A stretch of 49,151 nt of DNA, from the NCBI GenBank assembly GCA_028284945.1, contig JANQQJ010000043.1:1-49151 (forward strand). Direction: 5' to 3'. Positions 1-49,151 of the stretch are shown in pieces (the stretch's first letter is position 1; the number at the start of each line of letters is the position of its first letter). Both the position numbers and the translations under genes were made by a program. The notes below the pieces were generated by a model. The model did no database searches, was not told the DNA's origin, and saw nothing but the letters and a program-made list of their open reading frames with translations. The DNA is from Alphaproteobacteria bacterium. GTDB taxonomy: Bacteria > Pseudomonadota > Alphaproteobacteria > SMXS01.

Positions 1-215
1 TGGCACATCAGATTCGCGACATGGCGCGCGGCTGGGGCCGCAAGGACTCCGTCACCGACTGGGGCGCCGGCGGCGTGCTCTACGGAGACGGCGATGCCAT
101 GGTCGAACAATTAGAACGCTTCGCCGATATCGGCGTCACTGAAGTCACGGTTGCCGTCTCGTCGATTGAAGACATTCACTGGCTCAATCAAGAGGTGGCC
201 GCCAAGCTCGGCTAA
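1..215 (+). CDS. C-terminal fragment of a probable luciferase-like (LLM) flavin/F420-dependent oxidoreductase
   Basis: The gene enters from outside the window; the frame is open from base 3 and stops with TAA at 213-215, leaving about 70 residues. The tail contains GDGDAMVEQLERFADIGVTEV, the kind of helix and strand that ends luciferase-like TIM-barrel oxidoreductases, where a quota or filter helix is followed by a GVTEV-type beta strand. The nucleotide- and substrate-binding parts are missing, so cofactor and substrate cannot be read. The next gene starts 4 bases after the stop, so the two are probably cotranscribed. The family call rests on the tail and on the catabolic neighbours (acyl-CoA synthetase, SDR, P450). 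Confidence 0.5.
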   Translation, partial: AHQIRDMARGWGRKDSVTDWGAGGVLYGDGDAMVEQLERFADIGVTEVTVAVSSIEDIHWLNQEVAAKLG

Positions 216-219
216 AGCA

Positions 220-651
220 ATGCGCGACCGTCAGCTCTATTTTGCCTATGGCCGCAATATGCACCTGGAGATTATGGCGGCGCGTTGCCCGGATGCAGCT
301 TATGCTGGGCTGGCTGTGCTTGACGGTCACCGGTTACTGATCAACGGGCGCGGCGTCAGCACCGTCATTCCTGACCGCGGCCACCAGGTTCATGGCGTGC
401 TGTGGCACCTGACCCAGGCCTGTGAAGCAACGCTTGATATCATCGAGGGCGTCGCCAAAGGTCATTATGTCCGCGACGTTGCCGAACCGGCTGCCGCTGA
501 TGGCCGGGCGTCAGCGCTGATCTATCTGGCCAGGGATGTAAATCCCGGCCCGCCACGCGATGGCTATCTGGAATCTTTAGAAGAAGCCGCCGAGCACCAC
601 GGCTTTCCAGCCCTTTACCGGCAGCATCTTGCCGCGCTGCGGGCGACTTAG
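220..651 (+). CDS. Gamma-glutamylcyclotransferase-like (AIG2/GGCT fold) protein
   Basis: A 143-residue protein starting with ATG at 220, four bases after the previous stop. YFAYGRNMH near residues 6-14 matches the glycine-rich YGSNL loop of the GGCT/AIG2 fold. IIEGVAKGHYVR contains the conserved acidic residue followed by the tyrosine-rich strand. GGCT enzymes release 5-oxoproline from gamma-glutamyl peptides, but many bacterial AIG2 proteins have untested substrates, so I do not assign a reaction. Length fits a single-domain member. Its TAG stop overlaps the TAA stop of the convergent acyl-CoA synthetase in one TTAG at 648-651. An internal ATG at 151 would overlap the previous gene and is rejected. 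Confidence 0.8.
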   Translation: MRDRQLYFAYGRNMHLEIMAARCPDAAYAGLAVLDGHRLLINGRGVSTVIPDRGHQVHGVLWHLTQACEATLDIIEGVAKGHYVRDVAEPAAADGRASALIYLARDVNPGPPRDGYLESLEEAAEHHGFPALYRQHLAALRAT

Positions 652-2267
652 TCTGGAATTCCAAGCGTTGCCCGCGCATAGGCGGTCGTTGCTTTGTAGT
701 CCGCCTTGCCGTTGGGCGCCCGGTGCAGACTGTCGCGAAACAAGACCCGCTTGGGCACTTTGTAGCCCGCCAGATGTTGGCGGACATGGTCGCGCAATTG
801 CGCCTCGCCCGCATTGGTTCCTGGGGTTGGCTCGACAACGGCGGTCACCGCCTGCCCCCATTTCTCGTCAGGGACGCCGACAACCAGCGCGTCGTCAACG
901 GCGTCATGCTGCTTCAGAACCTCTTCGATTTCCTCTGGATAGACCTTCTCGCCGCCTGTGTTGATGCAGACGCTGCCGCGGCCCAGTAAGGTCAACGTGC
1001 CATCGGCTTCAACTGTGCAGAAGTCGCCTGGAATCGAATAGCGGGCCCCGTTAATCGTACGGAAGGTGGAGGCGGTCTTCTCCTCGTCCTTGTAATATCC
1101 AAGCGGCAAATGGCCGCCACGCGCGATCAGGCCTGCTTCGCCGCTGCCCGGTGTAATCTCGCGGCCGTCTTCGCTGAACACCTTGCACTTGTCGCCGATG
1201 GTGAACTTGGCCGTCTGGATTTCACCGTCAACAGTCATGACGGATGTGCCAAAACCGATGGCTTCGGATGCACCAAATGAATCCGCCATCACCGCCTGCG
1301 GTGCATGTTCGAGGAGCCCCTGCTTGATCTCCCGGCTCCACATCACGCCTGATGAAATGATCACCTGCAGGGACGACAGGTCATAGGCGCCGGGATTGTC
1401 TTCCAGCACCTGCAGCATTGGCCGCGCAAAGGCATCGCCGACGATGGCAATATTGCTGACTTTGTGCCGGTCGACCGCCTGCCACAGCTCTTCTGCCCTG
1501 AAGTGATCCTGTGTCGGTAGTGTAACAACAGCGCCGCCGCCCAGCATGCTGCCCATCGCGGTAAACAGCCCGGTGCCGTGCATCATGGGGCAGGCCGGCA
1601 GCTGGCGCAGAACCCCTGCATTTTCGCGTGCCAATGCCAAATGCTCTTCCAGATTGGTCGGCGGTTCCGCCAGAAGCGCCGTGCCCTCCATATGCGCCTT
1701 ACGCAGGGTATTCATCGGCCACATGACGCCCTTAGGCATACCCGTCGTCCCACCCGTGTAGAGCAGCAGCAAATCATCCGGCGACCTTTCGATCTCCAGC
1801 GGCGCGCCATCACCCCCGGTCAGGCTTTCATAGGGAACCGCGAAATCACAGCCGGGTTGGGCATCGGGATCGGTGACTTCAATCCAGAGCCGGACCTGCG
1901 GCAACATGGGCCGCAGTGCTGTCACCTGTGCGGCGAACTCGCTGGCGAAGATCACGACTTCGGAATCCGAATTGTCGAAAATGTAACGCAGTTCCTCCGG
2001 CTGATAGCGGTAGTTGACGTTCACATGGACCAACCGCGCCTTGAAACTGGCCGCGAGCATTTCCGGATATTCAGGCCGGTTGCGCATGTAAAAGCCGATC
2101 TTGGCGCCCGGTTCGATCCCCTGCGCCTGGACCGCGCGGGCAATCGCGTTTGTGCGGCGGTCAAAATCAGGCCACAGAACCACCCGGTCGCCGTGGATCA
2201 GCGCCGGTGCGTCGGCGGGCATCTGCGCCGCGACCGCATCCAGCATATCGCCATAAATCCATTCCAT
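648..2267 (-). CDS. Acyl-CoA synthetase (AMP-forming, ANL superfamily)
   Basis: A 539-residue adenylate-forming enzyme expected to activate a carboxylic acid with ATP and CoA. The P-loop-like motif TGGTTGMPKG is at residues 171-180, DSFGASEAIGFG is the A5-type motif, GDFCTVEADGTLTLLGRG contains the hinge region, and APNGKADYK near the C terminus carries the likely catalytic lysine (about Lys521). I chose the ATG at 2267, which has a GGGGAG ribosome binding site 5 bases upstream, over a longer frame from 2315. Related proteins next to SDR, OsmC and P450 genes are common in fatty acid, steroid or terpenoid degradation, but the acid substrate cannot be predicted. It is divergent from the SDR. 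Confidence 0.92.
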   Translation of the reverse strand: MEWIYGDMLDAVAAQMPADAPALIHGDRVVLWPDFDRRTNAIARAVQAQGIEPGAKIGFYMRNRPEYPEMLAASFKARLVHVNVNYRYQPEELRYIFDNSDSEVVIFASEFAAQVTALRPMLPQVRLWIEVTDPDAQPGCDFAVPYESLTGGDGAPLEIERSPDDLLLLYTGGTTGMPKGVMWPMNTLRKAHMEGTALLAEPPTNLEEHLALARENAGVLRQLPACPMMHGTGLFTAMGSMLGGGAVVTLPTQDHFRAEELWQAVDRHKVSNIAIVGDAFARPMLQVLEDNPGAYDLSSLQVIISSGVMWSREIKQGLLEHAPQAVMADSFGASEAIGFGTSVMTVDGEIQTAKFTIGDKCKVFSEDGREITPGSGEAGLIARGGHLPLGYYKDEEKTASTFRTINGARYSIPGDFCTVEADGTLTLLGRGSVCINTGGEKVYPEEIEEVLKQHDAVDDALVVGVPDEKWGQAVTAVVEPTPGTNAGEAQLRDHVRQHLAGYKVPKRVLFRDSLHRAPNGKADYKATTAYARATLGIPD

Positions 2268-2386
2268 AACAATCTCCCCGGCAGCAGCATGCCGCGAGCG
2301 ATGGACCGCTGGCAAGCCGCACCGATCTTTTCCTCGACGCAGCAGCGCGCTAGGCTGGCCAAGGAGTGGTTAGAGGGGAAAGTTAC

Positions 2387-3340
2387 GTGTCCGTTCTCAG
2401 TATGATTCAAAAGAAACACCCGCCGGGCCCAAGCGGGTTTGGCTTTAACTCATCCGCCGAAGAGGTCACTGAGGGGGTAGATCTGACCGGCAAGACGGTG
2501 CTGATCACCGGGGTGAACTCAGGCTTGGGCCAGGAGACAATGCGCGTGCTTGCAAAGCGCGGCGCCCATATCATCGGGCTGGCGCGCGAGCTGGCAAAAG
2601 CGGAACAGGCCTGCGAGACACTCGGGAGCAACGCAACACCCATCGCGTGCGAGTTATCCGACCTGGACAGCGTCCGCGCCGCGTCAGGCCAGGTGGCTGC
2701 CTTGGGCAAACCAATTGATATTCTGATCTGTAATGCCGGGATCATGGCGTTACCGAAACTGCGCCAGGCGCGCGGCATTGAGCTGCAATTCGCCACCAAT
2801 CACCTAGGACATTTCCTGCTGGTCAATGGCCTGGTGGACTCGCTGGCAGACGGCGCACGCGTGGTCTGCCTGTCGTCAAACGCGCATTTCATGGCCCCTG
2901 AAGAGGGCATCCAATTCGACAATCTGTCCGGTGTGCGGGACTATGATGGGCTGAAAGCCTATGGCCAATCCAAGCTGGCCAATATTCTGTTTGCCAAGGA
3001 ACTGACACGGCGCCTGCAGGGTAACGGCGTGACCGCCAATGCCGTCCACCCCGGCGTCATCCTGACCAATCTGGGCCGGCATATGAAGATCACCACCATG
3101 CTGAGCATGGCCACGGGAATCCTGCGCCAATTCAAAAATGTGCATCAGGGTGCAGCGACAACATGCTATGTCGCAGCCCATCCAAGCCTGCAGGGTGTCA
3201 GCGGCGAATATTTTGCAGACTGCAATGTCGACGTACCGCTGCCCCACGCCAATGATGTAGCCATGGCGCAGCGGCTGTGGCGCGTATCGGAAGAACTGGT
3301 CGGGTTGGACCCGACGGACCCACCTTATGAGGCGGCATGA
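2387..3340 (+). CDS. Short-chain dehydrogenase/reductase, retinol dehydrogenase/WWOX-like
   Basis: An NAD(P)-dependent oxidoreductase of about 317 residues. The Rossmann motif TGVNSGLG is at residues 41-48, NAG at 116-118, and the catalytic pair YGQSK (Tyr192, Lys196) follows CLSSN, which supplies the serine. NHLGHF and HPGVILTNLG are typical of the retinol dehydrogenase/WW-domain oxidoreductase branch. The start is uncertain: GTG at 2387 has an AGGGG site 8 bases upstream, whereas ATG at 2402 lacks one but is otherwise plausible. The stop overlaps the start of the OsmC-like gene in ATGA (3337-3340), implying translational coupling. Confidence 0.9.
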   Translation: MSVLSMIQKKHPPGPSGFGFNSSAEEVTEGVDLTGKTVLITGVNSGLGQETMRVLAKRGAHIIGLARELAKAEQACETLGSNATPIACELSDLDSVRAASGQVAALGKPIDILICNAGIMALPKLRQARGIELQFATNHLGHFLLVNGLVDSLADGARVVCLSSNAHFMAPEEGIQFDNLSGVRDYDGLKAYGQSKLANILFAKELTRRLQGNGVTANAVHPGVILTNLGRHMKITTMLSMATGILRQFKNVHQGAATTCYVAAHPSLQGVSGEYFADCNVDVPLPHANDVAMAQRLWRVSEELVGLDPTDPPYEAA

Positions 3341-3756
3341 AAGCACGTGTGAAATGGATTGAAGACCGTAACTTCCTTGGTGAGTCGGATACCGGTCATG
3401 CGGTTGTCATGGGCTCTAAAGCTGGAAAGAGCGGTGTCGCGATCGGCCCCAGCCCGATGGAAATGGTGCTGCTGGGTCTGGGCGGCTGCACATCGTTTGA
3501 TGTGCTGCACATCTTGGAACGCGGCCGCGAAGCGGTTGAGGATTGTGTGCTGGAAATCGATGCGGACCGGGCCGGTGAAGACCCCAAGGTGTTCACGCGC
3601 ATTCATCTGCATTTTGTCGTCAGTGGACGGGACCTGAACCCAGCCAAGGTAGAGCGCGCCATCGCACTGTCGGCCGAAAAATACTGCTCGGCGTCTGCCA
3701 TGCTCGACAAAACGGCCAAGATCACCCACGATTTCGAGATCGTGCAACCCGGCTAA
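3337..3756 (+). CDS. OsmC/Ohr family protein
   Basis: A 139-residue OsmC-fold protein. Two conserved cysteines are present: Cys51 in LGGCTSFDV and Cys117 in KYCSAS, the positions used for thiol-dependent hydroperoxide reduction in OsmC and Ohr. The sequence resembles the YhfA-like OsmC branch rather than classical Ohr. Its start overlaps the SDR stop by four bases, so it is probably made with that enzyme. Placement between an SDR and a P450 suggests it detoxifies peroxides formed during oxidation of the pathway substrate; that role is inference. Confidence 0.9.
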   Translation: MKARVKWIEDRNFLGESDTGHAVVMGSKAGKSGVAIGPSPMEMVLLGLGGCTSFDVLHILERGREAVEDCVLEIDADRAGEDPKVFTRIHLHFVVSGRDLNPAKVERAIALSAEKYCSASAMLDKTAKITHDFEIVQPG

Positions 3757-3830
3757 GTTACCGGGCGGTAGCTTTCGCGTGTAGGCTCGGCCATAGTAAA
3801 GCATAAAGAACCGAACCAAAGGGGGACGTC

Positions 3831-5081
3831 ATGTCTGTGACCGCGCTGGACTATACTGCCGTTGCCGATCCCAAGGCCTATACGGATGAGAAATACCTCT
3901 ATGAAGTATTCGCCGACATGCGCCGCAACGACCCGGTGCATTGGCAGGAGCCGGACGGTCACCGGCCATTCTGGTCGATCACTAAATATGCCGACATTCA
4001 GGAAATCAGCCGCAAGAACGATCTGTTTCTGAACGGTCCGCGCGCAACCCTGGCCACCATTGCCGAAGAGGAATGGACCAAGGAGGCCACCGGCGGCAGC
4101 CATCTGCTGCTGCGCACCCTGATCCATATGGACAACCCGGACCACAAGATCTTCCGGGGCATGACCCTGGACTGGTTTCAGCCGAAGAACCTGAACCGGC
4201 TGGAGGCTGGTATTGCCGATCTGGCCAAGCAGGTTGTCGACAGGATGGCCGCCAAGGATGGTGCGTGCGACTTCGTCAATGACGTGGCGGTGTGGTACCC
4301 GCTGCGTGTGATCATGATGATCCTGGGTGTCCCGGAAGAAGACGAAGCCCGGATGTTGAAGCTGACCCAGGAGCTGTTCGGCGCCCGTGACCCGGAACTG
4401 GCCCGCGACATGGAAGGCAAGGGTCTGGACATGAGCGTGATCCAGGACTTCTTCGATTACTTCACCAAAATGACGGAGGACCGGCGCGCCAACCCCAAAG
4501 ACGATGTCGCCACCGTCATTGCCAACGCGACCATAGACGGTGAACCGATCGGCCATTTGGAAGCAATGTCCTATTACATCATTGTCGCCACGGCCGGGCA
4601 TGACACGACCAGTTCGGCATCGTCAGGCGGGATGCTGGCCCTGATCCAGAACCCGGACCAGCTGGCCAAGCTGCAGGCCGACCTGGGACTACTGAATTCC
4701 GCCGTCGACGAAATGATCCGCTGGACAACGCCGGTCAAGCACTTCATGCGCACCGCCACCGAAGATTATGAACTTCGCGGCAAGACCATCAAAAAGGATC
4801 AGGCGGTCATGCTGCACTACCCGTCCGGCAACCGGGACGAAGAGGTGTTTGAAAACCCGGACGCGTTTCTGGTCGACCGGTCGCCGAACCGGCATGTCGC
4901 GTTCGGTTATGGCGCGCATCTGTGCCTGGGCCAAGCGCTGGCCAAGATGGAAATGCGGGCGCTTTACCGCGAGTTGATCTCCCGGATCGGCGACGTCGCT
5001 CTTGCTGGCGACCCTGCGCTGGTCCAGGCCACCTTCGTCAGCGGTCTGAAACGGCTGCCGATCAGCTATAGGATGCGGTAG
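3831..5081 (+). CDS. Cytochrome P450 monooxygenase
   Basis: A soluble bacterial P450 of 416 residues. The I-helix oxygen-activation motif AGHDTT is at 255-260, the K-helix ExxR is EMIR at 294-297, and the heme-binding loop FGYGAHLCLG has the thiolate ligand Cys365. No membrane anchor is seen, so it needs a separate ferredoxin and reductase; none is encoded in the window. A strong GGGGGAC site lies upstream of the ATG. The overall pattern resembles bacterial P450s acting on steroids, terpenes or fatty acids, but the substrate is not predictable. It follows the SDR and OsmC genes on the same strand after 74 bp. Confidence 0.95.
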   Translation: MSVTALDYTAVADPKAYTDEKYLYEVFADMRRNDPVHWQEPDGHRPFWSITKYADIQEISRKNDLFLNGPRATLATIAEEEWTKEATGGSHLLLRTLIHMDNPDHKIFRGMTLDWFQPKNLNRLEAGIADLAKQVVDRMAAKDGACDFVNDVAVWYPLRVIMMILGVPEEDEARMLKLTQELFGARDPELARDMEGKGLDMSVIQDFFDYFTKMTEDRRANPKDDVATVIANATIDGEPIGHLEAMSYYIIVATAGHDTTSSASSGGMLALIQNPDQLAKLQADLGLLNSAVDEMIRWTTPVKHFMRTATEDYELRGKTIKKDQAVMLHYPSGNRDEEVFENPDAFLVDRSPNRHVAFGYGAHLCLGQALAKMEMRALYRELISRIGDVALAGDPALVQATFVSGLKRLPISYRMR

Positions 5082-5180
5082 TCCGGCCCGCCACCGCAAC
5101 GGTCATCCGGGTGCGGTTGCGCAGCAGCAGCAATTGGCGCATACAGATTGTAAAATCTGGAAACGCGCGAACGGCCCAAC

Positions 5181-6104
5181 ATGCAGATTTATCTGCCCAT
5201 TGCCGAACTATCGATCAACATCTTCTTGATCCTGGGGCTTGGTGCGGCTGTCGGCTTCCTGTCAGGCATGTTCGGTGTTGGCGGCGGTTTCCTGATGACG
5301 CCTCTGCTGATCTTTTCTGGCGTGCCACCTGCCGTCGCCGTGGGGACGGAAGCTAACCAGATCGTCGCCTCCTCCGTCTCCGGCGTGCTGGTGCATTGGC
5401 GCCGGGGCGGCGTGGATTTCAAGATGGGAGGGGTCCTGCTCGCCGGGGGCGTCTTGGGCTCCATATTTGGCATGTACGTGTTCGAGGCGCTGCGATCTTT
5501 AGGCCAGGTCGAGCTGCTGATCTCCCTGAGCTATGTGATTTTTCTGGGTGTGGTCGGCATGTTGATGCTGATCGAAAGCCTGCGCGCCATTGGCCGCCGC
5601 CGCACAGGCGTTGTGCCGGACCGTAAAAAACGCCACGCTGACCTGGCGCACCGCCTGCCGCTGAAAATGCGGTTCCGTAAATCAAAACTCTATATCAGCG
5701 TCATCCCGCCGATCATGATCGGGTTTGCCGTCGGCACCCTATCCGCCATCATGGGTGTGGGCGGCGGCTTCATCATGGTGCCCGCGATGATCTACATCCT
5801 GGGCATGGCGACTTCTGTTGTGATCGGCACCTCGCTGTTCCAGATCATCTTCGTCACGGCAACGGTCACCCTGTTGCATGCCACCAGCACCCAGACCGTC
5901 GATGTGGTGCTCGCGCTGCTGTTGCTGGCGGGCGGGGTGGTTGGCGCGCAGTTCGGCGCCCGGGTCGGCCTCAAACTCCGAGGCGAGCAGCTCCGCGCAC
6001 TGCTGGCGCTGCTGGTATTGGGCGTCGGTGTGCGGCTCGCCTATGGCCTAATTGCGACGCCGGACGAGCTCTACTTCGTCTCAACCCTGGTGAACACGGA
6101 ATGA
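5181..6104 (+). CDS. TauE/SafE family (TSUP) anion exporter
   Basis: A polytopic inner-membrane protein of 307 residues with two internal repeats, each beginning with the family's glycine-rich signature: GMFGVGGGFLMTPLL near residue 30 and AIMGVGGGFIMVPAM near 190. A basic cytoplasmic loop (GRRRTGVVPDRKKRHA) separates the halves. Members move sulfite, sulfoacetate or related anions; the substrate is unknown here. The stop codon overlaps the start of the TIGR02186 gene in ATGA (6101-6104). This gene pair recurs in alphaproteobacteria, suggesting that the partner is an accessory subunit. Confidence 0.92.
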   Translation: MQIYLPIAELSINIFLILGLGAAVGFLSGMFGVGGGFLMTPLLIFSGVPPAVAVGTEANQIVASSVSGVLVHWRRGGVDFKMGGVLLAGGVLGSIFGMYVFEALRSLGQVELLISLSYVIFLGVVGMLMLIESLRAIGRRRTGVVPDRKKRHADLAHRLPLKMRFRKSKLYISVIPPIMIGFAVGTLSAIMGVGGGFIMVPAMIYILGMATSVVIGTSLFQIIFVTATVTLLHATSTQTVDVVLALLLLAGGVVGAQFGARVGLKLRGEQLRALLALLVLGVGVRLAYGLIATPDELYFVSTLVNTE

Positions 6105-6847
6105 TCGCCCGGCTGGCATTCCTGCTGTTCCTGTCGGCCACTGCGCCAGTTGGTGCCGCCAATCTGGCGACAGACCTGTCCGACGACGAAATTGCCATCA
6201 CCTCCAGCTTTGCCGGCACCAATCTGCTGCTGTTTGGATCGATGGGCGATTCTGAACCGCGCGAGGGGCTGGATGTTATCGTCGTGGTGCATGGCCCGGA
6301 ACAGCCGATGACGATCTATCGCAAACAACGGGTCGCCGGCATATGGGTGAACAGCAAGCCGGTCCGGTTCGACAATGTGCCCGGCTATTATGCGGTGGTC
6401 AGCAACCGCCCGCTTGAAGAGATTACGACCCCGCAAAGCCTTCGACGCGAAAATATCGGGCCTGAAAACCTGGTGCTGATCTCCACCGACGAAGCAGAGC
6501 TGGAGGAAATTCGCGAACTGACCGGTGCGATCATCCAAAACCGCACCGATGAGGGGCTCTATATCACCGGATCAGACGCCGTCACCTTTCCGGCGGGTAG
6601 CCTTTTCCGCTCTAATATCGAGTTTCCCGCCAGCGTGCCTGTCGGTGATTACCGCGTGATTGTGCGGCTGTTCCGTGACGGTGAAGAGGTCGACCGGTCA
6701 ACGAAAGTGCTGACGGTCGGCAAGCGCGGGCTGGAGCAGTGGATCTATAGTTTCGCCCACGAGCAGTCGCTCGCCTACGGGCTCGTTGCCGTGATTCTGG
6801 CCGTGTTTTTCGGCTGGTTTGCCTCAGTCGTGTTCCGCCAGCGCTAA
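6101..6847 (+). CDS. TIGR02186 family membrane-anchored periplasmic protein
   Basis: A 248-residue protein with an N-terminal signal sequence (LAFLLFLSATAPVGA), a periplasmic body containing ITSSFAGTNLLLFG and IVVVHGP, and one C-terminal membrane helix (about 222-243) ending in RQR. This is the layout of TIGR02186, a family of unknown biochemical function linked to TauE/SafE exporters. Translation is coupled to the exporter through a four-base overlap. The likely role is a periplasmic partner of the transporter, inferred from synteny only. Confidence 0.85.
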   Translation: MIARLAFLLFLSATAPVGAANLATDLSDDEIAITSSFAGTNLLLFGSMGDSEPREGLDVIVVVHGPEQPMTIYRKQRVAGIWVNSKPVRFDNVPGYYAVVSNRPLEEITTPQSLRRENIGPENLVLISTDEAELEEIRELTGAIIQNRTDEGLYITGSDAVTFPAGSLFRSNIEFPASVPVGDYRVIVRLFRDGEEVDRSTKVLTVGKRGLEQWIYSFAHEQSLAYGLVAVILAVFFGWFASVVFRQR

Positions 6848-6922
6848 ACTTTTGCCTTATTTGGCCCCCATTTTTCCATGAATACCGTGCGTTTCCACGT
6901 TCAGGAAGCGTTCAGCTTGACC

Positions 6923-6937
6923 TGTGCACTCTGCACA
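6923..6937. promoter_or_regulatory. Perfect inverted repeat TGTGCA-CTC-TGCACA upstream of rpoH
   Basis: Six-base arms separated by three bases, 48 bp upstream of the rpoH start. A TTGACC hexamer at 6917-6922 abuts its left arm, so a protein bound here could touch a promoter, although no good -10 box stands at the expected spacing. It could equally be a small hairpin in the rpoH leader. Confidence 0.35.
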
Positions 6938-6985
6938 AGACGACGAGGACAAGGCTATTGGTTTAACGGACTCATAGAGGTCGCA

Positions 6986-7861
6986 ATGTCAAACGGAACC
7001 TTTGTCGCAGATGAAAATCTCGGCCGCTTCTTGAAAGAAATGCGTCGCTACGATGTGCTCGATGCGGAAACGGAACAAAAACTCGCCTATGCCTGGCAGA
7101 AGAATCGCTGCCCCCGCGCGGCCGACCAACTGGTCGGCAGCCACCTGAGACTGGTGGTCAAGGTCGCCAAGGGCTTTCGCGGTTATGGCCTGCCGCTGGG
7201 CGAACTGGTCGCGGAAGGTAATGTGGGCCTGATGCAGGCACTGGACCGGTTTGAGCCGGAACGCGGTTTCCGCCTGTCGACCTACGCGCTTTGGTGGATC
7301 AGGGCGACCATTCAAGAATATGTGCTGCGGTCATGGTCAATGGTCAAACTTGGTACCACGTCGGCGCAAAAGAAGCTGTTCTTCAATCTGCGCCGCCTGA
7401 AAAGCAAGTTGCGCGCCATCGAAGAAGACACGCTGACGCCGGAACAGGTGGCGCATATCGCCTATGAGCTGAAAGTCAGCGAAGCCGATGTGGTCAGCAT
7501 GAATCAGCGCCTGTTCGGCCGCGATCAATCGCTCAATGTCACGGTATCCGATGAGGATGATGCGGAATGGCTCGATTGGCTGGAGGATGACTGCGATTCG
7601 CAGGAAGTGCAGGTCATCCAGATCGACGAACTGGAAAAGCGGCGCGCCTTAATGGCCGAAAGCCTGAACCTGCTTGACAGGCGAGAGCGTCACATTCTAA
7701 TCAACCGGCGCCTTCGCGAAGACCCACCAACCCTGGACGCCTTGTCAAAAACCCACGGCATCAGCCGGGAACGGGTCCGCCAGATCGAAGTGCGCGCCTA
7801 TGAAAAACTCAAAAAGGTAATGTGCGAGCCCGAAGCCTATCTGACAGCGCAGGCTGCCTGA
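6986..7861 (+). CDS. rpoH: RNA polymerase sigma-32 (heat-shock) factor RpoH
   Basis: A 291-residue sigma-70 family factor of the RpoH branch. Region 2.4 (STYALWWIRATIQEYVLRSW) is followed by the RpoH-type SMVKLGTT. The RpoH box region reads QRLFGRDQSLN, and region 4.2 has the helix-turn-helix LSKTHGISRERVRQIE. It directs polymerase to heat-shock and stress promoters. I chose ATG at 6986, which has a GAGG site about 7 bases upstream; an in-frame ATG at 6878 would add 36 residues unlike the family N terminus. Alphaproteobacteria often carry several rpoH copies; this may be one of them. Confidence 0.93.
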   Translation: MSNGTFVADENLGRFLKEMRRYDVLDAETEQKLAYAWQKNRCPRAADQLVGSHLRLVVKVAKGFRGYGLPLGELVAEGNVGLMQALDRFEPERGFRLSTYALWWIRATIQEYVLRSWSMVKLGTTSAQKKLFFNLRRLKSKLRAIEEDTLTPEQVAHIAYELKVSEADVVSMNQRLFGRDQSLNVTVSDEDDAEWLDWLEDDCDSQEVQVIQIDELEKRRALMAESLNLLDRRERHILINRRLREDPPTLDALSKTHGISRERVRQIEVRAYEKLKKVMCEPEAYLTAQAA

Positions 7862-7904
7862 CACATCGGGTGCGACCCAAGAGTCCGCACCAATCTGGCC
7901 AATT

Positions 7905-7920
7905 AAGCGTTTGAACGCTT
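7905..7920. promoter_or_regulatory. Inverted repeat AAGCGTT-TG-AACGCTT downstream of rpoH
   Basis: A perfect palindrome with seven-base arms and a two-base spacer, 44 bp after the rpoH stop and 90 bp before the CsgG-like gene. The short spacer favours a protein-binding site over a hairpin. It is followed by CTTGAAA, which could be part of a heat-shock-type promoter for the next gene, though I cannot place a convincing -10. Confidence 0.35.
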
Positions 7921-7948
7921 GAAAGATTTCGCCAGCAATTCCAGAATA

Positions 7949-7977
7949 GGAGCCGGTTCTCGAAGGGAACCGGCTCC
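7949..7977 (+). terminator. Strong hairpin between rpoH and the CsgG-like gene, terminator-like without a U tract
   Basis: Eleven perfectly paired bases: GGAGCCGGTTC at 7949-7959 with GAACCGGCTCC at 7967-7977, loop TCGAAGG. There is no T run after it, so it is not a standard intrinsic terminator. It could be a Rho-independent-like stop for rpoH, an mRNA-stabilising structure, or a leader element of the gene starting 33 bases downstream. Confidence 0.55.
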
Positions 7978-8009
7978 ACACATCTTGGCCTGAGAGGGGT
8001 TTCACGCCG

Positions 8010-8984
8010 ATGAAGATTTTATCCTGTGTCGCAACAGCGAGCTTAGCTATCACATTGACGGCTGGATCGGCCTTCGCAGAACAGCAGCGAACCGACATTC
8101 CCTATTGCAGCCAGACCATGGGCGTCTTGGCGATTCATGAGTCTCAGGACAAATGGTGGTTCCGCTATAATCTCGGCAATCCCGAAGCGGTCATTAAGCT
8201 GATCGTTCAGCGATCCGGCTGTTTTCAACTCGTCGACCGCGGACGCGGCATCGATATGCGCGGCATGGAACGTGATCTGGCCGATCAGGGCGAACTGCAG
8301 CCCGGCTCCTCCATGGGCGGTGGCCAGCTGCTGGCGGCAGACTATTTCATGATTCCCGACATCGTCCATGAAGACCAGAACACAGGCGGCAATAATGTCG
8401 GTGCTGCCATTGGCGGTTTTCTGGGGGGCAGCAAATGGGGCCGCTTGGCGGGCGGCATTCAAACCCAGAGCATGGAAGCCCAAACTCTGCTAACGCTCAC
8501 CAATGCCCGCACCGGTGTGCAGGAACTGATTGCTGAAGGCTTTGCCGAGAAGACAGATGTGAGCTTCGATATCGGCGCCGGGCTATGGGGCCACGGCTCC
8601 GGCTTCTCCGGCTTGGGCGGCGGCTATGCCGACACGGATATCGGACGGATCATTACCCAGGCGTTTGTTGATGCCTATTGGGATTTGGTTGCGCACGTCC
8701 AGTCGCTGCCGCCGATTGCAGCTGCGGCCGCACCGCCTCCCACAGTCGATGTGACCGGCGATCCCGCAGACTTTCAGGCCAGCGGCAACGGGCAAGCCTA
8801 TTCGCTTTACGAAGGCAGCCGCCTCTACGAAGAACCGGACGAAAACAGCGGCACCGTGCGCATGCTGCGCAAGGGTTCCATCGTCTATCCCACCGGCCAA
8901 CGGTCCGACATCTTCTGGGAAGTTCAGGATAATGGCGGCAATGTCGGGTGGATTTCTTCAGAGTTCCTCGACCCGGTTCAGTAG
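8010..8984 (+). CDS. Exported CsgG/HfaB-like protein with C-terminal SH3-type domain
   Basis: A 324-residue secreted protein. A signal peptide ends at about AGSAFA (residue 23) with no lipobox cysteine, unlike classical CsgG, which is a lipoprotein. The middle carries CsgG-like features: CFQLVDRGRGIDMRG, a LLAADYFMIPDIV strand, the glycine-rich VGAAIGGFLGG and a late helix (IGRIITQAFVDAYWDLVAH). After a proline/alanine linker (about 235-245) a bacterial SH3-like module runs from YSLYEGSRLYEEPDENS to the end, with the typical WEVQDNGGNVGWI close. The probable location is the periplasm or outer membrane, with the SH3 domain contacting peptidoglycan. It stands alone, without curli or holdfast genes. 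The ATG at 8010 follows a GAGAGGGG tract. Confidence 0.75.
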   Translation: MKILSCVATASLAITLTAGSAFAEQQRTDIPYCSQTMGVLAIHESQDKWWFRYNLGNPEAVIKLIVQRSGCFQLVDRGRGIDMRGMERDLADQGELQPGSSMGGGQLLAADYFMIPDIVHEDQNTGGNNVGAAIGGFLGGSKWGRLAGGIQTQSMEAQTLLTLTNARTGVQELIAEGFAEKTDVSFDIGAGLWGHGSGFSGLGGGYADTDIGRIITQAFVDAYWDLVAHVQSLPPIAAAAAPPPTVDVTGDPADFQASGNGQAYSLYEGSRLYEEPDENSGTVRMLRKGSIVYPTGQRSDIFWEVQDNGGNVGWISSEFLDPVQ

Positions 8985-8993
8985 TCTTTCGAC

Positions 8994-9096
8994 CGTCATC
9001 GCGAGGCTGCACGGCAGCCGAAGCGATCCAGCAAAACCTGCGATGCCACAGTGATTCTGGATTGCCACGCCGCCCTTCAGGCGTCTCGCAATGACG
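8994..9096. repeat. Dispersed palindromic element with CGTCATCGCGAG / CTCGCAATGACG ends
   Basis: The left end at 8994-9005 and right end at 9085-9096 are near-perfect inverted repeats. The inner parts (AAGCGATCCAG and CTGGATTGCC) also pair imperfectly. This layout and consensus match the small non-coding palindromic repeats scattered between genes in many alphaproteobacteria. It fills the gap between the convergent CsgG-like and aminotransferase genes and may form a bidirectional terminator-like hairpin. Only one copy is visible in the window. Confidence 0.8.
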
Positions 9097-9109
9097 TCTG
9101 ATTTTTTGC

Positions 9110-10276
9110 CTAGCTCTGTGCCTGCCCCGGCAGCCATTCTTTGAGCCGCCGGGCAGCTTCCTCCATGTCTTCATGGGTTCCGGCAAAGGACATGCGCAGA
9201 TAGCGGTGTCCTTCATCCTCATCGAAATCGATGCCGGGAACCGTTGCCACGCCGGCCCCCTCTAACATGGCTTTCGAGAAGGCACTGGAATCATTGCTGA
9301 ATTGGCTGATGTCCGCATAGAGATAAAAGGCGCCCTGGGTCGGCGCAAATGACAGGCCGGTAGGGGCCAGCTCACGCAGCAACAGATCGCGATTTGCCCG
9401 GTATTGTGCGACCCGGGCGTCCAGCTCATCGGCGCAGTCGAAACAAGCCAGGGCCACATGCTGGGCGATCGTCGGTGGCGAAATGAACAGGTTCTGCGAC
9501 AGGCGCTCCACAGGCCGGATCAAATCCTCCGGCACCACCATCCAGCCGATGCGCCAGCCGGTCATGCAGTAATATTTGGAAAAACTGTTGATCACGATGG
9601 CCTGGTCATCGAAAGCAAGCGCGGTGGCTTCCTCACCATCGAAAACCATCCGATGGTAAATCTCATCCGAGATCAGCCGGATATTCTTATCCGCACATGT
9701 CCCGGCAAGAGCGTCAAACGCATCCGGTGAAATCATTGTGCTGGTTGGGTTGGACGGGCTGGCCACCAACAACCCGCTGACGCCTTCCAGCGCCAAGACC
9801 TGATCTGCGGTCGGTTGAAACCCTTGCGCCAGCGTCGTGGGTACCTCTACGGCCTCGATACCGAGTGCGCGCATGATACGCCCATAGGCGGGATAACCGG
9901 GGCGCCCAAGCGCGACTCGGTCACCAATGTCGAAACAGGCCAGAAAAGCCAGGCTGAACCCGGTGGAGGACCCCGTCGTGATGATAACCCGTTCAGGGTC
10001 GACCGAGACGCCATATTGTTCCTGATAGTGCTGCGCGATTCGCTCACGGAGCGCTGGAAGCCCCAATGCCAGAGTGTAACCAGTCGCACCAGCGCCCATT
10101 GCCGCCTGGCCGGCATCCAAGGCTGCCTGAGGCGTTGGCAAGCCCGGCTCGCCCACCTCCATGTGGACGATTCGCTGCCCTTGCGCTTCCAGCGCAGCAG
10201 CAGCGGCCATGACATCCATAACGCGGAATGGCGGGATATCGCTTCGGCGCGACGTTTTCAGCCGGGGTCGGGACAT
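9110..10276 (-). CDS. PLP-dependent aminotransferase, class I/II (aspartate aminotransferase family)
   Basis: A 388-residue fold-type I aminotransferase. Visible landmarks: substrate loop VGEPGLPTP (41-49), TTGSSTGFSLA (100-110), SPSNPT (173-178), DEIYH (204-208), the PLP lysine Lys234 in NSFSKYY, and Arg242 in GWRIGWM. It transfers amino groups between amino and 2-oxo acids in the cytoplasm; the exact pair cannot be read. The N-terminal ISR-like segment (RLKTSRRSDIPPFRVMDVM) is typical of this subgroup. It is divergent from the Lon-family gene with 130 bp between the starts I chose. Confidence 0.93.
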   Translation of the reverse strand: MSRPRLKTSRRSDIPPFRVMDVMAAAAALEAQGQRIVHMEVGEPGLPTPQAALDAGQAAMGAGATGYTLALGLPALRERIAQHYQEQYGVSVDPERVIITTGSSTGFSLAFLACFDIGDRVALGRPGYPAYGRIMRALGIEAVEVPTTLAQGFQPTADQVLALEGVSGLLVASPSNPTSTMISPDAFDALAGTCADKNIRLISDEIYHRMVFDGEEATALAFDDQAIVINSFSKYYCMTGWRIGWMVVPEDLIRPVERLSQNLFISPPTIAQHVALACFDCADELDARVAQYRANRDLLLRELAPTGLSFAPTQGAFYLYADISQFSNDSSAFSKAMLEGAGVATVPGIDFDEDEGHRYLRMSFAGTHEDMEEAARRLKEWLPGQAQS

Positions 10277-10406
10277 GGTCTCTCTTCAATCGATCTTGCT
10301 TAGACCCGCAGGGAATCTGCCAATCCCTGCTTTGGATCAAGACATTTTACGCCTCACATCCTATTTTGTGATCCGATCCAGATCAGAATCAGAGGCCAAA
10401 CCGTCC

Positions 10407-12830
10407 ATGCCGTCGATCCCTGCTGCGCTTCCGCCCAAGGCCCTTTGCCGCACATGCGACACCAGTCAGTTCGCATTCAAGACAACGGATGACCTGGACG
10501 ACGGCGACGGGGTTATCGGCCAGGAGCGGGCCATAGAGGCCATCGACTTCGCGCTGGGCATGGACGCAGCGGGATACAACGTGTTTGCCGCCGGACCCCG
10601 CGGCATCGGCAAGCACAGGCTGGTCACCAAGCTGGTTGAAGAGACAGCCCAGCAGCGGCCAACGGGCTGCGACTGGTGTTATGTCTATAATTTTCATGAT
10701 GCGCGGCGGCCCGATGCCATGAGCCTGCCAGCCGGTAGTGGCGCCCAGTTCGTCGACGCCATGGAACAGCTTGTGAAAGATCTGAGCAGCGCGTTGACCA
10801 GCGCGTTTTCGAGCGAAGACTACCGCAGCAATCTGCAGAGCATTCAAGATACCGTCGAGCAGCAACAGGGCCAGGCGCTTGAGGCGCTGCGCAAACAGGC
10901 CGAGCCCAAAGGGATCACGCTGCTCAACACCCCCATGGGCTATGGCTTCGCGCCGGTCGTCGACGGGCAGGTGATGCAGCCGGACATGTTCAATCAGTTA
11001 CCGGCGGAGGAAAAACAGCGGATCGAAGCGGACATCAAAGCGCTGCAGGAAGCCCTGAAAACGGTCATGCAGAAGATGCCCGCACTGCTGCAAGATGTCC
11101 GCGAGCAAATCCGGGCACTGAATGAAGAAACAGCGGAGTTCGCGATCAGCGGCCTGATCGAGAGCCTGAAATCCCGGTTCAGTGAATTCGATGAAATCGT
11201 CGGCTATCTGGGCATGGTCCATGACGACGTGACATCCAACATCGAACTGTTTCTGGCATCACAGCAGGGTGCCGAACAGGCCCCCGGCTCACCGCCGGCC
11301 GGTGAGCGCAATACAGACGCGTTTTTTCGCCGCTATCAAGTCAACCTGATTGTCGACAATACCGGCGCCCGGTCAGCACCCGTCGTCTACGAAGATGAGC
11401 CGACATACGAACGGCTGATCGGTCGGATTGAACAGCGCGCGCAGATGGGCGCTTTGTTCACCGATTTCAATATGATCAGGGGCGGCGCCCTGCACCGCGC
11501 CAACGGCGGCTATCTGATCCTCGACGCGCGCAAGATGCTCACCCAGCCGCAGGCATGGGAGGGACTTAAGCGCGCGCTGTGGGCGTCTGAAATTCGCATC
11601 GAACCGATCTCCGGTGCGATGGGTCTGCCGAGCACGACGACGCTGGAGCCCGAACCGATCCCGCTCAACATCAAGATTCTGATCGTCGGCGACGGCATGA
11701 TTTATCACCTGCTGCACGCCAACGACCCGGATTTCGGGTCGCTGTTCAAGGTCCTCGCCGATTTTGACGAACGGGTTGAACGCAGTGAAGGCAGCACCCA
11801 CCACCTGGCCCGCCTGACTGCCAAACTGGCGCGCGAGGACAACCTGCGGCCCTTTGACGCCGAAGCCGTTGGCAAATTGATCGATGATCTGGCCAGAGCG
11901 ATCAGCGATGCCGAACGCCTGTCGACCAATGTCGAACGTCTGGAAGACCTGATGCAGGAGGCTAACTTCCTGGCTGGACGCGCCGGTGCCGGCCTCGTTA
12001 ACGCAGCACACATCGATCAGGCGATTGATGCCAGGACCCGGCGCTTGAGCCGGGTTTCCGAACGCATGCAGAGCGAAGTAACCCGCGGCACTGTCATGAT
12101 CGATACCCAAGATGAGGTCGTCGGACAGATCAACGGGCTGGCGGTCTACTCCATGGGGCAGGCTTCGTTTGGTAAGGCCAGCCGGATTACCGCCCGGGTG
12201 CGTGTCGGCAAGGGTGACGTGATCGACATTGAGCGCGAGGTCGCCATGGGCGGACCGCTGCATTCCAAGGGCGTGCTGATTCTTTCGGCCTATCTGGGCG
12301 CACGCTATGCCCCCAATACACCGCTTTCGCTGTCGGCCAGCCTGGTGTTTGAACAGTCCTATGGCGGCGTTGATGGGGATAGTGCCTCGTCGACCGAACT
12401 CTACGCCTTGTTGTCGGCTCTGTCGGACGTGCCGATCAGGCAGAACCTGGCCGTTACAGGATCGGTTAATCAGCACGGCGAAGTTCAGGCCATCGGCGGC
12501 GTGAACGACAAGATCGAAGGCTTTTTTGATCTGTGCAACGAGCGCGGACTGACAGGCGACCAAGGCGTTCTGATCCCCGAGTCCAATGTCAAACACCTGA
12601 TGCTGCATCCGCGTGTGGTGGAAGCTGCAAAAGCTGGCCAGTTCCACGTCTATCCGGTCACCACCATCGACCAGGGCATCGAAATCCTAACCGGTGTGCC
12701 GGCCGGCGAACCGGACGCAGATGGAACCTTCCCCGACGGAACGATCAGCGCGCGGGTTGCCGCCCGGCTGGCGGAGTTCGCCGCGCACCGCGCCCAATTT
12801 GGCCGGCAACAGAACGGGCAGGACGCATGA
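10407..12830 (+). CDS. Lon-family ATP-dependent protease (AAA_32/Lon_C architecture)
   Basis: An 807-residue protein of the Lon-like family represented by E. coli YcbZ, shorter and differently built than classical LonA. Walker A is GPRGIGKH at 63-70. RANGGYLILDARKM is the Walker B region. The C-terminal protease domain has the catalytic dyad Ser659 (GDSASS) and Lys702 (GGVNDKIEG), 43 residues apart as in other Lon enzymes. A long helical insert (about 110-270) is typical. I start at ATG 10407 because family members begin with LPxxALxxxCD; an ATG at 10275 would overlap the divergent aminotransferase start. It is coupled to the next gene by ATGA. Confidence 0.92.
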   Translation: MPSIPAALPPKALCRTCDTSQFAFKTTDDLDDGDGVIGQERAIEAIDFALGMDAAGYNVFAAGPRGIGKHRLVTKLVEETAQQRPTGCDWCYVYNFHDARRPDAMSLPAGSGAQFVDAMEQLVKDLSSALTSAFSSEDYRSNLQSIQDTVEQQQGQALEALRKQAEPKGITLLNTPMGYGFAPVVDGQVMQPDMFNQLPAEEKQRIEADIKALQEALKTVMQKMPALLQDVREQIRALNEETAEFAISGLIESLKSRFSEFDEIVGYLGMVHDDVTSNIELFLASQQGAEQAPGSPPAGERNTDAFFRRYQVNLIVDNTGARSAPVVYEDEPTYERLIGRIEQRAQMGALFTDFNMIRGGALHRANGGYLILDARKMLTQPQAWEGLKRALWASEIRIEPISGAMGLPSTTTLEPEPIPLNIKILIVGDGMIYHLLHANDPDFGSLFKVLADFDERVERSEGSTHHLARLTAKLAREDNLRPFDAEAVGKLIDDLARAISDAERLSTNVERLEDLMQEANFLAGRAGAGLVNAAHIDQAIDARTRRLSRVSERMQSEVTRGTVMIDTQDEVVGQINGLAVYSMGQASFGKASRITARVRVGKGDVIDIEREVAMGGPLHSKGVLILSAYLGARYAPNTPLSLSASLVFEQSYGGVDGDSASSTELYALLSALSDVPIRQNLAVTGSVNQHGEVQAIGGVNDKIEGFFDLCNERGLTGDQGVLIPESNVKHLMLHPRVVEAAKAGQFHVYPVTTIDQGIEILTGVPAGEPDADGTFPDGTISARVAARLAEFAAHRAQFGRQQNGQDA

Positions 12831-13618
12831 CGCGCAAACGCCGTACCGGCCGGGTGTTGCTAACCCTTGACCCGGAGACCCTGCGAAGCGACCTGGTGGA
12901 AACGGCGGTTGGCCTGGCCCGGGCCTATGATGCGGAACTGGTGACCATGTTTGTGAAGACCGCCGATGTGGTGAACATGGCCGCGCTTCCCTTCGAGACC
13001 ACGGTGATCACCAAGACCGGACGCACAAGGACGATCAGCACCACAGATCTGGACCGACAACTCGACCGGCAGGCGCAACAGGCCGAAGCGCTGGTTGCCC
13101 GCACCGCCGGTAAGGTGCGGTGGAGTTTCCGCGTTGCAACCGGACATCTGGAGCAGGTGGTGGCAGAAAACGCCGCGGAATTCGATCTGCTGACGATCTG
13201 CGGCAGCACCGCCCGGCGGGTCAGACCCGTCAGAACGCCCGGCCATGCCGCACTGTTGCTGCTAGGCGACGGGTTGCGCCGTCAACGCCCTGTCGCCGCC
13301 GTCTATGAAGGCGATGCCAGTGTGCTGGCGACGGCACAGCGCATTTCGAACGAGTTTGATGCGCCCCTGGTTGTCGCCATTGTCGCTGAAGACCGAACCA
13401 ATCGAAGCCGGCTGCGGCGTAACGTCCGGGCCTGGTTTAACCGCCGCCGCCTGACCGCCACGCTGATCGAACCCGAACCGGACCAGACCCTCGACATGCT
13501 GCGGCAATTGCGGCCCGGGCTGGTTACCGTGGGACGGGCCTCCAGATTTTGTGCCCCGCTGCACGACGCGCTTGACCGGGGCACGGAACAGACTCCAATG
13601 CTGGAGGTGCCGGAATAG
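12827..13618 (+). CDS. Universal stress protein-like (UspA fold) protein of unknown function
   Basis: A 263-residue protein. The N-terminal half starts RRTGRVLLTLDPET and continues LVETAVGLARAYDAELVTMFVKTADV, the beta-alpha-beta pattern of UspA domains. The second half (from about 150) repeats a weaker version (PVAAVYEGDASVLATAQRISNEFDAPLVVAIV). I do not see the canonical GxxGxxxxxS ATP loop, so nucleotide binding is doubtful. It overlaps the protease stop by four bases, so the two are translationally coupled and the protein may serve as an adaptor or stress sensor for the protease. Function is not known. Confidence 0.7.
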   Translation: MTRKRRTGRVLLTLDPETLRSDLVETAVGLARAYDAELVTMFVKTADVVNMAALPFETTVITKTGRTRTISTTDLDRQLDRQAQQAEALVARTAGKVRWSFRVATGHLEQVVAENAAEFDLLTICGSTARRVRPVRTPGHAALLLLGDGLRRQRPVAAVYEGDASVLATAQRISNEFDAPLVVAIVAEDRTNRSRLRRNVRAWFNRRRLTATLIEPEPDQTLDMLRQLRPGLVTVGRASRFCAPLHDALDRGTEQTPMLEVPE

Positions 13619-13633
13619 CGTTGTTGAAAACGT

Positions 13634-13708
13634 TGGAGCGGGCGATGGGAATCGAACCCACGACTCTCAGCTTGGGAAGCTGAAGCTCTACCACTGAGCT
13701 ACGCCCGC
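13634..13708 (-). tRNA. tRNA-Gly, anticodon CCC
   Basis: On the minus strand the 75-base cloverleaf is complete. The acceptor stem is GCGGGCG/CGCCCGC, the D arm GCTC...GAGC, the anticodon stem TCAGC/GCTGA with loop TTCCCAA (anticodon CCC), and the T arm GTGGG-TTCGATT-CCCAT. The discriminator base is T, and CCA is encoded at 13634-13636. It decodes GGG. No integrase gene or obvious attachment duplication flanks it. Confidence 0.97.
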
Positions 13709-13717
13709 ATGCCCACA

Positions 13718-13746
13718 GTGTTACTCCGGGTGGACGGCGCATTCAA
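13718..13746 (-). promoter_or_regulatory. Possible sigma-70 promoter of tRNA-Gly
   Basis: Reading the minus strand, TTGAAT (13741-13746) and TAACAC (13718-13723) are separated by exactly 17 bases, placing transcription start a few bases before the mature 5' end at 13708. The -10 match is weak, but position and spacing fit. Confidence 0.45.
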
Positions 13747-13840
13747 GGCACCCTAGGTTCTAGCCACATCACGGGTTGACGGTTGCGGCCAGGCTGCTTC
13801 TCTATCGCCGCCAATACCAATGCCATTGGAAGGGAGTTTC

Positions 13841-14653
13841 ATGGACGTCGAAGCCATTACCGAACAATTGATCACCATCCTGACGACCTATGGGCTGAAT
13901 GTCCTTGGTGCCATCGCAATCCTGATCCTTGGCTGGATGGTTGCGGGCTGGGCCAAACGCACCACCATCCGGCTGGCAAACCGGTCCGACCGTATGGATC
14001 CGACTGTCGCCAGCTTCCTGTCCAGTCTCGTGCGGTATGCGGTTCTGACCTTCACGATCCTGGCGGTCCTGTCTCAATTCGGTATTGAAACGACCAGCAT
14101 CATCGCTGTTCTGGGTGCGTTGGGCCTTGCCATCGGGCTGGCGCTGCAGGGGACGCTGGGCCATGTCGCGTCCGGCGTGATGCTCTTGCTGTTCCGGCCG
14201 TTTAAGATCGGCGATGTTGTCGAGACCGGCGGCCAGACCGGTACGGTAAAAGCGATCACCCTGTTCACCACGGAACTCGCGACACCGGACAATATTCAGA
14301 TCATCATTCCCAATGGCGAGGTCTGGGGCTCTGCGGTCAAGAACTACAGCTTCCATGATACCAGGCGCGTCGATCTGGTGATGGGAATCGGTTATGGCGA
14401 CGATATCGACAAGGCGATATCCGTTATTGAACAGACGATCTCGGCCGATGACCGGGCCATGACCGACCCGGCGCCACAGCTTGTCGTGGGTGAACTGGCC
14501 GATAGTTCGGTCAACATCATCGTCCGGGTCTGGACGCAATCTTCCAACTATTGGCCGCTAAAATTCCATCTGACCAAGACGCTGAAGGAACGCTTCGACG
14601 CCGAAGGCATCGATATTCCCTACCCGCAGCGTGTGGTGCATCAGGGCGAGTAG
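13841..14653 (+). CDS. Small-conductance mechanosensitive channel, MscS family
   Basis: A 270-residue inner-membrane channel of minimal MscS size. Three membrane segments are visible: about 14-33, 62-82 and the pore-lining TM3 (VLGALGLAIGLALQGTLGHVASGVMLL). The beta domain follows (FRPFKIGDVVETGGQTGTV, IIIPNGEVWG), then the C-terminal alpha/beta domain. It releases osmolytes when membrane tension rises on hypo-osmotic shock. The ATG at 13841 has an AGGGAG site 5 bases upstream; the ATG at 13820 lacks one. It is transcribed alone, divergent from the tRNA. Confidence 0.93.
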   Translation: MDVEAITEQLITILTTYGLNVLGAIAILILGWMVAGWAKRTTIRLANRSDRMDPTVASFLSSLVRYAVLTFTILAVLSQFGIETTSIIAVLGALGLAIGLALQGTLGHVASGVMLLLFRPFKIGDVVETGGQTGTVKAITLFTTELATPDNIQIIIPNGEVWGSAVKNYSFHDTRRVDLVMGIGYGDDIDKAISVIEQTISADDRAMTDPAPQLVVGELADSSVNIIVRVWTQSSNYWPLKFHLTKTLKERFDAEGIDIPYPQRVVHQGE

Positions 14654-14688
14654 CCGGCTCACCGGCGTTCATAATTCTGTGATCAGCC

Positions 14689-14710
14689 GCTCCAGGGTTT
14701 GCCCTGGGGC
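14689..14710 (+). terminator. Hairpin after mscS
   Basis: GCTCCAGGG pairs with CCCTGGGGC around a TTTG loop: nine pairs including one G-U, 36 bases past the channel stop and 24 before the radical SAM start. No T run follows, so termination is uncertain. Confidence 0.5.
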
Positions 14711-14733
14711 GGCGGACGCGCCATGTTGGCCCC

Positions 14734-15675
14734 ATGAACGTTGTCGGTTCGATAGACCCGGTCAAATTCCAGGACCCCGAGATCACCGCAGACGGGTCGC
14801 CCCGTGCGCGCGTCGCGCTGCAACGGCTGGAGACGCTGTGGTTCAACACCGGAACGCTATGTAACCTGACCTGTGCCAACTGTTACATCGAATCGAGCCC
14901 CACCAATGACCGGCTGGTCTATCTGAGCAACGCAGAGGCAGTGTCCTATTTGGACGAAATTGAAGAACTGGACCTGGGGACAAAACAGATCGGGTTAACC
15001 GGCGGCGAGCCGTTCATGAACCCCGATGCCATTTCGATTATCGAAACCGCTCTTCAGCGCGGTTTTGAGGTCCTGGTGCTGACCAACGCCATGAAGCCGA
15101 TGATGCATCGGCGCGATGCGCTGATCGACTTGAAAGAACGGTTTGGGCAACGGCTGGTCATGCGGGTCTCACTGGACCATCACACCCGCGACCTGCATGA
15201 GCGTGAACGCGGTCCTGGGTCTTGGCAGCCAGCCATGGATGGGCTGAAGTTCCTGAGTGCGACCGGGTTTACGGTGAATGTGGCAGGGCGCCAGTTTACT
15301 GAGGAAACCGAACAACAATGCCGCGACGCCTATGCCGCTTTGTTTGACCGTGAAGCCATCAATGTGGATGCGCTCGACGCAAAGGCCCTCGTGCTGTTCC
15401 CTGAAATGGACCCCGCGCAGGATGTGGTTGAAATCACCGAAGCGTGCTGGGGCATTCTCGACGTCAACTCGGCAGACCAGATGTGCGCCAGTTCCCGCAT
15501 GGTGATCAAGCGCAAGGGCGCGGAATTCCCGGTTGTCGTGTCTTGTACATTAATCCCCTACAATCAGGGGTTTGAGCTGGCCACTAAACTAAAAGACGCA
15601 CTAAATCCGGTTTATCTCAACCACCCGTTTTGCGCACAGTTCTGCGTTCTGGGCGGCGCAACTTGCTCCGGCTGA
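14734..15675 (+). CDS. Radical SAM protein with C-terminal cysteine cluster
   Basis: A 313-residue enzyme with the radical SAM motif CNLTCANC (Cys43, Cys47, Cys50) that holds the 4Fe-4S cluster used to cleave S-adenosylmethionine. GLTGGEPFMNPD is the GGE motif, and VSLDHH and NVAGRQF are later barrel strands. Extra cysteines in the second half (EACWG, QMCASS, VVSC) and a terminal group Cys300, Cys304 and Cys311 resemble an auxiliary cluster of SPASM/twitch type, though spacing is not canonical. No substrate peptide or partner gene is next to it, so the reaction is unknown. The start at 14734 gives the usual distance to the first cysteine. Confidence 0.85.
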   Translation: MNVVGSIDPVKFQDPEITADGSPRARVALQRLETLWFNTGTLCNLTCANCYIESSPTNDRLVYLSNAEAVSYLDEIEELDLGTKQIGLTGGEPFMNPDAISIIETALQRGFEVLVLTNAMKPMMHRRDALIDLKERFGQRLVMRVSLDHHTRDLHERERGPGSWQPAMDGLKFLSATGFTVNVAGRQFTEETEQQCRDAYAALFDREAINVDALDAKALVLFPEMDPAQDVVEITEACWGILDVNSADQMCASSRMVIKRKGAEFPVVVSCTLIPYNQGFELATKLKDALNPVYLNHPFCAQFCVLGGATCSG

Positions 15676-15745
15676 TCCTGGCGCGCAAATCAAACTTGCG
15701 ATTCAAGTGCTTACGGATGTATAAGTAGCGCTCGGCCCCGGGAAA

Positions 15746-15779
15746 CCTGGAAGCGTCCCCGCTTCAGGTGTAGTTTTTT
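15746..15779 (+). terminator. Intrinsic-terminator-like hairpin abutting the histidine kinase start
   Basis: CCT-(G)-GAAGCG at 15746-15755 pairs with CGCTTC-AGG at 15760-15768 with one bulged G and loop TCCC, followed by TGTAG and six T at 15774-15779. The kinase ATG begins on the next base. The 3' arm includes AGGTG, the only candidate ribosome binding site, so the structure may terminate upstream transcription, occlude kinase translation, or both. Confidence 0.6.
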
Positions 15780-17837
15780 ATGAGTGGTTCCCGGGCTTTT
15801 CCCCGCCTCACAGATACTGTTCCGACATCGATCGTCGTTGTGGCAATTATTGCCACCTATCTGATCAGCATGCCGTTGCTTCAGGTCGGGCCCGCCTTCG
15901 CGGCTGGCTGGCTGCCCGCCAGCATCGGTCTGGCCAGCCTTGTCGTCGCTGGCCCGCAGATGTGGTTGGGCGTCCTTATCGGCACTTATTGCGCAGCCCG
16001 TATGGTCGATGTGCCGCTCGATGTGTCGCTGCTGATCGCCGTGTCCAATACGGCTGCTGCCCTGACGGGTAGACTCATCTTCCGAATGGCCGGATTTCGC
16101 ACGGCCTTGGACCGTTTTCGCGATGTCGTCACCCTGATGGCCGTCACCATTCCCACCTGCGGCCTGGTTTCTGCCCTGGGCGGCGTCGTTTCGCTGCAGA
16201 TCACCGGTCACCTCTCCGGCTCTGACTGGTTTCCGTCGTTCTTTCTTTGGTGGCAGGGGAGCACCATCAGCAGCTTCATTGTCGCGCCGCTGATTCTGAG
16301 CTGGATCGGCAAACCGGTCCCGCAGTTCGATATGGCAAAGGGGGCCGAACTGGCCGGGATGATGGCGCTGACCATCGCGCTTGGCCTTTTGTCCCTGACA
16401 CCGGGCATGCCCTATTCCGCCCAACTGGGCCTTGTAGGCTCGACCTTCCCCCTTATCGTGTGGGCGACACTGAGATTTGACCTGCGGGCAACCACGATTC
16501 TGGTTCTGCTGATTATCGGCACGGCCATGGCAGCGAGCAGCACAGGCCTGGGCCCGCTTCGGATTTTGCCGGTCAAGGAACAATGGTCGACACTGAGCGT
16601 ATTTGCATTCTTCTTTTCCTCCGCCGCGCTCATCCTGGGGGTCCTGACGGAAAAGCGGCGGCGGGTTGAATCCGCCCTGCGTGCCAGCCAGCAACGGCTG
16701 ACGGATATCGCCGACAGTGCGACAGACTTCTTCTGGGAGACCGACCGCAAACAACGGATTACCTTTGTCTCCGACCGGTTGCCCGCGTCTCTTGGAGGCA
16801 CGGCAACAGACCTCATAGGTCTTCGCCTGGACCAGCAAAAACTGGTTGATGTGCCGGAAATGGACCTTGAACAACTGGCCAGTCACATCGCCGACCACAA
16901 GCCGTTCCGGAACGTCCGCATCACCTTGATCTCGCGTGGTGGTTCCCGGATGGTTTTTGCACTTAGCGGTCAGCCGGTCGTTGGGCGCGACGGAGACTAC
17001 GCAGGCTATCGCGGCGCGGCTTCGGACATCACTGACCAGTTGCGCGGTGAAGATGAACTTCTCCAATCCCTTAAACTGGAAACCGTCAGCAAGCTGACAG
17101 GCGGCGTAGCCCACGAGTTCAACAATCTTCTGGCCGTGATCGTCGGCAATCTTGAGCTATCTATCGGCGCGCTATCGCTGGACAATAAGGCGCGCCCCAG
17201 CATGGAACGCGCACTCGGCGCCGCCGACCGCGCGGCCACATTGATCCACCGCCTGCTGGCCTATTCGCGCCGCCAGGCATTGCAACCCCGGGTGACCGAC
17301 GCCAATAATCTGATCGAGTCGATTGCCGATGTTCTGCAACATACAATCGATCCGTCGATTTCAATTGAACTTGAGCTGGAGCCGGATGCCTGGCCGCTTA
17401 AGGTTGATCCCGCACAGCTGGAAATGGCGATCATGAACCTGTCGCTGAACGCGGCTGAGGCCATGCCCGACGGCGGCGAACTGATCATCGAAACGTATAA
17501 TGCGGCCCTGGAGCATCCCGAGGAATCGTTCGATGGGCAGATCCTGCCAGGCGACTATTTGACCATCAATGTCCGCGATACTGGGACCGGCATCACCGCA
17601 GATGTTATCGATCGAATGTTTGAACCCTTCTTCACCACCAAAGAGGTTGGCGAAGGCAGCGGCCTGGGCCTGAGCATGGTACACGGCTTTGTTAATCAGT
17701 CCGGCGGGCATCTTGACGTTGCGAGCGCTGCCAACAAAGGCGCAACCATTACATTGTTGTTGCCGCGTTATGACGGGCCCGATCCAGCCACAGGGCAGCC
17801 GATGGAGACGCTTGACGTGGAAACCGAAACCACCTAA
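15780..17837 (+). CDS. Membrane sensor histidine kinase with MASE1 domain
   Basis: A 685-residue kinase. An N-terminal MASE1-type integral membrane sensor with about eight helices (roughly 15-290) is followed by a PAS domain (about 300-420; [17 protein letters not shown]). The phospho-acceptor motif [12 protein letters not shown] has His445. The HATPase domain (N box [15 protein letters not shown]1 DTGTGI, F box FEPFFTTK, G2 [13 protein letters not shown]) ends near 670. HEFNN marks the group of hybrid-like PAS kinases common in alphaproteobacteria. There is no receiver domain and no response regulator gene in the window, so it is an orphan kinase. The ATG at 15780 is right after a U tract. 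Confidence 0.9.
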
Positions 17838-17847
17838 CTAGAACCCA

Positions 17848-17903
17848 CGTGGTGATTTGGGCGACCAGCTTGCGGCCACGATAAACAAGCAGCTAAACGG
17901 TCG
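17848..17903 (+). promoter_or_regulatory. SAM-II riboswitch aptamer upstream of metZ
   Basis: P1 is CGTGG (17848-17852) with CCACG (17876-17880), followed on the 5' side by the conserved TGATTTG. The pseudoknot has P2a GCTTG (17868-17872) with CAAGC (17886-17890) and P2b CGACC (17862-17866) with GGTCG (17899-17903). The conserved AGCTAAA (17891-17897) lies between them. This is the SAM-II class, which binds S-adenosylmethionine and is typical of methionine genes in alphaproteobacteria. It begins 11 bases after the kinase stop and controls metZ. Confidence 0.95.
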
Positions 17904-17911
17904 GGAGCGAA

Positions 17912-17940
17912 CCCTGACCTTGCCGGTCGGGGTTTTTTTT
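17912..17940 (+). terminator. Riboswitch expression platform: intrinsic terminator with competing antiterminator
   Basis: CCCTGACC (17912-17919) pairs with GGTCGGGG (17925-17932), loop TTGCC, followed by eight T (17933-17940): a textbook intrinsic terminator. The same 5' arm can pair instead with GGTCGGG at 17899-17905 (seven pairs, loop 17906-17912). Bases 17899-17903 are the 3' strand of riboswitch P2b, so SAM binding should block the antiterminator and favour termination. The metZ GGAG follows directly at 17943-17946. Confidence 0.88.
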
Positions 17941-17954
17941 ATGGAGTGCGTGAA

Positions 17955-19154
17955 ATGACGGACAAGAAGGATCCATCAAGCTGGAGATTGGCCACCAAAC
18001 TTGTGCGTGGCGGCCTGATGCGGTCCGAATTCGGTGAAACAGCTGAGGCGATGTATCTGACCTCGGGCTTCGCTTATGACGCGGCTGAAACCGCGGCAGC
18101 CCGTTTCGCCGGCGAAGCAGACGGTTTCACCTATTCGCGTCTTTCAAACCCCACTGTCGCGATGTTCGAAGAGCGCATGGCGATCCTGGAAGATATGCCC
18201 GTGGCCAAAGCGACGGCGACGGGCATGGCGGCGGTCACTGCGGCCCTGATGTGCCAGTTGAAGGCCGGCGACCGGGTCGTGGCATCCAAGGCGCTATTCG
18301 GATCCTGCCGCTATGTCGTCGAGCAGATCATCCCGCGCTTCGGCATTGAGGTTGAACTGGTCCATGGCGGTGACAACGAGGCCTGGACAAAAGCCATCAC
18401 ATCCGGCACGACGACTGTATTCGTCGAAACACCGGCCAACCCGACACTCGATGTTGTCGATCTGACCCATGTGTGCGGGCTGGCGCATGAAGTCGGCGCG
18501 ACGGTCGTGGTCGATAACGTCTTTGCGACACCGCTTTTGCAGCGCCCGGCAGATTTTGGCGTGGACGTGGTGGTTTATTCCGCCACCAAGCACATCGACG
18601 GCCAGGGCCGCGTACTGGGCGGTTGTATTTTATGCAGCGAACAGTTTTTCGAGGATCACCTGAACCAATATATGCGTCACACGGGGCAGATCATCAGCCC
18701 GTTTAACGCCTGGGTCTTGGTAAAGGGATTGGAAACACTGGAACTGCGGCTGACCCGGATGTGCGAAAACGCGGCCAAAGTGGCAGATTTTTTGGCCGAT
18801 CACGGGGGCCTTGACCGGGTGCTCTACCCCGGACGGGCAGATCATCCACAACATGAACTTGCGATGCGGCAGATGTCGTCTGGCGGCACGGTCATCACGG
18901 TTGATGTCCCAGGCGGGCGCGATGCGGCATTCCGTTTGCTCAATACCCTTCAAATCATTGATATTTCAAACAATCTTGGCGACGCGAAGAGCCTGATGAC
19001 CCACCCGGCTAGTACAACCCACCGGGCCATTGAAGAAGCCGACCGGCTTGAGCTGGGCATCATCGAAGGGACGTTGCGCCTGTCCGTCGGGCTGGAAGAT
19101 CCTGACGACCTGATTGAAGATCTGGACCAGGCGCTGGGCCGTATAGGCGGTTAG
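17955..19154 (+). CDS. metZ: O-succinylhomoserine sulfhydrylase
   Basis: A 399-residue PLP enzyme of the Cys/Met metabolism family that makes homocysteine from O-succinylhomoserine and sulfide. Landmarks: YLTSGFAYD, YSRLSNPTV, the PLP lysine Lys212 in SATKHIDGQG, and the late segment SNNLGDAKSLMTHPASTTH. The family pattern (QFGETxEAxxLTxGFxYD) and the SAM-II riboswitch upstream favour MetZ over cystathionine gamma-synthase or lyase. ATG 17955 has GGAG 8 bases upstream; a GTG at 17946 would lie inside that site. Expression should fall when SAM is plentiful. Confidence 0.93.
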   Translation: MTDKKDPSSWRLATKLVRGGLMRSEFGETAEAMYLTSGFAYDAAETAAARFAGEADGFTYSRLSNPTVAMFEERMAILEDMPVAKATATGMAAVTAALMCQLKAGDRVVASKALFGSCRYVVEQIIPRFGIEVELVHGGDNEAWTKAITSGTTTVFVETPANPTLDVVDLTHVCGLAHEVGATVVVDNVFATPLLQRPADFGVDVVVYSATKHIDGQGRVLGGCILCSEQFFEDHLNQYMRHTGQIISPFNAWVLVKGLETLELRLTRMCENAAKVADFLADHGGLDRVLYPGRADHPQHELAMRQMSSGGTVITVDVPGGRDAAFRLLNTLQIIDISNNLGDAKSLMTHPASTTHRAIEEADRLELGIIEGTLRLSVGLEDPDDLIEDLDQALGRIGG

Positions 19155-19228
19155 TCACCTAGACAACCGGCCCCATGCCGGGCGACACTGTCTTTCACAG
19201 CTTGGCCCCCAAGCGGAGAACGCGACCA

Positions 19229-19621
19229 ATGTATAACGCTGTCACCAGGGACATCAGCGTCACCGTCAATCCCTATTTCATTGACGAACAATCAGACCCG
19301 GATGAAGGCCACTATGTATGGGCTTATCAGGTCGAGATCGAGAATCAGGGCGGGGAAACGGTCCAATTGATCAGCCGGTATTGGAACATCACCGACGGCA
19401 CCGGCAATGTCCAGGAAGTGAAAGGCGCAGGCGTTGTCGGCGAACAACCGGTGATCCGACCGGGCGAGCGTTTCGAATATACCAGTGGTACCCCGTTGCC
19501 AACGCCATCAGGCATCATGGTCGGGCGGTACCAAATGGAAACCGAACACGGCGACACGTTTGACATTGATGTTCCGGCCTTCTCGCTGGACAGTCCCTAT
19601 GGCAGCCGCAGCCTGAATTAA
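19229..19621 (+). CDS. apaG: ApaG domain protein
   Basis: A 130-residue single-domain protein with the ApaG immunoglobulin-like fold: [59 protein letters not shown] and [23 protein letters not shown]. The family is linked to Co2+/Mg2+ phenotypes in enterobacteria, but its biochemical role is not settled. In many alphaproteobacteria apaG lies beside metZ, as here. The start at 19229 matches the usual N terminus; the longer frame from 19175 has a poorly matching extension. FolE follows after 14 bases, so they are likely cotranscribed. Confidence 0.95.
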
Positions 19622-19635
19622 CCAGGAGACCCAAA

Positions 19636-20241
19636 TTGGACGCCAGATCCAAAACCAATCCCACGCGCGAAGACGCTGAAGATGCCGTTCGCACGCTGCT
19701 GCGCTGGGCCGGCGACGACCCTGACCGCGAGGGCCTGACAGATACGCCCGCCCGTGTCGCGCGCGCCTACGAGGAGTATTTCGCCGGTTACCGGGAGGAC
19801 CCGAAGCGGTATCTTGAGCGCACTTTTGAAGAGGTGCACGGCTATGACGAAATGGTCGTCTTGCGCGACATTCCTTTCGAATCGCACTGCGAGCACCATC
19901 TGGCCCCGATTATCGGTAAAGCCCATGTGGCCTATCTGCCGACCAACCGGGTTGTCGGCATCAGCAAACTGGCCCGTGTGGTCAACGCCTATGCCAAGCG
20001 GCTTCAAGTCCAAGAAAAGATGACCGCCCAGATTGCCGATTGCATCAACGATGCGCTGGCGCCGGACGGGGTTGGAATCGTTATTGAAGCAGCGCACCAC
20101 TGCATGACCACGCGCGGTGTTCACAAACACGGCGTTTCCATGGTCACCAGCACCTTGCTGGGCGCCTTTAAGGATAACAGCCACACGCGCGCGGAATTCA
20201 TGGCGGTGATTGGCAATCCGGCCAGCAGAGGGTACGCTTAA
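19636..20241 (+). CDS. folE: GTP cyclohydrolase I
   Basis: A 201-residue enzyme that converts GTP to 7,8-dihydroneopterin triphosphate, the first step of tetrahydrofolate synthesis. The zinc and catalytic segment [21 protein letters not shown]-like block begins near residue 81, and the second zinc cysteine lies in [21 protein letters not shown] and the C-terminal [11 protein letters not shown] complete the family pattern. The start is TTG at 19636 with a clear AGGAG about 7 bases upstream. TTG starts usually lower translation. Confidence 0.96.
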
Positions 20242-20268
20242 CCCCCTTTCCACAGCTGCTGAGCCCGT

Positions 20269-21714
20269 GTGGACCTACGCCCGTTACTTTTAGTTGTCGG
20301 TTTTCTGCTGACCACGCTGGGGCTCGCCATGCTGATCCCGGCCGCAGCCGATCTCGCTATCGGGCACGAGGATTGGCAGGTGTTTCTTGCCGCGGCGCTG
20401 TCGACATCCTTCATCGGCGGTAGCCTAGCAATTACCAATCGCGGCGCCTCGCAGGCGCTGAACGCCAGACAGGCATTTTTGCTGATCGTCATGGCCTGGC
20501 TGGTGATTGCCTTATTCGGATCATTGCCGTTCTTCTATGCCGATCTGGGCCTTAGTTTCACAGACGCCTTCTTTGAAGCCATGTCCGGCGTCACCACCAC
20601 GGGATCGACCGTGATGACCGGCCTGGACGACGCGCCACCCGGAATCCTGTTGTGGCGGTCCCTGCTGCAGTGGATGGGCGGGATCGGGATTATCGTGATG
20701 GCTGTGGCCGTGCTGCCCATGCTGCAAATTGGCGGCATGCAGCTGTTCCGGCTGGAATCCTCAGACACGTCAGAAAAAATCTTGCCCCGTGCTGCCCAGA
20801 TCAGTGGCGCGTTGATGATGCTGTATGCGGCCATTACTGCGATCTGTGCAGTCAGCTTGTGGGCGGCCGGGATGTCGCTGTTCGACGCCGTGGCCCATTC
20901 CATGACGACGGTCGCGACCGGTGGTTATTCAACATCAGACGGGTCGATCGCCAATTTTGACAGCGCGTTGATCGACAGCATAGTGATTCTTTTCATGGTA
21001 ATCGGCAGCTTGCCCTTCGTGCTCTATCTGCAGGTGCTGCGCGGCCGCCCCATGGCGCTGTGGCGTGATTCTCAGGTCCGCTGGTTCTTCAGCATCGCGC
21101 TATCGGCGATTGCCGGGTTGACGCTCTATCGGACCCTTAGAGCCGACACACCGTTCCTCGAGGCGCTGCGCGAGGTTAGTTTCAACCTTGTGTCGATCGT
21201 CACCGGCACCGGCTATTCAACAGCCGACTATAACGCCTGGGGCGGGTTTGCCGTCGGCGTGTTCTTTCTGATCATGTTTGTCGGCGGCTGCGCTGGATCG
21301 ACCTCATGCGGCGTGAAAATCTTTCGCATCCAGGTGCTCTACGAGAATGCACAAACCCGCGTCCGGAAACTGGTTCAGCCGCACGGCGTCCACATGCCGC
21401 ACTTCAACGGCAAGCAGATCGCGCCTTCCGTCAGCGACGCGGTGATGAACTTTTTCTTTCTGTTCTTCTTGTGCTTCATTGCCCTGGCGCTGGTGCTGAG
21501 CGCATTCGGGCTGGACTTCATTACCGCGGCCAGTGCAGCGGGCACCGCGCTTGCCAATGTCGGGCCGGGCCTGGGAGACGTCGTCGGGCCCGCGGGCACA
21601 TTTCAGACCCTGCCCGACGGCGCCAAGTGGTTCATGTCTTTGGGTATGCTGTTGGGGCGGCTGGAGCTGCTGGGCGTGTTGGTCCTATTGAGCCCGTCCT
21701 TCTGGCGCGGGTAA
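20269..21714 (+). CDS. trkH: Potassium uptake protein, TrkH/KtrB family
   Basis: A 481-residue membrane channel-like transporter for K+. Four pore-loop repeats are visible, with selectivity filter remnants TTTGSTVM, TVATGGYST, TGTGYSTAD and ANVGPGLGD. CAGSTSCGVKIFR is the conserved turn between repeats three and four. It needs a TrkA-type NAD-binding regulator, which is not in the window. The start is a GTG at 20269. Its last 30 bases overlap the 3' end of the convergent RND gene, so full-length convergent transcripts would be partly antisense. Confidence 0.93.
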   Translation: MDLRPLLLVVGFLLTTLGLAMLIPAAADLAIGHEDWQVFLAAALSTSFIGGSLAITNRGASQALNARQAFLLIVMAWLVIALFGSLPFFYADLGLSFTDAFFEAMSGVTTTGSTVMTGLDDAPPGILLWRSLLQWMGGIGIIVMAVAVLPMLQIGGMQLFRLESSDTSEKILPRAAQISGALMMLYAAITAICAVSLWAAGMSLFDAVAHSMTTVATGGYSTSDGSIANFDSALIDSIVILFMVIGSLPFVLYLQVLRGRPMALWRDSQVRWFFSIALSAIAGLTLYRTLRADTPFLEALREVSFNLVSIVTGTGYSTADYNAWGGFAVGVFFLIMFVGGCAGSTSCGVKIFRIQVLYENAQTRVRKLVQPHGVHMPHFNGKQIAPSVSDAVMNFFFLFFLCFIALALVLSAFGLDFITAASAAGTALANVGPGLGDVVGPAGTFQTLPDGAKWFMSLGMLLGRLELLGVLVLLSPSFWRG

Positions 21715-24700
21715 TCCGGTGGCAGGGCCGCCCTGTGGCCGGCCTTTAACGGCACGTATCGCGTCATCCAGGATGCCCAGGAAGGCCGGCACCACGATCA
21801 ACACGATCAGCGTCGCCACGGAAATACCAAAGACCAGGGTGATTGCGACAGGGATCAGGAACTGCGCCTGCAGATTGGTTTCGAACAGTAGCGGCGTCAG
21901 GCCGCCAATGGTGGTGAGCGAGGTCAGCACCACCGCACGCAGCCGGTCCAGCGTGCCGTTGATTACCGCCGACCGCCAGGATTCGCCGTGTTTGTGCCGT
22001 TCATCGATCGCTGAAACCAGAATGATCGAGTCGTTGACCAGAATCCCCGTCAGCCCCAATAACCCGATCAGGCTGAGCATGGTCATGTCATAACCCATGA
22101 TGAAGTGACCCATCACCGAGCCGACCCAGCCGAAGGGGATCACCGACAGGATAATGACGAAGGGACGCGCATAGCTGCCCAGTACCCAGGCGAGAATGAT
22201 ATAGATCGCCGCAATCGCGACCAGCAAACCGGTGCCGACCTCCCCAAGTGAATCAGCCTGTTCCTCTGCCTTGCCGTCGAAATTCCACTGCACACCATAT
22301 TTCTGCGCAATGTCATTCAGCCCATCGCCCGGCAGCGCTTCAAGCAGCCGGTTCATGTTCATTTTCTCTTCGTCGAGATCCGCGGTCACGGCGACCTGGG
22401 TCTTGCCATCAACCCGCTGCAGCCGCATAAAACTCTGACCTTCCTTGAGGTCAACGATTTCCGTCAGCGGTACTTCGGCGCCTTCCGGGCCACGCAAATA
22501 AAGCTCTCGCAACGCTTCTAGATTGAACTGACCTTCCGGCAGTTTGACGACGATATCGACTTCCTCATCGTCGCGCGGAAAGCGTTTGGCGATCGCGCCC
22601 TGGGCTGCGTTGCGCACCTGCCGGCTGACCGATTCAGTCGTGAAGCCCATAGCCCGGCCGCGGTCGGTCAGTTCCAGGATCATCTCACGCTTGCCATAGG
22701 GCAGATCGTCTTCGATATCGCGGACACCGGGATAGCGCTCCAACAGGTCCCGCACATCAAGCGCGGCTTTCTTCAACTGCGTCGGACTGGCGCCCGAAAG
22801 ACGGATATCGATTTCGCGGCCCGGCGGCCCTCCCTGGGGCTCGACAAAGGCGATGCGCTCAATACCCGGCATCTCTTTCATTTCTGCCCGCCAGGCATTC
22901 AGGATTTGCACGTTGCGGATGTCACGCTGGTCAGCCGGTGTTAACTCCACCCAAAGACCGGCCAGATTGTCCGACCCCAACTGTTGCCAGGAATTCGCCG
23001 CAATCGATTGCCCGACCGTCCCGAAGGTTGCGACCACAAGATCATTCCGGCCTTCCGTTAATTCTTCCTGAACGGCAAAGAGCGCCCGATTGAGTTCGTT
23101 TGTCACCGCCTCTGTTTGTTCCCGTGGCGCGCCGGGATTCATGACGACATTGACCAGCAAGGTGCCGGGTTCGGCTTGCGGAAACAGTGTGAACGGAACA
23201 TGCCCGGCGCGGACGACACCCACCGCGATGATCAACATCGCGAAGGCCGAGGCCACGACAATATAGCGCGCCTGGTAACAGGCGGTGACGAACCGGCGGA
23301 AGGTTACATAGCGGAAGTTATTGAACCATTCATTGAACCAGGTTCGAAAGTAGTAAATGAACCTCAAGACCCTTCGAAACACCGTATCGGGAGATGCGGC
23401 AAGCCAAGCCTCGAATTGCGTGCGCCACTTGCGAGGTTTTTTCGGCTTGCTGGCCGCAAGTCCATGCTTCAGGTGGCCCGGCAGAATGAGAAAACACTCG
23501 ATCAGACTGGCGACAATGACCGCGATGACCACATAGGGCAGCGCACTGGCCATCTGCCCCATGAAGCCTGTGATCAAGAATATCGGGAAGAACGACGCGA
23601 TGGTGGTGAGCGAAGACGCCATCACCGGACCGAACATGCGGGTTGCCCCGCTTTCTGCCGCGTCGACCGCCGTCATACCGGTCTCCCGCCTAGTGGCGGC
23701 GTGTTCGCCGACCACAATGGCGTCATCGACAATAATACCCAGGGTCATGATCAACCCCATCAGGCTGAGCATGTTGAATGACTGGCCCGTCAACTGCATG
23801 GCGGTGAAGGTCGCAAACATCGCAACCGGAATACCCGCTGCCACCCAGAAGGCGAGGCGGCCGTTCAAGAACACGTAAAGGACGCCAAGCACCAGCAACA
23901 GGCCGCCAATCCCGTTCTTGGTCAGCAGCCAAATCCGGTCACCGACATATTGGGCCCGGACGTCATAGTGATTGAGCGTCAGTGAGGCCGGCAGCACCTC
24001 TGCTTTCTCTTCAAGGTACTTCTCGACCTTTCTGGCGACGTCGAGTGAATCCATCGATGCTGAGCGCATGATCTGCAGCGAGACCGCGCGATTGCCTTTG
24101 AAGAAGCCCTCCGGCTGGCTGTCGTTAAAGGTCTCCTGGACGGTCGCGATATCCTTGATCTTCAGCTTGCGGCCATCGTCGCGGGAAATAATCTCGATCT
24201 CTTCGACGGCTTCAACGGTCTTGGTCTGGCCCTTGGACCGGATAATCCGCTCATAGGCCCCGTCGACCGTGCCTGACGGCTGATCTAGGCTCGTTTGACG
24301 GATTTTCGCGGCGACACCCTCAATCTTCAGATCCAGCTGACGCAGAATACTGGGCTCTGGCGTCACCCAGATCTCACTGTCGCGGACACCCTGCATATTT
24401 ACCCGGTCGATGCCCCGCGCCAGCAAATCGTCTCGGATTTCCTTGGCATAGGCTTTCAGTGCCCGTTCGGGGAACGGCCCCGACAGCGCGATCCTTGAGA
24501 CCGGCTCCTGAACCTCAATCTGTGAAATACTGAATTTCTCCAGATCTTCAGGCAGCTGGCCCTCCACCCGGGCGATCCCGTTCTCCACATCGGAGAACGC
24601 ACGCGCCATATTGGTGCCTTCCTTGAAATTGATGAAGAACCCGCCGGTCCCTTCAGAGGCATAGCCATTGAACTCGTCAATCCCGGTGATGAAGCGGATT

Positions 24701-24921
24701 TCCGGCTCGATGGTTTCCAGTACGTTGGCGATGATGTCTTCAGCCGTGGCGCCTGGCCAAATGAAATTCACCGTGACCGCATCCATCCCCACGGTCGGCA
24801 TAAGCTGCCGGTTCAGCTGGGACATTGAAAACAGGCCGCCCAGAATCATCAGCGCCATTAGCAGGTTCGCCGCGTTCGGGTGGCGGACAAAGGTCCGGAT
24901 GATGCCGATCTTGGCCTGCAT
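21685..24921 (-). CDS. RND-family efflux pump inner-membrane transporter (AcrB-like, HAE group)
   Basis: A 1078-residue proton-driven exporter. Twelve membrane helices are arranged as one N-terminal helix, a large periplasmic domain, five or six helices, a second periplasmic domain and the rest. The TM4 motif GLIMTLGIIVDDAIVVGEHA carries the paired aspartates of the proton relay, and a duplicate-like GLLGLTGILVNDSIILVSA is in the second half. The sequence resembles the hydrophobe/amphiphile group rather than heavy-metal CusA. Its ATG follows the adaptor stop with no gap (24922), so the pair is translationally linked. No TolC-type outer-membrane gene is nearby. Confidence 0.95.
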   Translation of the reverse strand: MQAKIGIIRTFVRHPNAANLLMALMILGGLFSMSQLNRQLMPTVGMDAVTVNFIWPGATAEDIIANVLETIEPEIRFITGIDEFNGYASEGTGGFFINFKEGTNMARAFSDVENGIARVEGQLPEDLEKFSISQIEVQEPVSRIALSGPFPERALKAYAKEIRDDLLARGIDRVNMQGVRDSEIWVTPEPSILRQLDLKIEGVAAKIRQTSLDQPSGTVDGAYERIIRSKGQTKTVEAVEEIEIISRDDGRKLKIKDIATVQETFNDSQPEGFFKGNRAVSLQIMRSASMDSLDVARKVEKYLEEKAEVLPASLTLNHYDVRAQYVGDRIWLLTKNGIGGLLLVLGVLYVFLNGRLAFWVAAGIPVAMFATFTAMQLTGQSFNMLSLMGLIMTLGIIVDDAIVVGEHAATRRETGMTAVDAAESGATRMFGPVMASSLTTIASFFPIFLITGFMGQMASALPYVVIAVIVASLIECFLILPGHLKHGLAASKPKKPRKWRTQFEAWLAASPDTVFRRVLRFIYYFRTWFNEWFNNFRYVTFRRFVTACYQARYIVVASAFAMLIIAVGVVRAGHVPFTLFPQAEPGTLLVNVVMNPGAPREQTEAVTNELNRALFAVQEELTEGRNDLVVATFGTVGQSIAANSWQQLGSDNLAGLWVELTPADQRDIRNVQILNAWRAEMKEMPGIERIAFVEPQGGPPGREIDIRLSGASPTQLKKAALDVRDLLERYPGVRDIEDDLPYGKREMILELTDRGRAMGFTTESVSRQVRNAAQGAIAKRFPRDDEEVDIVVKLPEGQFNLEALRELYLRGPEGAEVPLTEIVDLKEGQSFMRLQRVDGKTQVAVTADLDEEKMNMNRLLEALPGDGLNDIAQKYGVQWNFDGKAEEQADSLGEVGTGLLVAIAAIYIILAWVLGSYARPFVIILSVIPFGWVGSVMGHFIMGYDMTMLSLIGLLGLTGILVNDSIILVSAIDERHKHGESWRSAVINGTLDRLRAVVLTSLTTIGGLTPLLFETNLQAQFLIPVAITLVFGISVATLIVLIVVPAFLGILDDAIRAVKGRPQGGPATGLPAPEGRAQ

Positions 24922-26181
24922 CTATTCGCCCCGGACCTGTACCAGCACGCCTTCGCCGATCTCGGCAAATCGAGAGATAACGACCCTTTCGCCATCTTCC
25001 AGAGAACCCGTCAGGAAGACGTCGTCACCGGCATAGCCGGCAACCGTGACGTCGCGGCGCTCCAGCCGATTGTCGGCAACCACATAGACATGATCGCCAT
25101 CAAAGACCGCGCCCTCCGGCAGGCGCGCGACCTGTTCGTAGGCCCGGTCAGGAAACCGGACCTCGACAAATGCGCCGGGCCGCAGGCGGATGTCTTCCGG
25201 TGCCGCATCCAGCACAGCAAACACGTCAACGCCACCGGTTTGTGCCTCGATCTGCGCGCCCACCCGGGTGACCGTACCTTGATAGGCGAGCGGCCGGCCA
25301 CCGACACGCCAGGTAACCGTGATCGTGCGGCCGATTACTTCTTCACCAACTTCGAGCAGACGGCCAAATTGCGCATCGGTAATATTGAACTTGACTTCAA
25401 GCCGCTCTGAGCCGGCCATCACGGCGATCCGGTCATTGATGCCAACGCGCTTGCCGAGTTCGGCACTAACGCTGCTGACATAGCCATCGAACGGGGCAAT
25501 CAGCTTGGTATCTCTAAGGTCACGTTCAGCACGGCGCAGCGCCACGTCGCGCTGCTGCACCTGGGCGGCTTCGATTTCGACCCGGGCGGTCCGCGACGTC
25601 ACGGCCCATTGGGCGGTATTGAATGTCCGTTCCGAGTTGTCCAGAAACGCGTTCGATACTGTTCCTTTTTCGTGAAGCTGACGCGCCCGCTCCAGATCGC
25701 GTTCAGCAATATCAAGCTGCTGCTGATCGATCTTGAGGCCGTCCCGCTCTGACTGCAGCTTGGCCTTTGCCTCGCGCAACCGGGCCCTGGCGTCATCGAG
25801 CGCCGCTTGATAGTCGAACGGGTCGATTTGAACCAGCAGATCTCCTTCCTTGACCACACCGCCATCGCGGAAATTCTCACCTGTTTCGATCAAGGTGCCG
25901 GCAACAAGCGCGCGCAACTCTGTTTCCCGGCCCGCGATGACCTCACCGAACAGCGTCTGCTGCGGTCTGATGTCCTGAAACGTGACGGTCGCCACCGATA
26001 CCGGCCAGCTGCGTTCCCGCGGCTCCGCAGGCTCTACCGTCGGCGCGAGCATATTCATAACAATAAAGGCCAAAATGGCGGTTGCGATGATCAACACAGG
26101 GATAAAGACGCGCGTCCGCAGCAATGTGCTGCGGCCGTTTAACCGCTCTTGAATTGCCTTGGAGACGTCTTCGTATTTCAC
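24922..26181 (-). CDS. RND efflux periplasmic adaptor (membrane fusion protein, HlyD/AcrA family)
   Basis: A 419-residue adaptor. One membrane anchor (VFIPVLIIATAILAFIVMNML) is followed by the first half of a lipoyl domain (GEVIAGRETELRALVAG), a coiled-coil hairpin (about 120-210, rich in ARLREAKAKLQSERD-type heptads), the second lipoyl half (LIAPFDGYVSSVSAELGKRV) and beta-barrel domains. It bridges the RND pump to an outer-membrane channel. I prefer GTG 26181 because AAGGA lies 8 bases upstream; the ATG at 26190 sits on that site. The short cytoplasmic tail KYEDVSKAIQERL precedes the anchor. Confidence 0.93.
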   Translation of the reverse strand: MKYEDVSKAIQERLNGRSTLLRTRVFIPVLIIATAILAFIVMNMLAPTVEPAEPRERSWPVSVATVTFQDIRPQQTLFGEVIAGRETELRALVAGTLIETGENFRDGGVVKEGDLLVQIDPFDYQAALDDARARLREAKAKLQSERDGLKIDQQQLDIAERDLERARQLHEKGTVSNAFLDNSERTFNTAQWAVTSRTARVEIEAAQVQQRDVALRRAERDLRDTKLIAPFDGYVSSVSAELGKRVGINDRIAVMAGSERLEVKFNITDAQFGRLLEVGEEVIGRTITVTWRVGGRPLAYQGTVTRVGAQIEAQTGGVDVFAVLDAAPEDIRLRPGAFVEVRFPDRAYEQVARLPEGAVFDGDHVYVVADNRLERRDVTVAGYAGDDVFLTGSLEDGERVVISRFAEIGEGVLVQVRGE

Positions 26182-26223
26182 GCGACCCATCCTTGGAGTT
26201 TTCGTCCCCGGACCAATATGTTA

Positions 26224-26249
26224 GGGCTCTGACAAAATATAGTCAGCCC
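26224..26249. promoter_or_regulatory. Imperfect palindrome between the RND adaptor and argE
   Basis: GGGC-(TC)-TGAC at 26224-26233 mirrors GTCAGCCC at 26242-26249 across an A/T-only spacer (AAAATATA), with two extra bases in the left arm. It is 43 bp upstream of the adaptor start and overlaps the -35 region proposed for argE, so a bound repressor could act on either gene. No regulator gene is adjacent. Confidence 0.4.
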
Positions 26250-26258
26250 GGCTATGCT
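26229..26258 (+). promoter_or_regulatory. Possible sigma-70 promoter for argE
   Basis: CTGACA (26229-26234) and TATGCT (26253-26258) are separated by 18 bases. Transcription would begin near 26265 and give a leader of about 30 bases to the ATG at 26297. The match is fair, and no better candidate is seen in the gap. Confidence 0.45.
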
Positions 26259-26296
26259 GATCACCCTATCCATTGCACGTTCAAAGCTTAAAAACC

Positions 26297-27463
26297 ATGC
26301 GCAAAAAAGCACAGGATGCGTCTGATTTTCTTGAGAAACTTGTGGCTTTTGACACGGTTAGCCGCAATCCAAACCTCAATCTGATCGAATTCATCGCGGA
26401 TTATTTGGCCAATTTAGGCATAGAGGCCGACATTATTCGCGACGAAACCGGTAACAAGGCCAATCTGTTGGCAACATTGGGCGGCCCGCCCGGCGTGCCC
26501 GGGATCGTTCTGTCCGGACACACAGATGTTGTACCCGTGGACGGCCAGGACTGGATCACCGACCCGTTCAAGATGGTGCAAACCGATGGCCGCCTCTATG
26601 GCCGTGGAACGGCGGATATGAAGGGTTTTCTGGCGATTTGCCTGGCGCTGGCGCCTGAAATTGCCGCTGCCCGGCTGCGCGAGCCGATCCACATTGCCTT
26701 TTCCTATGACGAAGAGGTCGGTTGCCGGGGCGTGCATGGGATGATCGAGAAGATCAGCCACATGGATCCCCTGCCCCGCGCCTGCATCATTGGCGAGCCG
26801 ACCAGCATGAAGGTGGTGACTGCGCATAAGGGCATTTGCGCCTACAAAACCACCATCACGGGCCGCGAGGCCCATTCCAGCAAGACCGATTTCGGTGTCA
26901 GCGCGAACTTCGCGGCGGCCCGCCTTGTCGAGTTTTTACGTGTCCTGCTCGCGGAGATGCAGGAACGGGGAGACGACAGCGGGCAATTTGACCCGCCCTA
27001 TACGTCGCTCAATGTCGGAGTGATCGACGGGGGCACCGCCATCAACATCATTCCCAATACCTGTTCCCTGATCTGGGAGTATCGGCCGCTCCCCCAGGCC
27101 GACGATACTGAAATCATCAGGCGGTTTACCGACTTCGCCGAAACCGTCGTGTTGCCGGAGATGCGCGCACGGTTCCCCGAGGCGTCAATTGTGACTGAAG
27201 AAATCGCCCGGGCGCCCGCCCTGATGCGCGAACAGGGGTCGCCGGCTGAAGAACTGGTGCTCGCGCTGACGGGGCAAAACCAGACCGAGGCCGTTTCCTT
27301 CGCCACAGAAGGCGGCATTTTTCAGGCTGCCGACATTCCCACCGTGGTCTGCGGGCCCGGTTCTATTGATCAGGCGCACCGTCCGAACGAATTCATCGCT
27401 ATTAGTGAACTGGAGGCCGGCGTTGACTTTATCGAGAAACTGATCGCTGCGTTATCGGACTAG
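26297..27463 (+). CDS. argE: Acetylornithine deacetylase (M20 peptidase family)
   Basis: A 388-residue metal-dependent deacylase that removes the acetyl group from N-acetylornithine in arginine synthesis. M20 motifs: SGHTDVVPVDG (first metal histidine and aspartate), GRGTADMKGF (bridging aspartate), YDEEVGCRG (catalytic and metal glutamates), GEPTSMK and the late CGPGSIDQAHRPNEF histidine. ArgE and DapE are similar, but the neighbouring argD-argF block supports ArgE. The ATG at 26297 is preferred to a TTG at 26273; neither has a strong ribosome site. Its TAG stop shares CTAG (27460-27463) with convergent hslO. Confidence 0.9.
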   Translation: MRKKAQDASDFLEKLVAFDTVSRNPNLNLIEFIADYLANLGIEADIIRDETGNKANLLATLGGPPGVPGIVLSGHTDVVPVDGQDWITDPFKMVQTDGRLYGRGTADMKGFLAICLALAPEIAAARLREPIHIAFSYDEEVGCRGVHGMIEKISHMDPLPRACIIGEPTSMKVVTAHKGICAYKTTITGREAHSSKTDFGVSANFAAARLVEFLRVLLAEMQERGDDSGQFDPPYTSLNVGVIDGGTAINIIPNTCSLIWEYRPLPQADDTEIIRRFTDFAETVVLPEMRARFPEASIVTEEIARAPALMREQGSPAEELVLALTGQNQTEAVSFATEGGIFQAADIPTVVCGPGSIDQAHRPNEFIAISELEAGVDFIEKLIAALSD

Positions 27464-28371
27464 GAAATTTTCGGCGGATCGAAACTATACTCGCTGGTAC
27501 AGAATTCACAGGTCACAATGATCTTGCCGTCGATCACCATGTCACTGAGTTCAGCCGGATCAAACTGGCTAAGAACATTCTCGATGCGCTCCCGGCTGCA
27601 CTGACAGAACGTGCCGAGCGGTTCCTTGTCAAACACCCGAACACCAGGCTGATTGAACAGCCGGTAGAGCAGCTGTTCGGATGGCAAGTCCGGGTCGACA
27701 AGTTCATCATCACGCACGCTGGCCATTAGGATCGCCGCCTCGCGCCAGGCCTCGTCGTCGCGCTCATCAACCGGGCGGCCCGCCGGTGGCAGATATTGCA
27801 CCATGATGCCGCTGGCTCGCCAAACCCCTGCGGCACGGCCGACACTCAGCTTGACTGCCGTGGGCAATTGCTCTGAATCATCGAAATATTTCTGGGCGCA
27901 TTCGGCGAGTGTGCCGCCTTCCAAGCCCACAATGCCCTGGTACCGATCCGTATCCGGGCCCTGGTCGACAGTGAACGCCAGATAACCGGCGCCCATCAGC
28001 TGCGGCACTTCACGGCCCGGGTCGATGCCCTCTGCAACAGCTGCGTCAAACGCCGCTCCGTCATAGCTGACCCAGCCGCGCAGGTCGCCAGGCGTGCGGA
28101 AGTCAGCAACGATGGAACTGACCGGTCCATCGCCTTTGGCTTGAAGGGTCAGTTTGCCGTCGAACTTGATCGTGTTGCCCAGCATGGCCGCAAGCGTGAG
28201 GGCGTGTGCCAACAGCTCGGAGATGGCATCGGGATAGTCGTGTTTGGTCAGAATCTCATCGACCGCTGGACCCAACCGGACCAAGCGGCCGCGCACCTCC
28301 TGCCCATCGATCTGAAACGGCAGAACCGCGTCATCGGCGATGGGCTCTGCAGCGCCTACTTGTCCAGACAC
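27460..28371 (-). CDS. hslO: Hsp33 redox-regulated chaperone
   Basis: A 303-residue cytoplasmic holdase activated by oxidation. The C-terminal zinc switch is FCQCS followed by TCEFC (CxC...CxxC), complete and properly spaced. The N-terminal domain contains [13 protein letters not shown] and the [13 protein letters not shown] strand. The start is one of two adjacent GTG codons (28374 or 28371), which overlap the end of argF by about 16 bases, with an AAGG about 10 bases upstream. A longer frame from 28488 lies inside argF and is rejected. The argD-argF-hslO order is frequent in alphaproteobacteria. Confidence 0.93.
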
Positions 28372-29285
28372 CACAGCAGGATCGCCTTCTGTGCATGCAG
28401 GCGGTTTTCCGCCTCGTCCCAGACAACAGATTGAGGGCCATCGATCACGGCGGCATCGACCTCTTCGCCACGATGCGCCGGCAGGCAATGCAGAAAAATC
28501 GCGTTGCTGCTGGCTTTGGCCATCAGGTCTTCGGTAACACTATAGGGGGCCAGCGCCGCCAAGCGCTCATCGTGGTCGAGGTCACCCATCGACACGAACG
28601 TATCGGTAAAGACACAGTCCGCGCCACTGACAGCAGCAGCCGGGTCATTACCGGCCGTGACACGCCCGCCCGCCGACGCGGCCCAGTCCAGCACGTCCGG
28701 GCGCATGGCATAAATGTCAGGTGTGGCGATCCGCAGCTCGAAGTCGAACTGCACGGCCGCATGAACCAGGCTGGCTGCAACATTGTTGCCATCCCCGGTC
28801 CAGGCGACCGTCTTGCCCTGGATCGATCCGATATGTTCTTCGATCGTCATGACATCAGCCATCAACTGACAGGGATGCGACAATTGTGTGAGGCCATTGA
28901 TGACCGGCACCGATGCATATTCGGCCAGTTCCAGCAAATAGTCGTGGGACAGCGTCCGCAGCACGATGATGTCGACATAGCGGGACAGAACCCGCGCCGT
29001 ATCAGGAATGCTTTCGCCACGGCCAAGCTGGGTTTCCTCGCCCGTAAGCACAAGTGTTTCACCGCCAAGCTGGCGCATACCGACATCGAATGAGACGCGC
29101 GTGCGGGTCGATTCCCGTTCAAAGACAGCGGCCAGCATATGGCCGGCCAGAGCTGCATCCGGGTCGATTGTCCCTTTGGGCAGGCCGGCACGCGCCCGCT
29201 TCACGGCCTTGGCGCGTTCCAGAATAGACCGAAGCTCACCGGCATCGATCTGGTGCAGGTCGAGAAAGTGCCTGGGGGTTATCAT
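28356..29285 (-). CDS. argF: Ornithine carbamoyltransferase
   Basis: A 309-residue enzyme that makes citrulline from ornithine and carbamoyl phosphate. The carbamoyl-phosphate motif STRTR is at 59-63, HPCQLMAD follows in the middle, and HCLPAHRG begins at His266 with the catalytic cysteine Cys267. [12 protein letters not shown] is the ornithine-domain entry. The ATG at 29285 overlaps the argD stop in ATGA (29282-29285), so translation is coupled. It sits between argD and hslO in one operon. Confidence 0.97.
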
Positions 29286-30463
29286 CCGCTCGCCCCCGAG
29301 ACAGTGGCGCAAGCACGGTCCAGCGCGTCGACCGCCTGATCGATTTCGTCTTCGGTAATGGTCAGCGGCGGCAAGAGCCGCACCTGATTATCCCCGGCGC
29401 CGACGGTCAGCATATGTTGCTCCGTGAGCGCCGCAACGAGATCGCCATTGGTCCCCGTGCAGCGAATGCCCCGCATCAGACCGACACCATGGACGCTGTC
29501 GATGACATCCGGATGACGGGCAGCAAGTGTGCCCAATTTCTGGCCCAGATAGCCTGCAAGTTCCTGCACCCGGTCGAGAAAACCCGGTTCCAGAACAACA
29601 TCCAGCACTGCATTGGCAGCAGCGCACGCCAGCGGATTACCACCGAATGTGGAGCCATGGGTGCCCGGCACCATGCCCTTGGCTGCCTCTTCGGTCGCCA
29701 GACAGGCACCGATCGGGAAACCGCCACCCAGGCCTTTGGCCGTCGCCATGATATCTGGTGCAGTGCCGGCCCATTCATGGGCAAACAGCTTGCCGGTACG
29801 GCCCATGCCGCACTGAACCTCATCCAACACCAGCAGAATACCGTGTTTGTCACACAGAATGCGGATCGCCGCGAGCAGTTCATGCGGGATCGCATTGATA
29901 CCGCCTTCACCACGCACCGGTTCAAAAAGAACGCCTGCCGTTTCCGGCCCAATGGCCGCTTCAAGGGCATCCAGGTCGCCAAACGGCACCCGGTCATAGG
30001 CATCGAGCACCGGTTCGAAGCCTTCGATATGTTTCGGCTGGCCGCCGGCGGCAATGGTGGCCAGCGTCCGGCCATGGAACGCCCCATCCATGGTGATCAG
30101 CCGATAGCGTTCCGGCGCCCCATTGGCGAAATGATAGCGGCGCGCAGTCTTGAGCGCGCATTCCACTGCCTCGGCGCCCGAGTTGCAGAAGAAGACCGTA
30201 TCAGCAAAGGTCGCCTCGACCAGACGCTCCGCCAGCTTTTCCTGCTGCGGAATGCGGTAAAGGTTCGACGTGTGCAAAAGCTTGGCGGCCTGCGCCTGCA
30301 CCTCGGCGACCAAGTGTGGGTGCGCGTGGCCAATCAGCGTAACAGCGATCCCGCCACAGAAGTCGAGATATCGGGTGCCGTTCTCGTCATACAGATAGGT
30401 TCCTTCGCCCCGTTCAAAGGCGAGATCGAATCTTCCATAGGTCGGCATGACGGGCGTAATCAT
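29282..30463 (-). CDS. argD: Acetylornithine/succinyldiaminopimelate-type aminotransferase
   Basis: A 393-residue class III PLP aminotransferase acting before ArgE in ornithine synthesis. Landmarks: [18 protein letters not shown] (94-111), [15 protein letters not shown] (127-141), the PLP-binding [11 protein letters not shown] (214-224) and Lys243 in [21 protein letters not shown] is the phosphate-contact region. It is the first gene of the argD-argF-hslO operon and overlaps argF by four bases. Members often also serve lysine synthesis as DapC. Confidence 0.96.
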
Positions 30464-30561
30464 TGGCTTTCTGCGCTTTTCTGTGGCCCCGGAAAAAGCC
30501 GAGGAGTATCGGGAGGGCCGCTTGGGCTGTCAACGGGAATCCCGGAGCGGGTTTCCGGGTC

Positions 30562-31374
30562 CTAATCCTTCAGGCGAAAGCCTGTTCGGAAAATCAGATA
30601 GCAGGCTAGATAAAGCACAACGTTGAGGACGGCCAAAACGATCATCCCGAACACAATCGACGCATCGGAGCGGTCGATGAAGGCATAGCGCAGCCCGTCG
30701 ATCGAATAGAAGAACGGGTTAAAGTGGCTGATCGTCTGCCAGACTGGCGGCAGTTTTTCGATGGAATAGAATGTGCCCGACAGAAACGACAGCGGCATGA
30801 TCACAAAGTTGGTCACCGCCGCCAGATGATCAAACTTGTCGGCCCAGATACCGCCAATCAGGCCCAGAAGCGACAGTAACAGCGACGCACCCGCCGCGTA
30901 ATAGAGCGCGATCAAAGGATGCGGCAGGCTGACATCGACAAAGAAACTGAGCGGGATGACGACCACGACAGCAACCAGCAAACCCCTTGTCAGGCCACCC
31001 AGAACGAATGCAGCGGTCAACTCACCGGCGCTGAGTGGCGGCATCAGCACGTCAACGATGCTGCCCTGTACCTTCGCAATCAGCATCGAAGACGAGGTAT
31101 TGGCAAAACTGTTCTGGACAATCGCCATCATCACCAGGCCGGGCACCAGAAATTCGGCAAAAGGAACATCACCGACAACCCGGTCATTGGCCCCGAAGGC
31201 AAGCGTGAAGATGGCAAAGAACAACAGGGTGGTCACGGCAGGCGCCATTACAGTCTGCAGGCCGACCTTCATAAACCGGTGGACCTCTTTCGCATAAAGC
31301 GTCCAGAGGCCGACCCAGTTCACCGCCCCGATGCGGCGGACCGCGAAGGCGGGTGGTTTGATTTCCTGATGCAT
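30562..31374 (-). CDS. ABC-2 type transporter permease
   Basis: A 270-residue integral membrane protein with about six helices and the ABC-2 landmarks: an N-terminal amphipathic segment (YAKEVHRFMKVGLQTVMAP), FLVPGLVMMAIVQNSFANTSSS, a central MPPLSAGELTAAFVLGG loop, and the conserved PLSFLSGTFYSIEKLPPVWQ before the last helices. It resembles YadH-type permeases. Its ATP-binding partner is not in the window, so it must work with a subunit encoded elsewhere, or the gene pair has been split. ATG 31374 has GGAAGA 6 bases upstream. The longer frame from 31821 runs antisense through gcrA and is rejected. Confidence 0.9.
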   Translation of the reverse strand: MHQEIKPPAFAVRRIGAVNWVGLWTLYAKEVHRFMKVGLQTVMAPAVTTLLFFAIFTLAFGANDRVVGDVPFAEFLVPGLVMMAIVQNSFANTSSSMLIAKVQGSIVDVLMPPLSAGELTAAFVLGGLTRGLLVAVVVVIPLSFFVDVSLPHPLIALYYAAGASLLLSLLGLIGGIWADKFDHLAAVTNFVIMPLSFLSGTFYSIEKLPPVWQTISHFNPFFYSIDGLRYAFIDRSDASIVFGMIVLAVLNVVLYLACYLIFRTGFRLKD

Positions 31375-31444
31375 GGCGTCTTCCCTTAAGCTGCGCCTTC
31401 TACCCCCTCCCCTTGAAGACGGCAAGCGAACGCCTATTTGCAAA

Positions 31445-31496
31445 TTCGCATTGTGCAGGTGCGAAAATTGACCAGCGGGTTTGCCTCCGATAGAGT
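31445..31496 (+). promoter_or_regulatory. gcrA promoter with upstream inverted repeat
   Basis: TTGACC (31468-31473), a 17-base spacer and TAGAGT (31491-31496) form a good sigma-70 type promoter, predicting start near 31503 and a leader of about 26 bases. Immediately upstream, TTCGCA (31445-31450) and TGCGAA (31460-31465) are inverted with nine bases between them, a possible regulator site. I see no GANTC methylation site in the gap. Confidence 0.5.
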
Positions 31497-31528
31497 GCCG
31501 CCCCCAATCGACATCAGGACAAGACAGC

Positions 31529-31969
31529 ATGAGTTGGACCGACGACCGGGTCGAGCTTCTTAAAAAGCTCTGGAAAAAAGGCCATAGCGCAAGCCAGATC
31601 GCCGAAGAACTGGGCGGCGTAACCCGCAATGCGGTGATCGGCAAAGCCCACAGGCTGGGTCTGTCGTCGCGGCCGTCACCGGTGAAAAAGCCTGCTGAGG
31701 CCAAAAAGAAGGCGAAAGCGGCCCCGGCAAAGCCCAAAAAGAAGAAGAAACCCGCAGCCGCGGCCCCGGCGCCCGAGGCGGAACCGGAAGTCGTGACCAT
31801 TCTTTCCCTGACCGAGCGCATGTGTAAGTGGCCAATTGGCCATCCGGGTGATGACGATTTCCACTTCTGTGGTCTGAAGTCGATGACCGGCCAGCCCTAT
31901 TGCACCTATCACGCGGCCATGGCCTATCAGGCGCCCCAGCCCCGTAAAGACCGGCGCCGCAACCGCTAA
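31529..31969 (+). CDS. gcrA: Cell cycle regulator GcrA
   Basis: A 146-residue alphaproteobacterial regulator that works with sigma-70 polymerase at methylated GANTC promoters. The N-terminal helix-turn-helix is diagnostic: SWTDDRVELLKKLW, then GHSASQIAEELGG and TRNAVIGKAHRLGL. A lysine/alanine/proline-rich linker (about 53-86) follows. The C-terminal sigma-interacting domain has CKWPIGHPGDDDFHFCG and QPYCTYHAAMAY, whose cysteines and histidine resemble a small zinc site. ATG 31529 gives the standard MSWTD start. It is transcribed alone, divergent from the ABC-2 permease. Confidence 0.97.
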   Translation: MSWTDDRVELLKKLWKKGHSASQIAEELGGVTRNAVIGKAHRLGLSSRPSPVKKPAEAKKKAKAAPAKPKKKKKPAAAAPAPEAEPEVVTILSLTERMCKWPIGHPGDDDFHFCGLKSMTGQPYCTYHAAMAYQAPQPRKDRRRNR

Positions 31970-32001
31970 GAGCTCAATCGAATAGAATCAGGCGAATAGG
32001 A

Positions 32002-32916
32002 TCAGGGCGCGCCGGTTTCCGTGCCAGCTTCCTCTTCGGATTGCATCGGCGCCTCTTCCAATGCGGGGGGCATGCTGGGCGCTGCCTCTCCATTGCCGAT
32101 CTCGATCTCAGCATCTTTTCGAAGATCGGCAATGATCTCGCTATAGATCGTACCGGTCTCGCGCCGCCTGATCTCCGGTTCAACCTCTTCAAGCGGTGCG
32201 GGCGATGAATCCCGGGACTCTTCGACCAGGATGACGTGATAGCCAAACTCGGTTTGAACAGGTTCCTTGCTATAGGATCCGGGTTGCATGGCGAATGCCG
32301 CGTTCGAAAACGGTTCGACCATGGTCCCGTCGGTGAAGTATCCAAGATCACCACCACGTTCTGCCGACGGACCGATTGATTTTTCCGCGGCCAGTTCAGC
32401 GAAATCTGCACCAGCGTCCAGTTCCGCGATCACCGCAACAGCTTCTTCTTCGGTGTCGACAAGAATGTGCCGTGCCTTGATTTCCGGGCTCGGCTCGAAG
32501 TCCGCAACGATGGCATCATAGGCCGTGGCAATCCTGTCCTCGGTCATTCGATCTTCGATGGCCTCGTTCAGATAAATTTCCTGCAGCACGTTTTCACGCT
32601 GTTCGGCCATGCGTTTTTTGAAAGCATCGGTTTCCTGGACACCTGCCTCAACAGCAGCAGCGGCCACCAACTTGCGTTCAACCAATCGCTCGATCAGCTG
32701 CTCTTGCACCAGGGCCTGCGGAATCTGTCTGAAGTCAGGCGGCAACGCCTCATAGAAAGACGTGACTTCCGACTCGCGGATCGGCTCGCCATTGACCCGG
32801 GCAACAACCGGGTCATTCGGATCGCTGATATCAGGTGTTGATGCCAGCTTGTCTTCACACGCAGCGACGGCGAGAACAGCACCAATCAGCAAAATCGCCT
32901 TTAACGGAGCATTCAT
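32002..32916 (-). CDS. Parvulin-type peptidyl-prolyl isomerase lipoprotein (PpiC/SurA-like)
   Basis: A 304-residue exported protein. The signal ends in the lipobox VAAC, so Cys20 is probably lipidated. A SurA-like helical N-terminal region follows (about 40-140; VARVNGEPIRESEV). The parvulin domain (about 145-240) shows IKARHILVDTEEEA, SIGPSAERGGDLGYF and VQTEFGYHVILVEE, including the two conserved histidine regions. The acidic C-terminal tail (about 275-304) is low in complexity. It is likely to assist folding in the periplasm, possibly of outer-membrane proteins. AAGGA precedes the ATG by 7 bases. Gene order does not identify its clients. Confidence 0.92.
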   Translation of the reverse strand: MNAPLKAILLIGAVLAVAACEDKLASTPDISDPNDPVVARVNGEPIRESEVTSFYEALPPDFRQIPQALVQEQLIERLVERKLVAAAAVEAGVQETDAFKKRMAEQRENVLQEIYLNEAIEDRMTEDRIATAYDAIVADFEPSPEIKARHILVDTEEEAVAVIAELDAGADFAELAAEKSIGPSAERGGDLGYFTDGTMVEPFSNAAFAMQPGSYSKEPVQTEFGYHVILVEESRDSSPAPLEEVEPEIRRRETGTIYSEIIADLRKDAEIEIGNGEAAPSMPPALEEAPMQSEEEAGTETGAP

Positions 32917-33006
32917 CGAAAATCCTTGGAGAGCAGTGATCGGGATAGAGAGGCGGTAGGCTTAACAGCGGCTTAGGGCAAAAGAAAGGCCAATGCACCG
33001 GTTTGC

Positions 33007-33624
33007 CTAGTGGTGATGATGGCCATGACCGTTGTCATCAAAGCGCAGCCGGTGGAACGTCAGATGCAACAGCGACCCGGCAACAAACCCCTGGAACCAG
33101 GCAAAACTCTGCGCGGTCGTCAGGTCGGCAACCTGTGACGCTGCTACGTAACCGGCAATGGTCGCCAGGGTCATAAGGCCCAGAACAACCAGCGCCGGCG
33201 TCCGGCCAAAACTGGTTTGTACCAGCCACCAGATCGCCAGACCGGCCGGGGCCCGGTGCAGGATGACAGCAATCGAAAGGGTCGTCTCGTGGCCATGGTG
33301 CCCGGTCAGCAAGGCGGCGCCATCGGCGGCACCATGCAACAGCAGGCCAAGCACGCCAACGCCAAGGGTCGCAAGATGGATGCCGCGTTCCTGGCGATGC
33401 AACATCTGTTCTGCAAGCAGCGGCAGTACGAATCCGATCGCCGCGCAGACCAAAGTTGGCCAGCCGCCTTCAGGCACTTTGTCCCAGAGGATCAGGCCCG
33501 CCAAAATGGTCACAACGGCCGTGACCAGCAGGTCCAGCCTCTGGCGCACAACGCCGGCACCCCGCAGCGCGTGATAGACGAGCGGACCGATCAGCAGGCT
33601 GATAATGCCAGCGGCGAGAAACAT
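33007..33624 (-). CDS. ZIP-like polytopic membrane protein with histidine-rich C terminus
   Basis: A 205-residue membrane protein with about six or seven helices. LLLHGAADGAAL and VILHRAPAGLAIWW, separated by a histidine-bearing loop (TGHHGHET), match the paired HxxxDG and HxxPxG metal-site helices of ZIP transporters. The C terminus ends in GHGHHHH, a possible metal-binding tail. It is shorter than most ZIP proteins, and the usual glutamate in the second motif is replaced by alanine, so divalent-metal transport is a hypothesis. Next to it are a parvulin lipoprotein and a divergent aldo/keto reductase, neither informative. I see no Zur-like box upstream. Confidence 0.65.
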   Translation of the reverse strand: MFLAAGIISLLIGPLVYHALRGAGVVRQRLDLLVTAVVTILAGLILWDKVPEGGWPTLVCAAIGFVLPLLAEQMLHRQERGIHLATLGVGVLGLLLHGAADGAALLTGHHGHETTLSIAVILHRAPAGLAIWWLVQTSFGRTPALVVLGLMTLATIAGYVAASQVADLTTAQSFAWFQGFVAGSLLHLTFHRLRFDDNGHGHHHH

Positions 33625-33788
33625 CAGGGACGAACCCTCTTGATCGACAAGGACGCGGTTATCCGGTCGTCGTCAGACGAATGCAAGGTCAAATACCAGA
33701 CCTATCGGCGAAAGCGCCCATGCTTCGGGCTCGCCTTCCTACCATGTGCCGCCTATCTTTGGGGGTACAGGTTTCAGGGGAGACGATC

Positions 33789-34874
33789 ATGACCGCACTT
33801 GATGACTATCGGCTGCTAGGGAAAAGCGGCGTCAGGGTATCGCCACTATGCCTCGGCACCATGACCTTTGGCGACAATTGGGGGTGGGGCGCTGATGCCC
33901 AGGAAAGCCGGCGGCAATTCGATATGTATGCCGATAAGGGCGGTAATTTCATCGACAGCGCCGATGGCTATACCGACGGGACCAGCGAGACGCTTGTCGG
34001 CGAGTTCGTCGCTGACGACCGGGACCGCTGGGTCGTAGCAACCAAATTCGGCTTCAACAACAATCACGGCGACCCCAATGCCGGCGGCAATCACCGCAAG
34101 AATATGATGCAGTCGCTGGAAGGCTCACTGCGCCGGATGAAGACCGATTATATCGATCTGTACTGGGTCCATATCTGGGAGTTCAGGACCCGGCCGGAAG
34201 AAGTCATGCGCGCGCTGGATGACGCCGTACGGCAGGGCAAGATTCTCTATATCGGCGTCTCGAATGCCCCGGCCTGGAAGATTGCCCAGTGCAATACGCT
34301 CGCCGAACTGCGCGGCTGGACCGCATTTTCAGCACTCCAGATGGAATACAGCCTGATAGAACGCACCGCCGAGCGGGACCTGATCCCCATGTGTGCCGAG
34401 CTGGGCCTTGGCGTTACACCCTGGTCGCCGCTGGCGCAGGGCATTCTGGCCGGAAAATACAAAAAGGAAGACGCCAACGCCGAGCCGGAAATGACCGAGA
34501 GCGGATTCCCCGCCTCCCGCAAAACCCTCATGGTGGGCCAGGGGCGGCTTAATGACCGGACACTGGGCATTGCAGAGGCCGTCAAGGATGTCGCGAAAGA
34601 GATCGGCCGAACGCCCGCGCAGGTCGCACTCAATTGGGCCGCGACACAGCCCGGGATCAGCAGCCCGATTTTAGGTGCACGCACGTCTGAACAATTGGCA
34701 GACAATATCGGATCGTTGGATTTCACGATGGACGACGCCCACCGCGATGCGCTGAATACCGCCAGTGCGATAGAGCTGGGGCAGCCGCATGAATTCGGCC
34801 ACGATCCAATGATCCAAGGCATGGCCGATGGCAATACATCCATCAGCCCGCCGGGCTACCGCGTCAGATTCTAG
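33789..34874 (+). CDS. Aldo/keto reductase
   Basis: A 361-residue NADPH-dependent reductase. The catalytic tetrad is visible: Asp and Tyr in DSADGYTDG, Lys in VVATKFGF and His in YWVHIWE. PWSPLAQGILAGKY and GRTPAQVALNWAATQPG are typical of the AKR family related to YajO/Tas. ATG 33789 follows a GGGGAG tract. The longer frame upstream lacks family similarity. Substrate is unknown; it may share control with the MarR gene downstream. Confidence 0.92.
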   Translation: MTALDDYRLLGKSGVRVSPLCLGTMTFGDNWGWGADAQESRRQFDMYADKGGNFIDSADGYTDGTSETLVGEFVADDRDRWVVATKFGFNNNHGDPNAGGNHRKNMMQSLEGSLRRMKTDYIDLYWVHIWEFRTRPEEVMRALDDAVRQGKILYIGVSNAPAWKIAQCNTLAELRGWTAFSALQMEYSLIERTAERDLIPMCAELGLGVTPWSPLAQGILAGKYKKEDANAEPEMTESGFPASRKTLMVGQGRLNDRTLGIAEAVKDVAKEIGRTPAQVALNWAATQPGISSPILGARTSEQLADNIGSLDFTMDDAHRDALNTASAIELGQPHEFGHDPMIQGMADGNTSISPPGYRVRF

Positions 34875-34891
34875 GTCCCTGGTCGTATTTT

Positions 34892-34909
34892 CAGGTGCGG
34901 GTGCACCTG
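34892..34909. promoter_or_regulatory. Perfect inverted repeat CAGGTGC-GGGT-GCACCTG between the aldo/keto reductase and marR
   Basis: Seven-base arms and a four-base spacer, 18 bp after the reductase stop and 102 bp before the MarR start. Its right half, GGTGCACCTG, recurs exactly at 37319-37328 ahead of the hydrolase operon. It may be the MarR operator; it could instead be the reductase's terminator hairpin, though no T run follows. Confidence 0.5.
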
Positions 34910-35010
34910 CCTGTGTTACACTTTGGTGAAGCTGGCGGCCGGCACGTCGCATTTGGGGGCGGGCAGAGACTTTGGTCGCGTGCTTATGCACCAACATCCC
35001 GGGATCAGCG

Positions 35011-35430
35011 ATGAAACTGTCCAACTGCACCTGCCTGGAACTAAGACGCGCAACCCGTATCGTGACGCAACAGTTTGACCGGTCGCTGCAACCGACCGGG
35101 CTGAAAGCCACGCAATTTTCCGTGTTGGCTACACTTTACCAAGCCAAAGGACAGCTTTCGGTAAATGAGCTGGCCGAAGCACTGACAGCAGACCGGACAA
35201 CGGTCACACGCAATTTAAAGCCGCTTGAGACGGCAGGTTATTTGCGCTCGGAAACAGCAGGCGACCGGCGGCGCCGCATGATCGAGTTAACGCAGGAAGG
35301 CCGTGAAAAACTCGATGAGGCGCGGCCCCATTGGGAGGCCGCTCAGCGAAGCGTCGTCAAGAGCATAGGCAAGAAAGATTGGCGCGCCATGCGCGGCCTG
35401 TTGCGCGATGTTGTCGCCAGCGCCGGTTAG
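35011..35430 (+). CDS. MarR-family winged-helix transcription regulator
   Basis: A 139-residue regulator expected to act as a dimer. The winged helix is clear: LSVNELAEALTADRTTVTRNLKPLETAGYLRSE with the wing ETAGDRRRRMIELTQEGREKL. The N terminus LSNCTCLELRRATRIVTQQFD has two cysteines (residues 5 and 7), as in many redox-responsive MarR/OhrR-like proteins, but that sensing is unproven. ATG 35011 is chosen over an upstream 34972 start. Its stop shares TTAG (35427-35430) with the convergent hydrolase. Likely targets are its own promoter and the hydrolase operon, given the shared half-site. Confidence 0.92.
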   Translation: MKLSNCTCLELRRATRIVTQQFDRSLQPTGLKATQFSVLATLYQAKGQLSVNELAEALTADRTTVTRNLKPLETAGYLRSETAGDRRRRMIELTQEGREKLDEARPHWEAAQRSVVKSIGKKDWRAMRGLLRDVVASAG

Positions 35431-36335
35431 GCCTGCTCTGCCAGAAAATCAGCGATCTCCTGAATCGCCGCATTGGCTTCCGGCACCGCCGGTGCCATCA
35501 GGTGCCAGTCATGCAGCATCTCTGGCCAGATCTCCAGCACCATATGGGCGCCCGCTGCCCGCCCTGCCTCGCAGACCTTGCGCGAATCATCCAGCAAGAC
35601 TTCTGCATCACCCACCTGCAGCAAGGTCGGCGGAAACCCGTTGAAGTCACCGAACACCGGCGACGCATAAGGATTCTGCCGGTCATCGCCGACATAGAGT
35701 TGCGCGCAGTCATAGAGCCAGTCCTGGCGGCAGATCAGGTCGGCTTTGGCGCGGGTCTGCATGGTTGCGCTGCTCACCGTCATATCAGCCCAGGCCGACA
35801 GGGTTACGACCTTATCGGGCAGGCTTGCGCCTCTGTCCTTCCGCGCGAGCACGGTACCTAACGCCAACCCGCCGCCAGCAGAATCACCCATTGCGACGCT
35901 CCGCGTTGCCGTGCCCGGACCATCAGGCCCATTGGCCAGCATCCATTCGAATGCGGCATCGGCATCGTCAACCGCTGCAGGAAACATGTGTTCCGGCGCC
36001 AACCGATAGTCGACCACCAGAACCGCCATCCCGGTCACTTCAGACAGAAAACCCGCCAGCGCGGTATGCGTGTCGATACTGCCAGCGACATACCCACCGC
36101 CGTGTAGATAGAGAATACGCTGCGCCGGATCCGCGTCCTTTGCCACCACCCAGGCGGCAGGCACCCCGCCTGCCTCCACACGGGTCTCCGTGGCGCCCTC
36201 TGGCAGCGGAGAACGCGGCGACTTGGCCATGACCTTGCGCAGGTTCTTGGCCGTGATCTTCATGCCGATGAGCCAACCCCATCGGTTCAGGAAGACCCAG
36301 CGCCGATGCGCGATCTCGAATTGCGGTGAGGCCAA
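35427..36335 (-). CDS. Alpha/beta hydrolase, hormone-sensitive lipase family (copy 1)
   Basis: A probable esterase of about 302 residues. The oxyanion-hole motif is YLHGGGYVAG, the nucleophile serine lies in MGDSAGGGLALG, and the late aspartate and histidine are in QVGDAEVLLDD and MLHDWHLM. I prefer the TTG at 36335: it has AAAAGG 8 bases upstream, lies 5 bases after the neighbouring stop, and makes the N terminus the same length as its paralogue. The first ATG (36263) would remove about 24 residues. It is the second gene of a tandem pair; the substrate, a short acyl ester or lactone, is unknown. Confidence 0.88.
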   Translation of the reverse strand: MASPQFEIAHRRWVFLNRWGWLIGMKITAKNLRKVMAKSPRSPLPEGATETRVEAGGVPAAWVVAKDADPAQRILYLHGGGYVAGSIDTHTALAGFLSEVTGMAVLVVDYRLAPEHMFPAAVDDADAAFEWMLANGPDGPGTATRSVAMGDSAGGGLALGTVLARKDRGASLPDKVVTLSAWADMTVSSATMQTRAKADLICRQDWLYDCAQLYVGDDRQNPYASPVFGDFNGFPPTLLQVGDAEVLLDDSRKVCEAGRAAGAHMVLEIWPEMLHDWHLMAPAVPEANAAIQEIADFLAEQA

Positions 36336-36339
36336 GAGG

Positions 36340-37260
36340 CTAACCTTTTGAGCGGATATAGGCGCCGATCTTGTCGATAGCTTCTGCAGCCTCTGGCACC
36401 GCGCGGCCCAGCGCATGCCAAACGTGAATGGTGCCCGGCCACCGCTCGATGGTGACATCAACGCCCGCTGCGCGGGCCTTTTCTTCCACCATTAGCGAGT
36501 CGCACAGCAACACTTCATCCTCACTGACATGAATCAGGAACGGCGGCAGATCATGGAACTCTCCAAACACTGGCGAGATCCTGGGATCTTTCAGATCGAT
36601 ATTGTTGCCCGCCGTCAGGTCGGCAAACCAGTCAACCGTTGGCTTTTGGATCATGGGGTCGGTTGCCGCCCGGCTTTCAAACGTATCGCCGGAACAGGAC
36701 AGATCGGCCCAGGGCGACATGGCAACCGCGGCTGTCGGCTTGGGCAGGCCTGCATCGCGGATTCCCATCAACAGCGCAATGGTCAAACCGCCGCCTGCTG
36801 AATCGCCCGCAACAAAACAATGGGTCGGCGACCCGGCACCATCCGGACCATTCTCCAGCATCCAGCGATAGGCGGTCATACCGTCGTCGAACTGTGCCGG
36901 CGCAAGACTTTCCGGTGCCAGCCGGTAATCGACATTCAGCACGGCGACACCGGCGGCTTTCGAAATATCAGCGGCCAGCACCCGGTGTGTGTTCAGATTC
37001 CCGGCCGCATATCCACCGCCATGGACATAGAGCAGACGCCGGTTGGGGTCGGCATCCTGATCTACGACCCACTCACACGGGACGCCGCCTGCGTCCACCG
37101 CTGTCGTGGTAATGCCGTCCGGCATCGGCGCGGTGTAAAGGACATTTTCCATCATGTCGCGGACGCCCTCGATGCTGGGCTCAAGGCCAGCCGCGGCGGC
37201 GGCTTCGTTGTTCGCGATCAGCTGGTCGATTGTCGCTTGAAGTTCGGCTGAAACAGCCAT
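36340..37260 (-). CDS. Alpha/beta hydrolase, hormone-sensitive lipase family (copy 2)
   Basis: A 306-residue esterase-like protein closely similar in layout to the next gene. It has YVHGGGYAAGN, VAGDSAGGGLTIA with the nucleophile serine, HVSEDEVLLCD and TIHVWHAL. ATG 37260 has GGGAG 7 bases upstream; the ATG at 37266 would sit too close to it. Pairs such as this usually arise by duplication. An inverted repeat 53 bp upstream shares a ten-base half-site with the region ahead of marR. Confidence 0.92.
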   Translation of the reverse strand: MAVSAELQATIDQLIANNEAAAAAGLEPSIEGVRDMMENVLYTAPMPDGITTTAVDAGGVPCEWVVDQDADPNRRLLYVHGGGYAAGNLNTHRVLAADISKAAGVAVLNVDYRLAPESLAPAQFDDGMTAYRWMLENGPDGAGSPTHCFVAGDSAGGGLTIALLMGIRDAGLPKPTAAVAMSPWADLSCSGDTFESRAATDPMIQKPTVDWFADLTAGNNIDLKDPRISPVFGEFHDLPPFLIHVSEDEVLLCDSLMVEEKARAAGVDVTIERWPGTIHVWHALGRAVPEAAEAIDKIGAYIRSKG

Positions 37261-37312
37261 GTGCATGCTCCCCGTAATTCCTGTTTTCGCATGTGAGTCT
37301 TAGGAAGTTTTC

Positions 37313-37329
37313 TCAGGCGGTGCACCTGA
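37313..37329. promoter_or_regulatory. Inverted repeat TCAGG-N7-CCTGA upstream of the hydrolase pair
   Basis: Contains GGTGCACCTG (37319-37328), identical to the right half of the repeat upstream of marR. It is 53 bp from the hydrolase ATG, a position suited to repression. On the minus strand it could also form a hairpin ending the lysA operon, with AGTTT and AAACT extending the stem across a three-base bulge. Confidence 0.45.
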
Positions 37330-37352
37330 AACTTTAAAGAACGGACCAGGTA

Positions 37353-37850
37353 TCAGCGAAGCTGGCGCGACCCATCCAGAAAACGCGCGGCGCTGGAAAC
37401 GTGATTCTGCATCTCGAGCTGTTCGGCGGTATCCCAGAGAATCCGTGCGGTATCAATACTGCCGCTGACTTCTGGGTCCCGGCGGAGCTGCCAGTACGCC
37501 GCGCGGAGCGTCAGATAAGCGGACGGATCATCGCCCAGTGCTTCCGGCGTTTCGGTCAACGCCTCGATCTCCCGTGCGACATAGAGCCGTTCCATCGGGC
37601 GTTCCATCAACGCATGTCCAAGCGCGGCCAAATGCTGCGCCGCCGGATGCGAGAAGGCGTGTATCGAAGGTGGCACTGAGTCTGTCGTGGTCAATGGCAG
37701 TGCACCACCGCCGGCCGGTCCCTGTCGGACCGGATCCGGGCCAAATGCCTGATAAAAAAGAACAAATGAAACAGCAAAGACCACTAACCAGCGAAGGTTG
37801 GACAGGATGCGCGCCCGGCGCGTTGGTTTCTCGGTAGTATCCTGCGACAA
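37353..37850 (-). CDS. Membrane-anchored protein of unknown function downstream of lysA
   Basis: A 165-residue frame with a basic N terminus (EKPTRRARI), one membrane helix (about 20-35, WLVVFAVSFVLFYQAF), a proline/glycine linker and a helical C-terminal half (about 75-165; LRAAYWQLRRDPEVSG and ARILWDTAEQLEMQN), probably periplasmic. I do not recognise the family. The start is uncertain: no ATG is suitably placed, and TTG at 37850 begins 26 bases after the lysA stop with only a weak ribosome site. In related genomes a TIGR02302 protein often follows lysA; this is much shorter and not obviously a fragment of it. Confidence 0.6.
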   Translation of the reverse strand: MSQDTTEKPTRRARILSNLRWLVVFAVSFVLFYQAFGPDPVRQGPAGGGALPLTTTDSVPPSIHAFSHPAAQHLAALGHALMERPMERLYVAREIEALTETPEALGDDPSAYLTLRAAYWQLRRDPEVSGSIDTARILWDTAEQLEMQNHVSSAARFLDGSRQLR

Positions 37851-37876
37851 GATCGGCCCGTTGTTCTTTCGCTTCC

Positions 37877-39142
37877 TTACAGCCAGTCGGGAATGGACTC
37901 GCCGGCCAGCATCTCCTGAAAATCCGGCCGCCGCCGCGTGACAGCAAACCGGTCCGCGTCAACCAGCACTTCGGGAATCAGCGGACGGCTATTATAGCTG
38001 GAAGACATCACAGCGCCATAGGCACCTGCAGACAAGAATGCAACCAGGTCACCAGCCTGATAAGGCGGGCTCATGCGCTGAACGGCAAATGTATCGGCCG
38101 ACTCGCAAACCGGGCCGACAAAATCGATCGGCAGGCTGACCGCGTCCTCGGCGGGTTCCGTAACCGGCCAGATCTGATGATAGGCGTCGTAAAAGCTGGG
38201 GCGAATCAGGTCATTCATTGCCCCGTCAAGGATCACGAATGTCCGGTCGCCATTGGTTTTCACATAGATAACCTCGGCCACCATGATCCCGGCATTGCCG
38301 GCGATCAGGCGTCCGGGCTCCAGGATGATTTCGCAATTCAGCGGCCCGATGATGCGCTCGATCATCGCTGCATATTGATCGGGATGCGGCGGCTCGGCAT
38401 CTTCCGGGTGATAGGGGATGCCCAACCCGCCGCCGAGATCGACACGGTCGATAGTATGCCCGGCTTCCCGTAATTCACGCACCAGCTCAGCGACGCGGCT
38501 GAAGGCGTTTTCATAGGGCTCCAGATCCGTCAATTGCGAGCCGATATGAACGTCGAGGCCGACAAGCTCAATTCCCGGCAGATCCGTGGCCATCTGGCAG
38601 ACCGCACCCGCACTTTCCCAGGGCAGCCCAAATTTGTTCTGTTGGGTCCCCGTGGTGATTTTTTTGTGGGTCCGTGCGTCGACATCCGGGTTGATCCGGG
38701 GCGCGACCGCAGCAGTCATACCCTTCTGCTGGGCGACCTGGCTCAGCAGATAAAGCTCCGGCTCTGATTCGACGTTGAATTGGTGGATGCCGACATCAAG
38801 GGCATAAGCCATCTCACCCGCCGTCTTACCGACCCCGGAGAAGACAATCTTGTCGGCCGGCATGCCCGCCATCAGCGCACGCTGCAACTCGCCTTCGGAA
38901 ACGATATCGGCGCCAGAGCCCTGCCGTGCAAGGGTTTTCAGGACCGCAAGATTGGAGTTCGCCTTGACCGAATAACAGATCAACGCATCCATTGACGAAA
39001 AGGCGTCTGAGAACACCTGATAGTGGCGCGTTAGCGTCGCTGTCGAATAGCAATAGAAAGGCGTACCGACGTCGCGCGCGATGTCGGGAACGGGAACCCC
39101 TTCGGCGTGGAGCACACCGTTTCGATACTCGAAGTGGTGCAT
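37877..39142 (-). CDS. lysA: Diaminopimelate decarboxylase
   Basis: A 421-residue fold-type III PLP enzyme that makes lysine from meso-diaminopimelate. The PLP lysine is Lys60 in CYSVKANSN. HIGSQLTD and RVDLGGGLGIPY contact the phosphate, EPGRLIAGNAG is the substrate motif, and CESADTFA supplies the cross-dimer cysteine. The ATG at 39142 overlaps the stop of the small lipoprotein in TGATG. The long frame from 39433 runs through that lipoprotein and argH and is rejected. Confidence 0.97.
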   Translation of the reverse strand: MHHFEYRNGVLHAEGVPVPDIARDVGTPFYCYSTATLTRHYQVFSDAFSSMDALICYSVKANSNLAVLKTLARQGSGADIVSEGELQRALMAGMPADKIVFSGVGKTAGEMAYALDVGIHQFNVESEPELYLLSQVAQQKGMTAAVAPRINPDVDARTHKKITTGTQQNKFGLPWESAGAVCQMATDLPGIELVGLDVHIGSQLTDLEPYENAFSRVAELVRELREAGHTIDRVDLGGGLGIPYHPEDAEPPHPDQYAAMIERIIGPLNCEIILEPGRLIAGNAGIMVAEVIYVKTNGDRTFVILDGAMNDLIRPSFYDAYHQIWPVTEPAEDAVSLPIDFVGPVCESADTFAVQRMSPPYQAGDLVAFLSAGAYGAVMSSSYNSRPLIPEVLVDADRFAVTRRRPDFQEMLAGESIPDWL

Positions 39143-39261
39143 CAGCCGGCCGGTGTTTCTTGAGCAGGCGGCGCGGGGGGCGGCTGCAATGCGCCTTTGC
39201 GGCCACACGCGCTGACCGCCAGGGTCAGAACCAACAGGGATGCTATTGCAATCCGGGTCAT
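39142..39261 (-). CDS. lptM: LptM-type small lipoprotein
   Basis: A 39-residue lipoprotein between argH and lysA. It starts [10 protein letters not shown], has a lipobox ending in VSAC (Cys19), then [11 protein letters not shown] and a proline/alanine-rich tail. The CGxKGxLxxPP signature and the position directly before lysA are those of LptM (YifL), which helps the LptD-LptE lipopolysaccharide translocon mature. It overlaps argH by four bases (ATGA, 39258-39261) and lysA by one (TGATG), so all three are translationally coupled. It is easily missed because of its size. Confidence 0.88.
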
Positions 39262-40652
39262 GCCAGCCGCTCCTTCCACTTGTTGATCGCCTCGCGCACA
39301 CGGGCAGGTGCGGTACCCCCCTCACTGGTCCGGCTCGCGACAGACCGCTCGACGGTAAGCACATCGAACACCTGGGCAGTAATCCCCGGTTCGGCCGACT
39401 GCATATCTTCAAGCAGCAGGTCTGGCAGGTCACAGCCCTTGTCCTCAGCCAGTTTGACCAGCGCGCCGGTCACATGATGCGCCTGGCGGAACGGCATATC
39501 CAGATTCTGCACCAACCAGTCGGCCAGGTCTGTCGCGGTAGAAAAACCGGTCGCTGCTGAGGCCAGCATGGCTTCAGTATTGACCGTCATATCGCGGACC
39601 ATGCCCGTCATCGCCGCCAGACAAAGCCCTAGAGAATCCGCCGCATCAAACACCGGTTCCTTGTCTTCCTGCATGTCCTTGGAATAGGCGAGCGGCAGCC
39701 CCTTCATGACCATCAACAGCGTGTTGAGCGCGCCTGCGATCCGGCCGGTCTTGGCCCGGATCAACTCTGCGGCATCCGGGTTACGCTTCTGCGGCATAAT
39801 CGACGAGCCGGTTGAAAACCCGTCGCTCATGCTGACGAAGCCGAACTGGGCGCTCGACCAGACCACCAGCTCCTCAGCCAATCGTGACAGGTGGGTCGCG
39901 CAAAGGGCGGCTGCCGCCAGAAATTCAATCGCAAAATCCCGGTCCGACACTGCATCGAGCGAATTGGCGGCAGGCCGCTCGAAGCCGAGGGCCTTGGCGG
40001 TTGCCTGCCGGTCAATCGGGAACGACGTGCCCGCCAGCGCGGCCGCGCCCAGTGGACTCTCGTTCAGGCGGGTCCGTGCATCCGCAAACCGGCCCCGGTC
40101 CCGCCCGGCCATCTCGACAAAGGCCAACAGGTGATGACCCAGGGTGACCGGCTGAGCGACCTGAAGGTGAGTAAAGCCCGGCAATACGGTTTCCGCGTGC
40201 TGGTCGGCCTGCGCCAGAAGGGCCCGCTGAAAATCAGCCAGGGCCCGGTCGATTCCATCAATAGCGTCCCGGACCCAAAGTTTGAAATCGGTCGCAACCT
40301 GGTCGTTCCGGGACCGGGCGGTGTGCAGCCTTCCCGCAGCCTCCCCGATGATCTCCGTAAGCCTGGACTCGACATGCATGTGAATGTCTTCAAGCTTGGG
40401 ATCGACATTCAGCTCCCCTGCATCGATTTCGGACAGGATCTGGGCCAACCCCTTTTCAATGGCGGCCCCATCGGCGCTTGAAATAATGCCGGTTTCGACC
40501 AACATCGCACAATGTGCCTGGGATGCGGCGATGTCCTGGGTATAGAGTCGCCGATCGAAATCGATGGATGCATTGATGTGCTCCATGATCTCAGACGGTG
40601 CCCCGCCGAAGCGTCCACCCCATAGCTTATTGGATCCGTTGCCGCCGCTCAT
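39258..40652 (-). CDS. argH: Argininosuccinate lyase
   Basis: A 464-residue enzyme of the fumarase/aspartase superfamily that yields arginine and fumarate. The signature [12 protein letters not shown] is intact and includes the mobile catalytic-loop serine. [13 protein letters not shown] and [20 protein letters not shown] are the other conserved blocks. It heads the argH-lptM-lysA run. The start at 40652 is only 31 bp from the divergent tlpA-like start, so its promoter must lie partly inside that gene. Confidence 0.97.
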
Positions 40653-40683
40653 CGTTCCATGCCTTTGCGATAGGAGCCTTTAC

Positions 40684-41253
40684 TTGCCCCTGAAGCGCCT
40701 TTCTCAACTCGCTATTGTCCTAAGCGCCGCCTTATATGTCGGCTGTGGTCCGGCAGGCAACCAGGAAACCGGGATTCACCCGCCTGACCATACGCCAACG
40801 GACAGTGTCAGCGCCTTCGAATTCGCACCCGAATTGGCGCCGGTGCCGGATGAGCCGTTCCAGAATGCCAGCGGCGGCACCCTACGGCTTAGTGACTTCG
40901 AAGGGCGGGTTGTCCTGCTTAACCTCTGGGCCACCTGGTGCGGCCCCTGCAAACATGAAATGCCGTCCCTCAACCGGCTTCAAGAACAAAAAGGCGGCAA
41001 GGATTTTCTGGTTATTGCGCTGTCCAGCGACCGGGCCGAGGCACGCGCCGTTGACCCTTTCTTCGAAGAGTGGGGCCTGAAAGCGCTGGAAAAATTCTAT
41101 GATCCGATGAACGCCGTCGGTCGCGCATTAGGCGTGCGTGGCCTGCCGACAACGCTTCTAATCGATGCGCAGGGCCGCGAAATCGGGCGGCTGGAGGGTC
41201 CTGCGGAGTGGGACAGCCCCGAGGCGATCGCGCTTATCGACGCGGTGATGTAG
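40684..41253 (+). CDS. TlpA/ResA-like thioredoxin-fold lipoprotein
   Basis: A 189-residue periplasmic thiol-disulfide protein. The signal ends with the lipobox-like YVGC (Cys21). The thioredoxin-like domain begins near residue 60 and has WATWCGPCKHEMPSL with Cys86 and Cys89, then GLPTTLLIDAQGREIGR containing the cis-proline region. Such proteins reduce cytochrome c or copper-assembly cysteines, or act in general redox. The start is TTG at 40684 with AGGAG 7 bases upstream; the longer frame from 40564 runs antisense through argH. Divergent argH-tlpA order recurs in alphaproteobacteria. Confidence 0.9.
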   Translation: MPLKRLSQLAIVLSAALYVGCGPAGNQETGIHPPDHTPTDSVSAFEFAPELAPVPDEPFQNASGGTLRLSDFEGRVVLLNLWATWCGPCKHEMPSLNRLQEQKGGKDFLVIALSSDRAEARAVDPFFEEWGLKALEKFYDPMNAVGRALGVRGLPTTLLIDAQGREIGRLEGPAEWDSPEAIALIDAVM

Positions 41254-41257
41254 GAGA

Positions 41258-42130
41258 TTAACGGGTGGGGACCGGCGTATCGCCCGAGTAGTCGTAAAAG
41301 CCACGGCCGGTTTTTTGTCCCAGCCAACCGGCTTCGACATATTTCACCAATAGCGGACAAGGCCGGTACTTCGAATCGGCCAGGCCGTCAAACAGCACCT
41401 GCATAACCGACAAACAGATGTCGAGGCCGATGAAATCAGCCAGTTCCAGCGGGCCCATCGGATGGTTGGCGCCGAGCCGCATGGCGGTGTCGATGGCCTC
41501 TACATTGCCGACACCTTCATAAAGCGTATAGACCGCCTCATTGATCATCGGCACCAGCAGACGGTTGACGATAAAGGCCGGGAAGTCCTCGGCATTGGTG
41601 GTGATTTTTCCCAACCGTTCGGCCAGGCTTTTGGCCGCCTGGTAGGTTTCGTCGACAGTGGCAATGCCGCGGATGATCTCCACCAGTTCCATCAATGGCA
41701 CCGGGTTCATGAAATGCAGCCCGATAAACTGCTCCGGCCGGTCCGTGGCCGATGCCAAGCGGGTCACGGAGATGGAAGACGTGTTGGTGGCGATAAAGGC
41801 TTCCGGCTTCAGCGTCGGACAGAGTTCCTTATAGATGCCGATTTTGACATCCTGGTCTTCCGACACCGCCTCAATGACAAAATCACAATCTGCAAGATCC
41901 GCCAGGCCGCCAACCGTCCTTATATTGGCAAGCCCGTTCTTATGGTCATCAGCGGTGATACGGCCCCGGGCCACCTGCCGGCCCATATTGCCGTCAATGA
42001 TTTCGAGCGCGTTGGCAAGCTGGTCAGGATTGGAATCAATCAGCGCGACGTCGAGACCGGCAAGCCCGCAGACATGGGCAATGCCCGTGCCCATTTGCCC
42101 CGCTCCAATAACGCCGATTTTTTCCATCAT
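41258..42130 (-). CDS. hbd: 3-hydroxybutyryl-CoA dehydrogenase
   Basis: A 290-residue NAD(P)-dependent enzyme of the 3-hydroxyacyl-CoA dehydrogenase family. The Rossmann motif GAGQMGTGIAHVCGLAG begins at about residue 8. HFMNPVPLMELVEII carries the catalytic histidine, and FIVNRLLVPMINEA and PMGPLELADFIGLD belong to the C-terminal domain. It interconverts acetoacetyl-CoA and (S)-3-hydroxybutyryl-CoA. Two ATG codons in tandem (42130, 42127) could start it. It follows etfBA on the same strand, 34 bases after the etfA stop, and supplies or drains crotonyl-CoA precursors for the adjacent Ccr pathway. Confidence 0.94.
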   Translation of the reverse strand: MMEKIGVIGAGQMGTGIAHVCGLAGLDVALIDSNPDQLANALEIIDGNMGRQVARGRITADDHKNGLANIRTVGGLADLADCDFVIEAVSEDQDVKIGIYKELCPTLKPEAFIATNTSSISVTRLASATDRPEQFIGLHFMNPVPLMELVEIIRGIATVDETYQAAKSLAERLGKITTNAEDFPAFIVNRLLVPMINEAVYTLYEGVGNVEAIDTAMRLGANHPMGPLELADFIGLDICLSVMQVLFDGLADSKYRPCPLLVKYVEAGWLGQKTGRGFYDYSGDTPVPTR

Positions 42131-42164
42131 GATCCGGGTCTTATCCGATCTCTCAACCTTGGTC

Positions 42165-43100
42165 CTAGGACGGTAATGCGTTTTCCAGTTCAGGAACAGC
42201 CTGGAACAGGTCAGCCACCAGGCCATAGTCAGCAACCTGGAAGATCGGCGCTTCTTCGTCCTTGTTGATAGCGACGATAATCTTCGAATCCTTCATGCCC
42301 GCCAGATGCTGAATCGCCCCGGAAATACCGACCGCGATATAAAGCTCTGGTGCAACGATCTTGCCCGTCTGCCCGACCTGATGGTCGTTGGAGATATAGC
42401 CCGCATCGACCGCCGCACGGGACGCGCCAACAGCGGCGCCTAGCTTGTCGGCCAGGGCCTCGATAATCGAGAAGTTCTCGCTTGAACCCACGCCACGGCC
42501 ACCGGAGACGATGATACCCGCGGAGGTAAGCTCTGGACGGTCAGACTTGGACAGCTCCTGGCTGACAAAGCGCGAGTTGCCGGGATTGTCCGCAGCAGCA
42601 CCGGCCTGCACAGCACCGGAACCACCCTCTGCCGCAGCAGCCTGGAAGCCCGTGCCACGAATGGTCATGACCTTCTTGGCGTCCGAAGACTGTACGGTCG
42701 CCAGTGCGTTACCGGCATAGATCGGCCGCACAAAGGTATCGGCGGAAACAATTTCCTGAACGTCCGAAATCTGCGCAACGTCCAGCATCGCTGCAACCCG
42801 CGGCATCACGTTCTTGCCGTTAGTCGTCGATGGCGCCAGGAAATTATCATAGCCATCGGCCATGGAGACAATCAGCGGCGCCAGTGTTTCAGCAAGCGGA
42901 TGTTCATAGGCCGGATCGTCAACCAGAACGACCGCTGAAACACCAGCGACATTGGCCGCGGCATCTGCCACAGCCTGGCAGCCACTGCCGGCAACCAGCA
43001 CATGGACGTCACCGCCCAGTTCACCCGCTGCGCTCACGACATTAAGCGTCGCCGCCTTCAATTCTGCATTGTCATGTTCTGCAAGGACCAGCGTCGCCAT
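42165..43100 (-). CDS. etfA: Electron transfer flavoprotein alpha subunit
   Basis: A 311-residue subunit that binds FAD. The C-terminal FAD domain shows SGGRGVGSSENF, GASRAAVDAGY, HQVGQTGKIVAPELYIAVGISGAIQH and VAINKDEEAPIFQVADYG. With EtfB it accepts electrons from acyl-CoA dehydrogenases and passes them to ETF-ubiquinone oxidoreductase (not in the window). The start overlaps the etfB stop in TAATG. Methylsuccinyl-CoA dehydrogenase encoded upstream is a likely electron donor. Confidence 0.97.
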   Translation of the reverse strand: MATLVLAEHDNAELKAATLNVVSAAGELGGDVHVLVAGSGCQAVADAAANVAGVSAVVLVDDPAYEHPLAETLAPLIVSMADGYDNFLAPSTTNGKNVMPRVAAMLDVAQISDVQEIVSADTFVRPIYAGNALATVQSSDAKKVMTIRGTGFQAAAAEGGSGAVQAGAAADNPGNSRFVSQELSKSDRPELTSAGIIVSGGRGVGSSENFSIIEALADKLGAAVGASRAAVDAGYISNDHQVGQTGKIVAPELYIAVGISGAIQHLAGMKDSKIIVAINKDEEAPIFQVADYGLVADLFQAVPELENALPS

Positions 43101-43849
43101 TAGAGTACTCCTGCTTCGTTCTTGAGCTTCTCGATGAGCTCTTCAACCGATTCAACCATGACACCACCGGACCGCTTGGGCGGCTCTTCAACTTTCAACA
43201 CATTGAGGCGCGGGGCCGTATCGACGCCATAGTCCGCCGGGGCCTTGGTATCGAGCGGCTTTTTCTTCGCCTTCATGATGTTGGGTAGCGACGCATAACG
43301 CGGCTCGTTGAGGCGCAGATCGGTCGTTACAACCGCAGGCAAGGTCAAAGCAATGGTCTCAAGCCCGCCGTCGATTTCACGGGTCACTTCAACACCGCCG
43401 TCGGCCAACTTCACCTCGGAGGCGAAGGTCGCCTGCGGCCAGCCCAGCAGCGCGGCCAGCATCTGGCCGGTCTGATTCGAATCATCATCGATGGCCTGTT
43501 TGCCAAGAATGACCAGTTGCGGGCCTTCTTCCTCAACCACGCCTTTGAGCAGCTTGGCAACGGCCAGCGGTTCCGGATTATCGTCCGTTTCAATCAGGAT
43601 CGCCCGGTCTGCACCCATGGCAAGCGCGGTCCGCAGGGTTTCCTGCGCCTGGGCCGGGCCGATGGAAACCGCAACGATTTCTTCAGCCTCGCCCGCTTCC
43701 TTGCGGCGAATCGCCTCTTCGACAGCGATTTCGTCGAACGGGTTCATGGACATTTTCACATTGGCAAGGTCGACACCGGTGTTGTCGGCCTTCACGCGGA
43801 CTTTGACGTTGTAGTCAATGACCCGCTTCACGGGCACGAGAATTTTCAT
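43100..43849 (-). CDS. etfB: Electron transfer flavoprotein beta subunit
   Basis: A 249-residue partner of EtfA that binds AMP. Landmarks: [60 protein letters not shown] and the recognition-loop region [20 protein letters not shown]. It is the first gene of the etfB-etfA-hbd set. Its upstream gap (43850-43954) contains a palindrome and a motif shared with the ccr promoter region. GGGAG lies about 11 bases before the ATG. Confidence 0.97.
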
Positions 43850-43866
43850 TTTTTGGGGGCTCTCCC

Positions 43867-43881
43867 GACTTGATCCAAGTC
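43867..43881. promoter_or_regulatory. Perfect inverted repeat GACTTG-ATC-CAAGTC upstream of etfB
   Basis: Six-base arms with a three-base spacer, 18 bp upstream of the etfB ATG and 3 bp from the shared motif at 43885-43907. Its position close to the ribosome site suits a repressor or an RNA hairpin. Confidence 0.5.
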
Positions 43882-43884
43882 TTG

Positions 43885-43907
43885 TTTTTCGCGGTGCACC
43901 ATTAACT
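43885..43907 (-). promoter_or_regulatory. Shared EMC-cluster motif, etfB copy
   Basis: On the plus strand it reads five T, C, then GCGGTGCACCATTAACT. Twenty of 22 aligned bases match the copy at 47855-47876 when one C is allowed as an insertion. It lies 36 bp upstream of etfB and in the same orientation relative to the minus-strand gene as the copy before ccr. Probably a regulator site common to both operons. Confidence 0.65.
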
Positions 43908-43954
43908 CATGGGCCCAACAGTGTCAACGGACCGACCTTGGGAACCCAAGGGTT

Positions 43955-44518
43955 TCAGCGGTTTGCACCGGGCACCCACAGTACGTCGCCGCGGCCCTGG
44001 TCATTGACATGCCGGGCCAGCACAAACAGCAGGTCCGACAGGCGGTTGATATATTTGATTGCGGCGGGATTGACCGGCTCCTGCGCCGCGAGGGCCACCA
44101 TGTCGCGCTCGGCCCGGCGTGCAACGGCCCGGGCCAGATGCAGGTTGGCCGCAGCGGGCGAGCCACCTGGCAAAATGAACGATGTGAGCTCCTCAAGATC
44201 CGCGTTCAGCGCATCGATCTCTTGTTCAAGGCGGTCGACCTGTGGGTCCTGAATACGCAGCGCGGCCTCGGATGAGAAATCATCGCCCGGGGTCGCCAGG
44301 TCCGCCCCGAGATCGAACAGATCATTTTGAATCCGCGACAGCAGCGAGTCGATATCACCCTCTGTATGCAACCGGGCAAGCCCGATTGCCGCATTGGCCT
44401 CATCGACCGTGCCATAGGCGGTGACCCGAAGCGCATCTTTGGGCACGCGGGAGCCATCAACAAGCGAGGTCTGCCCCTTGTCACCACCACGGGTATAGAT
44501 TTTGGTCAGCTTGACCAT
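43955..44518 (-). CDS. Cob(I)alamin adenosyltransferase, PduO type
   Basis: A 187-residue ATP:corrinoid adenosyltransferase that makes coenzyme B12. The ATP-binding N terminus is KIYTRGGDKGQTSLVDGSRVPKD (residues about 5-27), GTVDEANAAIG follows, and RAVARRAERDM and INRLSDLLFVLAR are the C-terminal signatures. ATG 44518 is used; the longer frame to 44593 overlaps the HIG1-like gene. Its place among ccr, mcd and etf genes makes sense because ethylmalonyl-CoA mutase needs adenosylcobalamin. Confidence 0.95.
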   Translation of the reverse strand: MVKLTKIYTRGGDKGQTSLVDGSRVPKDALRVTAYGTVDEANAAIGLARLHTEGDIDSLLSRIQNDLFDLGADLATPGDDFSSEAALRIQDPQVDRLEQEIDALNADLEELTSFILPGGSPAAANLHLARAVARRAERDMVALAAQEPVNPAAIKYINRLSDLLFVLARHVNDQGRGDVLWVPGANR

Positions 44519-44526
44519 CAGCCCTC

Positions 44527-44718
44527 TCAAGCCTGCGTGGCGAGGAACAGGAACATCAAAATGACGGCGGCGAATTGCAGGATAACCCGCCACCGCATCA
44601 GTTTGTTGGAGCGCTTCGGATCTGCGCCGCCGCTGCGGACCATCCCGACAACCCCCGCGAAAAGCACGCCCAGGACGGCGAGCAACAGGATGATAATGGG
44701 GATGAGGGTGGCGGACAT
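44527..44718 (-). CDS. Twin-transmembrane HIG1-domain-like small protein
   Basis: A 63-residue protein with two membrane helices (about 4-27 and 45-61) joined by the short basic loop GGADPKRSNKLMRWRVILQ. SNKLMRWRV is the core of the HIG1 (hypoxia-induced gene 1) domain found in mitochondria, where relatives assist respiratory complexes, and in alphaproteobacteria. It lies 6 bases after the mcd stop and 8 before the adenosyltransferase start, so all three are likely cotranscribed. Its function in bacteria is unknown. Confidence 0.85.
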   Translation of the reverse strand: MSATLIPIIILLLAVLGVLFAGVVGMVRSGGADPKRSNKLMRWRVILQFAAVILMFLFLATQA

Positions 44719-44724
44719 GGCAGT

Positions 44725-46425
44725 CTAGTTCGTCTCCAACAGGCGGCGAGCGATCACCTCGGCCTGAATTTCGCCAGCACCTTCAAACACGTTCAAGATC
44801 CGCGCATCGCACATCACCCGGCTGATCGGATATTCCAGCGCGTAGCCGTTACCGCCGTGGATCTGCAGCGCGTTGTCCGCCGCGCCCCAAGCCACACGGG
44901 CGGCCAGCAATTTAGCCATGCCGGCTTCCAGATCACAGCGCATACCCTGATCCTTTTCGCGCGCGGCAAAATAGGTGAGCTGGCGCGCCATCATGATCTC
45001 GACCACCATCCAGGCGATTTTTCCGAACACGCGCGGGAAGCTGTAGATCGGCTTGCCGAACTGAATGCGGTCCTGCGCATATTGCAGACCCAGCTCCATG
45101 GCAGACTGTGCCACACCCACCGCCCGTGCGGCGGTTTGAATGCGGGCCGATTCGAAGGTCGTCATCAGCTGTTTGAAGCCATTGCCTTCTTCCTGGCCCA
45201 GCAGGTTTTCGGCTTTGACTTCAAACTGATCGAAGGCGAGTTCATATTCCTTCATGCCGCGATAGCCGAGCACTTCGATCTCGCCGCCGGTCATGCCCTC
45301 GGCCGGAAAATCGGTCTCGTCGTTCATGCGCGGCTTTTCCGCCAGGAACATCGAAAGACCGCGATAATCCTTGGTATCGGGATTGGTACGCACCAGCATG
45401 GTCATCACGTCGGTGCGGGCGGCATGGGTGATCCAGGTCTTGTTGCCGGTGATCTTATAGACGTCGCCGTCCTTGACCGCGCGGGTGCGCAGCGACCCCA
45501 AATCAGACCCGGTATTGGGCTCGGTAAACACAGCAGTCGGCAGGATTTCACCCGAGGCCAACTTCGGCAGCCACTGCTGCTTCTGTTCTTCGGTGCCGCC
45601 ATTAAGGATGAGTTCGGCCGCAATTTCCGAGCGGGTGCCGAGCGACCCGACACCAATATAGCCGCGGCTCAGTTCTTCAGACACCACACACATGGACGTT
45701 TTGCCCAGACCGGCGCCGCCATATTCTTCGGGAATGGTCAGGCCGAACACCCCCAATTCACCCATGTGACGAACCACTTCGTCGGGAATGAGGTTGTCCT
45801 TGAGGTGCCACTCATGGGCCTCGGGCAGCACTTCTTCTTCGGCAAAACGGCGGAACTGGTCGCGCACCATCTGCAGCACATCATCCAGGCCCAATTCGCC
45901 AAAGTTGCCTGACGCAACACTGTCGGCCACCAGTTCAGCGATCCGCGCGCGAACGGCTTCTGTATTGCCGCCGGCCATCAGCGTCTTCACCGCCGGGTTG
46001 CCAGCAAAGGCCGCGATCGACGCGTCGTCAGCGCCCAACTCTGCCGGGCGGGCCCATTCCCCCTGGCTCATCGGCAGGCCGCCAAGCAACTGGGCACAAT
46101 ATTCGCCATAACCGGCCTGCAGGATCAGCTGTTCCAACTCGCCAAACGTGCCCTCGTTCTGCATCTGCCGTGCCCAGGCCAGGGTCTGGCGCAGCGCCTC
46201 AACATAAGTCGCATACCAGCCATAGCCGTGCGCCACCGACTGATGCGCTTCCAGCAGCTTCCGGTCGACCCGGCCATCCCGCACGATCAAGTCAGCGACC
46301 GCCTGTTTGACAACGAGCGCGAGCGCATCAGCCGCTTCAAGCGCCTGACCGCACGTGGCGACAAGGTTATCGACAAGTGGGCCTGCTGACATTTCCGCCG
46401 CAAGTTGATCCGTGGCCGTGCTCAT
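44725..46425 (-). CDS. mcd: (2S)-Methylsuccinyl-CoA dehydrogenase
   Basis: A 566-residue acyl-CoA dehydrogenase with an N-terminal helical extension of about 160 residues before the catalytic core, which is characteristic of Mcd and longer than ordinary 380-residue members. Core landmarks: LTIPEEYGGAGLGKTSMCVVSEELSRG, PTAVFTEPNTGSDLG, GNKTWITHAARTD, the RIQTAARAVGVAQSAMELG FAD-contact helix, and IHGGNGYALEYPISR near the end. It oxidises (2S)-methylsuccinyl-CoA to mesaconyl-CoA in the ethylmalonyl-CoA pathway and gives electrons to ETF. Its position 53 bases after ccr, with etfBA downstream, supports the assignment. Confidence 0.93.
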   Translation of the reverse strand: MSTATDQLAAEMSAGPLVDNLVATCGQALEAADALALVVKQAVADLIVRDGRVDRKLLEAHQSVAHGYGWYATYVEALRQTLAWARQMQNEGTFGELEQLILQAGYGEYCAQLLGGLPMSQGEWARPAELGADDASIAAFAGNPAVKTLMAGGNTEAVRARIAELVADSVASGNFGELGLDDVLQMVRDQFRRFAEEEVLPEAHEWHLKDNLIPDEVVRHMGELGVFGLTIPEEYGGAGLGKTSMCVVSEELSRGYIGVGSLGTRSEIAAELILNGGTEEQKQQWLPKLASGEILPTAVFTEPNTGSDLGSLRTRAVKDGDVYKITGNKTWITHAARTDVMTMLVRTNPDTKDYRGLSMFLAEKPRMNDETDFPAEGMTGGEIEVLGYRGMKEYELAFDQFEVKAENLLGQEEGNGFKQLMTTFESARIQTAARAVGVAQSAMELGLQYAQDRIQFGKPIYSFPRVFGKIAWMVVEIMMARQLTYFAAREKDQGMRCDLEAGMAKLLAARVAWGAADNALQIHGGNGYALEYPISRVMCDARILNVFEGAGEIQAEVIARRLLETN

Positions 46426-46478
46426 GGGCCGTTCCTTTCGTTCTTGGCTTCTGGGTGTCCAGATGTTCTACGGACGAC

Positions 46479-47801
46479 TCAGCTGGCTAGACCAGGCTCG
46501 TTTCCAGCCTCGATCGCATCCTCGATCGTCCGGATCCCCGGATAACGCGACGACACCAACACCGCCATATTGCCGGGCTTGTGTTCGTTGTTCCACATCT
46601 TCGTATGCGCACGAGGTATGTCATTCCAGGCGAACACCTCTGACATGCACGGGTCGATACGGCGCTCGATCACCAGCTGATTGGCCTGGCTGGCCTGCTT
46701 CAGGTTGGCAAAGTGGCTGCCCTGAATACGCTTTTGGCGCATCCAGACAAACCGCGCATCCATGGTGAGGTTGAACCCGGTGGTGCCGGCGCAGAAGACC
46801 ACCATGCCGCCGCGCTTCACAACAAAGCAGCTGACCGGGAAGGTCGCTTCGCCCGGATGCTCGAACACAACGTCGACATCCACACCCTTGCCGGTGATGT
46901 CCCAGATCGCTTTACCGAAGGCGCGGCACTTTTTCATGTACTGCCCGTAACCTTCGGCATCGCCGACCGGCGGCAGCTGTCCCCAGCAATCGAAGTCCTT
47001 GCGGTTGAGCACACCTTTCGCACCCAACGACATGACGAAGTCACGCTTGGATTCATCGGAGATAACACCGATGGCATTGGCCCCGGCCGCTGCACAGAGC
47101 TGCACCGCCATCGAGCCGATCCCACCAGAGGCGCCCCACACCAGCACATTGTGGCCAGGCCGCAGAATGTGCGGACGGTGGCCAAACAGCATGCGGTAAG
47201 AGGTCGCCAGCGTGAGCGTGTAACAGGCGCTTTCTTCCCAGGTCAGGTGGCGCGGGCGCTGCATCAGCTGGCGCGCCTGCACCTTGCAGAATTGCGAAAA
47301 GGACCCGTCGGGCGTTTCATAGCCCCAGATCCGCTGGGAGGACGAGAACATCGGGTCGCCACCGTTGCATTCCTCATCGTCGCCATCGTCCTGGTTACAA
47401 TGAACCACAACCTCGTCACCGATCTTAAAGCGCGTGACACGGCTGCCCACGGCATAGACCACGCCTGATGCATCGGACCCGGCGACGTGGAAATCCGCAC
47501 CGTGAACGTCGAATGGCGTGATCGGTGTGCCCAGCGAGGCCCAAACACCGTTGTAATTGACGCCGGCGGCCATCACCAGCACCAGCACTTCGTCGGGGTC
47601 GATGGCGGGGGTATCCACCACCTCAAGCTGCATAGCCTCTTCCGGAGGGCCGTGCCGCTCGCGGCGAATCGCCCAGGCGTACATTTGTTTGGGGACATGA
47701 CCCAGCGGCGGAATTTCTCCGACCTCATACAAGTCCTTCAAAACCACATTTTCCTGTGATTCCGTCGCGTCATCATTCGCAGCAGCTGGCTGTGCAGTCA
47801 T
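46479..47801 (-). CDS. ccr: Crotonyl-CoA carboxylase/reductase
   Basis: A 440-residue NADPH-dependent enzyme of the medium-chain dehydrogenase/reductase superfamily that converts crotonyl-CoA and CO2 to (2S)-ethylmalonyl-CoA. The family start KDLYEVGEIPPLGHVPKQMYAWAI-like block is clear, followed by AAGVNYNGVWASLG, which carries the asparagine region of the CO2 site. HCNQDDGDDEECNGGDPM is a Ccr-specific insert, and VWGASGGIGSMAVQLC is the NADPH fold. It is the defining enzyme of the ethylmalonyl-CoA pathway. It is divergent from ecm across 158 bp and heads the ccr-mcd run. Confidence 0.97.
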   Translation of the reverse strand: MTAQPAAANDDATESQENVVLKDLYEVGEIPPLGHVPKQMYAWAIRRERHGPPEEAMQLEVVDTPAIDPDEVLVLVMAAGVNYNGVWASLGTPITPFDVHGADFHVAGSDASGVVYAVGSRVTRFKIGDEVVVHCNQDDGDDEECNGGDPMFSSSQRIWGYETPDGSFSQFCKVQARQLMQRPRHLTWEESACYTLTLATSYRMLFGHRPHILRPGHNVLVWGASGGIGSMAVQLCAAAGANAIGVISDESKRDFVMSLGAKGVLNRKDFDCWGQLPPVGDAEGYGQYMKKCRAFGKAIWDITGKGVDVDVVFEHPGEATFPVSCFVVKRGGMVVFCAGTTGFNLTMDARFVWMRQKRIQGSHFANLKQASQANQLVIERRIDPCMSEVFAWNDIPRAHTKMWNNEHKPGNMAVLVSSRYPGIRTIEDAIEAGNEPGLAS

Positions 47802-47854
47802 ATACTCTCTCCCCGGATGCCGAAAACGGACACGTCACCGGCACCTCACATCTC

Positions 47855-47876
47855 TTTTTGCGGTGCAGCATTTACT
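47855..47876 (-). promoter_or_regulatory. Shared EMC-cluster motif, ccr copy
   Basis: On the plus strand it is five T, then GCGGTGCAGCATTTACT. It matches the etfB copy (43885-43907) at 20 of 22 positions. It lies 54 bp upstream of ccr and 84 bp upstream of ecm, so it could serve either. TGC-N3-GCA inside it is a small dyad reminiscent of PhaR-type sites, but the etfB copy has CGC instead of TGC, so that link is weak. Confidence 0.65.
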
Positions 47877-47881
47877 ATGAT
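47876..47881 (+). promoter_or_regulatory. Possible -10 box for ecm
   Basis: TATGAT matches five of six consensus bases. No good -35 hexamer stands 16-18 bases upstream, where the shared motif lies instead, suggesting an activator-dependent promoter. The predicted leader would be about 70 bases and would contain two palindromes. Confidence 0.4.
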
Positions 47882-47885
47882 ATTT

Positions 47886-47903
47886 CCGTGACAGGGTCCA
47901 CGG
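47886..47903. promoter_or_regulatory. Inverted repeat CCGTG-N8-CACGG in the ccr-ecm gap
   Basis: Five-base perfect arms directly downstream of the putative ecm -10 box. Possible operator or leader hairpin; weak on its own. Confidence 0.35.
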
Positions 47904-47916
47904 AGAAATAATGTAA

Positions 47917-47938
47917 ACAGTTACCCCTTAGTAACTGT
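47917..47938. promoter_or_regulatory. Perfect inverted repeat ACAGTTAC-N6-GTAACTGT upstream of ecm
   Basis: Eight-base arms with spacer CCCTTA, 21 bp before the ecm ATG and just upstream of its GGGAG. Arm length and A/T-rich ends look like a TetR-type operator, but as RNA it would form a hairpin next to the ribosome site. No regulator gene adjoins. Confidence 0.55.
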
Positions 47939-47959
47939 AAGAAAATTCGGGAGAACGGC

Positions 47960-49151
47960 ATGAGCGATTCGGGGAACACGATCAAGCGCGACCGCCCCTG
48001 GCTGATTCGCACCTATTCGGGTCACTCTTCCGCGAAGGCATCGAACGAGCTCTATCGGACCAATCTGGCCCGCGGCCAGACCGGGCTTTCTGTCGCGTTC
48101 GACCTGCCGACCCAGACGGGATATGACGCCGACCATCCGCTCGCCAAGGGCGAAGTGGGCAAGGTGGGCGTGCCGATTTCGCATCTGGGCGACATGCGGG
48201 CGCTGTTTGACCAGATCCCGCTGGAACAGATGAACACCTCGATGACGATCAATGCGACGGCGGCCTGGCTGCTGGCGCTCTACGTCGCCGCTGCCGAGGA
48301 ACAGGGCGCTGACCGGCAAAAACTCGCCGGCACGGTCCAGAATGACATCATCAAGGAGTATCTCAGCCGCGGGACCTATATCTTTCCGCCTGCGCCGTCG
48401 CTCAAGCTGATCAGTGACATCATCAGCTTCACCTATCGCGAAGTGCCGAAGTGGAACCCAACCAATATCTGCTCCTACCACCTTCAGGAAGCGGGCGCGA
48501 CGCCGGTTCAGGAGGTCGCCTTTGCCCTCGCCAACGCCTTCGCCGTGCTCGATTCGGTCAAGGAGTCCGGTCAGGTACCGGAAGACGAATTCCCGACGGT
48601 CGTCGGGCGAATCAGCTTCTTCGTTAATGCCGGTGTGCGCTTCATCACCGAAATGTCGAAAATGCGCGCCTTTACCGAGCTGTGGAACGAGCTGACCGAG
48701 CAGCGCTATGGCGTCGAGAACCCCAAGCTGCGCCGCTTCCGTTATGGCGTGCAGGTCAATTCGCTGGGCCTGACCGAGCAGCAGCCGGAAAATAATGTCT
48801 ATCGCATTCTGTTATCCATGCTGGCGGTGACGCTCTCTAAGAACGCCCGCGCCCGCGCCGTACAACTGCCCGCCTGGAACGAGGCGCTGGGCCTGCCGCG
48901 CCCCTGGGACCAGCAATGGAGCTTGCGCCTGCAGCAGATTGTCGCCGAAGAAACCGACCTGCTAGAATATGCCGACATCTTTGATGGTTCGGAGGTGATC
49001 GAGGCCAAGGTCGATGCGCTGAAAGCCGACATCATGGCCGAACTGGCCCGGATCGAGGACATGGGCGGCGCGGTCGCGGCCATCGAATCCAGTTATATGA
49101 AACAGGCGCTGGTCAAATCGAACACCGACCGGCTGAACAGCATCGAGGCGG
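47960..49151 (+). CDS. ecm: Ethylmalonyl-CoA mutase, N-terminal part (cut by the window end)
   Basis: The frame is open from ATG 47960 to the last base, giving 397 residues of an expected 650-680. It is the substrate-binding TIM barrel of B12-dependent acyl-CoA mutases: RTYSGHSSAKASNELYR, ARGQTGLSVAFDLPTQTGYDADHP, MNTSMTINATAAW, GTVQNDIIKEYLSRGTYIFPP and CSYHLQEAGATPVQE. The early YSGHS start without the long Mcm N-terminal arm, and divergence from ccr, favour Ecm over methylmalonyl-CoA mutase. It rearranges (2R)-ethylmalonyl-CoA to methylsuccinyl-CoA. The cobalamin-binding DxHxxG domain lies beyond the window. GGGAG precedes the ATG. Confidence 0.95.
   Translation, partial: MSDSGNTIKRDRPWLIRTYSGHSSAKASNELYRTNLARGQTGLSVAFDLPTQTGYDADHPLAKGEVGKVGVPISHLGDMRALFDQIPLEQMNTSMTINATAAWLLALYVAAAEEQGADRQKLAGTVQNDIIKEYLSRGTYIFPPAPSLKLISDIISFTYREVPKWNPTNICSYHLQEAGATPVQEVAFALANAFAVLDSVKESGQVPEDEFPTVVGRISFFVNAGVRFITEMSKMRAFTELWNELTEQRYGVENPKLRRFRYGVQVNSLGLTEQQPENNVYRILLSMLAVTLSKNARARAVQLPAWNEALGLPRPWDQQWSLRLQQIVAEETDLLEYADIFDGSEVIEAKVDALKADIMAELARIEDMGGAVAAIESSYMKQALVKSNTDRLNSIEA

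Follow-up and report, generated by a model that had tools for sequence, protein, structure and literature searches.

A SAM-II riboswitch in an alphaproteobacterial metZ leader whose pseudoknot strand is shared with a predicted antiterminator

We analyzed the leader of metZ, a gene of the methionine/SAM pathway, in a 49,151-nt stretch of DNA from contig JANQQJ010000043.1 of the alphaproteobacterial assembly GCA_028284945.1; this whole stretch is hereafter called the window. The closest relatives of metZ in the named collection encode proteins that are 79-80% identical, and they occur in metagenome-assembled genomes. The features of the locus are as follows.

17811-17839, plus strand: likely promoter of the alphaproteobacterial type, CTTGAC 17811-17816, 17-nt spacer, CTAACT 17834-17839 (from consensus matches in SAM-II leaders; the start site is deduced from it)
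17839-17916, plus strand: SAM-II (SAM_alpha, RF00521) aptamer match (Rfam, 68.3 bits against a gathering score of 36)
17848-17880, plus strand: aptamer helix P1, 17848-17853 with 17875-17880 (Rfam consensus structure; pairs present in the sequence)
17862-17903, plus strand: pseudoknot helix P2b, CGACC 17862-17866 with GGUCG 17899-17903, five pairs (present in the sequence; duplex -6.2 kcal/mol)
17868-17890, plus strand: pseudoknot helix P2a, GCUUG 17868-17872 with CAAGC 17886-17890 (pairs present in the sequence; duplex -4.4 kcal/mol)
17899-17919, plus strand: antiterminator hairpin, GGUCGGG 17899-17905 with CCUGACC 17913-17919, seven pairs including one G-U (-10.2 kcal/mol)
17909-17940, plus strand: intrinsic terminator, stem 17909-17919/17925-17935, T8 at 17933-17940 (found by scan; -17.6 kcal/mol)
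17924-17931, plus strand: CGGTCGGG, an exact repeat of 17898-17905 (read from the sequence)
17943-17946, plus strand: likely Shine-Dalgarno sequence GGAG for metZ, 8 nt 5' of the ATG (read from the sequence)
17955-19154, plus strand: metZ, O-succinylhomoserine sulfhydrylase, 399 aa, ATG at 17955 (TIGR01325, 548.8 bits against a cut-off of 510; PF01053)

The assignment of this leader to the SAM-II class, initially made by eye, was borne out by the Rfam covariance model (E = 2.4e-13). All three aptamer helices, namely the P1 hairpin and the P2a and P2b helices of the pseudoknot, are complete, and a single SAM-II copy was found in the genome. Judged by its sequence, we regard the aptamer as a genuine SAM-II riboswitch by class, for which SAM binding is predicted.

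For comparison, searches of 350 genomes together with a metZ search gave 138 SAM-II leaders. In these leaders, the best matches to CTTGAC-N16-18-CTATAT, the consensus of alphaproteobacterial housekeeping promoters, averaged 9.0 out of 12, compared with 6.9 in shuffled sequences, and they ended most often 10-17 nt 5' of the aptamer motif GTGATTT. All members of the family alignment have CTTGAC. This spacing agrees with the original description of the class, a passage of which places the SAM-II promoters just ahead of P1 (PMC1273637). Transcription would start near 17846, so that the terminated RNA would be about 95 nt long. Upstream lies a MASE1 histidine kinase gene (15780-17837), whose TAA stop codon (17835-17837) falls within the proposed -10 element (17834-17839).

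The intrinsic terminator lies between the aptamer and the gene, and the antiterminator overlaps a strand of the aptamer and one of the terminator: its 5' strand is common to P2b, and its 3' strand is common to the terminator. The core of the terminator pairs CCCUGACC (17912-17919) with GGUCGGGG (17925-17932) through eight pairs, one of which is U-G, and three further pairs extend the stem out to 17909/17935, giving 11 pairs in total. The original prediction had proposed that the 3' strand of P2b (17899-17903) is the start of a seven-pair antiterminator, and that this antiterminator engages the 5' arm of an eight-pair terminator followed by eight T. These pairings and the T8 run can all be read in the sequence at the positions given for them. 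Because CGGTCGGG is found at both 17898-17905 and 17924-17931, the P2b/antiterminator strand and the 3' arm of the terminator are copies that compete for one partner. The three helices had also been proposed to be mutually exclusive. This holds for the antiterminator, which excludes each of the other two; P2b and the terminator have no base in common and can coexist. Given that P2b is compatible with the terminator and that the antiterminator excludes both, this arrangement points to a SAM-OFF switch.

An alternative is that the aptamer is real but the terminator constitutive. The antiterminator would then simply result from a G-rich strand of the aptamer lying beside a C-rich terminator arm, and any effect of SAM would be exerted elsewhere or through RNA stability alone. 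Data from the single leader leave some room for this: 128 of 5000 mononucleotide shuffles of the terminator arm paired as strongly with the strand of the window, and of 100 terminator-like arms taken from this genome, 3 bound the shared strand equally well, these arms coming from genome stretches of about 400 kb in total (including the window) in which most control hairpins were weak and 13 were strong. In other words, the complementarity in the metZ leader alone is only moderately unlikely by chance. In addition, a passage on Sinorhizobium meliloti describes a metA aptamer followed by a terminator with no predicted SAM dependence (PMC9373788). The recurrence of the arrangement across the SAM-II class, however, places the shared strand beyond chance. 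A terminator was found within 125 nt in 109 of the 138 leaders, and 53 non-redundant, usable terminator-bearing leaders formed the comparative set. One proposed check was whether the 3' strand of P2b can still pair with the terminator arm in homologous leaders, and this pairing is retained: in 50 of the 53 leaders the antiterminator helix covers at least 3 nt of the P2b strand, and in 41 it has at least six pairs. The pairing of P2b itself is retained at its first four positions in 94-100% of them. The shared strand is nearly invariant, with GGTC in 43 of the 53 leaders; in the family alignment, all nine members carry GGTCGGG, the arms of the terminator are almost constant, and its loop is variable. 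Given that column pair counts are a weak test of such a strand, we preferred a swap test based on duplex energy. Strand and terminator arm from one and the same leader gave a mean duplex energy of -11.94 kcal/mol, compared with -10.74 kcal/mol for arms swapped between leaders (sd 0.27; 0 of 5000 permutations), and the 49 metZ leaders by themselves again gave 0 of 5000. Composition does not account for this result: arms shuffled within themselves gave a mean z of -0.4, compared with about -4.3 for the real arms. Unrelated upstream segments, used as a control, showed no own-versus-swapped effect. Under stricter redundancy filters the effect stayed at about 1.2 kcal/mol, and its significance fell to 19 of 5000 at n = 22 and 121 of 5000 at n = 12. 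A simple pair count hardly separates own from swapped arms (6.02 versus 5.88 of 7); with so little variation in the shared strand, the co-variation, though real, is modest. In several leaders, changes in the shared strand are matched in both partners. L053 has P2b CCGGTC/GACCGG and antiterminator GACCGGG/CCCGGTC, and the strands of L107 (CGCCGGG), L145 (GGCCGGG) and L023 (AGCCGGG) behave in the same way. With these data, we consider a constitutive terminator to be quite improbable.

We also considered the possibility that control is mainly translational, with either the hairpin, which ends about 8 bases 5' of the GGAG, or the pseudoknot itself restricting ribosome access to metZ. As the original prediction had noted, the T run (17933-17940) ends only 2 bases 5' of the GGAG, and the crystallised metX SAM-II riboswitch occludes a ribosome-binding site within the same P2 helix (PMC10907184). 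However, the GGAG of the window lies outside all three helices, and a T8 run is unnecessary for such control. Moreover, the distance from the terminator stem to the metZ start has a median of 47 nt, is at most 60 nt in 69 of 103 leaders, and rises to about 630 nt when a further gene lies in between. With so variable a distance, a hairpin close to the ribosome site is not a conserved feature, and mainly translational control seems very unlikely.

We folded the locus as a growing transcript, in a calculation that includes neither a pseudoknot energy nor a ligand and in which the antiterminator is complete by 17919. With the RNA extended to 17929-17930, the antiterminator had a probability of 1.00-0.95 when 17899-17903 was free, and the terminator one of 0.99-1.00 when the same bases were locked. 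Folding with and without the P2b constraint, which had been proposed as a check, separates the two outcomes at these lengths; from 17932 onward it does not, since the terminator prevails with the strand either free or locked. Across the 53 leaders, a model calculation of this kind showed a gap of more than 0.3 in only 15-24 leaders at any one partial-stem length. At equilibrium, the full-length terminator outcompetes the antiterminator whether or not the aptamer is locked; any switching therefore has to take place while the RNA is being made. The minimum-energy fold of the whole leader is always the terminator, and that of the leader ending at 17923 is the antiterminator. Given that minimum-energy folding always returns the terminator and cannot show the pseudoknot, we left it out of the evidence for switching. 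With free-energy z-scores of -1.5 and -0.4, neither stretch stands out, and thus stability by itself proves nothing.

We propose, with a probability of roughly 86%, that this SAM-II riboswitch shuts off metZ by transcription attenuation, the SAM dependence being predicted. Transcription would begin just 5' of P1. The growing RNA could form P2b once it reaches 17903, the antiterminator once it reaches 17919 and, from about 17931, the terminator. When SAM is bound, the pseudoknot would keep 17899-17903 in P2b and block the antiterminator, so that the terminator could form; if it is efficient in the host, the polymerase would halt at the U run and release the RNA of about 95 nt. When SAM is scarce, 17899-17905 would pair with 17913-17919, and the 5' arm of the terminator would stay occupied while the polymerase passes the U run, so that metZ would be transcribed. 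The outcome would be a race during transcription, not an equilibrium. A wider version of this proposal holds that the shared strand of 5-7 nt is a general output port of SAM-II, joining the pseudoknot to an expression platform (an antiterminator here, the ribosome-binding site in translational members), and that the terminated leader of about 95 nt acts as a small RNA. We regard this version as unlikely.

Parts of this picture are already known. According to passages of the 2005 description, intrinsic terminators follow many SAM-II RNAs (PMC1273637); these passages and others from a 2007 survey present SAM-II RNAs as OFF switches whose distal pseudoknot interfaces with the expression platform (PMC1273637, PMC2258182). 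In the survey passages, terminators are named as the prevailing platform of SAM-II RNAs in alpha- and beta-proteobacteria, and Barrick and Breaker state there that the mechanism was then without experimental establishment (PMC2258182). The leader in the window resembles SAM-II RNAs at large, as these passages present them, in its aptamer, its methionine-pathway gene and its downstream terminator; no specific SAM-II antiterminator is described in the passages of the two papers (PMC1273637, PMC2258182).

The closest published case is the metZ SAM-II leader of S. meliloti, which was predicted in 2022, according to passages of that report, to terminate upon SAM binding (PMC9373788). At high SAM, a terminated RNA of about 100 nt (RZ) goes up and metZ mRNA goes down; given that promoter activity and RNA stability also shift with the medium, the data in these passages do not isolate termination (PMC9373788). 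We found the same layout as in the window in the metZ leader of a pSymB record of this species (strain Ak57). The two leaders share the aptamer class, the gene and the order P2b, antiterminator, terminator and T run, and in S. meliloti, too, the P2b strand (GGCCGG) is complementary to the terminator arm (CCGGTC); the shared strand is GGCCGGG there and GGTCGGG in the window. Thus, terminators behind SAM-II aptamers (2005) and metZ attenuation (predicted in 2022) are already known, and the leader in the window adds another case. Any hint in the original prediction that this metZ leader is special has to be dropped: its layout is the usual one of SAM-II riboswitches that act on transcription, most of its relatives have it too, and the copy at 17848-17940 is ordinary. 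Among open-licence papers, we found the S. meliloti prediction and no class-wide test of a SAM-II antiterminator. What the present analysis usefully adds is the comparative sequence support for a shared strand across SAM-II leaders.

The nearest mechanistic analogue is the transcriptional preQ1-I riboswitch of Bacillus subtilis: transcription continues there unless the pseudoknot has folded with its ligand by the time the rival antiterminator hairpin forms (PMC3905878). It differs in aptamer, ligand and host group, and it is not homologous. The Sargasso Sea metX SAM-II riboswitch has the same aptamer and likewise uses the P2 helix as the switch output; P2 contains the ribosome-binding site there, which makes it translational, whereas the 3' strand of P2 starts the antiterminator here (PMC10907184). 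SAM-II is often presented through a translational example, yet most of the leaders that we collected carry terminators. The comparative result also gives a testable wiring, that is, bases whose change should weaken the antiterminator while sparing the aptamer and the terminator. The metZ locus brings these elements together in a short stretch: all three helices, a clear candidate for the promoter and a target gene whose identity is well supported.

Several other leaders depart from the common layout. L111 and L112 carry SAM-II-like leaders with an altered core, in which GCCGATTTG replaces GTGATTTG and the shared strand is GAGGTG; both lie 5' of a metZ-like gene and have no terminator by the criteria used. 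L038, L003, L031 and L036 have SAM-II leaders before a different gene (with no metZ-like match), also with no terminator by the criteria used. L038 retains a hairpin with the same arms (CCCGATC/GGTCGGG) and lacks the T run. Finally, L014 contains a gene for an FMN-binding protein of about 200 aa (1617-2228; PF04299, PaiB-like) between the riboswitch terminator and metZ. This gene is absent from the window. In L010 and L012, the distance to metZ is much smaller, and apparently only a short remnant is left. PF04299 was confirmed in L014 and L025, and a similar spacing is seen in L013, L016, L021 and L025, which belong to the same family. Given its position between the terminator and metZ, the FMN-binding protein gene would fall under SAM control in those relatives.
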